A DNA stretch of 45,834 bases, from NCBI GenBank assembly GCA_012516175.1, contig JAAYWZ010000200.1, positions 1-45,834 of the forward strand. The letters run 5' to 3'. The notes below the pieces were generated by a model. It made no database searches. It worked only from the letters and a program-made list of their open reading frames with translations, and was not told the origin of the DNA. The stretch comes from Bacilli bacterium (lineage in GTDB: Bacteria; Bacillota_I; Bacilli_A; Haloplasmatales; Haloplasmataceae). The stretch's first letter is position 1; each line of letters opens with the position of its first letter. Positions 1 to 45,834 of the stretch are shown piece by piece. Made by a program: the position numbers and the translations under genes.

Positions 1-2
1 AA

Positions 3-1616
3 CGTAATAACCATCATTTTAACAATTATACGAAATTTGACTTTTACCTTTTTATTCTTTTCAGTATTATTACTCTAGGTATCTATTTTTTAACTTATTT
101 AATTATCCTCGGCTTAACTGATTTATACTTATTCTGGATTAATAGGAGTATTAATGGCAAGAAATATACTCTTAGTAAATTTGGTGTCGTATCGTTATTC
201 TTAATCGGTTATCTATTTATTGTTGTATTATATTTTATATCAACAAATCATGTTCATCTTAACTCAATTACTGTATATATCCATAGCATCATGTTATTAA
301 ATGTCTTTCTCAATTATGGTTTCTTTGAACTTAGATTAAGGATTTTTTATGATAGTAATCTTACAACTTTTATGCAATCAGGTGATTATAGCTTAAATAC
401 TTATACTAATCAACGACTAGCAGTCTTTAGTTTTTTCATTATAATTATTACGCTGGTTTTATCAATAGGACAGATCAATAGTTTTAAAGAGAAGCAAGTA
501 ACTTATCCAGCACTTAATAGCATCAATAAGTATGAAGAACATGGTGAAGTTGCCCTTTGTTATTCTAATGTTTATAATGCTAGAAATACGCGATATAATC
601 TTTGGATTAAACCGATTATAGCATCTACAGATTATATATATCATCAGGAGTTAATCACCTCATTTATCAATCCTGAACAACTAAATGAAGCTAAACCTGT
701 CAATATAGGGTACTCCTATACGGATATCTTTTACACTACGGCAGGGGAATACTACTCTTATAATAATGGTTTTCTATACGTGCAGACCTATTATAAAAAG
801 TATAATGATTGTTTTGTGCCCATCTTTAATATCGTCAAGAATATGTCGCTAATTGCGAGTTTAGATAATTTCACTTTACATTTATCAATCATGAATAATA
901 ATGTTTATTACTATGATTTTTATCATGATAAATTATCACTAATCACAGGGAAATATCGAAATATCGACACAACTCGACTAATGATAGATGAGTTAAATAT
1001 TAAAGTTAAATCACCTAGTAATACCATCTATGGCTATAATATCAAGGATGATACAACCTATCTAAATGTTGACAGTGATAATATTAGTAACTTAAAATCA
1101 TTCGTTACATTATTGGATTATGTTCCTGTTAATGAAATGGTTATCTCCCTTTTGAAAGCTCTTAAACCTTTAGAAGAAAATCAAATCATGCATCGTACTG
1201 ATATTGATTTATTAACTTTTAGATTGTTTAGAAATACTGAACATATTTCTTATTACAATGACCGCCATTTCTTATATATGAGTACAGTAGGTATCGCTCG
1301 TAACATTAATGAAAGTTATATCAATACTTCAGAAGGGTTATTAAAATGTGAAGATGCCCGTTGTAAGAATTACAATGATATCTCATATACGAATGAACTT
1401 GATATAATTAATTTAACAGAACAATCACAAATATTGTATACAGATGAGTTACTAAACTATGATGATTTTAAAATGATTGACCGCAAAATTATTACCATTT
1501 TTGATACTAGTAGTGCATATGATGAAACAGTGGAACTCACTTTTACTATTAAGACAATAAAACAGTATTTTAGTAAAGATTATATAGTTAAAGAAATGCT
1601 TGTTTTATCAGAATAA
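3..1616 (+). CDS. Large membrane protein of unknown function, 5' end outside window
   Basis: The reading frame is open from base 3 with no stop, so the ATG at 291 is probably internal and the true start lies upstream of the window. The visible part is about 537 residues. The first 160 or so residues hold several hydrophobic stretches (about residues 14-46, 61-80 and 141-160) that look like transmembrane helices. The remaining 380 residues are polar, rich in Asn, Tyr and Asp, and have no obvious motif, so they probably form a domain outside the membrane. I do not recognise a family. The stop codon is followed by a symmetric hairpin shared with the convergent lipoprotein gene. Confident as a coding region, no function assigned. 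Confidence 0.75.
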   Translation, partial: RNNHHFNNYTKFDFYLFILFSIITLGIYFLTYLIILGLTDLYLFWINRSINGKKYTLSKFGVVSLFLIGYLFIVVLYFISTNHVHLNSITVYIHSIMLLNVFLNYGFFELRLRIFYDSNLTTFMQSGDYSLNTYTNQRLAVFSFFIIIITLVLSIGQINSFKEKQVTYPALNSINKYEEHGEVALCYSNVYNARNTRYNLWIKPIIASTDYIYHQELITSFINPEQLNEAKPVNIGYSYTDIFYTTAGEYYSYNNGFLYVQTYYKKYNDCFVPIFNIVKNMSLIASLDNFTLHLSIMNNNVYYYDFYHDKLSLITGKYRNIDTTRLMIDELNIKVKSPSNTIYGYNIKDDTTYLNVDSDNISNLKSFVTLLDYVPVNEMVISLLKALKPLEENQIMHRTDIDLLTFRLFRNTEHISYYNDRHFLYMSTVGIARNINESYINTSEGLLKCEDARCKNYNDISYTNELDIINLTEQSQILYTDELLNYDDFKMIDRKIITIFDTSSAYDETVELTFTIKTIKQYFSKDYIVKEMLVLSE

Positions 1617-1651
1617 CATCTTATTAGATTAGGGGAGTATAAATAGATAAA

Positions 1652-1687
1652 GATAAAAAGCTAGTTCGATTTGAACTAGCTTTTATC
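1652..1687. terminator. Bidirectional intrinsic terminator between convergent genes
   Basis: A 12-bp perfect stem (AAAAGCTAGTTC at 1656-1667 with GAACTAGCTTTT at 1673-1684) has a 5-nt loop, with A/T runs on both flanks that extend the pairing by a few bases. It lies between the membrane protein gene on the plus strand and the lipoprotein gene on the minus strand, so it can end both transcripts. Confidence 0.8.
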
Positions 1688-1692
1688 GTATC

Positions 1693-2370
1693 TTAATTAG
1701 ATAAGGAAGCTGGTTTTGGTACTACCTTAATAGTTATAGTGCCAGAATTGACTCCTCCTTGATCATCTTTAACTAAATATCGCATTGTCACATCACCAAG
1801 AAATCCCTCACTGGGTGTGTATGTCAAATAGTTTTCAGAAAGATTAACATATCCTTGTTCAGGTAACATTTCAATAGTATAAATCATCTGCTCACTATCA
1901 ATATCAATTACATATTCAGTTAAATTAATTGTAAGTGAGCTATTCTCATATACTGTTAATTTGATATCAGACGCGATAGGGTCATCATTTTTCGCTTTCA
2001 CCCTAATATATACACTACTTATTGAAGTTAATTTACCATTACTAACTTGAAAATCAAAACTATCAAATCCATAAAAATTTACATCAGGTGAGTAGATGGC
2101 GACATATCCTTCATCTTGATGTTTCCTCAGTTCTACATTTCCGTGTTGTGGTAAGTTTATAATTGTGACAACTAATTCTTTATCAGGAATGTTTGTGATA
2201 ATGAACTGTGAAAGATTAATACTTTCTGTTAAGTCATCTTCATAAAGTGACATTGATGCTGATAAAGTTTCTAACTTAACTTGTGATTTGAATGTGTATG
2301 TATCATCACAGCTTGTGAGTAAGCTAATAGATATGATCATTAATAGTAGAAGATAACCCCTTTTTAACAT
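1693..2370 (-). CDS. Small lipoprotein with cadherin-like/Ig-like repeats
   Basis: 225 residues. The N-terminus is a lipoprotein signal peptide: a basic start, a hydrophobic core, then LLTSC with the lipid-modified Cys at residue 21. The mature part holds two repeats of about 85-90 residues, each ending near a YTP or YSP motif followed by G-F (for example YTPSEGFLGD). This is the pattern of the cadherin-like Big_9 type of surface domain. It would be anchored to the outer face of the membrane; its ligand is not known. A good ribosome binding site (GGAGA) precedes the ATG. It lies just downstream of yebC on the same strand, with a hairpin between them. Function beyond surface adhesion or display is not assigned. 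Confidence 0.8.
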   Translation of the reverse strand: MLKRGYLLLLMIISISLLTSCDDTYTFKSQVKLETLSASMSLYEDDLTESINLSQFIITNIPDKELVVTIINLPQHGNVELRKHQDEGYVAIYSPDVNFYGFDSFDFQVSNGKLTSISSVYIRVKAKNDDPIASDIKLTVYENSSLTINLTEYVIDIDSEQMIYTIEMLPEQGYVNLSENYLTYTPSEGFLGDVTMRYLVKDDQGGVNSGTITIKVVPKPASLSN

Positions 2371-2393
2371 AATAATCTCCTTTCCTTATATAG

Positions 2394-2427
2394 AAAGAGA
2401 ACACTTTATTCATTCGATGTTCTCTTT
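2394..2427 (-). terminator. Hairpin after yebC
   Basis: A 10-bp perfect stem AAAGAGAACA / TGTTCTCTTT (2394-2403 with 2418-2427) and a 14-nt loop lie just past the yebC stop codon, between yebC and the lipoprotein gene. The T-run is short in the minus-strand direction, so termination may be partial and the lipoprotein could be co-transcribed. Confidence 0.6.
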
Positions 2428-2432
2428 TAATT

Positions 2433-3152
2433 TTAGTCTAATTCAACATTATGGTAGATTTCTTGGACGTCATCTAATTCATTTAGCATATCTAAGAGTT
2501 TTTGGAAACTAGCTTTGTCTTCTTCCGACTCAAGTTTAACATAGTTTAGAGGAACCATGGTGATTTCTTCAATATCAATCTTGATGTTAGGATTAGCATC
2601 CTCTAATGCTTGTTTAATACGATAAAGGTCGGTTGGATCACCATAAACAGTGACTATATCTTCATCAACTTCAATATCAGCATCGATATCTGCATTAACC
2701 AATGCTTCAAGAGTTTCATCCTCAGATAAACCTGTGAAGGAGACAATCGCTTGACTTTTATACATGAATGATACGCTGCCAGATACACCCATTTTATTTT
2801 TCGTTTTTGTGAAGCAGTTCCGAACTTCACTTACAGTTCTATTAACATTATCTGTTAAGCAATCAACGATAATGGTCGATGCTCCTGGTCCAAATCCTTC
2901 ATAACGTACAGATGTATAAGCATCTTGAGTACCACTGGCTGCTTTATCAATTGCCCGCTTTATAATATCAGCTGGAACTTGGGCTTTCTTAGCACGTTCA
3001 ATTACGCGTTTGAGGTTTACGTTCATTTCGGGATCAGGAACACCGCTCTTGGCAGCTAAGTAGATTTCTTTACCAAAACGTGAATAAACTTTTGTCTTTG
3101 CCATAGCAGTTTTTGCCATCGCTGCTTTACGGACTTCATATGCTCTTCCCAT
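2433..3152 (-). CDS. yebC: YebC/PmpR-family translation factor or regulator
   Basis: The protein starts MGRAYEVRKAAMAKT and is 239 residues, the usual length of the family. Diagnostic features are the basic N-terminal helix, the stretch KSGVPDPEMNVNLKR, the YEGFGPGASTIIVDC core and an acidic C-terminus. The family (YebC, TACO1) acts in the cytoplasm on translation, with reported roles at proline-rich stalls, and some members were described as transcription regulators. A longer frame reaches upstream to 3212, but ATG 3152 is chosen because the family begins with MGR and an AAAGGT-like ribosome binding site sits 8-14 bases before it. The gene is monocistronic or leads the downstream lipoprotein gene, and it has its own promoter. 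Confidence 0.93.
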   Translation of the reverse strand: MGRAYEVRKAAMAKTAMAKTKVYSRFGKEIYLAAKSGVPDPEMNVNLKRVIERAKKAQVPADIIKRAIDKAASGTQDAYTSVRYEGFGPGASTIIVDCLTDNVNRTVSEVRNCFTKTKNKMGVSGSVSFMYKSQAIVSFTGLSEDETLEALVNADIDADIEVDEDIVTVYGDPTDLYRIKQALEDANPNIKIDIEEITMVPLNYVKLESEEDKASFQKLLDMLNELDDVQEIYHNVELD

Positions 3153-3190
3153 TATGATCAACCTTTCATTAAAAAACTTTCCATTTATTA

Positions 3191-3219
3191 ATTTTATAAC
3201 ATTTTTGGTCAATTCTCAA
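3191..3219 (-). promoter_or_regulatory. SigA-type promoter for yebC
   Basis: On the minus strand, TTGAGA (3214-3219) and TAAAAT (3191-3196) are separated by exactly 17 bases. The expected start of transcription is near 3184, giving a leader of about 30 bases before the yebC ATG. Confidence 0.5.
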
Positions 3220-3276
3220 TGATTTCCTTAAAAAACTTAATTAGTTTAGGTAAAAAAGAATTTAACTTAAGAAATT

Positions 3277-3290
3277 TGATAACGCTTTCT
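3277..3290 (+). promoter_or_regulatory. Candidate cre (CcpA) site
   Basis: TGATAACGCTTTCT matches the Bacillus cre palindrome TGAAAGCGCTTTCA at 11 of 14 positions and abuts the -35 box of the mannan-locus promoter. Carbon catabolite control there would make sense, but no CcpA gene is in the window, so this rests on pattern match alone. Confidence 0.4.
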
Positions 3291-3317
3291 TGACAATGTG
3301 TTAATTTATGTTAAGAT
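3290..3317 (+). promoter_or_regulatory. Promoter P1 of the mannan locus
   Basis: A perfect -35 box TTGACA (3290-3295), a 16-base spacer and TAAGAT (3312-3317) as the -10 box. It drives the beta-mannosidase gene, whose ATG is about 40 bases downstream. The layout (TTGACA, 16 bases, -10, then a direct repeat) is the same as in P2 at 9403. Confidence 0.7.
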
Positions 3318-3322
3318 AAAGT

Positions 3323-3347
3323 AAAGTAATCGATAAAGTAATGGTAT
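3323..3347 (+). promoter_or_regulatory. Operator-like direct repeat, copy 1
   Basis: Two AAAGTAAT units spaced 12 bases apart, with CGAT between them and GGTAT after the second. The same 25-base element, with AAAGTAAC units, lies at 9437-9461. It starts 5 bases after the -10 box, so it covers the transcription start, where a bound repressor would block initiation. The LacI-type protein at 9521 is the obvious candidate to bind it. Confidence 0.6.
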
Positions 3348-3358
3348 GGAGGGTAAAC

Positions 3359-5782
3359 ATGAAATATTCATTGAATGGTAAGTGGCTAATGTCAGGAACA
3401 AATCTAAATACTTGGATTAATGCTAATGTTCCAGGTAGTGTTTATCGCGATTTATTAGAAAATAAATTGATTTATGATCCCTTTTATCGTGATAATGAAA
3501 ATGAAATAAAAGTCTTAATGGAACATGATTATTTTTATCGACGTGAGTTTACTTTACCTAAATCATTTTTTAAAAAACAAAATTATTTAGTCTGCAAAGG
3601 CTTAGATACCTTAGCCACCATCATTATAAACGGTAAGATGGTAGCAAAAAACAATAATATGCATCGTACTTATCGATTTGAAGTAACTCCATATTTGCAA
3701 GAATGTAATAATACGATTGAAGTTATCTTTAACTCACCACTTAAATATATCTAAGAAAAAGTAAAAAAATGTCCATTAAAAGAAGGTGCGATTAGGCGTT
3801 TTTCTCATTTGCGTAAAGCTCATTATATGTTTGGATGGGATTGGGGTCCAGAGTTACCTGATGCGGGGATTTGGCAAGATATCTACTTAGAAAGTACTGA
3901 TGTTGGATACCTTGATGATGTGCATATTATCCAACATCATAATAAAGATAGAGTAATACTAACTATCACATGTAAAAGTGTTTTATTTACTAATGATGCA
4001 AAGATAAAAATTAACTTTACTAATCCCCAAGGTGAAGTAATATACGATATAGTAGAAAATGCCTTAAATAATAATACTTTTACGATAGAAGTTATTGATC
4101 CCCAACTCTGGTGGCCTGTTGGATATGGCAAACAACCTTTATATCATTTATTAGTCTCTTTAGGTAATGATACTGAAAATGCGGATACGAGGAATTTCAG
4201 AATAGGTTTACGCACCATTAAGTTACAGCGCGAAAAGGATATTTATGGTGAATCATTTACTTTTATTGTCAATGGTTTACCGATCTTTGTGAAAGGTGCT
4301 AATTACATTCCTGAGGATAATATCATTAGTAGAACTAATAGATTTAGAACAATGAAACTATTAGAAGCAGCTGTATTAGCTAACCATAACATTATTCGTG
4401 TTTGGGGTGGTGGATATTATCCCCAAGATTATTTCTATGATTTATGTGATGAAATGGGAATATTAGTTTGGCAAGATTTGATGTTTGCCTGTAGTGTATA
4501 TAATGTAGAAGATTCAGAGTTATTAGAAACCATTATTCCCGAAATCCATGATAATATTAAACGTATTAAACATCATCCTTCTTTATGCATCATCTGTGGT
4601 AATAATGAAGTAGAAACCATGGTAGTAAATTGGGGTATTCCTGATAAAGAACAAGCCCAAAAATATTATCTATTCTTATTTGAAGACCTACTCCCAAAAG
4701 TAGTTAAAGAAGTATATCCAGACTGTATTTATTGGTTATCAAGTCCATCCTCGGGTGGTAAATTATTTGATCCTAATAGTGATAAGTTTGGTGATATGCA
4801 CTACTGGGGTGTCTGGCATAATAATGAGCCAATCACATATTATCGGAAATATTATCCCCGCTTAATGAGTGAATTTGGTATTCAATCATTTCCATCGATA
4901 AAAACCATTGAAAGTTTTACTATACCAGAAGATCGCAATATTTTTTCTTATGTGATGGAATGTCACCAAAAGGATACAGGAGCCAATGCCAAAATTATGA
5001 ATTATATCGGTAAAATGTTTAAATTTCCAAAGGATTTCGATAGTTTAATTTACTTATCGCAGCTAATCCAAGCTGAAGGTTATCGTTATGGTGTAGAACA
5101 CTGGAGAAGAAACTATGGTCGCTGTATGGGGGCGATATACTGGCAACTAAATGATTGTTGGCCAGTCGCCAGTTGGTCCAGTATTGATTACTATCAACGT
5201 TGGAAAACTATTCATTATCATAGTAAGAAATTCTTTGCGAAGATTTTATTGTCTCTCGAATAAACTGATGGTGATGTGGCGATTCATATCACAAATGAAA
5301 CAGATAAAACGCTTAGTGGGAAAGTTAAATGGAAACTAATTGACTTTTATGGTGAGCGACTCTTTGAGAATATTATTGATGTTGAAGTGCCTAATTATTG
5401 TAGTAAGAAGATTGATGAAATCATTTTTAAACTAGATAATTACAAGAAAATGAATACCGTATTCTATGCACAATTAATCATCGATGATGAAGTGATATCA
5501 GAAAACTTTATATCCTTTGTACCTGATAAACATTTGAATTTGCCAAAAGGAAATATCATGTTTAAGTTAGAAAAGCGAGAGTCAACATGTACACTTACAT
5601 TAAAGTGTGAGGTTTTCTGTAAGTTTGTCGAAATCCAGTTAAAACACGATGATGTTATTTTTAGCGATAATTACTTCCATTTGTTACCTAATATCTCTAA
5701 AAAGATTACTTTTGAAAGTGAAAAGGATATAGATAGTTTACTTAAAGACCTGCAGATTCGTTCTTTAATAGATACTTTTTAA
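3359..5782 (+). pseudogene. GH2 beta-mannosidase, interrupted by two in-frame TAA codons
   Basis: One frame of 808 codons encodes a complete GH2 beta-mannosidase-like protein, but TAA codons interrupt it at 3752-3754 (codon 132) and 5261-5263 (codon 635). The frame is kept across both. The N-terminal part has the sugar-binding jelly roll (start LNGKW); after the first stop come HLRKAHYMFGWDWGP and GNNEVE with the acid/base Glu at codon 417; SEFGIQSFPS carries the nucleophile Glu at codon 505. The C-terminal Ig-like part follows the second stop. There is no signal peptide, so the enzyme would act in the cytoplasm, removing mannose from the ends of imported mannooligosaccharides. The start is ATG 3359, six bases after GGAGGG; the ATG at 3341 lies inside the operator repeat. 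As read, no full-length enzyme is made without readthrough. Confidence 0.85.
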
Positions 5783-5801
5783 TTAGAAAGAGGGGTAGAA
5801 A

Positions 5802-7541
5802 ATGAGTAAATTCATTAGTGAAATTGTAATGTTAACTAGTAATCCTAAACGATATGAGTTAGTTGAATTGAAGTTAATACCTACTAGTTTAGTTAAGCAA
5901 GTTAATCCTTTTAATTATGATGAAGTGAATATTGAAGGTACCTTTATACCAGAGCGGGGTCAAGCTATTACTTTAAAAGCATTTTGGACTAGAGATGTAG
6001 CTATCTCATTAGAAGAGACTATCTTAGGTGAAGAAGAAGCTAGTCATGGTATTACATATTATTCAGAAGGTGAACCTATCGGGAAAGAGATAGTCGAATT
6101 CCTTGATGAAGGGCATTTTCGGATTCGTTACTTACCTTTAACAAGTGGTGTTACTAAATATCAACTCAAGGTCTACTTAAAGGGTGAATTAATAGAAGAA
6201 AGCGAAGGTCAGTTCACCATAACAGAAAATCAAATAAACTATCGTGGTATTATTAAAGTGGAACCAAACCATAGGCGAAATTTCATTTTTGAAAATGGTG
6301 AAACTTTTATTCCCATTGGTCAAAATGTCTGTTGGTATACCTCTCGATTAAGAAAATCTTATGATTATGATGTTTGGTTTTCAAAAATGGAAGAAAACCA
6401 AATGAATGTTTGCCGGATATGGCTTGCGCCTTGGAGTTTTGCGCTTCACTGGCAAAAGATTGATGAGTATGATTTAGCTAATGCAGCAAGACTGGATCGT
6501 GTATTAACTTTAGCCAAAGAAAAAGGCATTTATGTGATGTTAACTCTATTAAATCATGGTCAATTCTCCGCAAAAGTTAATCCGATGTGGGATAAAAACC
6601 CGTGGAATAAGGTTAATGGTGGAATGCTAGAATATCCCATGGAATTCTTCACAAATGAAGAAGCAAAACATCTATATAAAAATCAACTTCAATATATTGT
6701 TGCTCGCTATGGTTTCTTAGATAATTTATTAGCCTGGTAATTATGGAACGAAGTGAGTTGGGTTGATGATTATTTAAAGAGTGATGCAGGGTATAAGTGG
6801 CATGATGAAATGAGTATATACTTAAAAAAGATTGATCCCTATAATCATTTAGTAAGCACAAGCTTTCATAATGAAACAAATGAAGCATATGAGATTCCTA
6901 CTATCGATTTTGCGAACCCTCATACTTATGGTTATACAGAAATGAATATCAATGATACCCTACCATCTAATTTAGAAAAATTTTATGGAATGTATAAGAA
7001 GCCAATTTTCCATAGTGAAATTGGCATTGATTGGCGTTCAGGGGTAGAAACTGCTAAACAAGACCCATTAGGAATTACTTTACACCAACAATGTTGGGCT
7101 GGCATGCTTGGTGGTGGAGCTGGCAGTGCGATGAACTGGTGGTGGGATAGTCATGTTCACCCTCATAATCTCTATTATCGCTTTAAAGGAGCAGCTAAGT
7201 ATTCTCAATATCTCGATATGATTAGTAATCAATATATCTTACTGAAAGACGTAAGTACTATAAATAACCCTGATATTAAGTGTCTGGGTTACTTATTAGA
7301 TGATCGTATATATGGATATCTATATGATGTAAACTGGAAATATACTGTACCAGATGTTAAACCAATTGAAAATGTTGAAATGAAAATTGCTTGTGCTGAA
7401 GGTATTTACCAACTCACCATTTTTGATACTGTAACTGGTGAGATTACAGAAGAAAAAGTAGTAGAAACAGTTGATACCAATTTAGTACTTTTCTTTAACC
7501 GCATTCTGAAAGATCTTGCATTTATACTAAAGAAAAAATGA
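5802..7541 (+). pseudogene. Cytoplasmic clan GH-A-like hydrolase (DUF5060 type), interrupted by one in-frame TAA
   Basis: A single frame of 580 codons encodes a homologue of the three lipoprotein hydrolases downstream, but codon 313 (6738-6740) is TAA. The three paralogues all have GAA at the aligned place (W-E-L-W-N-E), so a single G-to-T change explains it. The stop falls four codons before the predicted acid/base Glu (codon 317), and the nucleophile in FHSEIGIDW lies further downstream, so the truncated product has neither. The N-terminal 140 residues form a DUF5060-like beta-sandwich and the rest a TIM-barrel. Unlike its paralogues it has no signal peptide, so it would be intracellular. 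A clear AGAGGGG ribosome binding site precedes ATG 5802. It follows the beta-mannosidase by 19 bases. Confidence 0.85.
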
Positions 7542-9385
7542 TGAATCGACTCTTAATTCTAATTATCTTATTTACTTTTATTATTTTATCCAGTTGCCAA
7601 ATGGGAAAAAAACTAACCACAACAACTACTAACATAGTCACTACTACAGAAGTGGGTAAAGAACCATTATTTACATCCCTTACAATTTTGAATAAGCAAT
7701 TAAAAGCATATGAAAAAATCGAAATGCGGTTAAATGCAAAGGTCGATATCAAAAGTCTAGTAAATCCCTATGACTATGATAGTTTAAATATCTTTGGTGA
7801 ATTTACTAGCCCTTTAGGGAAAAAAATTACTTTACCAGCTTTTTGGTATAAAGAATATGAAATCATCTTGGATGAAAATTGGCAGGGTTCAGGAAGTAAT
7901 GTACCAGTAGGTGAACCTAAAGGATTAGAAACAGTAGTGCTGAAAGATAATGAATATTACCTATTTAGGTTTTTGCCTACAGAAATAGGTAAATGGACCT
8001 ATAGAATTAGTGTTAAACATCAAGGAGAATTAATTCAAACCTTTAATGGTGACTTAGAAATCTTGAATAATCAAAATAATTATAAAGGTGTAATTCAAGT
8101 AGAACCAACTCATAAACGTAACTTCATATTTGAAGATGGCTCAATGTATATCCCCATTGGACAAAACACAAGTTGGTATGCGAATCGTGCAAGAAAAACC
8201 TATGATTATGATGTTTGGTTTAAAAACATGCAGGAAGTAGGGGCTAATGTAGGAAGAATTTGGCTAAGCCAACGCTGCTTTTCTCTTCATTATGGCGAAA
8301 AGTTCGATGATTTTACTTCTCGTCAAAATGAAGCAGCAAGACTTGACCGTGTTATCACATTAGCTAGTCAATACGACATCTACATTTTATTAACATTAAT
8401 CAATCATGGTCAGTTTTCTCAGTATGTAAACCCTGATTGGCATAATAATCCGTGGAATATAGTCAATGGGGGAATTTTGAGTAAACCACGAGAATTCTTT
8501 TATAATGAAGAAGCTAAAAAAATCTATAAAAGTCAACTCTTATATCTCATTGGTCGATACAGTTACAGTAATCATATCTTCGCCTGGGAATTATGGAACG
8601 AAGTCGATTGGACCGATAGTAATCCCCTTGATGTATATCAATGGCATAAGGAAATGAGTCAATTTCTTAAAGATTATGACCCTTATCACCACATAGTGTC
8701 TACCAGTTATAAAGGAGAAACAGGCATGGCTTATGGTCTTAGTACCATTGATTTCGTGAACTCCCATAGTTATGATTATGCTAATAAGGTTATGAATCGG
8801 GAATTACCCTCAAGAATCAATGCGATTTGGAACATCTACCAAAAACCTGTATTATTTAGCGAGTTAGGTATCAATGCTGAATCAGGTGGTGCCACTTATG
8901 AACTTGATCCCACAGGAATCACTATCCACCAACAGTTATGGGCAAGTATGATGGGTGGGGGTGGTGGTGGAGCAATGAATTGGTGGTGGGATAGTTGGGT
9001 CCATCCACACAATCTCTACTATCGCTTTAAAGGAGCTGCAACTTACAGTAAAGAGTTGGACTTACGTGGTTCTACCTATGTTCAATTGAGTAGTCTAAAA
9101 GAAGTAACTATCAGTCATGATAAAGTTAATATTTTAGGTTATCGCATTGATAATAGGATGTACATTTACTTATTTGATCGAGATTGGACTTATAAATATC
9201 AAAATATAAAAGCAAAAGAGGAAGTAGAAATTAGCATACCCTTCGTAAATGGAATATATCAAGTGAGAATCTATGACACAAAAACAGGAGATGTCATACT
9301 GACTAAAGAAGCTATTATTGCCGATGATAGTTTTAAGATAATCCTACCAACTTTTTATGAAGATATCGCATTAATTGTAGGATAA
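7538..9385 (+). CDS. Lipoprotein clan GH-A-like glycoside hydrolase (DUF5060 type), paralogue 1
   Basis: 615 residues. Lipoprotein signal peptide with LSSC (Cys 20), then a Thr-rich linker (about residues 27-37), a DUF5060-like beta-sandwich (about 45-180) and a TIM-barrel domain (about 190-500). WELWNE carries the predicted acid/base Glu 355 and LFSELGIN the predicted nucleophile Glu 442, the Asn-Glu plus late Glu arrangement of clan GH-A. A Gly-rich stretch and NWWWDSWVHPHNLYYRFKGA line the likely substrate cleft. It is anchored on the cell surface and probably cleaves beta-mannan or a related hemicellulose; the substrate is inferred from the GH2/GH130/epimerase neighbours. ATG 7538 overlaps the preceding stop codon by four bases, so it is translationally coupled to the interrupted paralogue. 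It ends the P1 unit. Confidence 0.82.
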   Translation: MMNRLLILIILFTFIILSSCQMGKKLTTTTTNIVTTTEVGKEPLFTSLTILNKQLKAYEKIEMRLNAKVDIKSLVNPYDYDSLNIFGEFTSPLGKKITLPAFWYKEYEIILDENWQGSGSNVPVGEPKGLETVVLKDNEYYLFRFLPTEIGKWTYRISVKHQGELIQTFNGDLEILNNQNNYKGVIQVEPTHKRNFIFEDGSMYIPIGQNTSWYANRARKTYDYDVWFKNMQEVGANVGRIWLSQRCFSLHYGEKFDDFTSRQNEAARLDRVITLASQYDIYILLTLINHGQFSQYVNPDWHNNPWNIVNGGILSKPREFFYNEEAKKIYKSQLLYLIGRYSYSNHIFAWELWNEVDWTDSNPLDVYQWHKEMSQFLKDYDPYHHIVSTSYKGETGMAYGLSTIDFVNSHSYDYANKVMNRELPSRINAIWNIYQKPVLFSELGINAESGGATYELDPTGITIHQQLWASMMGGGGGGAMNWWWDSWVHPHNLYYRFKGAATYSKELDLRGSTYVQLSSLKEVTISHDKVNILGYRIDNRMYIYLFDRDWTYKYQNIKAKEEVEISIPFVNGIYQVRIYDTKTGDVILTKEAIIADDSFKIILPTFYEDIALIVG

Positions 9386-9402
9386 AAAATACAAACTGCT
9401 AA

Positions 9403-9430
9403 TTGACAATAAGATAAAATATGATATGAT
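9403..9430 (+). promoter_or_regulatory. Promoter P2, upstream of the LacI-type regulator
   Basis: TTGACA (9403-9408), a 16-base spacer and TATGAT (9425-9430). It starts the long second unit (regulator, two hydrolases, transporters, epimerase, phosphorylase). No terminator is seen between the end of the previous gene at 9385 and this promoter, so readthrough from P1 is possible. Confidence 0.75.
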
Positions 9431-9436
9431 AAAAAT

Positions 9437-9461
9437 AAAGTAACCGATAAAGTAACAGTAT
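9437..9461 (+). promoter_or_regulatory. Operator-like direct repeat, copy 2
   Basis: Two AAAGTAAC units 12 bases apart, with CGAT between them and AGTAT after the second. The copy differs from 3323-3347 at three of 25 positions, and the last base of the two units changes together (T and T in copy 1, C and C in copy 2). It lies 6 bases past the -10 box. The position suits self-repression by the LacI-type protein encoded next. Confidence 0.6.
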
Positions 9462-9520
9462 AAAAAATATTAAGTTACATAAATCGGCAATTTCTGTGTG
9501 ATAAGTTTTGAGGTGATATG

Positions 9521-10555
9521 ATGAGTAAGAAAATCAATATGACAGATATTGCGCAAAAGTTAGGTATCAGCAAAGTATCAGTATCAAAAGCATTAAATGA
9601 CAAAGAAGGTGTTAGTGAAGAACTGCGTGAAAGAATTAAACAAGTTGCCCAAGAAATGGGATATCGGATAAATACTGTTGCTCGTGGCTTAAAGACACAA
9701 AAAGTGTCCAATGTTGGTATTTTGGTGGCTGACCATTATGTGTCAACAAAAGTTAATAATCATGTAGAGCAAGATAAAAAAGCTTATTACTTTGATTTAT
9801 ATGGTCTAATTACGAAGAAACTAGATGAGTTAGGCTACTCCAGTGTAATGGAACTCTTAACTAAGTCTGATGAAGCAAATCTTGAGTTGCCGAGAATGTA
9901 TAATGAACATAAAATTGATGGACTCATTGTCTTAGGTCAATTAGAAAACCGTTACTTAAAAAAACTAGAAACTATCGATATACCTTTAGTTTATTTAGAC
10001 TTCTATGTTGATTTCTCTCATGTTGATTCAATTGTTGTTGATAACTTTTATTCTTCCTATCTAATAACCAATAACTTGATTAAGAAAGGTCATCGAAAGA
10101 TTGGCTTTATCGGCACCATTTGGGCTACAAGTAGTATTCAAGACCGGTATTTAGGTTATTATAAAGCTTTAATTGAAAACCGCATACCTCTTAATATGGA
10201 CTATGTAATCGATGATCGAAATAGCACTAATGAATTGATTGATATCGTATTGCCTAAAGAACTACCAACAGCTTTTGTATGTAACTGTGATTTAGTAGCC
10301 TACAACCTAATAAGAAAACTTAATGAGTTAGGTTTAAAAGTGCCTGAAGATGTTTCAGTAGTAGGTTTTGATAATTCAATTTTTGCGACTTTAGCTTATC
10401 CTAATCTCACAACTGTTGACCATAATGTTGATGAAATGATAGAAACATGCGTTAAGGTAATTACGAAAAAGATTGCAAATCCGAAAAAGACATATGGTCG
10501 AATCTTAATTCAAGGCAAGATTATTGAAAGGGATAGTGTTAAGTCGTTGAATTAG
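9521..10555 (+). CDS. LacI-family transcriptional regulator
   Basis: 344 residues. The N-terminus is a typical LacI-type helix-turn-helix (NMTDIAQKLGISKVSVSKAL, about residues 6-25) with the hinge helix ending in GYRINTVARGLKT. A periplasmic-binding-like effector domain follows (VGILVADHY, then DGLIVLG, VDNFYSSYLITNNLIKKGHRKI and VVGFDNS). It binds DNA in the cytoplasm and responds to a sugar, here presumably a mannan-derived oligosaccharide. Two ATGs are in tandem; ATG 9521 is preferred because it sits 5 bases after GAGGTG, against 2 for ATG 9518. It is the first gene after P2 and lies 9 bases before the next hydrolase gene, so it is likely autoregulated and controls both P1 and P2. Confidence 0.92.
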   Translation: MSKKINMTDIAQKLGISKVSVSKALNDKEGVSEELRERIKQVAQEMGYRINTVARGLKTQKVSNVGILVADHYVSTKVNNHVEQDKKAYYFDLYGLITKKLDELGYSSVMELLTKSDEANLELPRMYNEHKIDGLIVLGQLENRYLKKLETIDIPLVYLDFYVDFSHVDSIVVDNFYSSYLITNNLIKKGHRKIGFIGTIWATSSIQDRYLGYYKALIENRIPLNMDYVIDDRNSTNELIDIVLPKELPTAFVCNCDLVAYNLIRKLNELGLKVPEDVSVVGFDNSIFATLAYPNLTTVDHNVDEMIETCVKVITKKIANPKKTYGRILIQGKIIERDSVKSLN

Positions 10556-10564
10556 GAGGATTAT

Positions 10565-12469
10565 ATGTTCAAAAAAGTTTTATGTGTGAGTTTGCTTTTG
10601 GTGGGATTAATTATTATGGGCTGTCAAAACAGTAAAACCACTAATTCGACAACTATCTTAGAAACATCAACCCTTGGAACTACTACAACAACTGAGCACA
10701 CTAATACAACCACAACTTTACCTGTACCTAAAGAAGTTGTCATTGAAGATATTGTCCTTGTCACAGATGATCCTAAGCAATTCGAAAGAGTAGAATTTGC
10801 ATTATATGGTGATAGTATCACAATTAAAAGAGAAGGTAATCCCTTCAATTATGAGTATTTAAATATTACAGGTACTTTTATCTCTCCTAGTGGTAAAACT
10901 ATCATTTTACCAGCTTTTTGGACCCGTGATTATGAGATTTCACTTGATACAAATTACAAAGGAACACCAAGTGGTTTATCTGGGGTACCAAGCACAAATC
11001 CCAATGAAATCCAAGGTAGGCAAGTTATCACTTGGAAAGGCGAAGAACACTATCGTTTACGCTTTTTACCAGAAGAGAGTGGTACTTGGCGGTTAATTGT
11101 GACCGTAATGAAAAATGGTGTAATTGTCCAAGCTAACCAAAAAATTTTTGAAGTAAATGAAAACGCTATCAATTTTAAAGGTTTTATTCAGATTGAACCT
11201 AAACATAAGCATAACTTTGTTTTTCAAAATGGTGAACTTTTCATTCCCTTGGGGCAGAATACCGCATGGTACACCTCAAGTACGAGACGTACTTATGATT
11301 ATGATGTTTGGTTTTCTAAAATGCATGAAAATGGGGCTAATGCAGCTCGTATATGGCTTGCGACTTGGGGGTTTTCTTTACATTGGGGTTCAAACTATGA
11401 TGAGTTTAGGTTAGATAGAGCTGCTGAATTAGATCGAGTACTGGATCTAGCGCAAGAATATGATATTTTTATTCTTCTTACATTGATAAATCATGGTCAA
11501 TTTTCTGCTAATGTTAATGCTGAATGGAGTAAAAATCCTTGGAATGTTATAAATGGTGGTATCTTAAGTAAACCGAACCAATTTTTCTATAACAAAAAAG
11601 CGAAAGATACTTATAAGAGCCAATTATTGTACATCATCGGTCGCTACGGGTATTCTAGTAATATCATAGCTTGGGAATTATGGAATGAAGTAGATTGGAC
11701 TGATGATTTTAACACTCTCGATGTCCGTACTTGGCATAGGGAAATGACTGAATTTATCAAGAATAATGATCCATATAACCATTTAGTATCAACAAGTTTT
11801 AAGGGTGAAACCCATAGTATCTATACCCTCAACTTACTAGACTTTACAAATCCCCATAGTTACGGTTACGCAAGTCAGAACATCAATGCGACATTACCCA
11901 ATCGGATAAAAGATATATGGGAAAGTTATCAAAAACCAGTCTTTTATAGTGAAATCGGAATAAATTGGGAAAATGGCGCTAAAACAACCCAAGCCGATCC
12001 TACTGGTATCAGTATCCATCAGCAAAATTGGGCAGGGATGATGAGTGGTGCTGTCGGTGGAGCGATGAACTGGTGGTGGGATAGTTGGGTTCATCCAAAT
12101 GATCTGTACTATCGCTTTAAAGGTGCTAGTGTCTTCGCAAAAGAACTGAATCTTTTAGGTGACTCTTACGAATTACTATCAGATCTTGATATCAGCATTA
12201 GTAATAATAAAGTCGATATTCTTGGATATAAAGTAGATAATCGTATCTATGGTTATCTTTATGATATTGACTGGAAGCACGATCGACCTAGTATTGGAGC
12301 TAGAAGTAATGTGACTGTAACGCTTCCACTTGCCAGTGGTAGTTATACTTTACGCATCTTTGATACAGTAACTGGTGAGGTTATCCAAACAGAATCACTA
12401 AACGTGACAAATCAAGTAGTCTTAACAATACCTGCTTTCCAATTTGATTATGCTTTTATTATTGAATAG
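10565..12469 (+). CDS. Lipoprotein clan GH-A-like glycoside hydrolase (DUF5060 type), paralogue 2
   Basis: 634 residues. Signal peptide with IMGC (Cys 20), followed by the longest Thr-rich linker of the set (about residues 25-53). The DUF5060-like domain begins near residue 57 (VVIEDIVLVTDDPKQFERVEF) and the barrel near 205. Predicted acid/base Glu 375 in WELWNE, predicted nucleophile Glu 463 in FYSEIGINW. Compared with paralogue 1 it carries an extra loop (about residues 130-160, GTPSGLSGVPSTNPNEIQG) shared with paralogue 3. The AGGAGG ribosome binding site overlaps the regulator's stop codon. Surface-anchored; mannan or another beta-glycan substrate is inferred from context, and no exact GH family is claimed. 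Confidence 0.82.
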   Translation: MFKKVLCVSLLLVGLIIMGCQNSKTTNSTTILETSTLGTTTTTEHTNTTTTLPVPKEVVIEDIVLVTDDPKQFERVEFALYGDSITIKREGNPFNYEYLNITGTFISPSGKTIILPAFWTRDYEISLDTNYKGTPSGLSGVPSTNPNEIQGRQVITWKGEEHYRLRFLPEESGTWRLIVTVMKNGVIVQANQKIFEVNENAINFKGFIQIEPKHKHNFVFQNGELFIPLGQNTAWYTSSTRRTYDYDVWFSKMHENGANAARIWLATWGFSLHWGSNYDEFRLDRAAELDRVLDLAQEYDIFILLTLINHGQFSANVNAEWSKNPWNVINGGILSKPNQFFYNKKAKDTYKSQLLYIIGRYGYSSNIIAWELWNEVDWTDDFNTLDVRTWHREMTEFIKNNDPYNHLVSTSFKGETHSIYTLNLLDFTNPHSYGYASQNINATLPNRIKDIWESYQKPVFYSEIGINWENGAKTTQADPTGISIHQQNWAGMMSGAVGGAMNWWWDSWVHPNDLYYRFKGASVFAKELNLLGDSYELLSDLDISISNNKVDILGYKVDNRIYGYLYDIDWKHDRPSIGARSNVTVTLPLASGSYTLRIFDTVTGEVIQTESLNVTNQVVLTIPAFQFDYAFIIE

Positions 12470-12481
12470 GATGTGGTTGGT

Positions 12482-14347
12482 TTGGTGCGTAAAACGATAT
12501 TCTTATTAATTTTCTTAATATTATTGGTTGGATGTGAGCTAAGTATGAATAAAACAACGCAAACACAGAAGACAACGATTACGACTACAGAAATAGTCGA
12601 AAATAAGGAACATTATTTTAATGATATCGTCTTAGTTACAGAAACTCCCAAAGCTTATGAGTTAGTAGAATTTGCTTTAATACAAGAAGTGGATATTAAG
12701 TCTATTCATAATCCATATGATTACCAAGAAATCAAAATCATCGGTGAATTTACCTCTCCAAGTGCCAAAGTATATAAAATACCCGCTTTTTGGACCAAAG
12801 ATTACGATATCACGCTTGATCCAACATGGACACAACCTCCTGGTGATATTCAAGGGATGGCTAGTCGTAATCCAGAAGAAATCCAAGGACTAGAAATGGT
12901 AGTGTTTAAAGGTGAAGAACATTATCGCCTACGTTTTTTGCCAGAAGAAAGCGGTAGTTTTGAATTAATAGTAAAAGTATACGTTAGAGATGAACTTGTC
13001 CAAGTATTAAAAACAGATATTGAAGTCCATAGTAACTCTACTTCTTATCATGGAATTATAAAAGTTGAACCAACCCATAAACGGAATCTTATTTTCACAG
13101 ATGGTAAAACTTTTATTCCAATTGGCCAGAATACAGGTTGGTATACATCATCTACGAGAAAAACTTATGATTACCAAATATGGTTTGAGAATATGGCTGC
13201 CAATGGTATGAATGCGACGCGAATCTGGATGGCAACCTGGGGCTTTGCACTCAATTGGGATGATTATCGTGACTTTACCAAACGCTTAAATCAAGCAGCA
13301 AGACTAGATCGCGTAGTTAAATTAGCCCATGAACATGATATTTACTTTATCTTATCACTGTTAAATCATGGACAGTTTTCAGCTATAACCAATCCTGAAT
13401 GGAGTCTTAATCCTTGGAATGTACGTAATGGTGGTATCCTCAAAACCCCTAATGAGTTCTTCTATAAGAGAGAAGCAAAAGAAATATATAAGAGTCAGTT
13501 ACTGTACATTATCGCTCGTTGGGGATATAGTGATCACATCATGGCTTGGGAATTATGGAATGAGGTGGATTGGACCGACAACTATAATGAGTTAGATGTG
13601 ACGATGTGGCATAAGGAAATGGCAGAGTTTATTAAAGCCAATGACCCATATAATCATCTAGTAACTACTAGTAGTGTATATGAAACATTAGGCGCTTATA
13701 AATTAGATAGTATTGATTTTGTCAATCCCCATAATTATGGTTATGCCAATCTGAACATCTTACATACCTTACCACCAAGATTAGAATTAATTTGGCAACA
13801 ATATAAGAAACCAGTCTTTCACAGTGAAATTGGTATTAACTGGCAATCTGGTCCAGAAACCGCCAATATGGACCCCGAAGGTATCACTCTACATCAACAG
13901 AGTTGGGCAGGAATGATGGGGGGGAGCCTTGGTGGAGCGATGAATTGGTGGTTTGATTCTTTGGTTCATCATTTAAATCTCTACAATCGTTTTAAAGGAG
14001 CAGCAACTTATGCGAAAGAATTAAATATGGTGGGTAGTACTTATGAACAGTTACGTTTAGAAGATAAGATAAGTATTTCTCATGATGATGTAGGTATATT
14101 AGGATACCGTATTGATAATCGCATTTATGGTTACCTCTATGATATAAAGTGGAAATATAATTATCCGGAAATATATACAAAATACCAGATTGTGGTCAAG
14201 ATTCCATTCGCTAATGGGACATATACATTGCGTGTCTTTGACACGATGACGGGTGAAGTTTTATCTACTTCAACTTTAGATGTTAGTAACGAGATGGTTG
14301 AACTTCGATTATCCTTTAAAGAGGATATTGCGTTTATTATTGAATAA
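12482..14347 (+). CDS. Lipoprotein clan GH-A-like glycoside hydrolase (DUF5060 type), paralogue 3
   Basis: About 621 residues. Signal peptide ending LLVGC, then a Thr/Gln/Lys linker. The DUF5060-like domain and barrel match the other paralogues; predicted acid/base Glu is near residue 361 (WELWNEVDWTD) and the nucleophile near 449 (FHSEIGINW). One visible difference is NWWFDSLVHHLNLYNRF where the others have NWWWDS(W/H)VHP, so the substrate cleft may differ. The start is uncertain: GTG 12473, TTG 12482 and GTG 12485 are in frame. TTG 12482 is taken because it lies 10 bases after AGGA; GTG 12485 would also give a normal lipoprotein signal. It follows paralogue 2 almost without a gap. Confidence 0.8.
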   Translation: MVRKTIFLLIFLILLVGCELSMNKTTQTQKTTITTTEIVENKEHYFNDIVLVTETPKAYELVEFALIQEVDIKSIHNPYDYQEIKIIGEFTSPSAKVYKIPAFWTKDYDITLDPTWTQPPGDIQGMASRNPEEIQGLEMVVFKGEEHYRLRFLPEESGSFELIVKVYVRDELVQVLKTDIEVHSNSTSYHGIIKVEPTHKRNLIFTDGKTFIPIGQNTGWYTSSTRKTYDYQIWFENMAANGMNATRIWMATWGFALNWDDYRDFTKRLNQAARLDRVVKLAHEHDIYFILSLLNHGQFSAITNPEWSLNPWNVRNGGILKTPNEFFYKREAKEIYKSQLLYIIARWGYSDHIMAWELWNEVDWTDNYNELDVTMWHKEMAEFIKANDPYNHLVTTSSVYETLGAYKLDSIDFVNPHNYGYANLNILHTLPPRLELIWQQYKKPVFHSEIGINWQSGPETANMDPEGITLHQQSWAGMMGGSLGGAMNWWFDSLVHHLNLYNRFKGAATYAKELNMVGSTYEQLRLEDKISISHDDVGILGYRIDNRIYGYLYDIKWKYNYPEIYTKYQIVVKIPFANGTYTLRVFDTMTGEVLSTSTLDVSNEMVELRLSFKEDIAFIIE

Positions 14348-14371
14348 TTCAAAGGTTAATAGGAGGGAATC

Positions 14372-15856
14372 ATGAAAAAGTTATTTTTGCTTATTTTACT
14401 AATTGTGAGTTTGGGATTAATTACTGCTTGTACTAATGGAGCGAAAAAGTCAACAACAAAACAAGGTGGGGGAACAACTACTACCAGACAAACTGATGGT
14501 ACCACTACGACAAAACAAACCAAAACAGACTTTTGGGATAAAGATGGTAATGGAATACCAGATTGGCAAGAAAAAGAAATTACTTTACGTTATGCGACTT
14601 GGCAATATAATAACCCCGATACCATTACAATCGATGTATTACTAATCGAAGCATTCATGGAAAAGTATCCTAATATAAATGTGGAAATGCAAATAGTGGG
14701 CGAGTTTTATGACTGGGATACTTTATTCTTAGGTTTACTAGAAACTGATAATCTTCCAGATGTCTTCTTAATTCAACGAATGGGTAGTTTTTTACCATAT
14801 AATATCTTAGCTGATATTACCGACTACTTTGACAATGACCCTGATACCAAATATATCTTTGAATCGGTGAAGAACTCAGGAATCTATAAAGGGCGGAGAT
14901 ATGCGATTCCAACCTTCGTTTATCCAAATGTGTGGGTAGTGAACCTTGACCTACTTGACCGTGCTGGCATAAATCGACCATCATATGATTGGACCGTTGA
15001 ACAAATGACCAGTATCGCTAAAGCGGTAAATGATGAAACCCGTCATATCATCGGGATATTTGGGTGTGATTGGTATCATCGGATATATCCCAAAGTATTA
15101 AAGGGAAAGGATTCTGGTTGGGCTGAATTTGGTTTTGATGGTAATCGCTTCAACTTTGATGATCCTGTGTTCCAAATGGCTTTGAATTCACAAAGACAAG
15201 CAATTGAACAAGGTTATTGTGTACCTGAATTATCAGCTGAACAACTTGAAGAATACTACCAAGATCCAGCATTCACACCAACATATCAAGGTATGATTGG
15301 TATGTGGCAAGAACCGACTTGGTCTTTAAAAGATTACTTTGACGATATGTTGTTTGAATGGGATATTTATCCTGGTCCTGGTGGTGTTACTGGTGGTAAT
15401 ACCGATATAGGTGGAATATCCGCTTTATCAGAACATAAGGATGCAGCATATCAGTTACTTAAATGGATGACTTTTAGCGAAGAAGGTTTATTAAAACGTT
15501 TTGAACTCTATGATCCTGAGTTATATGTCAGTGGTAATAACTTCCCATATCCGATTGTTGATTATGGAATTGATGCAGAAGGACGTAATAAGATTTGGGA
15601 ATCCATTCCTTATGGTGAAGTAGCACCTGGATTTATTTCTCCACAATTTATCGAGAGCCTGAAAAAAGGTGCAATTCGGTTAAATAAGGAAGTCATCGGG
15701 TGGGATGAAGTAGATGGTGCAGTTTATAACTATTTCTATGAAATCAGAACAGGTCAAAATACATATGCGGCATTAAAGGATACAATTCAACAAGCCGCAG
15801 ATCAAGCCTATCAACAAGCAATTGAGGCTATGGATGAACGATTAGGGTATAGGTAA
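14372..15856 (+). CDS. Sugar ABC transporter solute-binding lipoprotein
   Basis: 494 residues. Lipoprotein signal with ITAC (Cys 20), then a Gly/Thr-rich linker to about residue 52. Residues 56-67 form a calcium-binding-like loop, DKDGNGIPDWQE. From about residue 70 the protein is a family 1 extracellular solute-binding protein (LRYATWQYNNP, NLPDVFLIQ, YAIPTFVYPNVWVVNLDLLDRAG, GGISALSEHKDAAYQLLKWMTFSEEG). It would capture oligosaccharides at the cell surface for one of the two permease pairs downstream. Strong ribosome binding site (AGGAGG). A stable hairpin follows the gene and may raise its expression over the downstream genes. Confidence 0.9.
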   Translation: MKKLFLLILLIVSLGLITACTNGAKKSTTKQGGGTTTTRQTDGTTTTKQTKTDFWDKDGNGIPDWQEKEITLRYATWQYNNPDTITIDVLLIEAFMEKYPNINVEMQIVGEFYDWDTLFLGLLETDNLPDVFLIQRMGSFLPYNILADITDYFDNDPDTKYIFESVKNSGIYKGRRYAIPTFVYPNVWVVNLDLLDRAGINRPSYDWTVEQMTSIAKAVNDETRHIIGIFGCDWYHRIYPKVLKGKDSGWAEFGFDGNRFNFDDPVFQMALNSQRQAIEQGYCVPELSAEQLEEYYQDPAFTPTYQGMIGMWQEPTWSLKDYFDDMLFEWDIYPGPGGVTGGNTDIGGISALSEHKDAAYQLLKWMTFSEEGLLKRFELYDPELYVSGNNFPYPIVDYGIDAEGRNKIWESIPYGEVAPGFISPQFIESLKKGAIRLNKEVIGWDEVDGAVYNYFYEIRTGQNTYAALKDTIQQAADQAYQQAIEAMDERLGYR

Positions 15857-15866
15857 TTAGTAGCGA

Positions 15867-15903
15867 TTTTATATCAAGGGGATTTATTCCCCTTGATATA
15901 AAA
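15867..15903 (+). other. Perfect 15-bp intercistronic hairpin without T-run
   Basis: TTTTATATCAAGGGG (15867-15881) pairs with its exact complement at 15889-15903 around a 7-base loop. On the plus strand it is followed by AGTGAGGTGGG, the next gene's ribosome binding site, rather than by a T-run. It therefore looks more like an RNA stability or attenuation element than a terminator. Confidence 0.65.
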
Positions 15904-15918
15904 AGTGAGGTGGGATAA

Positions 15919-18888
15919 ATGAAACGCATTCTTATTATGCTATATATACTTATAATTCCCTTAATATTTATAATTGTTGGTTCCGAAAAAGCATATGCGA
16001 ATGATACAAAAGATACAGTATGGTATGATGCAGGTAAATTTAGAGAAGGTTCTTATATTAGAGTTTTGCGTACATGGGAAGAGCAATATGATGTAGTTTC
16101 TTTAAATAATGAGTTAGTTTTTAAAGTCGAGGATTATAAGAATTTAAATAATCATATAACATTTGAAATGCAATCAAATTATTCCAATGGTGAAGTTGCT
16201 CGTTTATCAAAAACTGATGCACTTAGTATAGAAATCAATGTCCCGACCACAGGGCTTTATGAAATAGGTATAGATTATTATATAACTGAGTCATTTTCCA
16301 CTAAACCCATTATTAGTATCAAAGTTAATGATGAACAACCTTTTAATGAAATGACTGATTTAACCCTTGATGTGGAGTGGAAGTTAACTCCAAGGGAACA
16401 AGAAAACCGTTATAACAGATATGGTAATGAGTTATTACCATATTCCAATTCAGAATTGAAATGGTATAAAACTTATTTACAAGATGCTTTACATCGCTTT
16501 GATACACCTTTTAAATTCTTATTAAATGCTGGAAAAAACACTATTACGATTATTGCGGAAAATATGGAACTCTTAATAGGTAATATCTATATCTATAATA
16601 CAAAACCTTTGATAACCTATGAAGAATACTACAACCCTAGCTTACCATCATTCTCCCATGGTGAAATGATTAAAATTCAAGGAGAGCATTTTACATATAA
16701 AAACGATTTAGAGATTAAGGCCAGTTATTATAAAGATCCAGCAATGGAACCATACACATTTCGGCACACCGTACTAAATCGGCTCGATGGTAGTTCGATG
16801 AGTAGGGGTGGTAGTAAGGTTACATATGAGTTTAAAGTTGAAAGAACAGGTTATTACTACATTAGTTTTAAGATGCTAAAGAATTCTTATCGAGGATTAA
16901 CATCAGGACGGCGTATCTATATTGATGGTGAAGTGCCATTCCAAGAACTAAATAATTATCTCTTTAAATACGACCGTAAATGGATTAATCATACTCTTGG
17001 TGAGGATACTCCTTACATGGTTTACTTAACAGAAGGTATGCACACCTTAAGCTTAGAAACATCACTTAGCCATTTGAGTGAGCATATTGATAGGTTATAT
17101 ACTATTATGGATGAAATCAATGGTTTAGGTTTAGCGGTAAAGACGATAACTGGTGGAAGTACCAATGCATTTATTGATTGGGATATCATTAGATACCTAC
17201 CAACAGTAAAAGAAGACTTAATTGATTATTCCAAAAGTGTTAGAGACATCTATGATGAAATCAATAAACTTGATCCAACATCCAAATCTGTACCTGATTT
17301 GTCAACATTACTAGTTGCTAGTGACCAACTAGAGCGTTTAGCTAAACGACCTAATAAATTATCAAGTAAATTGGCCGAATTAAATGAAGGTAGTGGTTCT
17401 AGTTATCAGTTAATTGGTAATGCGATAGCGACCATGCAAAATCAACCAATAGATATTGATATGATTTATATCCATAATGTCAATAACCTTCCTAAACCTA
17501 GAGTTAATTTCTTTGTAAAGTTTATCGATGGTATTAAATCATTCTTTTATTCCTTTTTTGATGAACGTTATAAGTTTGAATCTAATCCCGATGATGATGT
17601 TCTCGAAGTATGGATGGGTCGATCCAGACTTTACTTAGACATCATTCAAAGCATGATTGATGATGAATTTACCAAAGAGACAGGAATAGAAGTCAAAGTC
17701 AATATCCTTCCTAATACCCAAAAAATCATCTTATCTAATGCGACAGGTTCGAATCCTGATGTTGTTTTAGGTATTGAATCATGGGAGCCTTACAACTATG
17801 CATTACGGGGAATGTTGATTAACCTTAAAGAATTTCCTGATTTTGCGGAAGTAGTACAATACTATCATCCTAATATCTTTACACCAATGATCTTTGAGGA
17901 TGGAGTATATGGGATACCAGAAACCCAAAGTTTTTACTTTTTGTTTTATCGAAAAGATATTTTAGACTTTTTGGGTTTAACCCCTCCAAATACTTGGGAA
18001 GATGTCCTTAAAATGTTACCAATTTTGCAAAGTTACCAAATGAACTTTTATCATCCTTTGGGTGGTGAAGGTGCCTATAAAGGATATGGTCTTACAAGTC
18101 AAATTATTTATCAATTTGGTGGCGAAATCTATACGGAAAATGGTTTAGGAAGTAGCCTTAGCGATGAAAAAACAGCCAATGCGATAAAGTTCATGACTGA
18201 TTTATTCACGATTCATAACCTTCCTTTACAGGTCCCTAGTTTCTTTGAGCATTTTCGATCTGGTACCTTACCAATTGGTATTCATACTTCCGATTTATAC
18301 CTGACGCTTAAATACGCAGCACCTGAGCTAAGTGGTCAATGGGAGATGGTACCTATACCTGGTAACGACTATGATAATGATGGTGTGGTGGACCGTTGGG
18401 CACCTACTTATGGACAAGCAAGCATCATCTTCAAGAACACCAAGCTTAAAGAAGAAGCTTGGGAACTAGTAAAATGGTGGAATAAAACAGATACCCAAGT
18501 TAAGTATCATGAATATATCAAAATGTATCTAGGTGAACGATATATGTCAATTCCCGCTAACTTAGAAGCTTTAGAAAGATCTGCATGGGATGAAAGTGTT
18601 AAGAGAGTAGGTTTACAACAAGCTGAGTGGTCGCGTATACCAGCAATTATCCCTGGTAGCTATATTGTCGAGCGGGAAATCACCAATATATTCAATAAAG
18701 TTGTGCTTGACCAAGTCAATTATCGTATTGCGATTGATGAATCAATTCCACGAATTGATCGAGAGTTAAGAAGAAAGTTCACTGAGTTCCGTTATCTCGA
18801 AAATGGGGTAATTGTGAAAGAATACATCGTACCTAACAACAGTAATATAGAAAACTGGATACCCCGTAAGGGACGTGATGAATCATGA
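15919..18888 (+). CDS. Large solute-binding protein with N-terminal carbohydrate-binding-like domains
   Basis: 989 residues. A signal peptide (about 1-27, no lipobox) is followed by two beta-sandwich-like regions (about 35-230 and 245-400) resembling carbohydrate-binding modules, for example YEFKVERTGYYYISFKML and RRIYIDGEVPFQEL. A helical linker (about 430-490) leads to a family 1 solute-binding domain from about residue 565 (LEVWMGRSRLYLDIIQSMID, NPDVVLGIES, YGIPETQSFYFLFYRKDIL). Residues 817-825 form a DYDNDGVVD calcium-binding-like loop. It is exported and would recognise polymer or oligosaccharide and pass it to the permeases encoded next. The ATGA overlap with the permease gene points to tight coupling. 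The solute-binding assignment is firm; the N-terminal domain names are inferred. Confidence 0.82.
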   Translation: MKRILIMLYILIIPLIFIIVGSEKAYANDTKDTVWYDAGKFREGSYIRVLRTWEEQYDVVSLNNELVFKVEDYKNLNNHITFEMQSNYSNGEVARLSKTDALSIEINVPTTGLYEIGIDYYITESFSTKPIISIKVNDEQPFNEMTDLTLDVEWKLTPREQENRYNRYGNELLPYSNSELKWYKTYLQDALHRFDTPFKFLLNAGKNTITIIAENMELLIGNIYIYNTKPLITYEEYYNPSLPSFSHGEMIKIQGEHFTYKNDLEIKASYYKDPAMEPYTFRHTVLNRLDGSSMSRGGSKVTYEFKVERTGYYYISFKMLKNSYRGLTSGRRIYIDGEVPFQELNNYLFKYDRKWINHTLGEDTPYMVYLTEGMHTLSLETSLSHLSEHIDRLYTIMDEINGLGLAVKTITGGSTNAFIDWDIIRYLPTVKEDLIDYSKSVRDIYDEINKLDPTSKSVPDLSTLLVASDQLERLAKRPNKLSSKLAELNEGSGSSYQLIGNAIATMQNQPIDIDMIYIHNVNNLPKPRVNFFVKFIDGIKSFFYSFFDERYKFESNPDDDVLEVWMGRSRLYLDIIQSMIDDEFTKETGIEVKVNILPNTQKIILSNATGSNPDVVLGIESWEPYNYALRGMLINLKEFPDFAEVVQYYHPNIFTPMIFEDGVYGIPETQSFYFLFYRKDILDFLGLTPPNTWEDVLKMLPILQSYQMNFYHPLGGEGAYKGYGLTSQIIYQFGGEIYTENGLGSSLSDEKTANAIKFMTDLFTIHNLPLQVPSFFEHFRSGTLPIGIHTSDLYLTLKYAAPELSGQWEMVPIPGNDYDNDGVVDRWAPTYGQASIIFKNTKLKEEAWELVKWWNKTDTQVKYHEYIKMYLGERYMSIPANLEALERSAWDESVKRVGLQQAEWSRIPAIIPGSYIVEREITNIFNKVVLDQVNYRIAIDESIPRIDRELRRKFTEFRYLENGVIVKEYIVPNNSNIENWIPRKGRDES

Positions 18889-19787
18889 AGAATAATAGAC
18901 GTACTCATAAGAGATTTAACTCAAATTATCTCTTTGTCCTACCTTATGCGGTTATCTTTGTAACTTTTGTGGTAGTACTAATAATTATTTCTGCTTTATT
19001 ATCGTTTACTTATTATGATACTATCAATTTTCCTAAATGGCGTGGTTTAGAAAATTATATTGCCTTATTTACTCAAGACACTGACTTCATGATGTATGCT
19101 TTGCCAACTACAATTAAGTATGCCTTGATAATTGGACCGGGAGGATATATGCTTTCCTTCCTCCTTGCGTGGTTATTGTCACAGTTGACATATCGTATTA
19201 GGACTGTTTTTGCGATTATTCTGTATTCACCAGCACTTACTAGTGGTGTGTTGATGAGTGTCGTTTGGAAGGTCATGTTTAGTGGTGATAATCGCGGTTA
19301 TTTAAATTATTATCTTTTAAAACTTGGCTTAATAGATCAACCAATTCAATGGCTTCAGGATACCAATATCATTTTTGGTATCATGATCTTCGTCGGGTTA
19401 TGGGGTAGTATGGGGGTAGGATTTCTAGCGATGCTTTCAGGTTTATTAAACATCAATAAAGAACTTTATGAAGCAGCTTATATTGATGGTTTAAAAAACC
19501 GTTGGCAAGAAATCTTCTATATTACCATTCCATCAATGAAACCACAGATGTTGTTTGGGGCAGTCATGAGTTTAGTTGGAACTTTCAATGCAGCTGGTAT
19601 TGCGAGTGCTTTAACTGGTTCAACTCCACCACCGCAATATGCGGGTTGGTTAATCGTTGACCATATGAATGATTATGGATTCGGTAAATTTGAGATGGGT
19701 TATGCCTCTGCATTATCGGTTGTGTTACTTCTTATGGTGCTCATTTTTAATCGGGTAGCACAAAAACTCTTTGGAGAGAGGGATTAA
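18885..19787 (+). CDS. Sugar ABC transporter permease, MalF type (first pair)
   Basis: 300 residues with six predicted transmembrane helices. The cytoplasmic EAA loop is present as EAAYIDGLKNRWQEIFYITIPSMKP (about residues 193-217, counted by eye), the contact site for the ATPase. The N-terminus YLFVLPYAVIFVTFVV is typical of the MalF/UgpA group. It overlaps the solute-binding gene by four bases and is followed directly by its partner permease, so the two would form a heterodimer. No ATPase gene is nearby; a shared MsmK/MalK-type ATPase from elsewhere is likely. Confidence 0.92.
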   Translation: MKNNRRTHKRFNSNYLFVLPYAVIFVTFVVVLIIISALLSFTYYDTINFPKWRGLENYIALFTQDTDFMMYALPTTIKYALIIGPGGYMLSFLLAWLLSQLTYRIRTVFAIILYSPALTSGVLMSVVWKVMFSGDNRGYLNYYLLKLGLIDQPIQWLQDTNIIFGIMIFVGLWGSMGVGFLAMLSGLLNINKELYEAAYIDGLKNRWQEIFYITIPSMKPQMLFGAVMSLVGTFNAAGIASALTGSTPPPQYAGWLIVDHMNDYGFGKFEMGYASALSVVLLLMVLIFNRVAQKLFGERD

Positions 19788-19788
19788 A

Positions 19789-20670
19789 ATGCGCAAAAAG
19801 AAAGCATTCTTAGGTACTAATGTCAATCCCCTTAAATTTCATAAAAGTCAAATCAAATTCATCCTCATTGTTCTTCCGATAGTGGCGGTGATGATGATTC
19901 CAATCATCTTTATCATTTCGCATGCGTTTAAACCCCTCGATGAGTTATTTGCTTATCCGCCGCGCATCTTTGTGAAACGTCCCACACTTGAGAATTTCCG
20001 CAACTTAATCGAAGTCACTAGCCAATCGGGCATACCTTTTTCACGGTACTTGTTTAACAGTATAATTGCAACTAGTGCAATTATCTTCTTTACAATCCTA
20101 ATCGGTTCACTAGCAGCTTTCTCTTTTTCCTTCTTACACTATCGTGGAAAAGAGACTTTGTTTAAAGCAAATCAAATTGCGATTATGTTTGTGGCAATAG
20201 CGGTGGCTGTTCCCCGTTTTATTGTAATTAAAAGTCTTGGTATCACCAATACCTATTTAGCTCATATCATTCCTTTATTAGCTATGCCTGTAGGTGTTTT
20301 CTTATTAAAGCAGTTTATGGACCAAATTCCGCGAGAACTATACGAAGCATCATTAGTAGATGGTGCTAATAAGTGGCAGATATATACTAAAATTGTCCTA
20401 CCACTAGTTAAACCTGCTTTAGCCACAGTGGCGATTCTCGCATTCCAAGCGGCATGGAATAATGTGGAAACCTCACAACTCTATGTAGATGATGAGAGTC
20501 TTCGGACATTGCCATATTTCTTCAGTTCTTTAACCCTAGGTACTAGTGGTATCGCTGCTCAGGGAATGCAAGCAGCAGCTAGTTTAATCATCTTTCTACC
20601 CAACCTTATTCTCTTTATCATCTTGCAAAGTAATGTCATGAGTACTATGGCTCATTCAGGTATAAAATGA
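19789..20670 (+). CDS. Sugar ABC transporter permease, MalG type (first pair)
   Basis: 293 residues from ATG 19789. The frame extends to ATG 19771 inside the preceding gene, but 19789 is chosen because GGAGAGAGGG lies 6 bases before it. The protein has six hydrophobic segments and the EAA loop EASLVDGANKWQIYTKIVLP, and it ends in the usual way for the MalG/UgpE group. It would pair with the permease encoded at 18885. The stop overlaps the ATG of the next gene (ATGA), which suggests coupled translation. Confidence 0.92.
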   Translation: MRKKKAFLGTNVNPLKFHKSQIKFILIVLPIVAVMMIPIIFIISHAFKPLDELFAYPPRIFVKRPTLENFRNLIEVTSQSGIPFSRYLFNSIIATSAIIFFTILIGSLAAFSFSFLHYRGKETLFKANQIAIMFVAIAVAVPRFIVIKSLGITNTYLAHIIPLLAMPVGVFLLKQFMDQIPRELYEASLVDGANKWQIYTKIVLPLVKPALATVAILAFQAAWNNVETSQLYVDDESLRTLPYFFSSLTLGTSGIAAQGMQAAASLIIFLPNLILFIILQSNVMSTMAHSGIK

Positions 20671-22742
20671 TGAAACGTCTGGTTTTCTTTGTAAGTTTTG
20701 TTTTCATCCTAGTTGTGGTCCCTTCTTTAACAGTAAAGGCTGAAGCACCTTATGTGACAAGGACCATCAACAGGTTTGGAGAATGGGTAGAAACACAGGA
20801 AGCATATGAGCCAGTGGCAGTTATCAAGAGTTTTGGTGATGGTGATACATTTAATAAGCCTAAAGATTTGTTCATCACAGATGATGATACAATTTTTGTG
20901 GCAGATACTGGAAATAAACGAATTGTCGTTTTAAATAATAATTATGAATTAATTACAACATTTGGTGAAGATCGGTTAACAACGCCAACAGGTGTTTATG
21001 TCCGTGACGATTATATTTACATCGCTGATTTTGGTAAAGAGGATGACCTAACAACAGGAAGAGTATTCATCTATCAATATGATAAGGAATTGGGAGAAGT
21101 TTCCTTCTATAAAGAGTTAGGTCGACCAGAAAGTAGAATCTTAGAAGTAGATCAATTTATCTATCGACCCGAAAAAATTGCCGTAGATAAGAATCATACA
21201 ATGTATATTGTTAGTCAGGGAAGTTATAACGGTATTCTCTTAGTCAATTCCGAAAACCGATTTTTAAATTACTTTGCACCTAATAGCGTAAAAGGAACTT
21301 TATGGGATAGAATTCAATACTTACTATACGCTGATAATCCGAGAGTAATCTTAACGAAAAAAATACCCCCACCACCATATAATGTCAGTTTAGATGATCG
21401 AGGTTTTATTTATACTGTTACCCAAACAGTTATCCGAAATAATGTTGGGGATACTGTAAAGAAAGTAAACATCGGTGGTGTCAACTTCTTTCCAGTAGAA
21501 ATGATTGCGAGCGATAAGTTTGTTGATAGTATACCCGGTCATGTTGGTAATCTCTATGTAGCTACCCAAAGTGGTTTTATTTACGAGTATGATTATGATG
21601 GCAATGTCTTATTTATCTTCGCAGGAAACGGTTATGGTTACGATAAGATAGGGTTATTCAGTTCAATTAGTGGGATTGCGGTTGATTCTCAAGGTAATCT
21701 ACTAGTGCTTGATGATAATCGCAATAATCTGCAAATCTTCAAAGAAACTCTATTTGCGAAAACTGTACATGAGGCTTTAGCACTATATAACGAGGGTAGG
21801 TATATTGAAAGTCAATCGATTTGGGAAGAAGTACTCCGTTATAACTCTATGTATGATTTAGCTCATAAAGGTATTGGTCTTGCCAAATACATGAAACATG
21901 ATTATAAGGAAGCTTTAGAGAAATTCAAAATTGCAAATGCAAAGGAACAATACAGTGATGCCTTCTGGGAAATTCGTAACGAGTGGTTATTGAAAAATGC
22001 TGGAATTTTAATGATTTCCATCTTTGGTTTATTTGTTGCATTAAAAACGATTCAGTTTACTAATCGTCGATATGCTTATTTAACACCAGTTAAAACAAAT
22101 ATTAAGAAACTTAAGAATGTGAAAACAATAGATGAATTATTGTTTTCCTTTAGATATATCAAAAATCCCGCTGATACTTGTTACGAAGTTAAGTTCCATC
22201 GGAGGATTTCTGTTAAAACTAGTCTCTTAATGCTGGTGATCCTCTTTGGCATTTATATACTAAGTATTCTTTATACAGGTTTCTTATTCAATAACTTCAT
22301 TCTTGAGCGAACAGTTCTCTTTAAAGAAGCATTAAAGATTGTCTTCCCCATCATTGCCTTTGTGATAGCGAATCATCTTATCTCTTCGCTTATGGAAGGA
22401 GAAGGGACTTTTAGAGCTATCTTCATAAATACTATTGGTGCTCTCCTGCCAGTATATATCATATTACCATTCTTAATTATCATCTCGAATTTTATAACAT
22501 ATAATGAAGCCTTCCTTTATCACTTTGGGATGTTTGTCATGCTTTCGTGGAGTGCTGTGATGTTATTCGCGAATGTCAAAGAGACCCATAATTTTACCAT
22601 TAAACAGACGATTATTAACCTAATTTTAACAGTATTGATGATGATCATCATTATCTTAGTTGCCATCATGGTTTATATCATGGTAATTCAAGTAGTTGAA
22701 TTTGTGGTTGATATCGTTAAGGAAGTGATGTTACGTGGTTAA
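20667..22742 (+). CDS. Membrane protein with NHL-like propeller, TPR-like helices and YIP1-like domain
   Basis: 691 residues. A signal peptide (about 1-25) leads into an extracellular region with NHL-like repeats (FNKPKDLFITDDDTIFVADT, then TPTGVYVRDDYIYIADFG, ISGIAVDSQGNLLVLDDN), to about residue 365. A TPR-like helical pair follows (HEALALYNEGRYIESQSIWE and the following helix, about 368-430). After one transmembrane helix (about 445-465) and a cytoplasmic-looking loop, several more helices form a YIP1-like C-terminus. Such proteins occur beside sugar ABC permeases in other Bacillota, but I know of no established function. Its position between the permease pairs suggests a role in surface sensing or holding the uptake complex together. 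Confidence 0.75.
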   Translation: MMKRLVFFVSFVFILVVVPSLTVKAEAPYVTRTINRFGEWVETQEAYEPVAVIKSFGDGDTFNKPKDLFITDDDTIFVADTGNKRIVVLNNNYELITTFGEDRLTTPTGVYVRDDYIYIADFGKEDDLTTGRVFIYQYDKELGEVSFYKELGRPESRILEVDQFIYRPEKIAVDKNHTMYIVSQGSYNGILLVNSENRFLNYFAPNSVKGTLWDRIQYLLYADNPRVILTKKIPPPPYNVSLDDRGFIYTVTQTVIRNNVGDTVKKVNIGGVNFFPVEMIASDKFVDSIPGHVGNLYVATQSGFIYEYDYDGNVLFIFAGNGYGYDKIGLFSSISGIAVDSQGNLLVLDDNRNNLQIFKETLFAKTVHEALALYNEGRYIESQSIWEEVLRYNSMYDLAHKGIGLAKYMKHDYKEALEKFKIANAKEQYSDAFWEIRNEWLLKNAGILMISIFGLFVALKTIQFTNRRYAYLTPVKTNIKKLKNVKTIDELLFSFRYIKNPADTCYEVKFHRRISVKTSLLMLVILFGIYILSILYTGFLFNNFILERTVLFKEALKIVFPIIAFVIANHLISSLMEGEGTFRAIFINTIGALLPVYIILPFLIIISNFITYNEAFLYHFGMFVMLSWSAVMLFANVKETHNFTIKQTIINLILTVLMMIIIILVAIMVYIMVIQVVEFVVDIVKEVMLRG

Positions 22743-25014
22743 AAGAGTTCTAACGTTAGCCATAGTTTTCAGTTTATCATTATGTATCTATAGTGTTGTG
22801 CAAGCAAAACCACAATACAAAAGTAAAACCTATAATGTGGCTAGCCTAGTAACACCTAACTCCAACTTTTTTACTCAGACTCCTAATAAAACCCCAATCG
22901 AAATACCTGAAGTGGGTGAGTTAGAGCGTTTAGGTTATGAATTAGTAGCAGAAAATCATGAACTAGAACTATATTTGCTGAGAAACACTTTAGGTATAGC
23001 GGTAAGAGTAAAGGATACAGGTTATATCTGGTATTCAGTATACAAAGATTATAAGCGTCTTGTAACCACAGGTAAAGCAAGACAATTCATTGAGAGTGGT
23101 GTATCGATTGAATACTTTGATTCAACCACCTTAAACGAAGCGCAAGAATATGTCTCAAATCCTAGTGCTTCTGTTGAGTTAACATACACTCTTAATGAGA
23201 AAGGCTTCCATGTTCATGTAAAATTCACAAAACTCGGGATTTCTTTTGACATCGAGGTTTATATTGAAGGAAAAGAACTCTTTTACCGCGTCATTCATGA
23301 ATCCATTGTCGAAGTGCCATACCAATCACCAGCAATGAAAACACCAAAAGAATATAAGATTAAAGCGATATATGTATTCCCGTATTTTGGTAGTCAAAAC
23401 TATGAGATTAATGGATATAGTTTTATTCCTGATGGATCGGGGGCGTTAATTCGTTACACTAATGTACCGTCAAGCACAGCTTATGTCAAGCGTGTCTTTG
23501 GTGATGATCCTGGTATTGTGACTCCAACTAGGGTCTACGATCATCTCAAAGATGAAGCAACCGTTAATTTAGCGATATATGGTGTAAATCATGGCTATAA
23601 TCAAGCAGCATTTCTAGCGGAAGTAATCTCAGGTATGGGTAATGCAGAACTCCACTCATATCCATACAATTACAATAATGTACGCTTTAATACGACATTC
23701 TTTAAAGATATTGTTAGAGAAAAGTTTGTCGTTCGTATGAGTACGACTGACACAACAGGATTACCTATCATTACGGAAAAACCATATCCAAGTGATTTTA
23801 TTGTCCGATTCAGCTTTTTATCTCATGAAGATGCTAATTATGTTGGTATGGCGAAGAAATATCGTGATAACTTAGAACTTAAAACTGTAAGACCTCAAGA
23901 AAATGTTCCACTTCGTTTAGACATCATCGGATTAGATTTTAAACCATCTTTATTCGGTAAGAGTTATATTACGATGACTACATATAAAGATGTTATCGCT
24001 ATAATGGATGATTTAAATAAGCAAAATATCAATAATGTCGAAGTTATTTATATCGGTTGGAATAAAGGTGGTTTCTACGACAATACACCAATAAAGCCTA
24101 AAGTAGCCAGACAACTTGGTGGGAAAGATGACTTCTTGGCGATGCAAAAGTATTTCGATGAGCATAATCTCGATATTTTCTATTATGATAATCCGATAAT
24201 TGCTTTTACCACTAATTTTAATAACCGTTTAGTTAAGAAAATGAATCTTTCCTTATCAACTACAAGACTGCCAACACCATTGTTTGATGAAGTGTACTAT
24301 TTAAATTACGAGGATATTGGTGAGACTGTTCTTAGATACAAGAAGACTTATAACAAATTAAAGATTGACAAGTTGGCATTTGATTTTCTCGGTGAAAAAC
24401 TCTACTCATACCTATATAAATCAAAAACTCATTATCGTGATGATGCCATTAGAGAAGTAATTCAGGAACTTGAAGAATTAAATGATTTTGAAATAGCACT
24501 ATTTAAAGCTAATAGTTACACTTATCCGTATATCAGTAGTAACTATGACATGTATTATGAATCAAATAAATATACCTATATAACTGATTCTGTACCATTC
24601 ATACCTTTAGTTCTTTCCGGACATATCGAAATGTATTCTCCCCATATTAACTTCATGAGTGATTATCAGTTAATCTCCTTAAGACTGATTGAATATAACA
24701 TTTATCCAAGTTTCATTATCACGAAAGAACCAACCCATAAGTTACGCTATACCAACTCGGAGTGGGTCTATACATCAGAATATAACCTCTGGCGTAATCA
24801 AATTAATGAGACTTATCACTTTATAAATGATAGTTTAAGACATGTAGTAGGTAATGAAATGATAAATCACGAATACATCGCTCAGGGGATTTGCAAGGTC
24901 ACTTATGATAATGGCGTAGAAATATATATTAATTATACAAATAGTGATTTTAACCATGAGGATTTTACGATTCCTTCTCTTAATGTCGTGGTAAGAGGAG
25001 GAGATAACTCATGA
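22735..25014 (+). CDS. DUF5696-type exported protein
   Basis: 759 residues from GTG 22735, with AGGAAG 11 bases before it and an 8-base overlap with the previous gene. A signal peptide (about 1-24) has no clear lipobox. The opening of the mature part (LERLGYELVAENHELELYLLRNTLGIAVRVKDTGYIW, residues about 63-99, described here in two pieces: a beta-strand with LELYL and the IAVRVKDTGYIW motif) is characteristic of DUF5696 proteins. The C-terminal half looks like a barrel-type glycosidase fold (DIIGLDFKP, VEVIYIGWNKGG, KLKIDKLAFDFLGE), but no catalytic pair can be assigned with confidence. DUF5696 genes are commonly found beside sugar permeases and YIP1-like genes, as here. An exported glycan-active enzyme is the most likely role. 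Confidence 0.7.
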   Translation: MVKRVLTLAIVFSLSLCIYSVVQAKPQYKSKTYNVASLVTPNSNFFTQTPNKTPIEIPEVGELERLGYELVAENHELELYLLRNTLGIAVRVKDTGYIWYSVYKDYKRLVTTGKARQFIESGVSIEYFDSTTLNEAQEYVSNPSASVELTYTLNEKGFHVHVKFTKLGISFDIEVYIEGKELFYRVIHESIVEVPYQSPAMKTPKEYKIKAIYVFPYFGSQNYEINGYSFIPDGSGALIRYTNVPSSTAYVKRVFGDDPGIVTPTRVYDHLKDEATVNLAIYGVNHGYNQAAFLAEVISGMGNAELHSYPYNYNNVRFNTTFFKDIVREKFVVRMSTTDTTGLPIITEKPYPSDFIVRFSFLSHEDANYVGMAKKYRDNLELKTVRPQENVPLRLDIIGLDFKPSLFGKSYITMTTYKDVIAIMDDLNKQNINNVEVIYIGWNKGGFYDNTPIKPKVARQLGGKDDFLAMQKYFDEHNLDIFYYDNPIIAFTTNFNNRLVKKMNLSLSTTRLPTPLFDEVYYLNYEDIGETVLRYKKTYNKLKIDKLAFDFLGEKLYSYLYKSKTHYRDDAIREVIQELEELNDFEIALFKANSYTYPYISSNYDMYYESNKYTYITDSVPFIPLVLSGHIEMYSPHINFMSDYQLISLRLIEYNIYPSFIITKEPTHKLRYTNSEWVYTSEYNLWRNQINETYHFINDSLRHVVGNEMINHEYIAQGICKVTYDNGVEIYINYTNSDFNHEDFTIPSLNVVVRGGDNS

Positions 25015-26000
25015 AAGCAAAAATCGTAAATTTCATGGGTAAAGCATTAAGGTATTTAAAACTAGCTTGGTTTTATGTAAGTAAATATTCAGGACTTAAG
25101 TGGTTGTGGAAGCAGTACAAGAGATTAAGTAATCGTAAACGCAAGATGATAATTGGTTATCTCTTTATTTCCCCATATCTTGTGGGATTAGTGATCTTAG
25201 GTTTACGACCACTAATCTCTTCGTTAAGGATGAGTTTTGCGGATACTGCAGCATATGTCTATAACCAAGAAAAGCAAATCGTCGAGTTCATTGTTAAGGG
25301 ATTTGGTCTAAAACAATATTTCAGTTTATTTAAAAACAATCCCGAACATGTAACTACCATTGTGTCATTTCTTCGTGATATCGCCTTAGTTGTTCCAATT
25401 GTATTAGTTTTTTCTCTAATCTTAGCACTAATGTTGAACCAAAAACTACCTGGGAGAGGTATTTTCAGAGTAATCTTTTTTATTCCCGTAATTCTCTTAA
25501 GTGGTTCGATGATTCGCAATTTCAATACTTATGGTTTATTAACCGTTCCTGCCATCGTTAATAATGCGATTACCGAATCAATTAGTTTCTATTTTCCTGA
25601 TTTCATTGCGACAATTATTATTGGAACTTTTGATCGGGTAGTGCTGTTTCTCTGGTTAAGTGGTGTCCAAACCCTCATCTTTTTAGCAGGACTGCAAAAA
25701 ATGGATTCGCAAATTTATGAAGCTGCTTCCATCGATGGGGCAAGTCTATGGGAAAGTTTCTGGAAGATAACTTTACCACAGCTAATACCATTGATGTTTA
25801 TCAATATTATCTATACAACGGTAATTTACAGTAATCTCTCTAACAATCCCATTATTGGGTTAATAAATTCAACGATGGTTGATGTGAAGTTTGGACGTGC
25901 TTATGCAAGTATGCTCGCTTGGGTTCTTTTCTTAATCGAATTAGCAATTATCCTAGTTTATAGCGGTATCGTGAAGTTAGCTTCACGAAGATACAATTAG
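25011..26000 (+). CDS. Sugar ABC transporter permease, MalF type (second pair)
   Basis: 329 residues. A basic N-terminal extension of about 45 residues precedes the first helix (MIIGYLFISPYLVGLVILGLR). Six predicted helices and the EAA loop EAASIDGASLWESFWKITLP place it in the MalF/UgpA group. It overlaps the DUF5696 gene by four bases. The presence of a second permease pair with two solute-binding proteins upstream suggests two importers, perhaps for different chain lengths, although the pairing of binding proteins with permeases is not shown by the sequence. Confidence 0.92.
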   Translation: MKAKIVNFMGKALRYLKLAWFYVSKYSGLKWLWKQYKRLSNRKRKMIIGYLFISPYLVGLVILGLRPLISSLRMSFADTAAYVYNQEKQIVEFIVKGFGLKQYFSLFKNNPEHVTTIVSFLRDIALVVPIVLVFSLILALMLNQKLPGRGIFRVIFFIPVILLSGSMIRNFNTYGLLTVPAIVNNAITESISFYFPDFIATIIIGTFDRVVLFLWLSGVQTLIFLAGLQKMDSQIYEAASIDGASLWESFWKITLPQLIPLMFINIIYTTVIYSNLSNNPIIGLINSTMVDVKFGRAYASMLAWVLFLIELAIILVYSGIVKLASRRYN

Positions 26001-26013
26001 CGAGGTGATGAAG

Positions 26014-26952
26014 TTGAAAAAACTTAATAAACAGCGACTAAAACGGACGCTATTTGGAATTTATGGTAATGATGGACTTGTATTTAAAATCGTCTTGTAC
26101 CTATTACTGATTGGTATTAGTTTCATCTTTCTCTATCCTTTATTACGAATGTTAGCGTCAAGCTTCATGAACCTCGAAGATTTAATTGACCCAACGAGTA
26201 TCTGGATACCCAAGCACTTTAACTTACAAAACTATGTAAAATCTTGGTACACCTTAAACGCGATACCACGTTTATGGGATTCGTTAATCGTAACTTTATC
26301 ACCGACAATTTGCATCATTGTATCTAGTAGTTTAATCGGTTATGGTTTTGCGAAGTTCACTTTTCCTTTTAAGCGGATTTTAATGGGGATCCTCGTTGGT
26401 ATGTTCTTAGTACCAACGATTCTCCTAGCAATCCCTACTTATGTTATCTTTCGAGAAATACATCTACTAAACTCGTTAAAAGCATTTAATGTTCCAGCAC
26501 TTTTAGGGTTTGGGTTAAGACAAACAATATTCATTCTGATTTTCTATCAATTCTTTCGCCAAATTCCAAATGAACTTATTGAGGCTGCTGAAGTTGATGG
26601 GGCAAATACGGTTAGAATTTTTCTTACCATAGCAATTCCATTAAGTTTACCAGCATTCCTCATCTGTTTCTTATATAGTTTCGTTTGGTATTGGAATGAA
26701 ACAAGTCTCGCTACCATGTACTTTGGTGAAAAATACACCACTTTACCAATGGCCGTGGAAAACTTCAGAGCCACATATGAATTACTATATCCTAGTGGTT
26801 CAGTTGGCTTAGGTGCAGCTCATAACATCTTTAATCAAGGAGTTCTTTTTGCTGGTATTATTATCTCGATAATTCCATTATTAATAATTTACTTTGTGGC
26901 ACAAAAATGGTTCATAGAAGGGGTAGACCGTTCTGGTATCGCCGGAATGTAA
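26014..26952 (+). CDS. Sugar ABC transporter permease, MalG type (second pair)
   Basis: About 312 residues from TTG 26014. GTG 26005 and ATG 26008 are in frame, but they lie inside or directly against the GAGGTG ribosome binding site; TTG 26014 has a spacing of 6 bases. Six hydrophobic helices and the EAA loop EAAEVDGANTVRIFLTIAIP are present. The C-terminus (FVAQKWFIEGVDRSGIAG) is typical of the MalG/LacG group. It would form a heterodimer with the product of the gene just upstream. Confidence 0.9.
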   Translation: MKKLNKQRLKRTLFGIYGNDGLVFKIVLYLLLIGISFIFLYPLLRMLASSFMNLEDLIDPTSIWIPKHFNLQNYVKSWYTLNAIPRLWDSLIVTLSPTICIIVSSSLIGYGFAKFTFPFKRILMGILVGMFLVPTILLAIPTYVIFREIHLLNSLKAFNVPALLGFGLRQTIFILIFYQFFRQIPNELIEAAEVDGANTVRIFLTIAIPLSLPAFLICFLYSFVWYWNETSLATMYFGEKYTTLPMAVENFRATYELLYPSGSVGLGAAHNIFNQGVLFAGIIISIIPLLIIYFVAQKWFIEGVDRSGIAGM

Positions 26953-27000
26953 TATAAAAAATAAGTAAATAAAAATATATTTCTTGAAAGGGAGGATTGT

Positions 27001-30000
27001 ATGAAAAGACTATTTGCGTTGTTTTCGGTGCTGTTGTTGCTTCTTTTAGTCTCATGTCAATTATTCCAAAAAACTACAACAGAAACGACAACGACAGGAG
27101 CCACAACTACTCAAGTAACAACGACTGAACCAGTCGTGAACAAACCTGTTATTAACGGGGTAAAAGACATTACGATTGTACGTGGTGAACCTTTTAGACC
27201 CCTAGAAGGTATCTCAGCATATGATGTTGAGGATGGTGATTTAACAGAGGAAATTCAGTATTCTGGTAATGTTAATCCTAATATCGTTGGTGAATATTGG
27301 GATGAGTTTACTGTTACTGATTCCGATGGTAACACTACATCCGCAAGAAGAAAAGTAACTGTTATCCTTGTTGATACAGAAGCACCAATCTTATCAGGTG
27401 TTGGTAATGTTATAGTCCTCGTGGGGTCAGAATTTGACCCAATGGAAGGTGTCGAAGCAAATGACACTATTGATGGTAACTTAACAAGTAGTATTGAAGT
27501 AGAAGGTTCTGTCAATGTATGGGTACCAGGTGAATATCTTGTAAAATACACTGTAGCTGACAACTCTGATAATAAGGTTGAAAGAACGCGTAAGATCACA
27601 GTAACTTTAGGGGATTTTGATTTTGCGGAAGAAAACGCTGTTCAAAATGGCACTTTTGATGAAAATTATGAAAACTGGACCTCTAATGGTACTTTAGCAG
27701 TAACAAATGGCGAACTTGTGGTAACTTTAGCAGAAGAAAATACAACATTAGCTCAAACTGGTATTACTGGTGGTACTATTGAGGAAGAAGATGAATATAG
27801 TCTTGTAAAACTGACTTTTACGGCTCGTAGTGAACAAACTATGACCATCTCTACTTCATTAACCAACGCTGTAACTGGCGAACATAGCTTTACACTAAGT
27901 AATGAAATGAAGATTTATACAGTATACTTCAAAATTACTGAACCATTGACTAATGCCGAACTCAAGTTCAACTTGGGTGCAAATGGTACAATTATTCTTG
28001 ATAACATCACACTTTACTTTGGTAGAATAGCTGATAAAGTTGCACCCGAAATTAAGGGTGGCGATACCGCAATTCGTGTTCCAGTTGGACGTCAAGATAT
28101 CATCAGTTATCTTGCTTTACAAGGTGTAACTGCAACTGATAATTTTGATGGCAATGTTACTAGTAGACTCCAAGTCGACTTTACAGATCTTGACATTGAA
28201 ACAGTTGGAGAGCGAACTATTAAGATAACAGTAACTGATAATGCTGGTAATACGGCGGTTAAAGAACGGACAGCCTACTTCTACATGATGTTCGATTCCG
28301 GTATTATTAATGACCCAGGTTATGATGGAGCATGGGATACTACACAATGGGCCTTATCTGGTGGCGGTAGCGATGTAACTGCTTATACGCAAGATGGTGT
28401 CTTAGTTGTTGATGTTGTAAATCCCGGTGGCTGGGATTCGGCGACAAGTCCAACCTTAATTAATGTCACAACTGATTCCTTCAATGTTCCTGGTTGGTAC
28501 TTATTCACCTTTAAAGTAAAAGCTGAGAAAGACCGGAGTATGAAGGTGCGTGGTGGCTTAGACTTAGGTCGCGATCCTTGGATTGAAGACTTTGAAGGTG
28601 CCAGCAATGTAACCTTCCGCATTACCACTGAGTGGGTAACCCATTATGTTGTATTCTATATCCATGCAGCTGAATCAGAATATGGATTGAAACGGGTTGC
28701 ATGGGAATTAAAAGTTGGTTCTATTACCTGGGGTGACGAAGAAAAGAACAATAAGATTTACTTCGATGATACGCAATTCTATTACTTAAGCATGAAAGAC
28801 CAAGCTCCGGAAATCACACCTAAGAAGGGTATTAAAACTACTTATGCAATTGGTGATGCTTTACCTGACTTCACACAACTCGTAACTGTCATAGATAAAG
28901 AAGATGGTGAAATACCTGTAACTTTAGATATGATCGATGCAAGTGCTGTAAAGATGAATCAAGCTGGAGAATATGATGTTGTCTATACTGTAACAGATTC
29001 ATATGGAAATGAAGTATCCTACACTCTCAAGATTAAGGTGCTCGAAGAAGCAGATACTACACCACCAACCATTACACAAAACAATGATTTACCTACCGTG
29101 TTTGATCAATTTGAAGAAACTGATGTTGACCTGAAAGAGTATATAACAGTAGTTGATGACATTGATGGAGATATTACTGTTGAAGACTACATGATTAATA
29201 AAGGTACCTTCGATTTGAATGTTGCTGGTACACATACTGTAACATACACAATAAAAGACTCCTCTGGTAATGAAACCACCATTACCATTACTTTCACTGT
29301 GAATGATAAAGAAGGACCAAAAATTAGTGGTGCTATCAGCAAGAAAATCTTTGTTGGTGATACATTTGATCCATTAGAAGGTGTAACAGTTACCGATAAT
29401 GTTGATGGTACAATTACCCTCACTTTAGACCATATCGAAGGTAGTGTTGATACTAGTAAGACTGGTGTCTATACCCTTGTTTATCGTGTTAGTGACCAAG
29501 CTGGTAACGAAACTGTTGTAGAAAGAATTATTGAAGTAGTATCTTCTAAAGATATTGTTTATGATAATGAAAATGCCCATGAATTACTTGAACTAGATAA
29601 ATCAGTTGAAGATAATGGTGGAGAAGCAACAAGTGTATATGAAAACGGCGAATTAATTGTCACTATTGGCAATGCCGGAGAATGGGCATCCTATGTCAAG
29701 ATGAAGTATTATCAAAGTGATTTACAGCTTGAATATGGTAAAAATTATAAAATTGTCATCATAGCGAAAGCGGAAAAAGCAAGAAAGATTGGTATAAAAC
29801 TGGGCAAAGCATTAAACCAAGATCCATGGTTTGAAGTTTATGAAGGCTTAGATCCTAATGGCAATATCTTCATGTTATCAACAGATTATCAAACCTTTGA
29901 ATTTGAATTCACAGTTGACAAAGAAGGAGATGCAGCACTAGAAGTACTACTTGGTGTAATCGATTGGAGCGATAATGAACATAATAACATGGTAACTTTC

Positions 30001-30495
30001 CAATCCATCGCGATTATTCCTGAAAAAATAATCCAATATGATGAAGAAAATGCGATTGACCTCTTAGCCCTCCAAAAGGATGCTGAGAATGCTGATTCAT
30101 CATATGTTGATGGTCAATTAGTTGTTGAAGTAGGAAATCCAGGTGATTGGGCAAGTTATGTTAAGATGAAATATAGTGGTGAAGAATTACCATTTGAAAT
30201 CGGTCAACGCTATAAGGTTGTTATTGAAGTCAAAGCTGACAAGACGCGTCGTCTAGGTATTAAGATTGGTGAACAGCTTAACGAAGATCCATGGATTCTC
30301 CCATATGAAGGAATCGAAACAAGTGGTAATCTCTTTGATGTAACAACAGATTTCAAAACTATAGAATACTCATTCGTCGTAACAAGTGGTAATCCAGTAT
30401 TTGAATTCTGGTTTGGTTCGATTGACTGGACAGATAATGAAAGTAACAATATAATTACAATTAAGACTCTAAAAATCCTACCAGCACTAAATTAA
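27001..30495 (+). CDS. Multidomain surface lipoprotein with DUF5011-like Ig domains and CBM-like domains
   Basis: 1164 residues. Lipoprotein signal with LVSC, then a Thr-rich linker (about residues 23-42). By eye the order is: two DUF5011-like Ig domains (about 47-200), a CBM4/9-like domain (about 205-345, AVQNGTFDENYENW), one Ig domain (348-430), a CBM-like domain (431-600), three Ig domains (602-850) and two C-terminal CBM-like domains (853-1007 and 1008-1164) that are clear duplicates: both contain WASYVKMKY, and DPW followed by YEG. No catalytic motif is seen. It probably binds mannan at the cell surface and feeds the hydrolases or importers. GGGAGG ribosome binding site. It lies 48 bases after the second permease pair. 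Confidence 0.8.
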   Translation: MKRLFALFSVLLLLLLVSCQLFQKTTTETTTTGATTTQVTTTEPVVNKPVINGVKDITIVRGEPFRPLEGISAYDVEDGDLTEEIQYSGNVNPNIVGEYWDEFTVTDSDGNTTSARRKVTVILVDTEAPILSGVGNVIVLVGSEFDPMEGVEANDTIDGNLTSSIEVEGSVNVWVPGEYLVKYTVADNSDNKVERTRKITVTLGDFDFAEENAVQNGTFDENYENWTSNGTLAVTNGELVVTLAEENTTLAQTGITGGTIEEEDEYSLVKLTFTARSEQTMTISTSLTNAVTGEHSFTLSNEMKIYTVYFKITEPLTNAELKFNLGANGTIILDNITLYFGRIADKVAPEIKGGDTAIRVPVGRQDIISYLALQGVTATDNFDGNVTSRLQVDFTDLDIETVGERTIKITVTDNAGNTAVKERTAYFYMMFDSGIINDPGYDGAWDTTQWALSGGGSDVTAYTQDGVLVVDVVNPGGWDSATSPTLINVTTDSFNVPGWYLFTFKVKAEKDRSMKVRGGLDLGRDPWIEDFEGASNVTFRITTEWVTHYVVFYIHAAESEYGLKRVAWELKVGSITWGDEEKNNKIYFDDTQFYYLSMKDQAPEITPKKGIKTTYAIGDALPDFTQLVTVIDKEDGEIPVTLDMIDASAVKMNQAGEYDVVYTVTDSYGNEVSYTLKIKVLEEADTTPPTITQNNDLPTVFDQFEETDVDLKEYITVVDDIDGDITVEDYMINKGTFDLNVAGTHTVTYTIKDSSGNETTITITFTVNDKEGPKISGAISKKIFVGDTFDPLEGVTVTDNVDGTITLTLDHIEGSVDTSKTGVYTLVYRVSDQAGNETVVERIIEVVSSKDIVYDNENAHELLELDKSVEDNGGEATSVYENGELIVTIGNAGEWASYVKMKYYQSDLQLEYGKNYKIVIIAKAEKARKIGIKLGKALNQDPWFEVYEGLDPNGNIFMLSTDYQTFEFEFTVDKEGDAALEVLLGVIDWSDNEHNNMVTFQSIAIIPEKIIQYDEENAIDLLALQKDAENADSSYVDGQLVVEVGNPGDWASYVKMKYSGEELPFEIGQRYKVVIEVKADKTRRLGIKIGEQLNEDPWILPYEGIETSGNLFDVTTDFKTIEYSFVVTSGNPVFEFWFGSIDWTDNESNNIITIKTLKILPALN

Positions 30496-30504
30496 GTCAG
30501 CACT

Positions 30505-30537
30505 GTTTACAGGGAAGGATAAACCTTCCCTGTAAAC
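30505..30537 (+). other. Perfect 14-bp intercistronic hairpin without T-run
   Basis: GTTTACAGGGAAGG (30505-30518) pairs with its exact complement at 30524-30537 around a 5-base loop. No T-run follows on the plus strand; the next gene's GAGGTGG begins ten bases later. It has the same design and position type as the hairpin at 15867, after a gene for an abundant surface lipoprotein. Confidence 0.65.
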
Positions 30538-30555
30538 TCACTAATGAGGTGGCTT

Positions 30556-31713
30556 ATGAAGAAGCTTTTTGATGAAATTCTCCACCAAATAATAACCTTT
30601 TGGAAAAATCTACGTGATTTTCATCATGGTGGGTATTATGGTTATGTTGATAGTAAGGGTAGTATTGATAAGTATGCAAATAAAGGTGGAATTATAACCG
30701 CAAGAATTCTTTGGTTCTTTTCAGCAGCATATAATTTACTTAAGGATGAGCAATTACTTCCATATGCCCAAGCTGCTTATGACTTTTTAAGCACTAAATT
30801 ATGGGATAAAGAACAGTTAGGTATCTTTTGGGAAGTAGATTATTTAGGTATTTCTGTTGATACTCGTAAACACATCTATGCCCAAGCCTTCGCTATTTAT
30901 GGTTTAACGGAGTATTATATTGCGAGTAAAGACAAGAAAGCACTTCAATTAGCTAAAGATATTTTCAATTTAATAGAGGAAAAGGGTAAAGATGAACTAG
31001 GTTATCTAGAAGAGTTTTATCGGTTTTGGCAGGAAAAACCTAATGAAATGTTAGGTTATACAGGTATCAATGCTGAGAGGACCATGAACACTCATCTTCA
31101 TCTGCTTGAGGCATACACTGCTTTATATCGTGTGTGGAAAACTGAAGATTTAAAAAAGAGTTTAACCTTCTTAATAAATATTTTTAAAGATAATATTTAT
31201 GATAATTTGACACATCATTTACAATGTTTCTTTGATCGAAACTGGCAATCCTTAATTAATATTAAGTCCTTTGGCCATGATATTGAGTGTAGCTGGTTGC
31301 TTGATGAAGCGTGTGAAGTCTTAGGTGATGAGTCATTAAGTCAAGCCGTTCAATTAGTAACTAATAATCTAGTTAAAAGTGTGATTGAAGAAGCTTATGA
31401 CCATAACAGTATCATTAATGAAAATGTTAATGGTCATTTAGATAAAACGCGTGTATGGTGGATTCAAGCAGAAGCTATTGTTGGTTTATATAACTATTAT
31501 CAGAAAACGAAAGATAGTTTGATTTATTCCTATATTCAAAAAATCGTCACATTTATCCAAAAATATCTCATCTCACCCTATGGTGAATGGTACTGGGAAG
31601 TTGATGATAGTTACCTACCAGAACTAAGTAAGGAGTTAGCAGGATTTTGGAAATGTCCCTACCATAATGGGAGAATGTGCATAGAACTACTAAGAAGGAT
31701 GGATGAAAGTTGA
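30556..31713 (+). CDS. Cellobiose 2-epimerase-like enzyme (AGE superfamily)
   Basis: 385 residues. It has the (alpha/alpha)6-barrel signature of the N-acylglucosamine/cellobiose 2-epimerase family: [60 protein letters not shown] and [15 protein letters not shown], which supply the His and Glu residues of the active site. Family members of this length act on disaccharides such as cellobiose or mannobiose. With GH130 encoded next, the expected reaction is beta-1,4-mannobiose to mannosylglucose in the cytoplasm, as known from Bacteroides and Ruminococcus mannan pathways. ATG 30556 is chosen over ATG 30544 because GAGGTGG lies just before it. The stop overlaps the GH130 start. Confidence 0.88.
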
Positions 31714-32888
31714 TACATGAAAAGTATTATGATCTTCTCCAAGAACACGAAGCATTACTAAGTAAACCCAATCGTAAAGTAATCAAGGGTGGGGAGGTTT
31801 TTGAACGGTATGAAAACCCAGTCCTCACCAAAGACCATATTCCCTTATTCTGGCGCTTTGATTTAGATGCTAAATCTAATCCATATTTTCTTGAACGCTT
31901 GGGTGTAAATGCGGTATTCAATCCAGGAGCAATTTATTTAAATAATAAATTTTATTTAGTTGCAAGGGTAGAAGGAGTTGATCGCAAGAGTTTCTTTGCG
32001 ATAGCAGAAAGTCCTACAGGTATTGATAATTTCCAGTTTTGGGATTATCCAGTTATTTTACCAGATACCGAAACTGATGAAACCAATGTCTATGATATGC
32101 GTTTGGTTCAACATGAAGATGGATGGATATATGGAATCTTTTGCTCGGAAAGTAAAGATAAAGCAGCACCTCTCCATGATTTATCAAGTGCAATCGCTCA
32201 AGCTGGATTAGTAAGAACAAGAGATCTCATCCATTGGGAACGGCTTCCCAATATTAAAACTAAATCACCCCAGCAACGGAATGTTGTCTTACATCCTGAA
32301 TATGTCGATGGTCAATATGCCTTTTATACCCGTCCGCAAGATGGTTTTATTGATACCGGAAGTGGAAGTGGTATCTGTTTTGGGCTATGTAAGGATATTA
32401 CTAATCCGATAATTGAAGAAGAGTTCTTAGTAAATCCCCGTATTTACCACACAATCATGGAAGTTAAGAATGGATTAGGACCAGCACCGATAAAAACGGA
32501 AAAAGGTTGGTTAAATCTGGCACATGGGGTTAGAAATACCGCAGCTGGTTTAAGATATGTATTATATTGTTTCGTGACTGATTTGCATGATCCTAAAAAA
32601 GTCATTGCAGCACCTGGTGGTTATGTCTTAGCACCAGAAGGGATAGAAAGAGTAGGGGATGTATCTAACGTTCTCTTTTCTAACGGCTGGGTAGTCACAG
32701 AAAAAGGTGATGTATATTTGTATTATGCATCTAGCGATACTAGATGCCATGTCGCAACGAGCACAATAGGTAAACTCCTTGATTATTGTTTCAATACACC
32801 AAGTGATCCATTAAGAAGTGCTGATTGTGTTGAACAAAGGAAAGCCTTAATCGAAAAGAATATCAGATTACTTAAACATCATAATTAG
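31710..32888 (+). CDS. GH130 4-O-beta-D-mannosyl-D-glucose phosphorylase-like enzyme
   Basis: 392 residues starting at TTG 31710, which overlaps the epimerase stop codon (TTGA). GH130 signatures: [39 protein letters not shown] with the predicted proton donor Asp 129, and [14 protein letters not shown] near the phosphate-binding region. The early motif and length fit subgroup 1, whose members split mannosyl-glucose with phosphate into mannose-1-phosphate and glucose. Cytoplasmic; no signal peptide. Together with the epimerase it forms the energy-saving branch of mannan breakdown and is the last gene before a strong terminator. Subgroup 2 (mannooligosaccharide phosphorylase) is the main alternative. 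Confidence 0.9.
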
Positions 32889-32889
32889 C

Positions 32890-32926
32890 AAAAAAGATGT
32901 TAGTCTAAGCAACTAACATCTTTTTT
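32890..32926 (+). terminator. Intrinsic terminator of the mannan locus
   Basis: A 15-bp stem (AAAAAAGATGTTAGT at 32890-32904 with ACTAACATCTTTTTT at 32912-32926), a 7-base loop and a run of seven T. It lies directly after the GH130 stop codon and closes the P2 unit. The 200 bases between it and the PadR gene hold only that gene's promoter as far as I can see. Confidence 0.92.
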
Positions 32927-33080
32927 TGTGATCTCGCAAAAGACTAATATTAAATAAATTATGTGAGAAGATTGGCATTTTAGCTTATAAGGGTTATGTA
33001 GTAAATACTTAATAAGCTTTGTTATATTTCTCTGTTCTACTATTTATATATAAATTGAGTATACTTTATAAACATATATC

Positions 33081-33109
33081 TTGCTATACAAGGTACTAAA
33101 TGATATTAT
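33081..33109 (+). promoter_or_regulatory. Promoter of the PadR operon
   Basis: TTGCTA (33081-33086), 17 bases, TATTAT (33104-33109), with the GTG start of the PadR gene about 18 bases later. PadR proteins often repress their own promoter, but I see no clear ATGT/ACAT palindrome here. Confidence 0.55.
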
Positions 33110-33127
33110 ATAGATGGGGTGAAGAGC

Positions 33128-33451
33128 GTGAACATCCAATTTAAAAAAGGTGTATTAGAGTTATGTGTATTAGCCTTACTAGAAGAGAAAGACTATTATG
33201 GATATGAATTAGTTAATGAAATATCAAAAAATCTCGATATCAGTGAAGGTACTATATATCCCTTACTAGCACGCTTACGGAGTGAAAAGTATGTTACAAC
33301 ATATTTAAAAGAATCTCAAGAAGGACCACCTAGGAAATACTATGAGTTAACTAGTACAGGTAAGAGTGTACTAAAAGAACTTAAGGAAGAGTGGTTTCAA
33401 TTTACCGATAGTGTGAATCGAATCTTGAAAGGACGGATGCTTAATGACTAA
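33128..33451 (+). CDS. PadR-family transcriptional regulator
   Basis: 107 residues. Winged helix-turn-helix of the PadR type: [27 protein letters not shown], then [18 protein letters not shown] and [17 protein letters not shown], ending in a short C-terminal helix (small, subfamily 2 size). GTG 33128 is chosen over GTG 33119 because GGGGTG lies 7 bases before it. It overlaps the DUF1700 gene by eight bases. PadR-DUF1700-DUF4097 is a recurrent operon in Bacillota, linked in some species to cell-envelope stress; the inducer is not visible here. Confidence 0.93.
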
Positions 33452-34019
33452 GAATGAGTTCATAGAAGTACTAAGAGCTAATCTAAAAGGATTACCTGAT
33501 GAAGAAATCAAAGATATTCTCTATGATTATCATGAACATTTTCTAATTGGATTAAGTAAGGGTAGAACAGAAGAAGAAATCGCTTCATCATTAGGTAACC
33601 CAAAACAATTAGGAAAAGAAATCAAGGCTAATTATCATCTTGTTAAAGTAGAATCAAGTTTTTCTCTTCGTAATTTATTTCAAGCGGTATTTGCGTCAGT
33701 AGGACTAGGTTTCTTTAATCTCGTTTTTGTCGTAGGACCATTTTTAGTTGTTGTAGGAACTCTTTTAGGTCTACTTATTTCTGGAGGAGCACTAAGTATA
33801 ACTGGTGTATTACTTTTAGGGTCATCATTAACTAATAGTTCATTAATTGAAATCCCAAATATTGCTTCGGGTATATTTTTAAGTTTATCCTTAATTTCAG
33901 GTGGAATTCTTTGGACTATTGGGGTGTTATATTTGTGCAGGTTATTCTATCATCTCACGATAAAATACTTGAGATTTAACCTCGATATCATTTCGAGTCG
34001 GAGGAATAAACATGATTAA
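33444..34019 (+). CDS. DUF1700 (HAAS-domain) membrane protein
   Basis: 191 residues. The N-terminal 70 residues form the HAAS helical domain ([21 protein letters not shown], then [30 protein letters not shown], given here in separated pieces), which typically accompanies PadR regulators. Three or so hydrophobic helices follow (about 75-165). It sits in the cytoplasmic membrane and probably relays or anchors part of the PadR-controlled response. It overlaps the genes on both sides by eight bases, so the three are translated together. Confidence 0.9.
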
Positions 34020-34965
34020 AAAGATCATTATTATTTGTAGTGTTGTTTTTGTGGTATCAGTCATTTGTTTCTTTGGATCCCTCCTTGCAAGTGGTGATGA
34101 TGGTATCTATAAAATATATAATATTGATGATGAAAGTAGTTATCCCTTAGAAAATATAGAGATGATTAATATTGAAAGTACTATAGCTGATATTTCTTTC
34201 TATATAGAAAGCGAACGAAGTGACATCCTTGTTAAATATCATGGTTATGTAAAATGCTTAATGTGTAAAGAACCAAAGCGCATGCAATCAGCGAAAAATA
34301 ATAGTGAGTTGTCTTTTAAAGCTAGACAAAAACTTATCCAAGTTGGTTTAGGAATGACTACAAGATTAAAACTAGATGTCTACATACCACAAACATATAT
34401 ACATGCAATAGATGTTAACTCTACTAGTGGTGATATTTATCTCAATGGTATGAGCCTAGATGGACTTTATCTATCATCATTAAGTGGTAAAATTAGTTTA
34501 AATGACTTGACTATTAATAAAGGTAAGATTACTATAACTAGTGGTGAAGTTGAACTTAGTGATTTTACTGTAAATGATGAATTAAAATTAAGCATTACCT
34601 CTGGTGAGGTCAACATCGATAATTTTCACGGTAATTTAGACTATTCAAGTCTATCAGGCGAACTAGAAGTTAAAGGTTTTAATGGTAATTTCACAGGTCG
34701 GAGTAGATCAGGTGACATTGAATTAGAAGTAGTGGGTAGTACGTATGAGATTGATATTAATGTAACTAGTGGTGACGTTGATTTATATATAAAGGAAAAA
34801 GATTTTTCCTTTGTAATTGATGTAACTAGTGGCGATATCGATATTCATTTTAACTATGAAACTTTAGGTGGTAATGATTCCTATCACTATAAACGTGGCA
34901 AAGTAGGAAATGGAACAAACACAGTAAGTATCAAAGCAACTTCAGGTGATATTGATCTAAAATAA
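34012..34965 (+). CDS. DUF4097-family beta-repeat protein
   Basis: 317 residues. One N-terminal transmembrane helix (about 5-27) is followed by an outward-facing right-handed beta-repeat domain. Repeats of T-S-G-D/E are plain: STSGDIYLNG, ITSGEVELSDF, ITSGEVNIDNF, VTSGDVDLYI, VTSGDIDIHF and ATSGDIDLK at the C-terminus. This is the DUF4097/LiaG-like pattern. It is the effector end of the PadR-DUF1700 operon; its ligand is unknown. A C-x2-C pair (about residue 82) is unusual for the family. Confidence 0.9.
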   Translation: MIKKIIIICSVVFVVSVICFFGSLLASGDDGIYKIYNIDDESSYPLENIEMINIESTIADISFYIESERSDILVKYHGYVKCLMCKEPKRMQSAKNNSELSFKARQKLIQVGLGMTTRLKLDVYIPQTYIHAIDVNSTSGDIYLNGMSLDGLYLSSLSGKISLNDLTINKGKITITSGEVELSDFTVNDELKLSITSGEVNIDNFHGNLDYSSLSGELEVKGFNGNFTGRSRSGDIELEVVGSTYEIDINVTSGDVDLYIKEKDFSFVIDVTSGDIDIHFNYETLGGNDSYHYKRGKVGNGTNTVSIKATSGDIDLK

Positions 34966-34984
34966 AGTAATCAATTTGATTACT
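34966..34984. other. Near-perfect palindrome after the DUF4097 gene
   Basis: AGTAATCAATTTGATTACT reads the same on both strands around its central base and starts right after the stop codon. As RNA it can form a short stem (7 bp, 5-base loop) with no T-run, so it is a poor terminator. It could be a protein-binding site upstream of the YczE-like gene. Confidence 0.4.
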
Positions 34985-35003
34985 AATAAATAAGGAAGGA
35001 ACT

Positions 35004-35624
35004 ATGAAACGCTGGACTAACATACTTATCTTTATTATGGGACTTAATTTCATGGCAATGGGGATAGCCCTATACTTAAAAACTAATATAGGTGTAGGAA
35101 GTTGGGATGCCTTATTTTATAACCTCTATGAGTTTTATGGGTTTACTGTAGGAACTTGGGTGTTTATCGCAAGTATTATCATTATTCTTGTTTCACAGCT
35201 AATCTATTTTAATCCTAAACACTTTATTGCGATTTTTACTGGCTTAATTCAAGGTTGGTTAATTGACTTATGGTTTGAGCATATTTATGTCTTTGAATTA
35301 TCTAATCTATCTCTTAGATTCCTTTGCTTTTTTGTCAGTTTGTTCTTATTAGGTAATGGCATATCTTTAGTCATATTAAGTAAATTGCCACCTACCACTG
35401 GTGAAGTGTTTATGTTAAGTTTACAAAATCGCTTTAAGTTAAATCAGCTTGCTGGCAAAACAGTATCGGAATTTATAGCCTTTATTGTTGCTGTGTTAAT
35501 CAGTATCATTAATAGTAAACCTTTTAATAATATTGGCATTGGTACGATTCTTTCCTTATTATTAATTGGTAGTATCGTGCAATTTGCGACTAATTATTGG
35601 CATAAAGTATTCAGCATTTCTTGA
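35004..35624 (+). CDS. YczE/YitT-like integral membrane protein
   Basis: 206 residues with five or so predicted transmembrane helices. The start (MKRWTNILIFIMGLNFMAMG, then ALYLKTNIGVGSWDAL) and GTWVFIASI plus QGWLIDLWF match the YczE family of membrane proteins found in Bacillota. The molecular role of the family is unknown. A GGAAGGA ribosome binding site precedes ATG 35004. The stop codon overlaps the -35 box of the mntP promoter. Confidence 0.8.
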   Translation: MKRWTNILIFIMGLNFMAMGIALYLKTNIGVGSWDALFYNLYEFYGFTVGTWVFIASIIIILVSQLIYFNPKHFIAIFTGLIQGWLIDLWFEHIYVFELSNLSLRFLCFFVSLFLLGNGISLVILSKLPPTTGEVFMLSLQNRFKLNQLAGKTVSEFIAFIVAVLISIINSKPFNNIGIGTILSLLLIGSIVQFATNYWHKVFSIS

Positions 35625-35649
35625 CAAATAGGGCCTAATCCCTTAGAAT
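35621..35649 (+). promoter_or_regulatory. Promoter of the riboswitch-mntP unit
   Basis: TTGACA (35621-35626), 17 bases, TAGAAT (35644-35649). The -35 box overlaps the stop codon of the YczE-like gene. Transcription would start near 35656, just before the riboswitch. Confidence 0.75.
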
Positions 35650-35657
35650 ATTAAAGG

Positions 35658-35753
35658 TTATAAAAGGGAGTAGCGGCCCATTTTTTATGGGTATATAAAG
35701 TCAACAATCACGGATATAGCCTGGCTTTATATCGTTTGCGCAAGACTTTTATA
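35658..35753 (+). ncRNA. yybP-ykoY-type manganese riboswitch aptamer
   Basis: The leader contains the family's conserved 5' segment AAAAGGGAGTAGC (35662-35674) and 3' segment GCAAGACTTTT (35740-35750). The closing P1 stem is TATAAAAG (35659-35666) with CTTTTATA (35746-35753). The middle carries the two expected arms (GCCCATTTTTTATGGGT, and a second one around ATATAGCCTGGCTTTATAT). This family senses Mn2+ and often controls manganese exporters, which is exactly the gene downstream. Its P1 3' strand is also part of the terminator that follows. Confidence 0.88.
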
Positions 35754-35790
35754 TAATAGGTTTTTCCTTATTATATTAAAGTCATTTTTT
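35744..35790 (+). terminator. Riboswitch-controlled terminator
   Basis: GACTTTTATATAATAGG (35744-35760) pairs, apart from two small irregularities, with the segment 35766-35783, followed by ATTTTTT. The left arm reuses the P1 3' strand, so aptamer and terminator exclude each other. Mn2+ binding should favour P1 and let transcription proceed into mntP (an ON switch). Confidence 0.8.
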
Positions 35791-35810
35791 ATTTAATGGA
35801 GAGGTTTTCT

Positions 35811-36416
35811 ATGATTGAAGATGTTGTAACTACAATTCTATTATCAGTCGCCTTAGCGATGGATGCCTTTGCGATGGCAATAACTTTAGGAATGAGTGGA
35901 CTAGCTAATCGTATTATTGACCGTAGTAAGATTGGCTTTACTTTTGGGATTTTTCAAGGAGTATTATTCTTATTTGGTTTTCTGACTTTAAATCTTGTAG
36001 GGCAAAAACTACTAGCATTTAATAAATATCTTGCTGCTTTATTACTCCTATATTTAGGAATAAAGATGTTAATTGATTCATTTCAAAAGAAACAAGAAAC
36101 TTGTCCAAACAATAATGAATGCATAAACTGTAGACAAAGAAAATGTTTAAAAACAGGTGAGTATCGCTTTTTAACCTGGGGAATCCTATTATTGTATGGT
36201 ACAGCAACCGCTATCGATAGTTTTGCAGCAGGCTTATCTTATGGGTTAGTAAATGATGAATGTACATATACAGCAATTATTGTTGGTATTACAACATTAA
36301 TCTTTTCTTTATTTGGTGCTCGCTTTGGTGGTAAGTTAAAGGTATATATTGGTAAAAAAGCAACGATTTTTGGTGGCATTATTTTAGTGCTTTTGGCAAT
36401 TAAACAAATAATGTAG
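35811..36416 (+). CDS. mntP: MntP-family manganese efflux pump
   Basis: 201 residues with six predicted helices. Two matching halves carry the conserved acidic sites AMDAFAMAITLG (Asp near residue 18) and AIDSFAAGLSYG, as in MntP/YtaF exporters. ATG 35811 is chosen over ATG 35796 because GGAGAGG lies between them at the right distance. The loop between the halves has four cysteines (CPNNNECINCRQRKC), which is unusual for the family. The manganese riboswitch in the leader strongly supports Mn2+ as substrate; it would protect the cell from excess manganese. Confidence 0.93.
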   Translation: MIEDVVTTILLSVALAMDAFAMAITLGMSGLANRIIDRSKIGFTFGIFQGVLFLFGFLTLNLVGQKLLAFNKYLAALLLLYLGIKMLIDSFQKKQETCPNNNECINCRQRKCLKTGEYRFLTWGILLLYGTATAIDSFAAGLSYGLVNDECTYTAIIVGITTLIFSLFGARFGGKLKVYIGKKATIFGGIILVLLAIKQIM

Positions 36417-36446
36417 GGATAAGGGAATATTTATCCCTCTTTTTAT
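36415..36446 (+). terminator. Intrinsic terminator after mntP
   Basis: AGGGATAA (36415-36422) pairs with TTATCCCT (36431-36438) around an 8-base loop, followed by CTTTTTATT. It overlaps the mntP TAG stop codon. Confidence 0.85.
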
Positions 36447-36521
36447 TATAATAACTAGTAAAAAAATGTCGTTTAGAAGTCAAATTTTGTCGCTATAACT
36501 TGTGAAAAAAAACTCAATGTA

Positions 36522-36550
36522 TTTACTTTAACACCTAATAAGGTTATAAT
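36522..36550 (+). promoter_or_regulatory. Promoter of the rnf operon
   Basis: TTTACT (36522-36527), 17 bases, TATAAT (36545-36550). The rnfC ATG is 40 bases downstream. A Rex-like sequence ends five bases before the -35 box. Confidence 0.7.
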
Positions 36551-36590
36551 CTTTTAGGATGTGAAAATTTCTACAAGGAGTGTTAAAAGA

Positions 36591-37979
36591 ATGAAGCTAT
36601 TTAAGGCGAAAAAAGGAGTTATCATTCCTGGAAAAAAAGATGATACTGCTAAACTAGCAACTGTATCATATACAAGCCCAGAATATGTTTACATTCCGTT
36701 ATCTGTTAAAGGTAATGATTTTGAGGTACTTGTAAAACCAGGTGATAAAGTTAAGTTAGGACAAAAAATCGCCGTACGCAAAACAGGAGTCCCTCTTGTT
36801 AAACATGCAACGGTAAGTGGTGAAGTTGTTGGTACAGAACGCAAGAATCATCGTACTGGACTTCCATATGTCTGCATTAAGATTAAGAATGACTTTCAAG
36901 ATGAAACATTAACATTTACGCCCATTGACTTTGAAAAAGCAACGAAAAATGAACTAATAGATCGTATTGAAGAAGCAGGTATCGTTGGTTTAGGTGGTGC
37001 AGGATTCCCCACCCATGCGAAATATCGTGGTGCCGAAAACATCGACACCGTCATTTTAAATGGTGCTGAGTGTGAACCATATTTAACTAGTGATTATCGG
37101 GTAATGATTGAAGATACTTTCCATGTTGTTAATGGTTTACGCATATTAATGAAAACTGCCCAAGCTGAAAAGGGTATTATCGTTCTAAAACAAGGTTATA
37201 AAGAAGCTTATGAAGCCTTAGTTAAAGAGTGTGCTCAATACGATAATTTACAAGTCTTCTTAGTTCCAAATCAATACCCAGCCGGTTGGGAACGTCAAGT
37301 TGTATATCGCACTTTAAAACGTCGTTACGAAAAATACCCCTATGAGTGTGGTGTTATTGTCAATAATATTTCAACGGCGGTTGCAGTAAGTGAAGCGATA
37401 ACTGAAGGGAAACCTTTAGTAGAACGTGTAATCACTGTTGGTGGTGAAGGTGTAATTAAACCTGGTAACTACCGTGTGCGCATCGGTACGCTCGCCAGTG
37501 AATTAATTAAACAAGCTGGTGGCATCGCAAAGGACTTAGGTGACGTCCGAATAATTGCTGGTGGGCCAATGATGGGTGTTGCGCAAAAGAATGATGATTT
37601 TGTCATTACAAGAGCACTTACAGGTATTTTAGTATTACTTGGTGAACATAAATACGAAGTTCCCCATAAGAAACCAGTTGGTGATGTGCTTTTAGATGTC
37701 TTACACTTTAGTGAACATGATCCACGTTTCTTTATTCGCGATGAACAACCATGTGTACGTTGTGGTTCCTGCGTTTTCAATTGTCCAGCAGGTTTACAAC
37801 CTACATTATTAAGAGATGCTGCCCTTGCTAAGGATGAAGTGCGATTAGGTAAATTAGATGTAATGGAATGTATCGATTGTGGTACATGTGCTTATGTATG
37901 TCCAAGCCATATATTAATTAATGATGCGATTCGTCGTGGTAAGACATACTATCAAGTAAAAGTAAAAAATACAAAGTAG
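36591..37979 (+). CDS. rnfC: Rnf complex subunit C
   Basis: 462 residues from ATG 36591 (AAGGAG ten bases before; the frame extends to 36561 without a good site). It carries the NADH/FMN-binding fold (GIVGLGGAGFPTHAKY, NGAECEPYLTSDYR) and two [4Fe-4S] motifs near the C-terminus: C388-x2-C391-x2-C394-x3-C398 and C427-x2-C430-x2-C433-x3-C437. RnfC is the membrane-associated subunit that exchanges electrons with NAD. The Rnf complex couples ferredoxin-NAD electron transfer to Na+ or H+ translocation. First gene of the operon C-D-G-E-A-x-B, which is the Clostridia-type order. The short, ferredoxin-less RnfB makes these two clusters in RnfC more important for electron entry. Confidence 0.96.
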   Translation: MKLFKAKKGVIIPGKKDDTAKLATVSYTSPEYVYIPLSVKGNDFEVLVKPGDKVKLGQKIAVRKTGVPLVKHATVSGEVVGTERKNHRTGLPYVCIKIKNDFQDETLTFTPIDFEKATKNELIDRIEEAGIVGLGGAGFPTHAKYRGAENIDTVILNGAECEPYLTSDYRVMIEDTFHVVNGLRILMKTAQAEKGIIVLKQGYKEAYEALVKECAQYDNLQVFLVPNQYPAGWERQVVYRTLKRRYEKYPYECGVIVNNISTAVAVSEAITEGKPLVERVITVGGEGVIKPGNYRVRIGTLASELIKQAGGIAKDLGDVRIIAGGPMMGVAQKNDDFVITRALTGILVLLGEHKYEVPHKKPVGDVLLDVLHFSEHDPRFFIRDEQPCVRCGSCVFNCPAGLQPTLLRDAALAKDEVRLGKLDVMECIDCGTCAYVCPSHILINDAIRRGKTYYQVKVKNTK

Positions 37980-38002
37980 TTTGATTGGGAAGGAGAATTA
38001 AC

Positions 38003-39241
38003 ATGACGAATATTCAAGTCGCACCGTATCCCCATATTCATAGCGGTCGCTCTACCCATAAATATATGTTAGATTTACCTATTACCACTTATCCCATGGC
38101 CATAGTCGCGATGCTATTTCAATTCTTATATGTGACGATTTTCTTAGATGCAACCTTTACGCAAGGAATAATAGTCGCAATTCGGGCAGGATTAGTCATC
38201 TTTACTGGTGTGTTTTCCTGTATCGCAGCGGAAACAATATGGAATAGATATGTAAAAAAGGAATTTAATGATTTTGCTGGTTGGTTCCGAAGCATGGCAA
38301 CCACCTATCCATCAATTACCGGTATGTTATATGCTTTATCACTACCATTTGGCACACCTTTATATGTTGTAATTCTTGGTGGTTTTGTCGCTATCATCAT
38401 CGGTAAAAGCCTCTTTGGTGGTGTCGGTCATAATATCTTCAACCCAGCATTAGTTGGACGAGCATTTGTAACTATTTCATTCACCTCGTTACTACAACAA
38501 GCTTCCAATTATCAATTAACGCCATTTAACTTAAATTTTGTTTCGATTTTCTTTGGTATTAATAATACCACAAGCGGTATTACTGATGCTGTTGCTGGTG
38601 CCACTCCACTTGCGATTGCTGCTAAAGAAGGTTTGTTTACCTTTGCAACTTTCAAAGAATTGTATGGTTCAATGTGGCGCATATTCTTAGGTTTTTATCC
38701 AAGTGCTGTTGGTGAAAGTCTATCATTCTGGATTGTTCTGGCTTTCGTTTATTTAGTAGTTAAGAAAACTATAAACTGGTTCGTTCCTGTCATCTATGTT
38801 GGTTTAGTCTTCCTCATGACTTGGGGTGTTGCATTACTAAATCAAGATGCATTAGGTTGGACTGGTTTTGGTGAAGCATTAAGTTTAAATACATTAGGTC
38901 TTTATTATCCATTATTCTATGTCTTAACGGGTGGTTTACTATTCGGGGCAGTCTTCATGGCTACAGAACCAGTAACCCAACCATTAACGAAACGCGGTCG
39001 AGTTATATTTGCAACATACTTAGCGATTATAACATTCGCGATTCGAACTTTAGGTAATTTACCTGAAGGTGTACTATTCTCCATCCTCTTTATGAACTCA
39101 TTTACGCCAATTATTGATAATGCCTTTATGGGTCAAAGAAAAGGTACATCTGTTAAAGAAATCATCTTTTGGGTGGTTACAGCTGGTTTGATCATCGGAC
39201 TAGTCTTCATGGCAAGTGCCCGTTTAGGAGGTATTAACTAA
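38003..39241 (+). CDS. rnfD: Rnf complex subunit D
   Basis: 412 residues from ATG 38003, with AAGGAG before it. Many transmembrane helices (about nine or ten). The GATPLAIA motif contains Thr 201, the expected site of covalent FMN attachment through phosphoester. GKSLFGGVGHNIFNPALVGRAF is the family's most conserved helix region (cited as GGVGHNIFNPALVGRAF, about residues 138-154). It forms part of the ion-translocating membrane core with RnfA and RnfE. The stop codon shares its last base with the rnfG start. Confidence 0.96.
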   Translation: MTNIQVAPYPHIHSGRSTHKYMLDLPITTYPMAIVAMLFQFLYVTIFLDATFTQGIIVAIRAGLVIFTGVFSCIAAETIWNRYVKKEFNDFAGWFRSMATTYPSITGMLYALSLPFGTPLYVVILGGFVAIIIGKSLFGGVGHNIFNPALVGRAFVTISFTSLLQQASNYQLTPFNLNFVSIFFGINNTTSGITDAVAGATPLAIAAKEGLFTFATFKELYGSMWRIFLGFYPSAVGESLSFWIVLAFVYLVVKKTINWFVPVIYVGLVFLMTWGVALLNQDALGWTGFGEALSLNTLGLYYPLFYVLTGGLLFGAVFMATEPVTQPLTKRGRVIFATYLAIITFAIRTLGNLPEGVLFSILFMNSFTPIIDNAFMGQRKGTSVKEIIFWVVTAGLIIGLVFMASARLGGIN

Positions 39242-39795
39242 TGAAAAAATACATTCATTTAACTTTAGTCCTCTTTATCATCGCATTTCTCAGTGGATTC
39301 TTAATGGGAGTAGTTAATGACCTTACCAAGGGACCAATTGCGGAAGCGCAAGCTAGAAAACTTGCCAATGGTGTTCAAGAAATTTTCAAAGAAGTTAATC
39401 TTGATGCCTTAAAAGATGAAAACAACACTGTTAAGTTAGATGATAAAACCCTTATAGAGTACTATCTAATTTATAATGATGATGAAGAATTAATCGGTTA
39501 TGTCTTTTATGTAGATGCTCCTAATGCTTATAAAGCGATTCAATTTATCGTCGGTATAGATATAAATGGTAAAGTACGTGGTCTTTCCTACTTAAATGTT
39601 GAAGAAACACCAGGTTTAGGTACAAAAGTAAAAGGAGACAGTTTTAAAGAAGATTTTGTTGGTAAAGATAATGTAAGTAACGTTGATATTATATCAGGCG
39701 CAACCAAAAGTAGTAATGCGGTGAAAAATGGTGTTCAACGTGCACTAGATTATTTCAATAAGAACCTCAAAGGAGGTACCAATAATGAACAATAA
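39241..39795 (+). CDS. rnfG: Rnf complex subunit G
   Basis: 184 residues. One N-terminal helix (about 6-26) and an outward-facing FMN-binding domain; IISGATKSSNAV holds Thr 155, the expected covalent FMN site. VEETPGLGTKV is also diagnostic. It passes electrons across the membrane side of the complex. AGGAGG lies 9 bases before the ATG inside the end of rnfD. Confidence 0.95.
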   Translation: MKKYIHLTLVLFIIAFLSGFLMGVVNDLTKGPIAEAQARKLANGVQEIFKEVNLDALKDENNTVKLDDKTLIEYYLIYNDDEELIGYVFYVDAPNAYKAIQFIVGIDINGKVRGLSYLNVEETPGLGTKVKGDSFKEDFVGKDNVSNVDIISGATKSSNAVKNGVQRALDYFNKNLKGGTNNEQ

Positions 39796-40402
39796 AGAAA
39801 ACTTTCTAAAAGGGATCTTTTCGGAAAACCCTGTCTTCATGTTAGTCTTAGGGATGTGTCCCGTCCTTGCGATTACTACTACAGTTACTAATGCGCTTGG
39901 TATGGGTTTAGCCTTCACCTTTGTCCTAATCATGTCAAATGTCATCATTTCATTAATTAGAAAATTTATTCCTAACGATATTCGGATTCCTGCTTATATC
40001 GTTGTTATTGCGACAGTTGTTACCATTGTTGATATGTTCATGCATGCCTATGCCTTTAGTTTATATGAAAGTCTAGGGATCTTCATTCCCTTAATCGTAG
40101 TTAACTGCGTCGTTTTAGGACGGGCAGAAGCGTTTGCGAGTAAAAATGGTGTCTTTGCGTCCTTCATCGATGCATTAGGAATGGGTGCTGGTTTTACATT
40201 ATCAATTACTCTAATATCAACTGTCAGAGAAGTATTGGGTTCCGGTACCTTCTTAGGCATAGATATCTTCCCATTTGATTTAGTACAACCAGCCAGTATC
40301 TTCGTTATCGCTCCAGGTGCTTTCATCACGTTAGGCATTTTATTAGGAATTATAAACACGATTCGCTTTAAACGTGCAAAGAAAGCCCAAGCGAAGGAAT
40401 AG
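39785..40402 (+). CDS. rnfE: Rnf complex subunit E
   Basis: 205 residues with six predicted helices. The two half-cluster cysteines are present: LGMCPVLA (Cys 25) and VVNCVVLGRAEAF (Cys 108). With the matching pair in RnfA they are expected to hold a [2Fe-2S] cluster inside the membrane. It overlaps rnfG by 11 bases and uses AAGGAGG. Homologous to NqrD of the Na+-NQR complex. Confidence 0.95.
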   Translation: MNNKENFLKGIFSENPVFMLVLGMCPVLAITTTVTNALGMGLAFTFVLIMSNVIISLIRKFIPNDIRIPAYIVVIATVVTIVDMFMHAYAFSLYESLGIFIPLIVVNCVVLGRAEAFASKNGVFASFIDALGMGAGFTLSITLISTVREVLGSGTFLGIDIFPFDLVQPASIFVIAPGAFITLGILLGIINTIRFKRAKKAQAKE

Positions 40403-40413
40403 GAGGATAAGCA

Positions 40414-40995
40414 ATGAATTTTGGTCAATTAGTAGCGTTGGCGTTTTCTGCCATCTTAATCCAAAACGTCATGTTAACACAATTTTTAGGTACATGCCCT
40501 TTCTTGGGTGTATCGAAAAAGAGTCAATCAGCCATTGGTATGGGTCTTGCGGTCATTTTCGTTATTACTTTATCATCCATATTAACATGGAGTGTTTACT
40601 GGCTTGTACTTGATCCCCTTGGTTTAGAATATATGCGAACGATTGTCTTCATCTTAATTATATCTGGGGTAGTTCAATTTGTGGAAATGTTCATTAAAAA
40701 GACCGCTCCAGCAATCTATAAGATGTTAGGAATTTATTTACCATTAATTACCACTAACTGTGCTGTATTAGGTGTAGCGTTAATTAATATCAATAAAGAA
40801 TTCAATTTCATCGAAATGGTTGTCTATAGTGTTGGTATTTCGGTTGGTTATGCTTTAGTTATCTATGTCTTCTCAACAATTCGGGAACGCATCGAAAAAG
40901 CACCCATCCCAGAAAGTTTTAAAGGTACGCCAATTGCATTAATAATCGCTGGGTTAATGTCCATTGCCTTTATTGGATTTGCGGGGATCTTATAA
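40414..40995 (+). CDS. rnfA: Rnf complex subunit A
   Basis: 193 residues with six predicted helices. FLGTCPFLGVS (Cys 28) and TTNCAVLGVAL (Cys 116) provide the second half of the intramembrane iron-sulfur site shared with RnfE. Homologous to NqrE. AGGAGG precedes the ATG. The next gene starts one base after the stop codon. Confidence 0.95.
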   Translation: MNFGQLVALAFSAILIQNVMLTQFLGTCPFLGVSKKSQSAIGMGLAVIFVITLSSILTWSVYWLVLDPLGLEYMRTIVFILIISGVVQFVEMFIKKTAPAIYKMLGIYLPLITTNCAVLGVALININKEFNFIEMVVYSVGISVGYALVIYVFSTIRERIEKAPIPESFKGTPIALIIAGLMSIAFIGFAGIL

Positions 40996-40996
40996 G

Positions 40997-41230
40997 ATGC
41001 AAGCACTATATATAGCTTTATTAATAACTGGTTTAGGTGCCTTTTTCGCAATTGGTTGGTATCTAAATAAAAAAACTCCACTTCCAGAAGGATGTGAGTT
41101 ACCAAGTTTAGCATGCGAACACTGCATGTCGTCTACTTGTAGTTTTGCAGAGCCAAATCGAAAAGAAGCACTTCTCCAAGAAATTAAACAAGACTTAACT
41201 AATTCAAAAGAAGGTGAAGTAAATGAATAG
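40997..41230 (+). CDS. Small four-Cys membrane protein in the rnf operon, NqrM-like
   Basis: 77 residues from ATG 40997. One N-terminal transmembrane helix (about 3-22) is followed by a short cytoplasmic tail with four cysteines at 33, 40, 43 and 48 (GCELPSLACEHCMSSTC) and a charged C-terminus. This layout, helix then compact Cys cluster, resembles NqrM, the assembly factor that supplies iron to the NqrD/NqrE site, and those subunits are homologues of RnfE/RnfA. It lies between rnfA and rnfB and overlaps rnfB by eight bases. A direct structural subunit is the alternative. The gene is clearly real; the role is inferred from analogy. Confidence 0.75.
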   Translation: MQALYIALLITGLGAFFAIGWYLNKKTPLPEGCELPSLACEHCMSSTCSFAEPNRKEALLQEIKQDLTNSKEGEVNE

Positions 41231-41552
41231 TCTCGTCAATGGCTTAATCGTTGCGGGCGTTGTGGGTGCGATTGGCGCGGTTATCGGATTAATATTAGCT
41301 TATGCTAGTAATGTCTTCCATGTTGAAGAAGATCCACGTTTTGATTTAATTGTTAAGAATTTGCCTGGATTTAACTGTGGTGTCTGTGGTTATCCTGGTT
41401 GTAGTGGGATGGCACAAGGATTACTTGATGGTAAAGCAGATGTTACCCAATGTAAACCTGGTACACAATTAACTTATGAAAAGGTTAAAGCAATTTTAAA
41501 AGGGGAAAACCCCGATTTAATTACTGAAGAAACACTAAGAGCCGCAAAATAG
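41223..41552 (+). CDS. rnfB: Rnf complex subunit B, short form without ferredoxin domain
   Basis: 109 residues. An N-terminal helix (about 7-28) is followed by the RnfB [4Fe-4S] domain, LPGFNCGVCGYPGCSGMA with Cys 52, 55, 60 and a fourth at 77 (QCKPG). Usual RnfB proteins continue for 70 to 200 more residues with two or more ferredoxin-type CxxCxxCxxxC clusters; this one stops at residue 109, and a terminator follows with no such motif in any frame I could see. It would anchor the domain at the membrane and take part in electron transfer, but the normal ferredoxin-docking part is missing. Last gene of the operon. Confidence 0.88.
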   Translation: MNSLVNGLIVAGVVGAIGAVIGLILAYASNVFHVEEDPRFDLIVKNLPGFNCGVCGYPGCSGMAQGLLDGKADVTQCKPGTQLTYEKVKAILKGENPDLITEETLRAAK

Positions 41553-41561
41553 TAATAGTTT

Positions 41562-41588
41562 AGGGGATGAATCATCCCCTTTTCTTTA
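41562..41588 (+). terminator. Intrinsic terminator of the rnf operon
   Basis: AGGGGAT (41562-41568) pairs with ATCCCCT (41574-41580) around a 5-base loop, followed by TTTCTTT. It starts 10 bases after the rnfB stop codon. Confidence 0.85.
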
Positions 41589-41656
41589 TCTATTTATTAG
41601 ATTATTATTGTGTTGTCTAGTATAATAGAACATGAGTAGATACATAGGAGGTCCTC

Positions 41657-41914
41657 ATGAAGAAGTTTCAATTATTCACCATGTGTGCTGCTTGTAACTG
41701 GAAAATTGAAAATACACTTAAGGAGAAGGGTATCACTGATTTTACTATCGATCACGCCAATAGCATCCTCACCTTTAAAAAGGAAGTAGATCCAGATATC
41801 ATTATCAAGATAATAAATAATACAGGTTACCATGTAGAAGAAATACCAGATAAAGAAGATTATTCCGATGAAGAGTACTTATTGCTTCAGGAGGAATTGC
41901 GCCAAGGCTATTAA
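41657..41914 (+). CDS. Small heavy-metal-associated (HMA) domain protein
   Basis: 85 residues. A ferredoxin-like HMA fold with the metal site MCAACNWKIENTL (Cys 10 and Cys 13), as in copper chaperones and the N-termini of P-type ATPases, and IINNTGYHVEE as the last strand and helix. A short acidic tail of about 20 residues follows. No metal ATPase or CsoR is next to it, so the metal is not certain; copper is the common ligand. Strong AGGAGG ribosome binding site. The stop codon lies within the terminator loop. Confidence 0.85.
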   Translation: MKKFQLFTMCAACNWKIENTLKEKGITDFTIDHANSILTFKKEVDPDIIIKIINNTGYHVEEIPDKEDYSDEEYLLLQEELRQGY

Positions 41915-41924
41915 GCCTTTTTTT
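41903..41924 (+). terminator. Intrinsic terminator overlapping the HMA gene stop
   Basis: AAGGCT (41904-41909) and AGCCTT (41914-41919) form a short stem around ATTA, followed by a T-run. The left arm lies in the last codons of the gene. Confidence 0.75.
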
Positions 41925-42003
41925 ATTAGGTTAAAAGTATTTTAATAATTGGTAAAACTATGTTATACTAATATAGATATTAGATGCAGTAGAGGTGTTA
42001 GAG

Positions 42004-42486
42004 ATGCGCGAAGATTATTTATCTTGGGACCAATATTTCATGGGAATAGCTTTATTATCAGCAATGCGTAGCAAAGATGAAAACACTCAGGTTGGAGCTT
42101 GTATTGTCAATCCTGATAAACGTATCGTTGGTATTGGGTATAACGGATTACCATTTGGTTGTGATGACCGTGTTTATCCATGGGGTAGAGAAGGTGCTTG
42201 GTTAGATACGAAATATCCCTATGTTGTCCATGCGGAGCCCAATGCGATTTTAAACTCAACAAGCAACTTAAAGAATTGTACCATGTATGTTACATTATTT
42301 CCTTGTCATGAGTGTGCAAAGTTAATCATTCAAAGTGGAATTAAAGAAGTAGTGTATTATGATAGTAAATATGATGATTCTGACAGTGTAATTGCGGCAA
42401 AAAGAATGCTTGACTCAAGCGGAGTAACATATCGTTTGTTTGATGATATAAAGATTGAGGCAAGGGGTGCAATAAATGAAGGTTAA
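42004..42486 (+). CDS. comEB: dCMP deaminase (ComEB type)
   Basis: 160 residues from ATG 42004, with AGAGGTG before it. Zinc-dependent cytidine/deoxycytidylate deaminase signature: H76-A-E78 and P100-C101-x2-C104, where His and the two Cys bind zinc and Glu 78 is the proton shuttle. [22 protein letters not shown] and the early [13 protein letters not shown] region are typical of dCMP deaminase. It makes dUMP for thymidylate synthesis. The end overlaps the next gene by 11 bases. Confidence 0.9.
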
Positions 42487-43519
42487 GGAATGGTTGAAAA
42501 AGAACTATAAGTCACTAATTATCTACAGCATTATTTATATTACCCTTTTCATCTTTTTCACATATCCTTTACCTTATTCTGTGAATCTTCCTGGCGGCGT
42601 TGAAAATGAGAATGTCTTCTTAACAGTCGAAAATCCCTATCCGCATAAAAAAGTTAAAGGCTCTTTTAATTCATCCTATGTAACAGTAGTGGATAAACCC
42701 AGTCCTTTTCAATATATCCTTGCCAAGTATAATCGAAAAGCAGAAATCTTTAAGATGAGTAAGGTAACATACTCAGAACCAATCGCAGAACTACTTGAAA
42801 AAGATAAATTATATAAGGCTAGTTCTATTTATAATGCCTTAATCGCTTCTTATAAAGCAGCAGGAAAAGAGTTAAAATATGAAGAAAATGGATTAGTCAT
42901 AATTGATCGCATTGAAAATACACCTGCCTATGAGTTGATCAAAGTTGGAGACATTATCATTAAAGTAAATGATAATCCCGTTAAGAATTATGATGAAACT
43001 TGGAATGCTTTATCAAAGATTAAATGTGAAGAACCATTTACACTCACTGTTTTAAGAAACAATAAAGAAGTTGTAATTAATATCAAGAAAACTTTTATTG
43101 AATCAGAAAATAGATGTATCCTAGGTTTATATAAAGGATATACTTATACCAATATTGTTTTGGATTTTGAAAACTCTAATCCGCGAATTATTAATATTGA
43201 CTGGTCAGGTTATGGTCCAAGTGCTGGCTTTATGCAAGCATTGAGTATATATAATATGCTTAGTCCCATTGATATCACTTTTGGTTTAAAAATTGCTGGT
43301 ACTGGTACGATAGATATTAATGGTAATGTTGGTCCCATTGGTGGGATTAAACAGAAGGTTTATGGTGCCTGCAAAGCCAAAGTTGATATTTTCTTTACCC
43401 CTCCATTTCATTATCAAGAAGCTGTGGAAGCTCGCGATTTGATGAAATCAAAGATGAAAATTATCTCTGTAGAGACTCTTGAGAAAGCGATTAATCACTT
43501 AATGGAGAATTATGGATAA
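42476..43519 (+). CDS. SepM/YlbL-like PDZ and Lon-type serine protease
   Basis: 347 residues. An N-terminal helix (about 13-31) anchors it in the membrane, a PDZ domain (about 125-205, [26 protein letters not shown] region) binds substrates, and a Lon-type Ser-Lys dyad domain follows: Ser 249 in [12 protein letters not shown] and Lys 292 in GGIKQKV. This is the SepM/YlbL family, which cleaves exported peptides or membrane proteins on the outer side of the membrane. Length matches the family. It is co-transcribed with comEB and with a small membrane protein gene. Confidence 0.9.
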
Positions 43520-43868
43520 AATTAAAACCTTCTTTAGAACGCTTTATCATAATACTTTTAGAGATAGCGCGTTCCGAAAGTTAACTTTATCTACTAGATT
43601 AAAAGCTTATATCCTCCTATCAATTTTAATCGCTTTCTTTGCGAATCTCTACATTTATGGATCATATAAAGAATTAACCTTTATTATTTTTATGGTTACG
43701 TCCACGGTTTTTTCCTATTTTTTATTTTTAATCTTAAATATGATTAAATCAAATTCCTATAAACATTTGAAACTTCATTACTTAATTACGTATTTATTTG
43801 CTGAAATCATTATCGTTAGTTTAATCATTATTAGAATCTATTTTTATATTAAATCAATTGTTATGTAA
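43512..43868 (+). CDS. Small membrane protein of unknown function
   Basis: 118 residues. Basic N-terminus (residues 1-30), then three predicted transmembrane helices (about 31-50, 54-76 and 89-112). I do not recognise a family. It overlaps the protease gene by eight bases and lies nine bases before lspA, so it belongs to this operon and may act in membrane protein or lipoprotein processing, though the sequence does not show it. Confidence 0.75.
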   Translation: MDKIKTFFRTLYHNTFRDSAFRKLTLSTRLKAYILLSILIAFFANLYIYGSYKELTFIIFMVTSTVFSYFLFLILNMIKSNSYKHLKLHYLITYLFAEIIIVSLIIIRIYFYIKSIVM

Positions 43869-43877
43869 GGTGTAAAA

Positions 43878-44324
43878 ATGGTTGCCATCATTTCGTTAAT
43901 TCTAATTCTGGTAAGTTTGGACCAATTAACTAAATTCTTCGCAGTAAAATACTTAACTGTTGAGAATGAATATATTTTGAAAATCCCTTTTATCCGTTTT
44001 TACTTAACCTATAATACCGGTGCAGCTTTAGGTATTTTACAAAGTCATGGGGTACTGTTAGCCATCATTAAAACTATAGCCTTCAGTGTATTTGGTTTCC
44101 TTTTATATCGCGATGGCGACTTAGTTAATAATGCAATCTACACCATCTCTTTAATCTTCTTAATTTCCGGCACTTTAGGGAATCTAACATGTCGGTTAAT
44201 CAGAAGAAAAGTCGTTGATTTCTTGATGCTTTCTTTCAATAGGTTTTCAACCCCCATCTTTAACCTAGCGGATCTATACGTTTTAATTGGGTTAATCACA
44301 TTCATCATAACACAACTTTTGTAA
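43878..44324 (+). CDS. lspA: Lipoprotein signal peptidase (LspA)
   Basis: 148 residues, four predicted helices. It cleaves the signal peptide of lipoproteins after lipid attachment; this window alone encodes at least six such lipoproteins. Conserved motifs: SLDQLTK (Asp 15), TYNTGAALG (Asn 46), GNLTCRL, KVVDF (catalytic Asp 114) and FNLADLYVLIG (catalytic Asp 132). The usual GNxxDR motif reads GNLTCRL, with Cys 105 replacing the normally conserved Asp, and SGTLGN replaces the usual GGALGN. Catalytic residues are kept, so activity is likely. It is followed by an RluD-type gene, a common arrangement in Bacillota. Confidence 0.9.
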   Translation: MVAIISLILILVSLDQLTKFFAVKYLTVENEYILKIPFIRFYLTYNTGAALGILQSHGVLLAIIKTIAFSVFGFLLYRDGDLVNNAIYTISLIFLISGTLGNLTCRLIRRKVVDFLMLSFNRFSTPIFNLADLYVLIGLITFIITQLL

Positions 44325-44336
44325 AGGGGTGATAAG

Positions 44337-45254
44337 ATGGAAACATTAGTATACGTTGTGCAAGAAGAAGATAATGGTACTAGGCTTGATAAACTAATTG
44401 CGACTGTGTTTACAGAGTTTTCGCGCAATCAAGTTAAAAAAATGATGGAAGAAGAACTTATTGAAGTAAATAAAAGAATCGAAAAACCCAGTTATAAAGT
44501 AAACTGGGGAGATGTAATCGTCGTTAAAGTTAAAGACCCTGCTCATTTGGACGTTCAGCCAGAAAATATCCCGCTCGATATTTATTACGAAGATGAAGAT
44601 GTTATCGTTATTAATAAACCGAGTGGAATGGTAGTGCACCCAGCCAATGGTCATTTTACTGGTACCTTAGTTAATGCGATGTTATATCATTGTGACGACT
44701 TATCAGGGATTAATGGTGTGATTCGCCCAGGTGTAGTTCATCGTATCGATAAGGATACCTCGGGTTTACTCGTAATGGCTAAAAATGATGAAGCCCATAT
44801 TTCCCTAGCTGAACAATTTAAAGAAAAAGTCACAAAACGTATATATTATGCCATCTGTCACGGGAATATCTTACATGAGGAGGGTACCATCGATGCCCCC
44901 ATTGGTCGTGATAAGAATGACCGTACAAAAATGGCTGTAGTGGCTGGTGGGAGAACTGCAGTTACGCATTATAAAGTACTTGAACATTTAGGACCATATA
45001 CATATATCGCCTGTCAGTTAGAGACAGGTAGAACCCATCAAATTAGAGTGCATATGAGTTATATAGGATATCCATTAGTTGGTGATACTAAATATGGTCC
45101 GAAAAAGCCTGTAGGTAGGGAAGGACAATACTTACATGCAGCTTTACTAGGTTTTTATCATCCTCGCACCCAAGAATTTATGGAATTTGAAGCACCACTA
45201 CCGGATTATTTTCAGGAGTTCTTAGAGAAGTTACACAAAATGTACAAATCATAA
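44337..45254 (+). CDS. rluD: RluA/RluD-family 23S rRNA pseudouridine synthase
   Basis: 305 residues. An S4 RNA-binding domain (about 13-62, RLDKLIATVFTEFSRNQVKKM) and the synthase domain with the family signature VVHRIDKDTSGLLVMAK; Asp 138 is the expected catalytic residue. RTHQIRVHMSYIGYPLVGD is the second signature. It converts uridines in 23S rRNA to pseudouridine in the cytoplasm. GGGGTGA ribosome binding site. The gene lies 12 bases after lspA. RluD is the best symbol, but other RluA-family specificities cannot be ruled out. Confidence 0.92.
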   Translation: METLVYVVQEEDNGTRLDKLIATVFTEFSRNQVKKMMEEELIEVNKRIEKPSYKVNWGDVIVVKVKDPAHLDVQPENIPLDIYYEDEDVIVINKPSGMVVHPANGHFTGTLVNAMLYHCDDLSGINGVIRPGVVHRIDKDTSGLLVMAKNDEAHISLAEQFKEKVTKRIYYAICHGNILHEEGTIDAPIGRDKNDRTKMAVVAGGRTAVTHYKVLEHLGPYTYIACQLETGRTHQIRVHMSYIGYPLVGDTKYGPKKPVGREGQYLHAALLGFYHPRTQEFMEFEAPLPDYFQEFLEKLHKMYKS

Positions 45255-45266
45255 GGATGTTGATTT

Positions 45267-45834
45267 ATGGATAACTACAATCTCTTTAATTCTGACCAAT
45301 TTCGTAGTAACGATACTGAATACTATGCCTATAATCTCATGCATTTTTTTCTCGATAAATATGGTTATGCGATCTTGAATATCGAAGAAAAAATCTTAGA
45401 GAACTTTAATCACGACTACTATAACATCATCTATATTTATAATAATCCCTTAATCAATGATGTTAATGTTAATGATTTGCTTGAAAAGATTGACTTAATC
45501 AAACATCGATTAAAGCGACAATTTTTTCTCTTTCACCAAAGGATTCTCATCTTAGCTGTTAATTGTACCATGGATGTGAGCCAAGTTGATATACCAAAAA
45601 ATGTTGATATTATCAATGTTAGTGATAAGACCAGATTAAGCGATAATTCTATCTTGAAAGAGATTTATCCTGAAATAAATGATTATCCTTTAGAGCTTGA
45701 CCCTGCCATCCTTAGCTATCGCTTAAACTATTTAAGTATGAATTATATTAGAAAGATAAATCAAGACTTTAATAAAAAAGATAAATATGTAAGTATAAGT
45801 TTAGGTGTTATTATTGTCATATTAAACCTATATC
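45267..45834 (+). CDS. Start of a membrane protein gene, cut by the window end
   Basis: ATG 45267 follows AAGGATG, 12 bases after the rluD stop codon, and the frame stays open for 189 codons to the window end. The first 170 or so residues are soluble, rich in Asn, Asp and Tyr. A hydrophobic segment (SISLGVIIVILNLY) begins at the very end and looks like the first transmembrane helix. A soluble N-terminal domain before a membrane domain is seen in some Bacillota rhomboid proteases, but no diagnostic residue is visible here, so no function is assigned. Confidence 0.65.
   Translation, partial: MDNYNLFNSDQFRSNDTEYYAYNLMHFFLDKYGYAILNIEEKILENFNHDYYNIIYIYNNPLINDVNVNDLLEKIDLIKHRLKRQFFLFHQRILILAVNCTMDVSQVDIPKNVDIINVSDKTRLSDNSILKEIYPEINDYPLELDPAILSYRLNYLSMNYIRKINQDFNKKDKYVSISLGVIIVILNLY

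Follow-up and report, generated by a model that had tools for sequence, protein, structure and literature searches.

The rnf operon in the window (the whole stretch of DNA that was analysed, 45,834 nucleotides) carries, between rnfA and rnfB, a gene encoding a small single-helix membrane protein with four cysteines, hereafter X. Rnf serves anaerobes as a central ion pump, and the existence of a cysteine microprotein dedicated to it is well supported: X belongs to a family that has no name in Pfam or NCBIfam and that tracks one lineage of Rnf, the one with a short RnfB, across the host's class.

The operon, entirely on the forward strand, has the order rnfC-D-G-E-A-X-B, with rnfC at 36561-37979, rnfD at 37985-39241 (longest ORF; the real start is possibly slightly downstream), rnfG at 39241-39795, rnfE at 39785-40402, rnfA at 40414-40995, X at 40997-41230 and rnfB at 41223-41552. 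The X ORF begins 1 base past the rnfA stop codon, and its last 8 bases are shared with the start of rnfB. Its translation, MQALYIALLITGLGAFFAIGWYLNKKTPLPEGCELPSLACEHCMSSTCSFAEPNRKEALLQEIKQDLTNSKEGEVNE, is 77 residues long and exhibits one predicted transmembrane-type helix (residues 2-26; 41000-41074), followed by a C33-x6-C40-x2-C43-x4-C48 motif (41093-41140). The length, the single helix and the cysteine positions had been described correctly in the first-pass annotation, as had the cysteines C25 and C108 of RnfE and C28 and C116 of RnfA. The RnfB of the window is a short form of 109 residues, composed of a helix and one PF04060 FeS domain (C52, C55, C60 and C77), from which ferredoxin domains are absent. 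In the close relatives L003, L006, L007 and L008, RnfB measured 183-194 residues, and that of L006 (1714-2268) exhibited two PF04060 domains versus one in the window. Moreover, an ORF for an HMA (heavy-metal-associated, CopZ-like) protein was observed immediately after rnfB in the window (41657-41914, forward strand), and a CsoR-like ORF was found at the matching position in L003.

In an alignment of 38 sequences, relatives sharing 25-94% identity with X retained T27, P30, C40, C43 and C48, so that the last three cysteines of the motif were invariant; C33 was not, being conserved at >90%. The consensus was characterized by the helix, then a [LF]N-KTP-P-GC segment, then C-x2-C-x4-C. A profile built from these 38 sequences and run against 395 genomes of the host's class detected X in 184 of them (E ≤ 0.01), and X was present in all 8 of the genomes covered from the host's order. 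Because of these conserved residues and this distribution, the ORF is a member of a genuine family and not a chance ORF. No Pfam or NCBIfam family claimed the window X, and no related chain was found in the PDB, either for X or for NqrM. The AlphaFold2 model of X had a mean pLDDT of 62.8, with values below 50 in the cysteine region. One genome (G004) harboured a second, diverged copy (L009 1480-1680), about 1.5 kb away from the first.

The mean number of lysine and arginine residues across the X sequences was 0.30 before the helix, versus 2.18 over the ten residues that follow it. Since the basic residues follow the helix, the positive-inside rule predicts that X should adopt an N-out/C-in orientation, with its cysteines in the cytoplasm, on the same side as the FeS domain of RnfB. 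The cysteine pattern itself varied in a regular way: a cysteine located after the core was found in none of the 61 distinct sequences in which the upstream cysteine was present, versus 8 of the 11 in which it was absent, and which gained a cysteine 19-25 residues past the core. Seven of these eight swapped forms came from family f16, the other being that of L003. Three-cysteine forms were observed in L008, L094 and L095, and the upstream cysteine was shifted to position 27 in L093. Because the loss of Cys33 was usually paired with a new downstream cysteine, this exchange, mostly seen in one clade, points indirectly to a metal or cluster site with four ligands in X.

X and an rnfA-type match were found together in 179 of the 395 genomes, rnfA only in 34, X only in 5 and neither in 177. 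X was thus present in 179 of the 213 genomes with an rnfA-type match, versus 5 of the 182 without (Fisher p 5e-69, a descriptive value, since the genomes are related). Among the matches listed, 82 out of 106 X genes for which an rnfA was listed as well were located 0-35 bases downstream of rnfA, on the same strand. The others mainly belonged to families f16 and f22, in which X lies outside the rnf operon, and most of these genomes retained rnf at another site. According to gene names read from the ORFs, the unlinked X precedes a comEB dCMP-deaminase cluster in f16 and is inserted between phosphoglucomutase-like and uracil-DNA-glycosylase-like genes in f22. The f16 site (L083-L088, L091) corresponds to the comEB-PDZ-lspA-rluD cluster located after rnf in the window (41995-45254).

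The 34 genomes with rnfA only were sorted by hand. Ten contained NQR only, their "rnfA" being NqrE (NqrF domains were shown for L143, and the other genomes were assigned by their position in the RnfA tree). Seven had a long RnfB, with frames of about 265-286 residues, one of which (G231) was cut by a contig end. Another seven carried a short divergent or micro form of X that fell below profile detection, for example MAYIILILLSILTIYLYSKNDNCSKNACGNCKGCYK in L138, MSYIIIIVLIVLNLFLYKKNKKNNRCLNCNEDCELRIK in L110 and MIGFVIVLLLFILTFILYRVNKTKEKCKGCDLCQL in L142, the micro forms ranging from 33 to 57 residues. In one of these seven, G234, X was seen just as a fragment at the end of a contig. One further genome, G096, had a degenerate operon. 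Finally, X was not found in nine genomes with a short RnfB (G042, G067, G176, G224, G251, G265, G285, G327 and G343), several of which are incomplete. Among the five genomes with X only, two (G210 and G262) have a completeness of about 85%, two more (G185 and G232) gave weak matches, and G190 is a real exception: no rnf match was obtained, and its X-like gene (L168 3651-3887) lies downstream of a 1020-residue ORF of unknown function. Two positives were doubtful, namely G332 (E 0.001), whose RnfB is long, and G205 (E 0.006), a member of the NQR genus. As most X-negative genomes had NQR only, a clostridial-type long RnfB or a missed micro-X, X therefore tracks one Rnf lineage, that with the short RnfB devoid of ferredoxin domains. 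In the NQR operons of genera of the class, NqrE was followed by an NqrF-like ORF of 358-362 residues (L143, L146, L148, L151 and L153), and no NqrM scored above the PF04400 cut-off.

The phylum-wide survey returned the host's class alone; the distribution outside the class was assessed on six plasmid-collection records (one of which, L179, had poor ORF calls) and by a search for related loci. In records from Clostridia and Fusobacterium, a long RnfB was encoded directly after rnfA, and X was absent. Long-RnfB operons with no convincing X were also found within the class, in groups f5 g63 and f13 g176/g179. In an RnfA tree, short-RnfB operons were separate from long-RnfB operons, and the long-RnfB operons of the class either grouped with those of Clostridia and Fusobacterium or were basal, both with modest support. 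The most plausible view is that X and the short RnfB were inherited together as one operon type, and the link between them consequently rests on few independent events. An operon akin to rnf/nqr, with a 2Fe-2S-domain protein in the rnfB position (L177 2323-3435), was observed on an Ilyobacter plasmid.

The first-pass annotation had proposed a dedicated, NqrM-like protein for Rnf. The first half of this proposal stood, a dedicated Rnf-linked single-helix protein with four cysteines being common in the rnf operons of the class; the kinship with NqrM was not borne out. NqrM, which seems to be needed for the [2Fe-2S] centre of NQR equivalent to the RnfA/RnfE site (PMC12174285), does resemble X in its size (about 65-75 residues), N-terminal helix, basic stretch and four cysteines, and in its link to a complex belonging to the same superfamily; in Enterobacter NqrM, the first cysteine even falls at residue 33, as in X. 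However, the window X had no match to PF04400 at E ≤ 10, and this family was not among the 25 listed in a Pfam scan of the 38 X members. The hhalign comparison, limited by the six sequences available for NqrM, covered only 23-29 helix columns, with a probability of 62 for one X alignment and 30 for another, and 16 out of 150 within-segment column shuffles scored as high. Outside the helix, the cysteine spacings differ (x6/x2/x4 in X versus x11/x1/x3 in NqrM), as do the GSCGG motif of NqrM and the motif of X. Moreover, NqrM serves NQR and is encoded after nqrF or apbE, whereas X occurs in rnf operons and is missing from NQR-only genomes. A PF04400 search in the host's own genome and 25 other genomes of the class gave nothing above cut-off, and NQR-bearing genomes of the class had neither X nor an above-cut-off NqrM. 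Membership of X in PF04400 was rejected on account of the missing profile match and of a helix-only alignment within the range of shuffles, and it is highly improbable that X is a true NqrM that diverged while serving Rnf. In the literature searched, we found no dedicated Rnf factor comparable to NqrM. The lone Pfam family matched by many X members was PF12669 (FeoB-associated cysteine-rich proteins), with weak matches for 20 of the 38 (best E 8e-4, below cut-off) and none for the window X. These proteins likewise have a single helix followed by a CxxC-type cysteine cluster, and this common design, together with the unlinked X of families f16 and f22, would suit an iron-responsive or proteostasis membrane accessory, kin to the FeoB-associated proteins, that stabilises or regulates Rnf instead of supplying metal. 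We consider this unlikely: X co-occurs with Rnf and is encoded within rnf operons instead of feo operons, and the profile comparison with five FeoB-associated sequences (score 21.4) did not clearly exceed shuffles, 6 out of 150 of which were as good. The PF12669 proteins found in the class adjoin FeoB-like frames, and the family lacks the N-KTP-P-GC segment. Small single-helix cysteine-rich ORFs adjoining FeoB-like frames were observed in L099, L101, L102 and L104, that of L102 being strikingly similar to the f16 form of X. Other lineages likewise have accessory proteins associated with Rnf or Rsx, namely RseC and RnfH (PMC12174285). The RseC family was not among the Pfam matches listed for X. 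RnfH is cytoplasmic and has no cofactor.

Two readings are thus left in close rivalry, X being either an assembly accessory or a small Fe-S subunit. As a subunit, X would be the seventh stoichiometric component of Rnf: an Fe-S (or zinc) protein anchored in the membrane beside the short RnfB, whose missing ferredoxin domains it would offset, and perhaps descended from the N-terminal module of RnfB. Such a role is favoured by the embedded, overlapping gene and by the near-exclusive pairing of X with short RnfB, no convincing case being seen with a long one. Although X matched neither TIGR01944 nor PF04060, it shares a helix and a CxxCx4C motif with the N-terminal module of RnfB, which consists of a helix and a PF04060 FeS domain; the fourth cysteine lies downstream in RnfB and usually upstream in X, and the swapped forms of X have it downstream, as in RnfB. 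The hhalign comparison with 66 RnfB N-termini spanned 56 columns, including the helix and CxxCx4C (P 2e-6), and its match-column score of 29.1 was reached by none of 150 shuffles of both segments (mean 15.6), although 4 out of 150 were as high when only the post-helix part was shuffled. With power-matched sets of six RnfB sequences, the mean score dropped to 18.6, the level of NqrM, so the contrast between RnfB and NqrM partly reflects alignment depth; the idea that X is closer to RnfB than to NqrM was reduced to a suggestive one, since the difference vanished in these subsets. Kinship with RnfB is consequently a suggestive lead rather than an established homology, and single-sequence HMM scores were weak. 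Further points stand against a subunit: some forms of X have three cysteines or just 33-38 residues, and a few short-RnfB genomes have no detectable X. In Thermotoga maritima, moreover, the purified complex is active with a 10.6-kDa, one-cluster RnfB and the gene order rnfCDGEAB (PMC7414866), which indicates that a short RnfB as such needs no X and weakens the notion that every short RnfB has its missing ferredoxin domains replaced by X. Overall, we regard the subunit role as possible, with the balance of probability against it. Its boldest version appears doubtful, namely a class-wide seven-subunit Rnf whose ferredoxin-accepting RnfB portion would have given way to a short RnfB and a separate, RnfB-derived, membrane-anchored four-cysteine Fe-S microprotein, as small as about 33 residues where genomes are reduced.

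We tentatively propose, at slightly less than even confidence, that X is an Rnf accessory specific to this lineage, with a role in handling iron or Fe-S while the complex is being assembled. The helix of X would anchor its cysteines on the cytoplasmic side, next to both RnfA/RnfE and the short RnfB's FeS domain; iron or an Fe-S cluster might be held for a time by these three or four cysteines, and X would pass it to Rnf during assembly, in a manner resembling NqrM in action but in a protein not recognisable as NqrM. The recipient could be either the RnfA/RnfE [2Fe-2S] site or the FeS domain of RnfB; in Rnf, electrons leave RnfB and cross the RnfA/RnfE metal centre, the FeS domain of RnfB being the proposed mobile shuttle (PMC9588780; PMC12174285). 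X may build the RnfA/RnfE site, an idea weakened by the fact that Rnf with a long RnfB has RnfA/RnfE without X. The assembly role is slightly preferred to that of a subunit because three-cysteine, swapped and micro forms are tolerated and because the gene can leave the operon, many rnf genomes keeping X after its relocation. The variable cysteine spacing and the three-cysteine and micro forms are likewise more in keeping with a metal carrier than with a tuned redox centre. Also in favour of the accessory role are the co-occurrence and linkage of X with rnfA, its absence alongside a long RnfB or NQR only, the cysteine exchange, the basic residues after the helix, the weak PF12669 matches of 20 members and the comparable size and build of NqrM. 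Against the assembly role, X shows no demonstrated homology to any assembly factor, its gene is wedged between those of two subunits, with an overlap into rnfB, as expected for a subunit gene, and the cysteine exchange is mainly confined to one clade (f16) plus L003.

To our knowledge, little is known of how the iron-sulfur parts of Rnf are installed. X, which is invisible to current annotation libraries and follows one Rnf lineage across a class rich in gut bacteria, would be either a dedicated Rnf assembly factor or an overlooked Rnf subunit.
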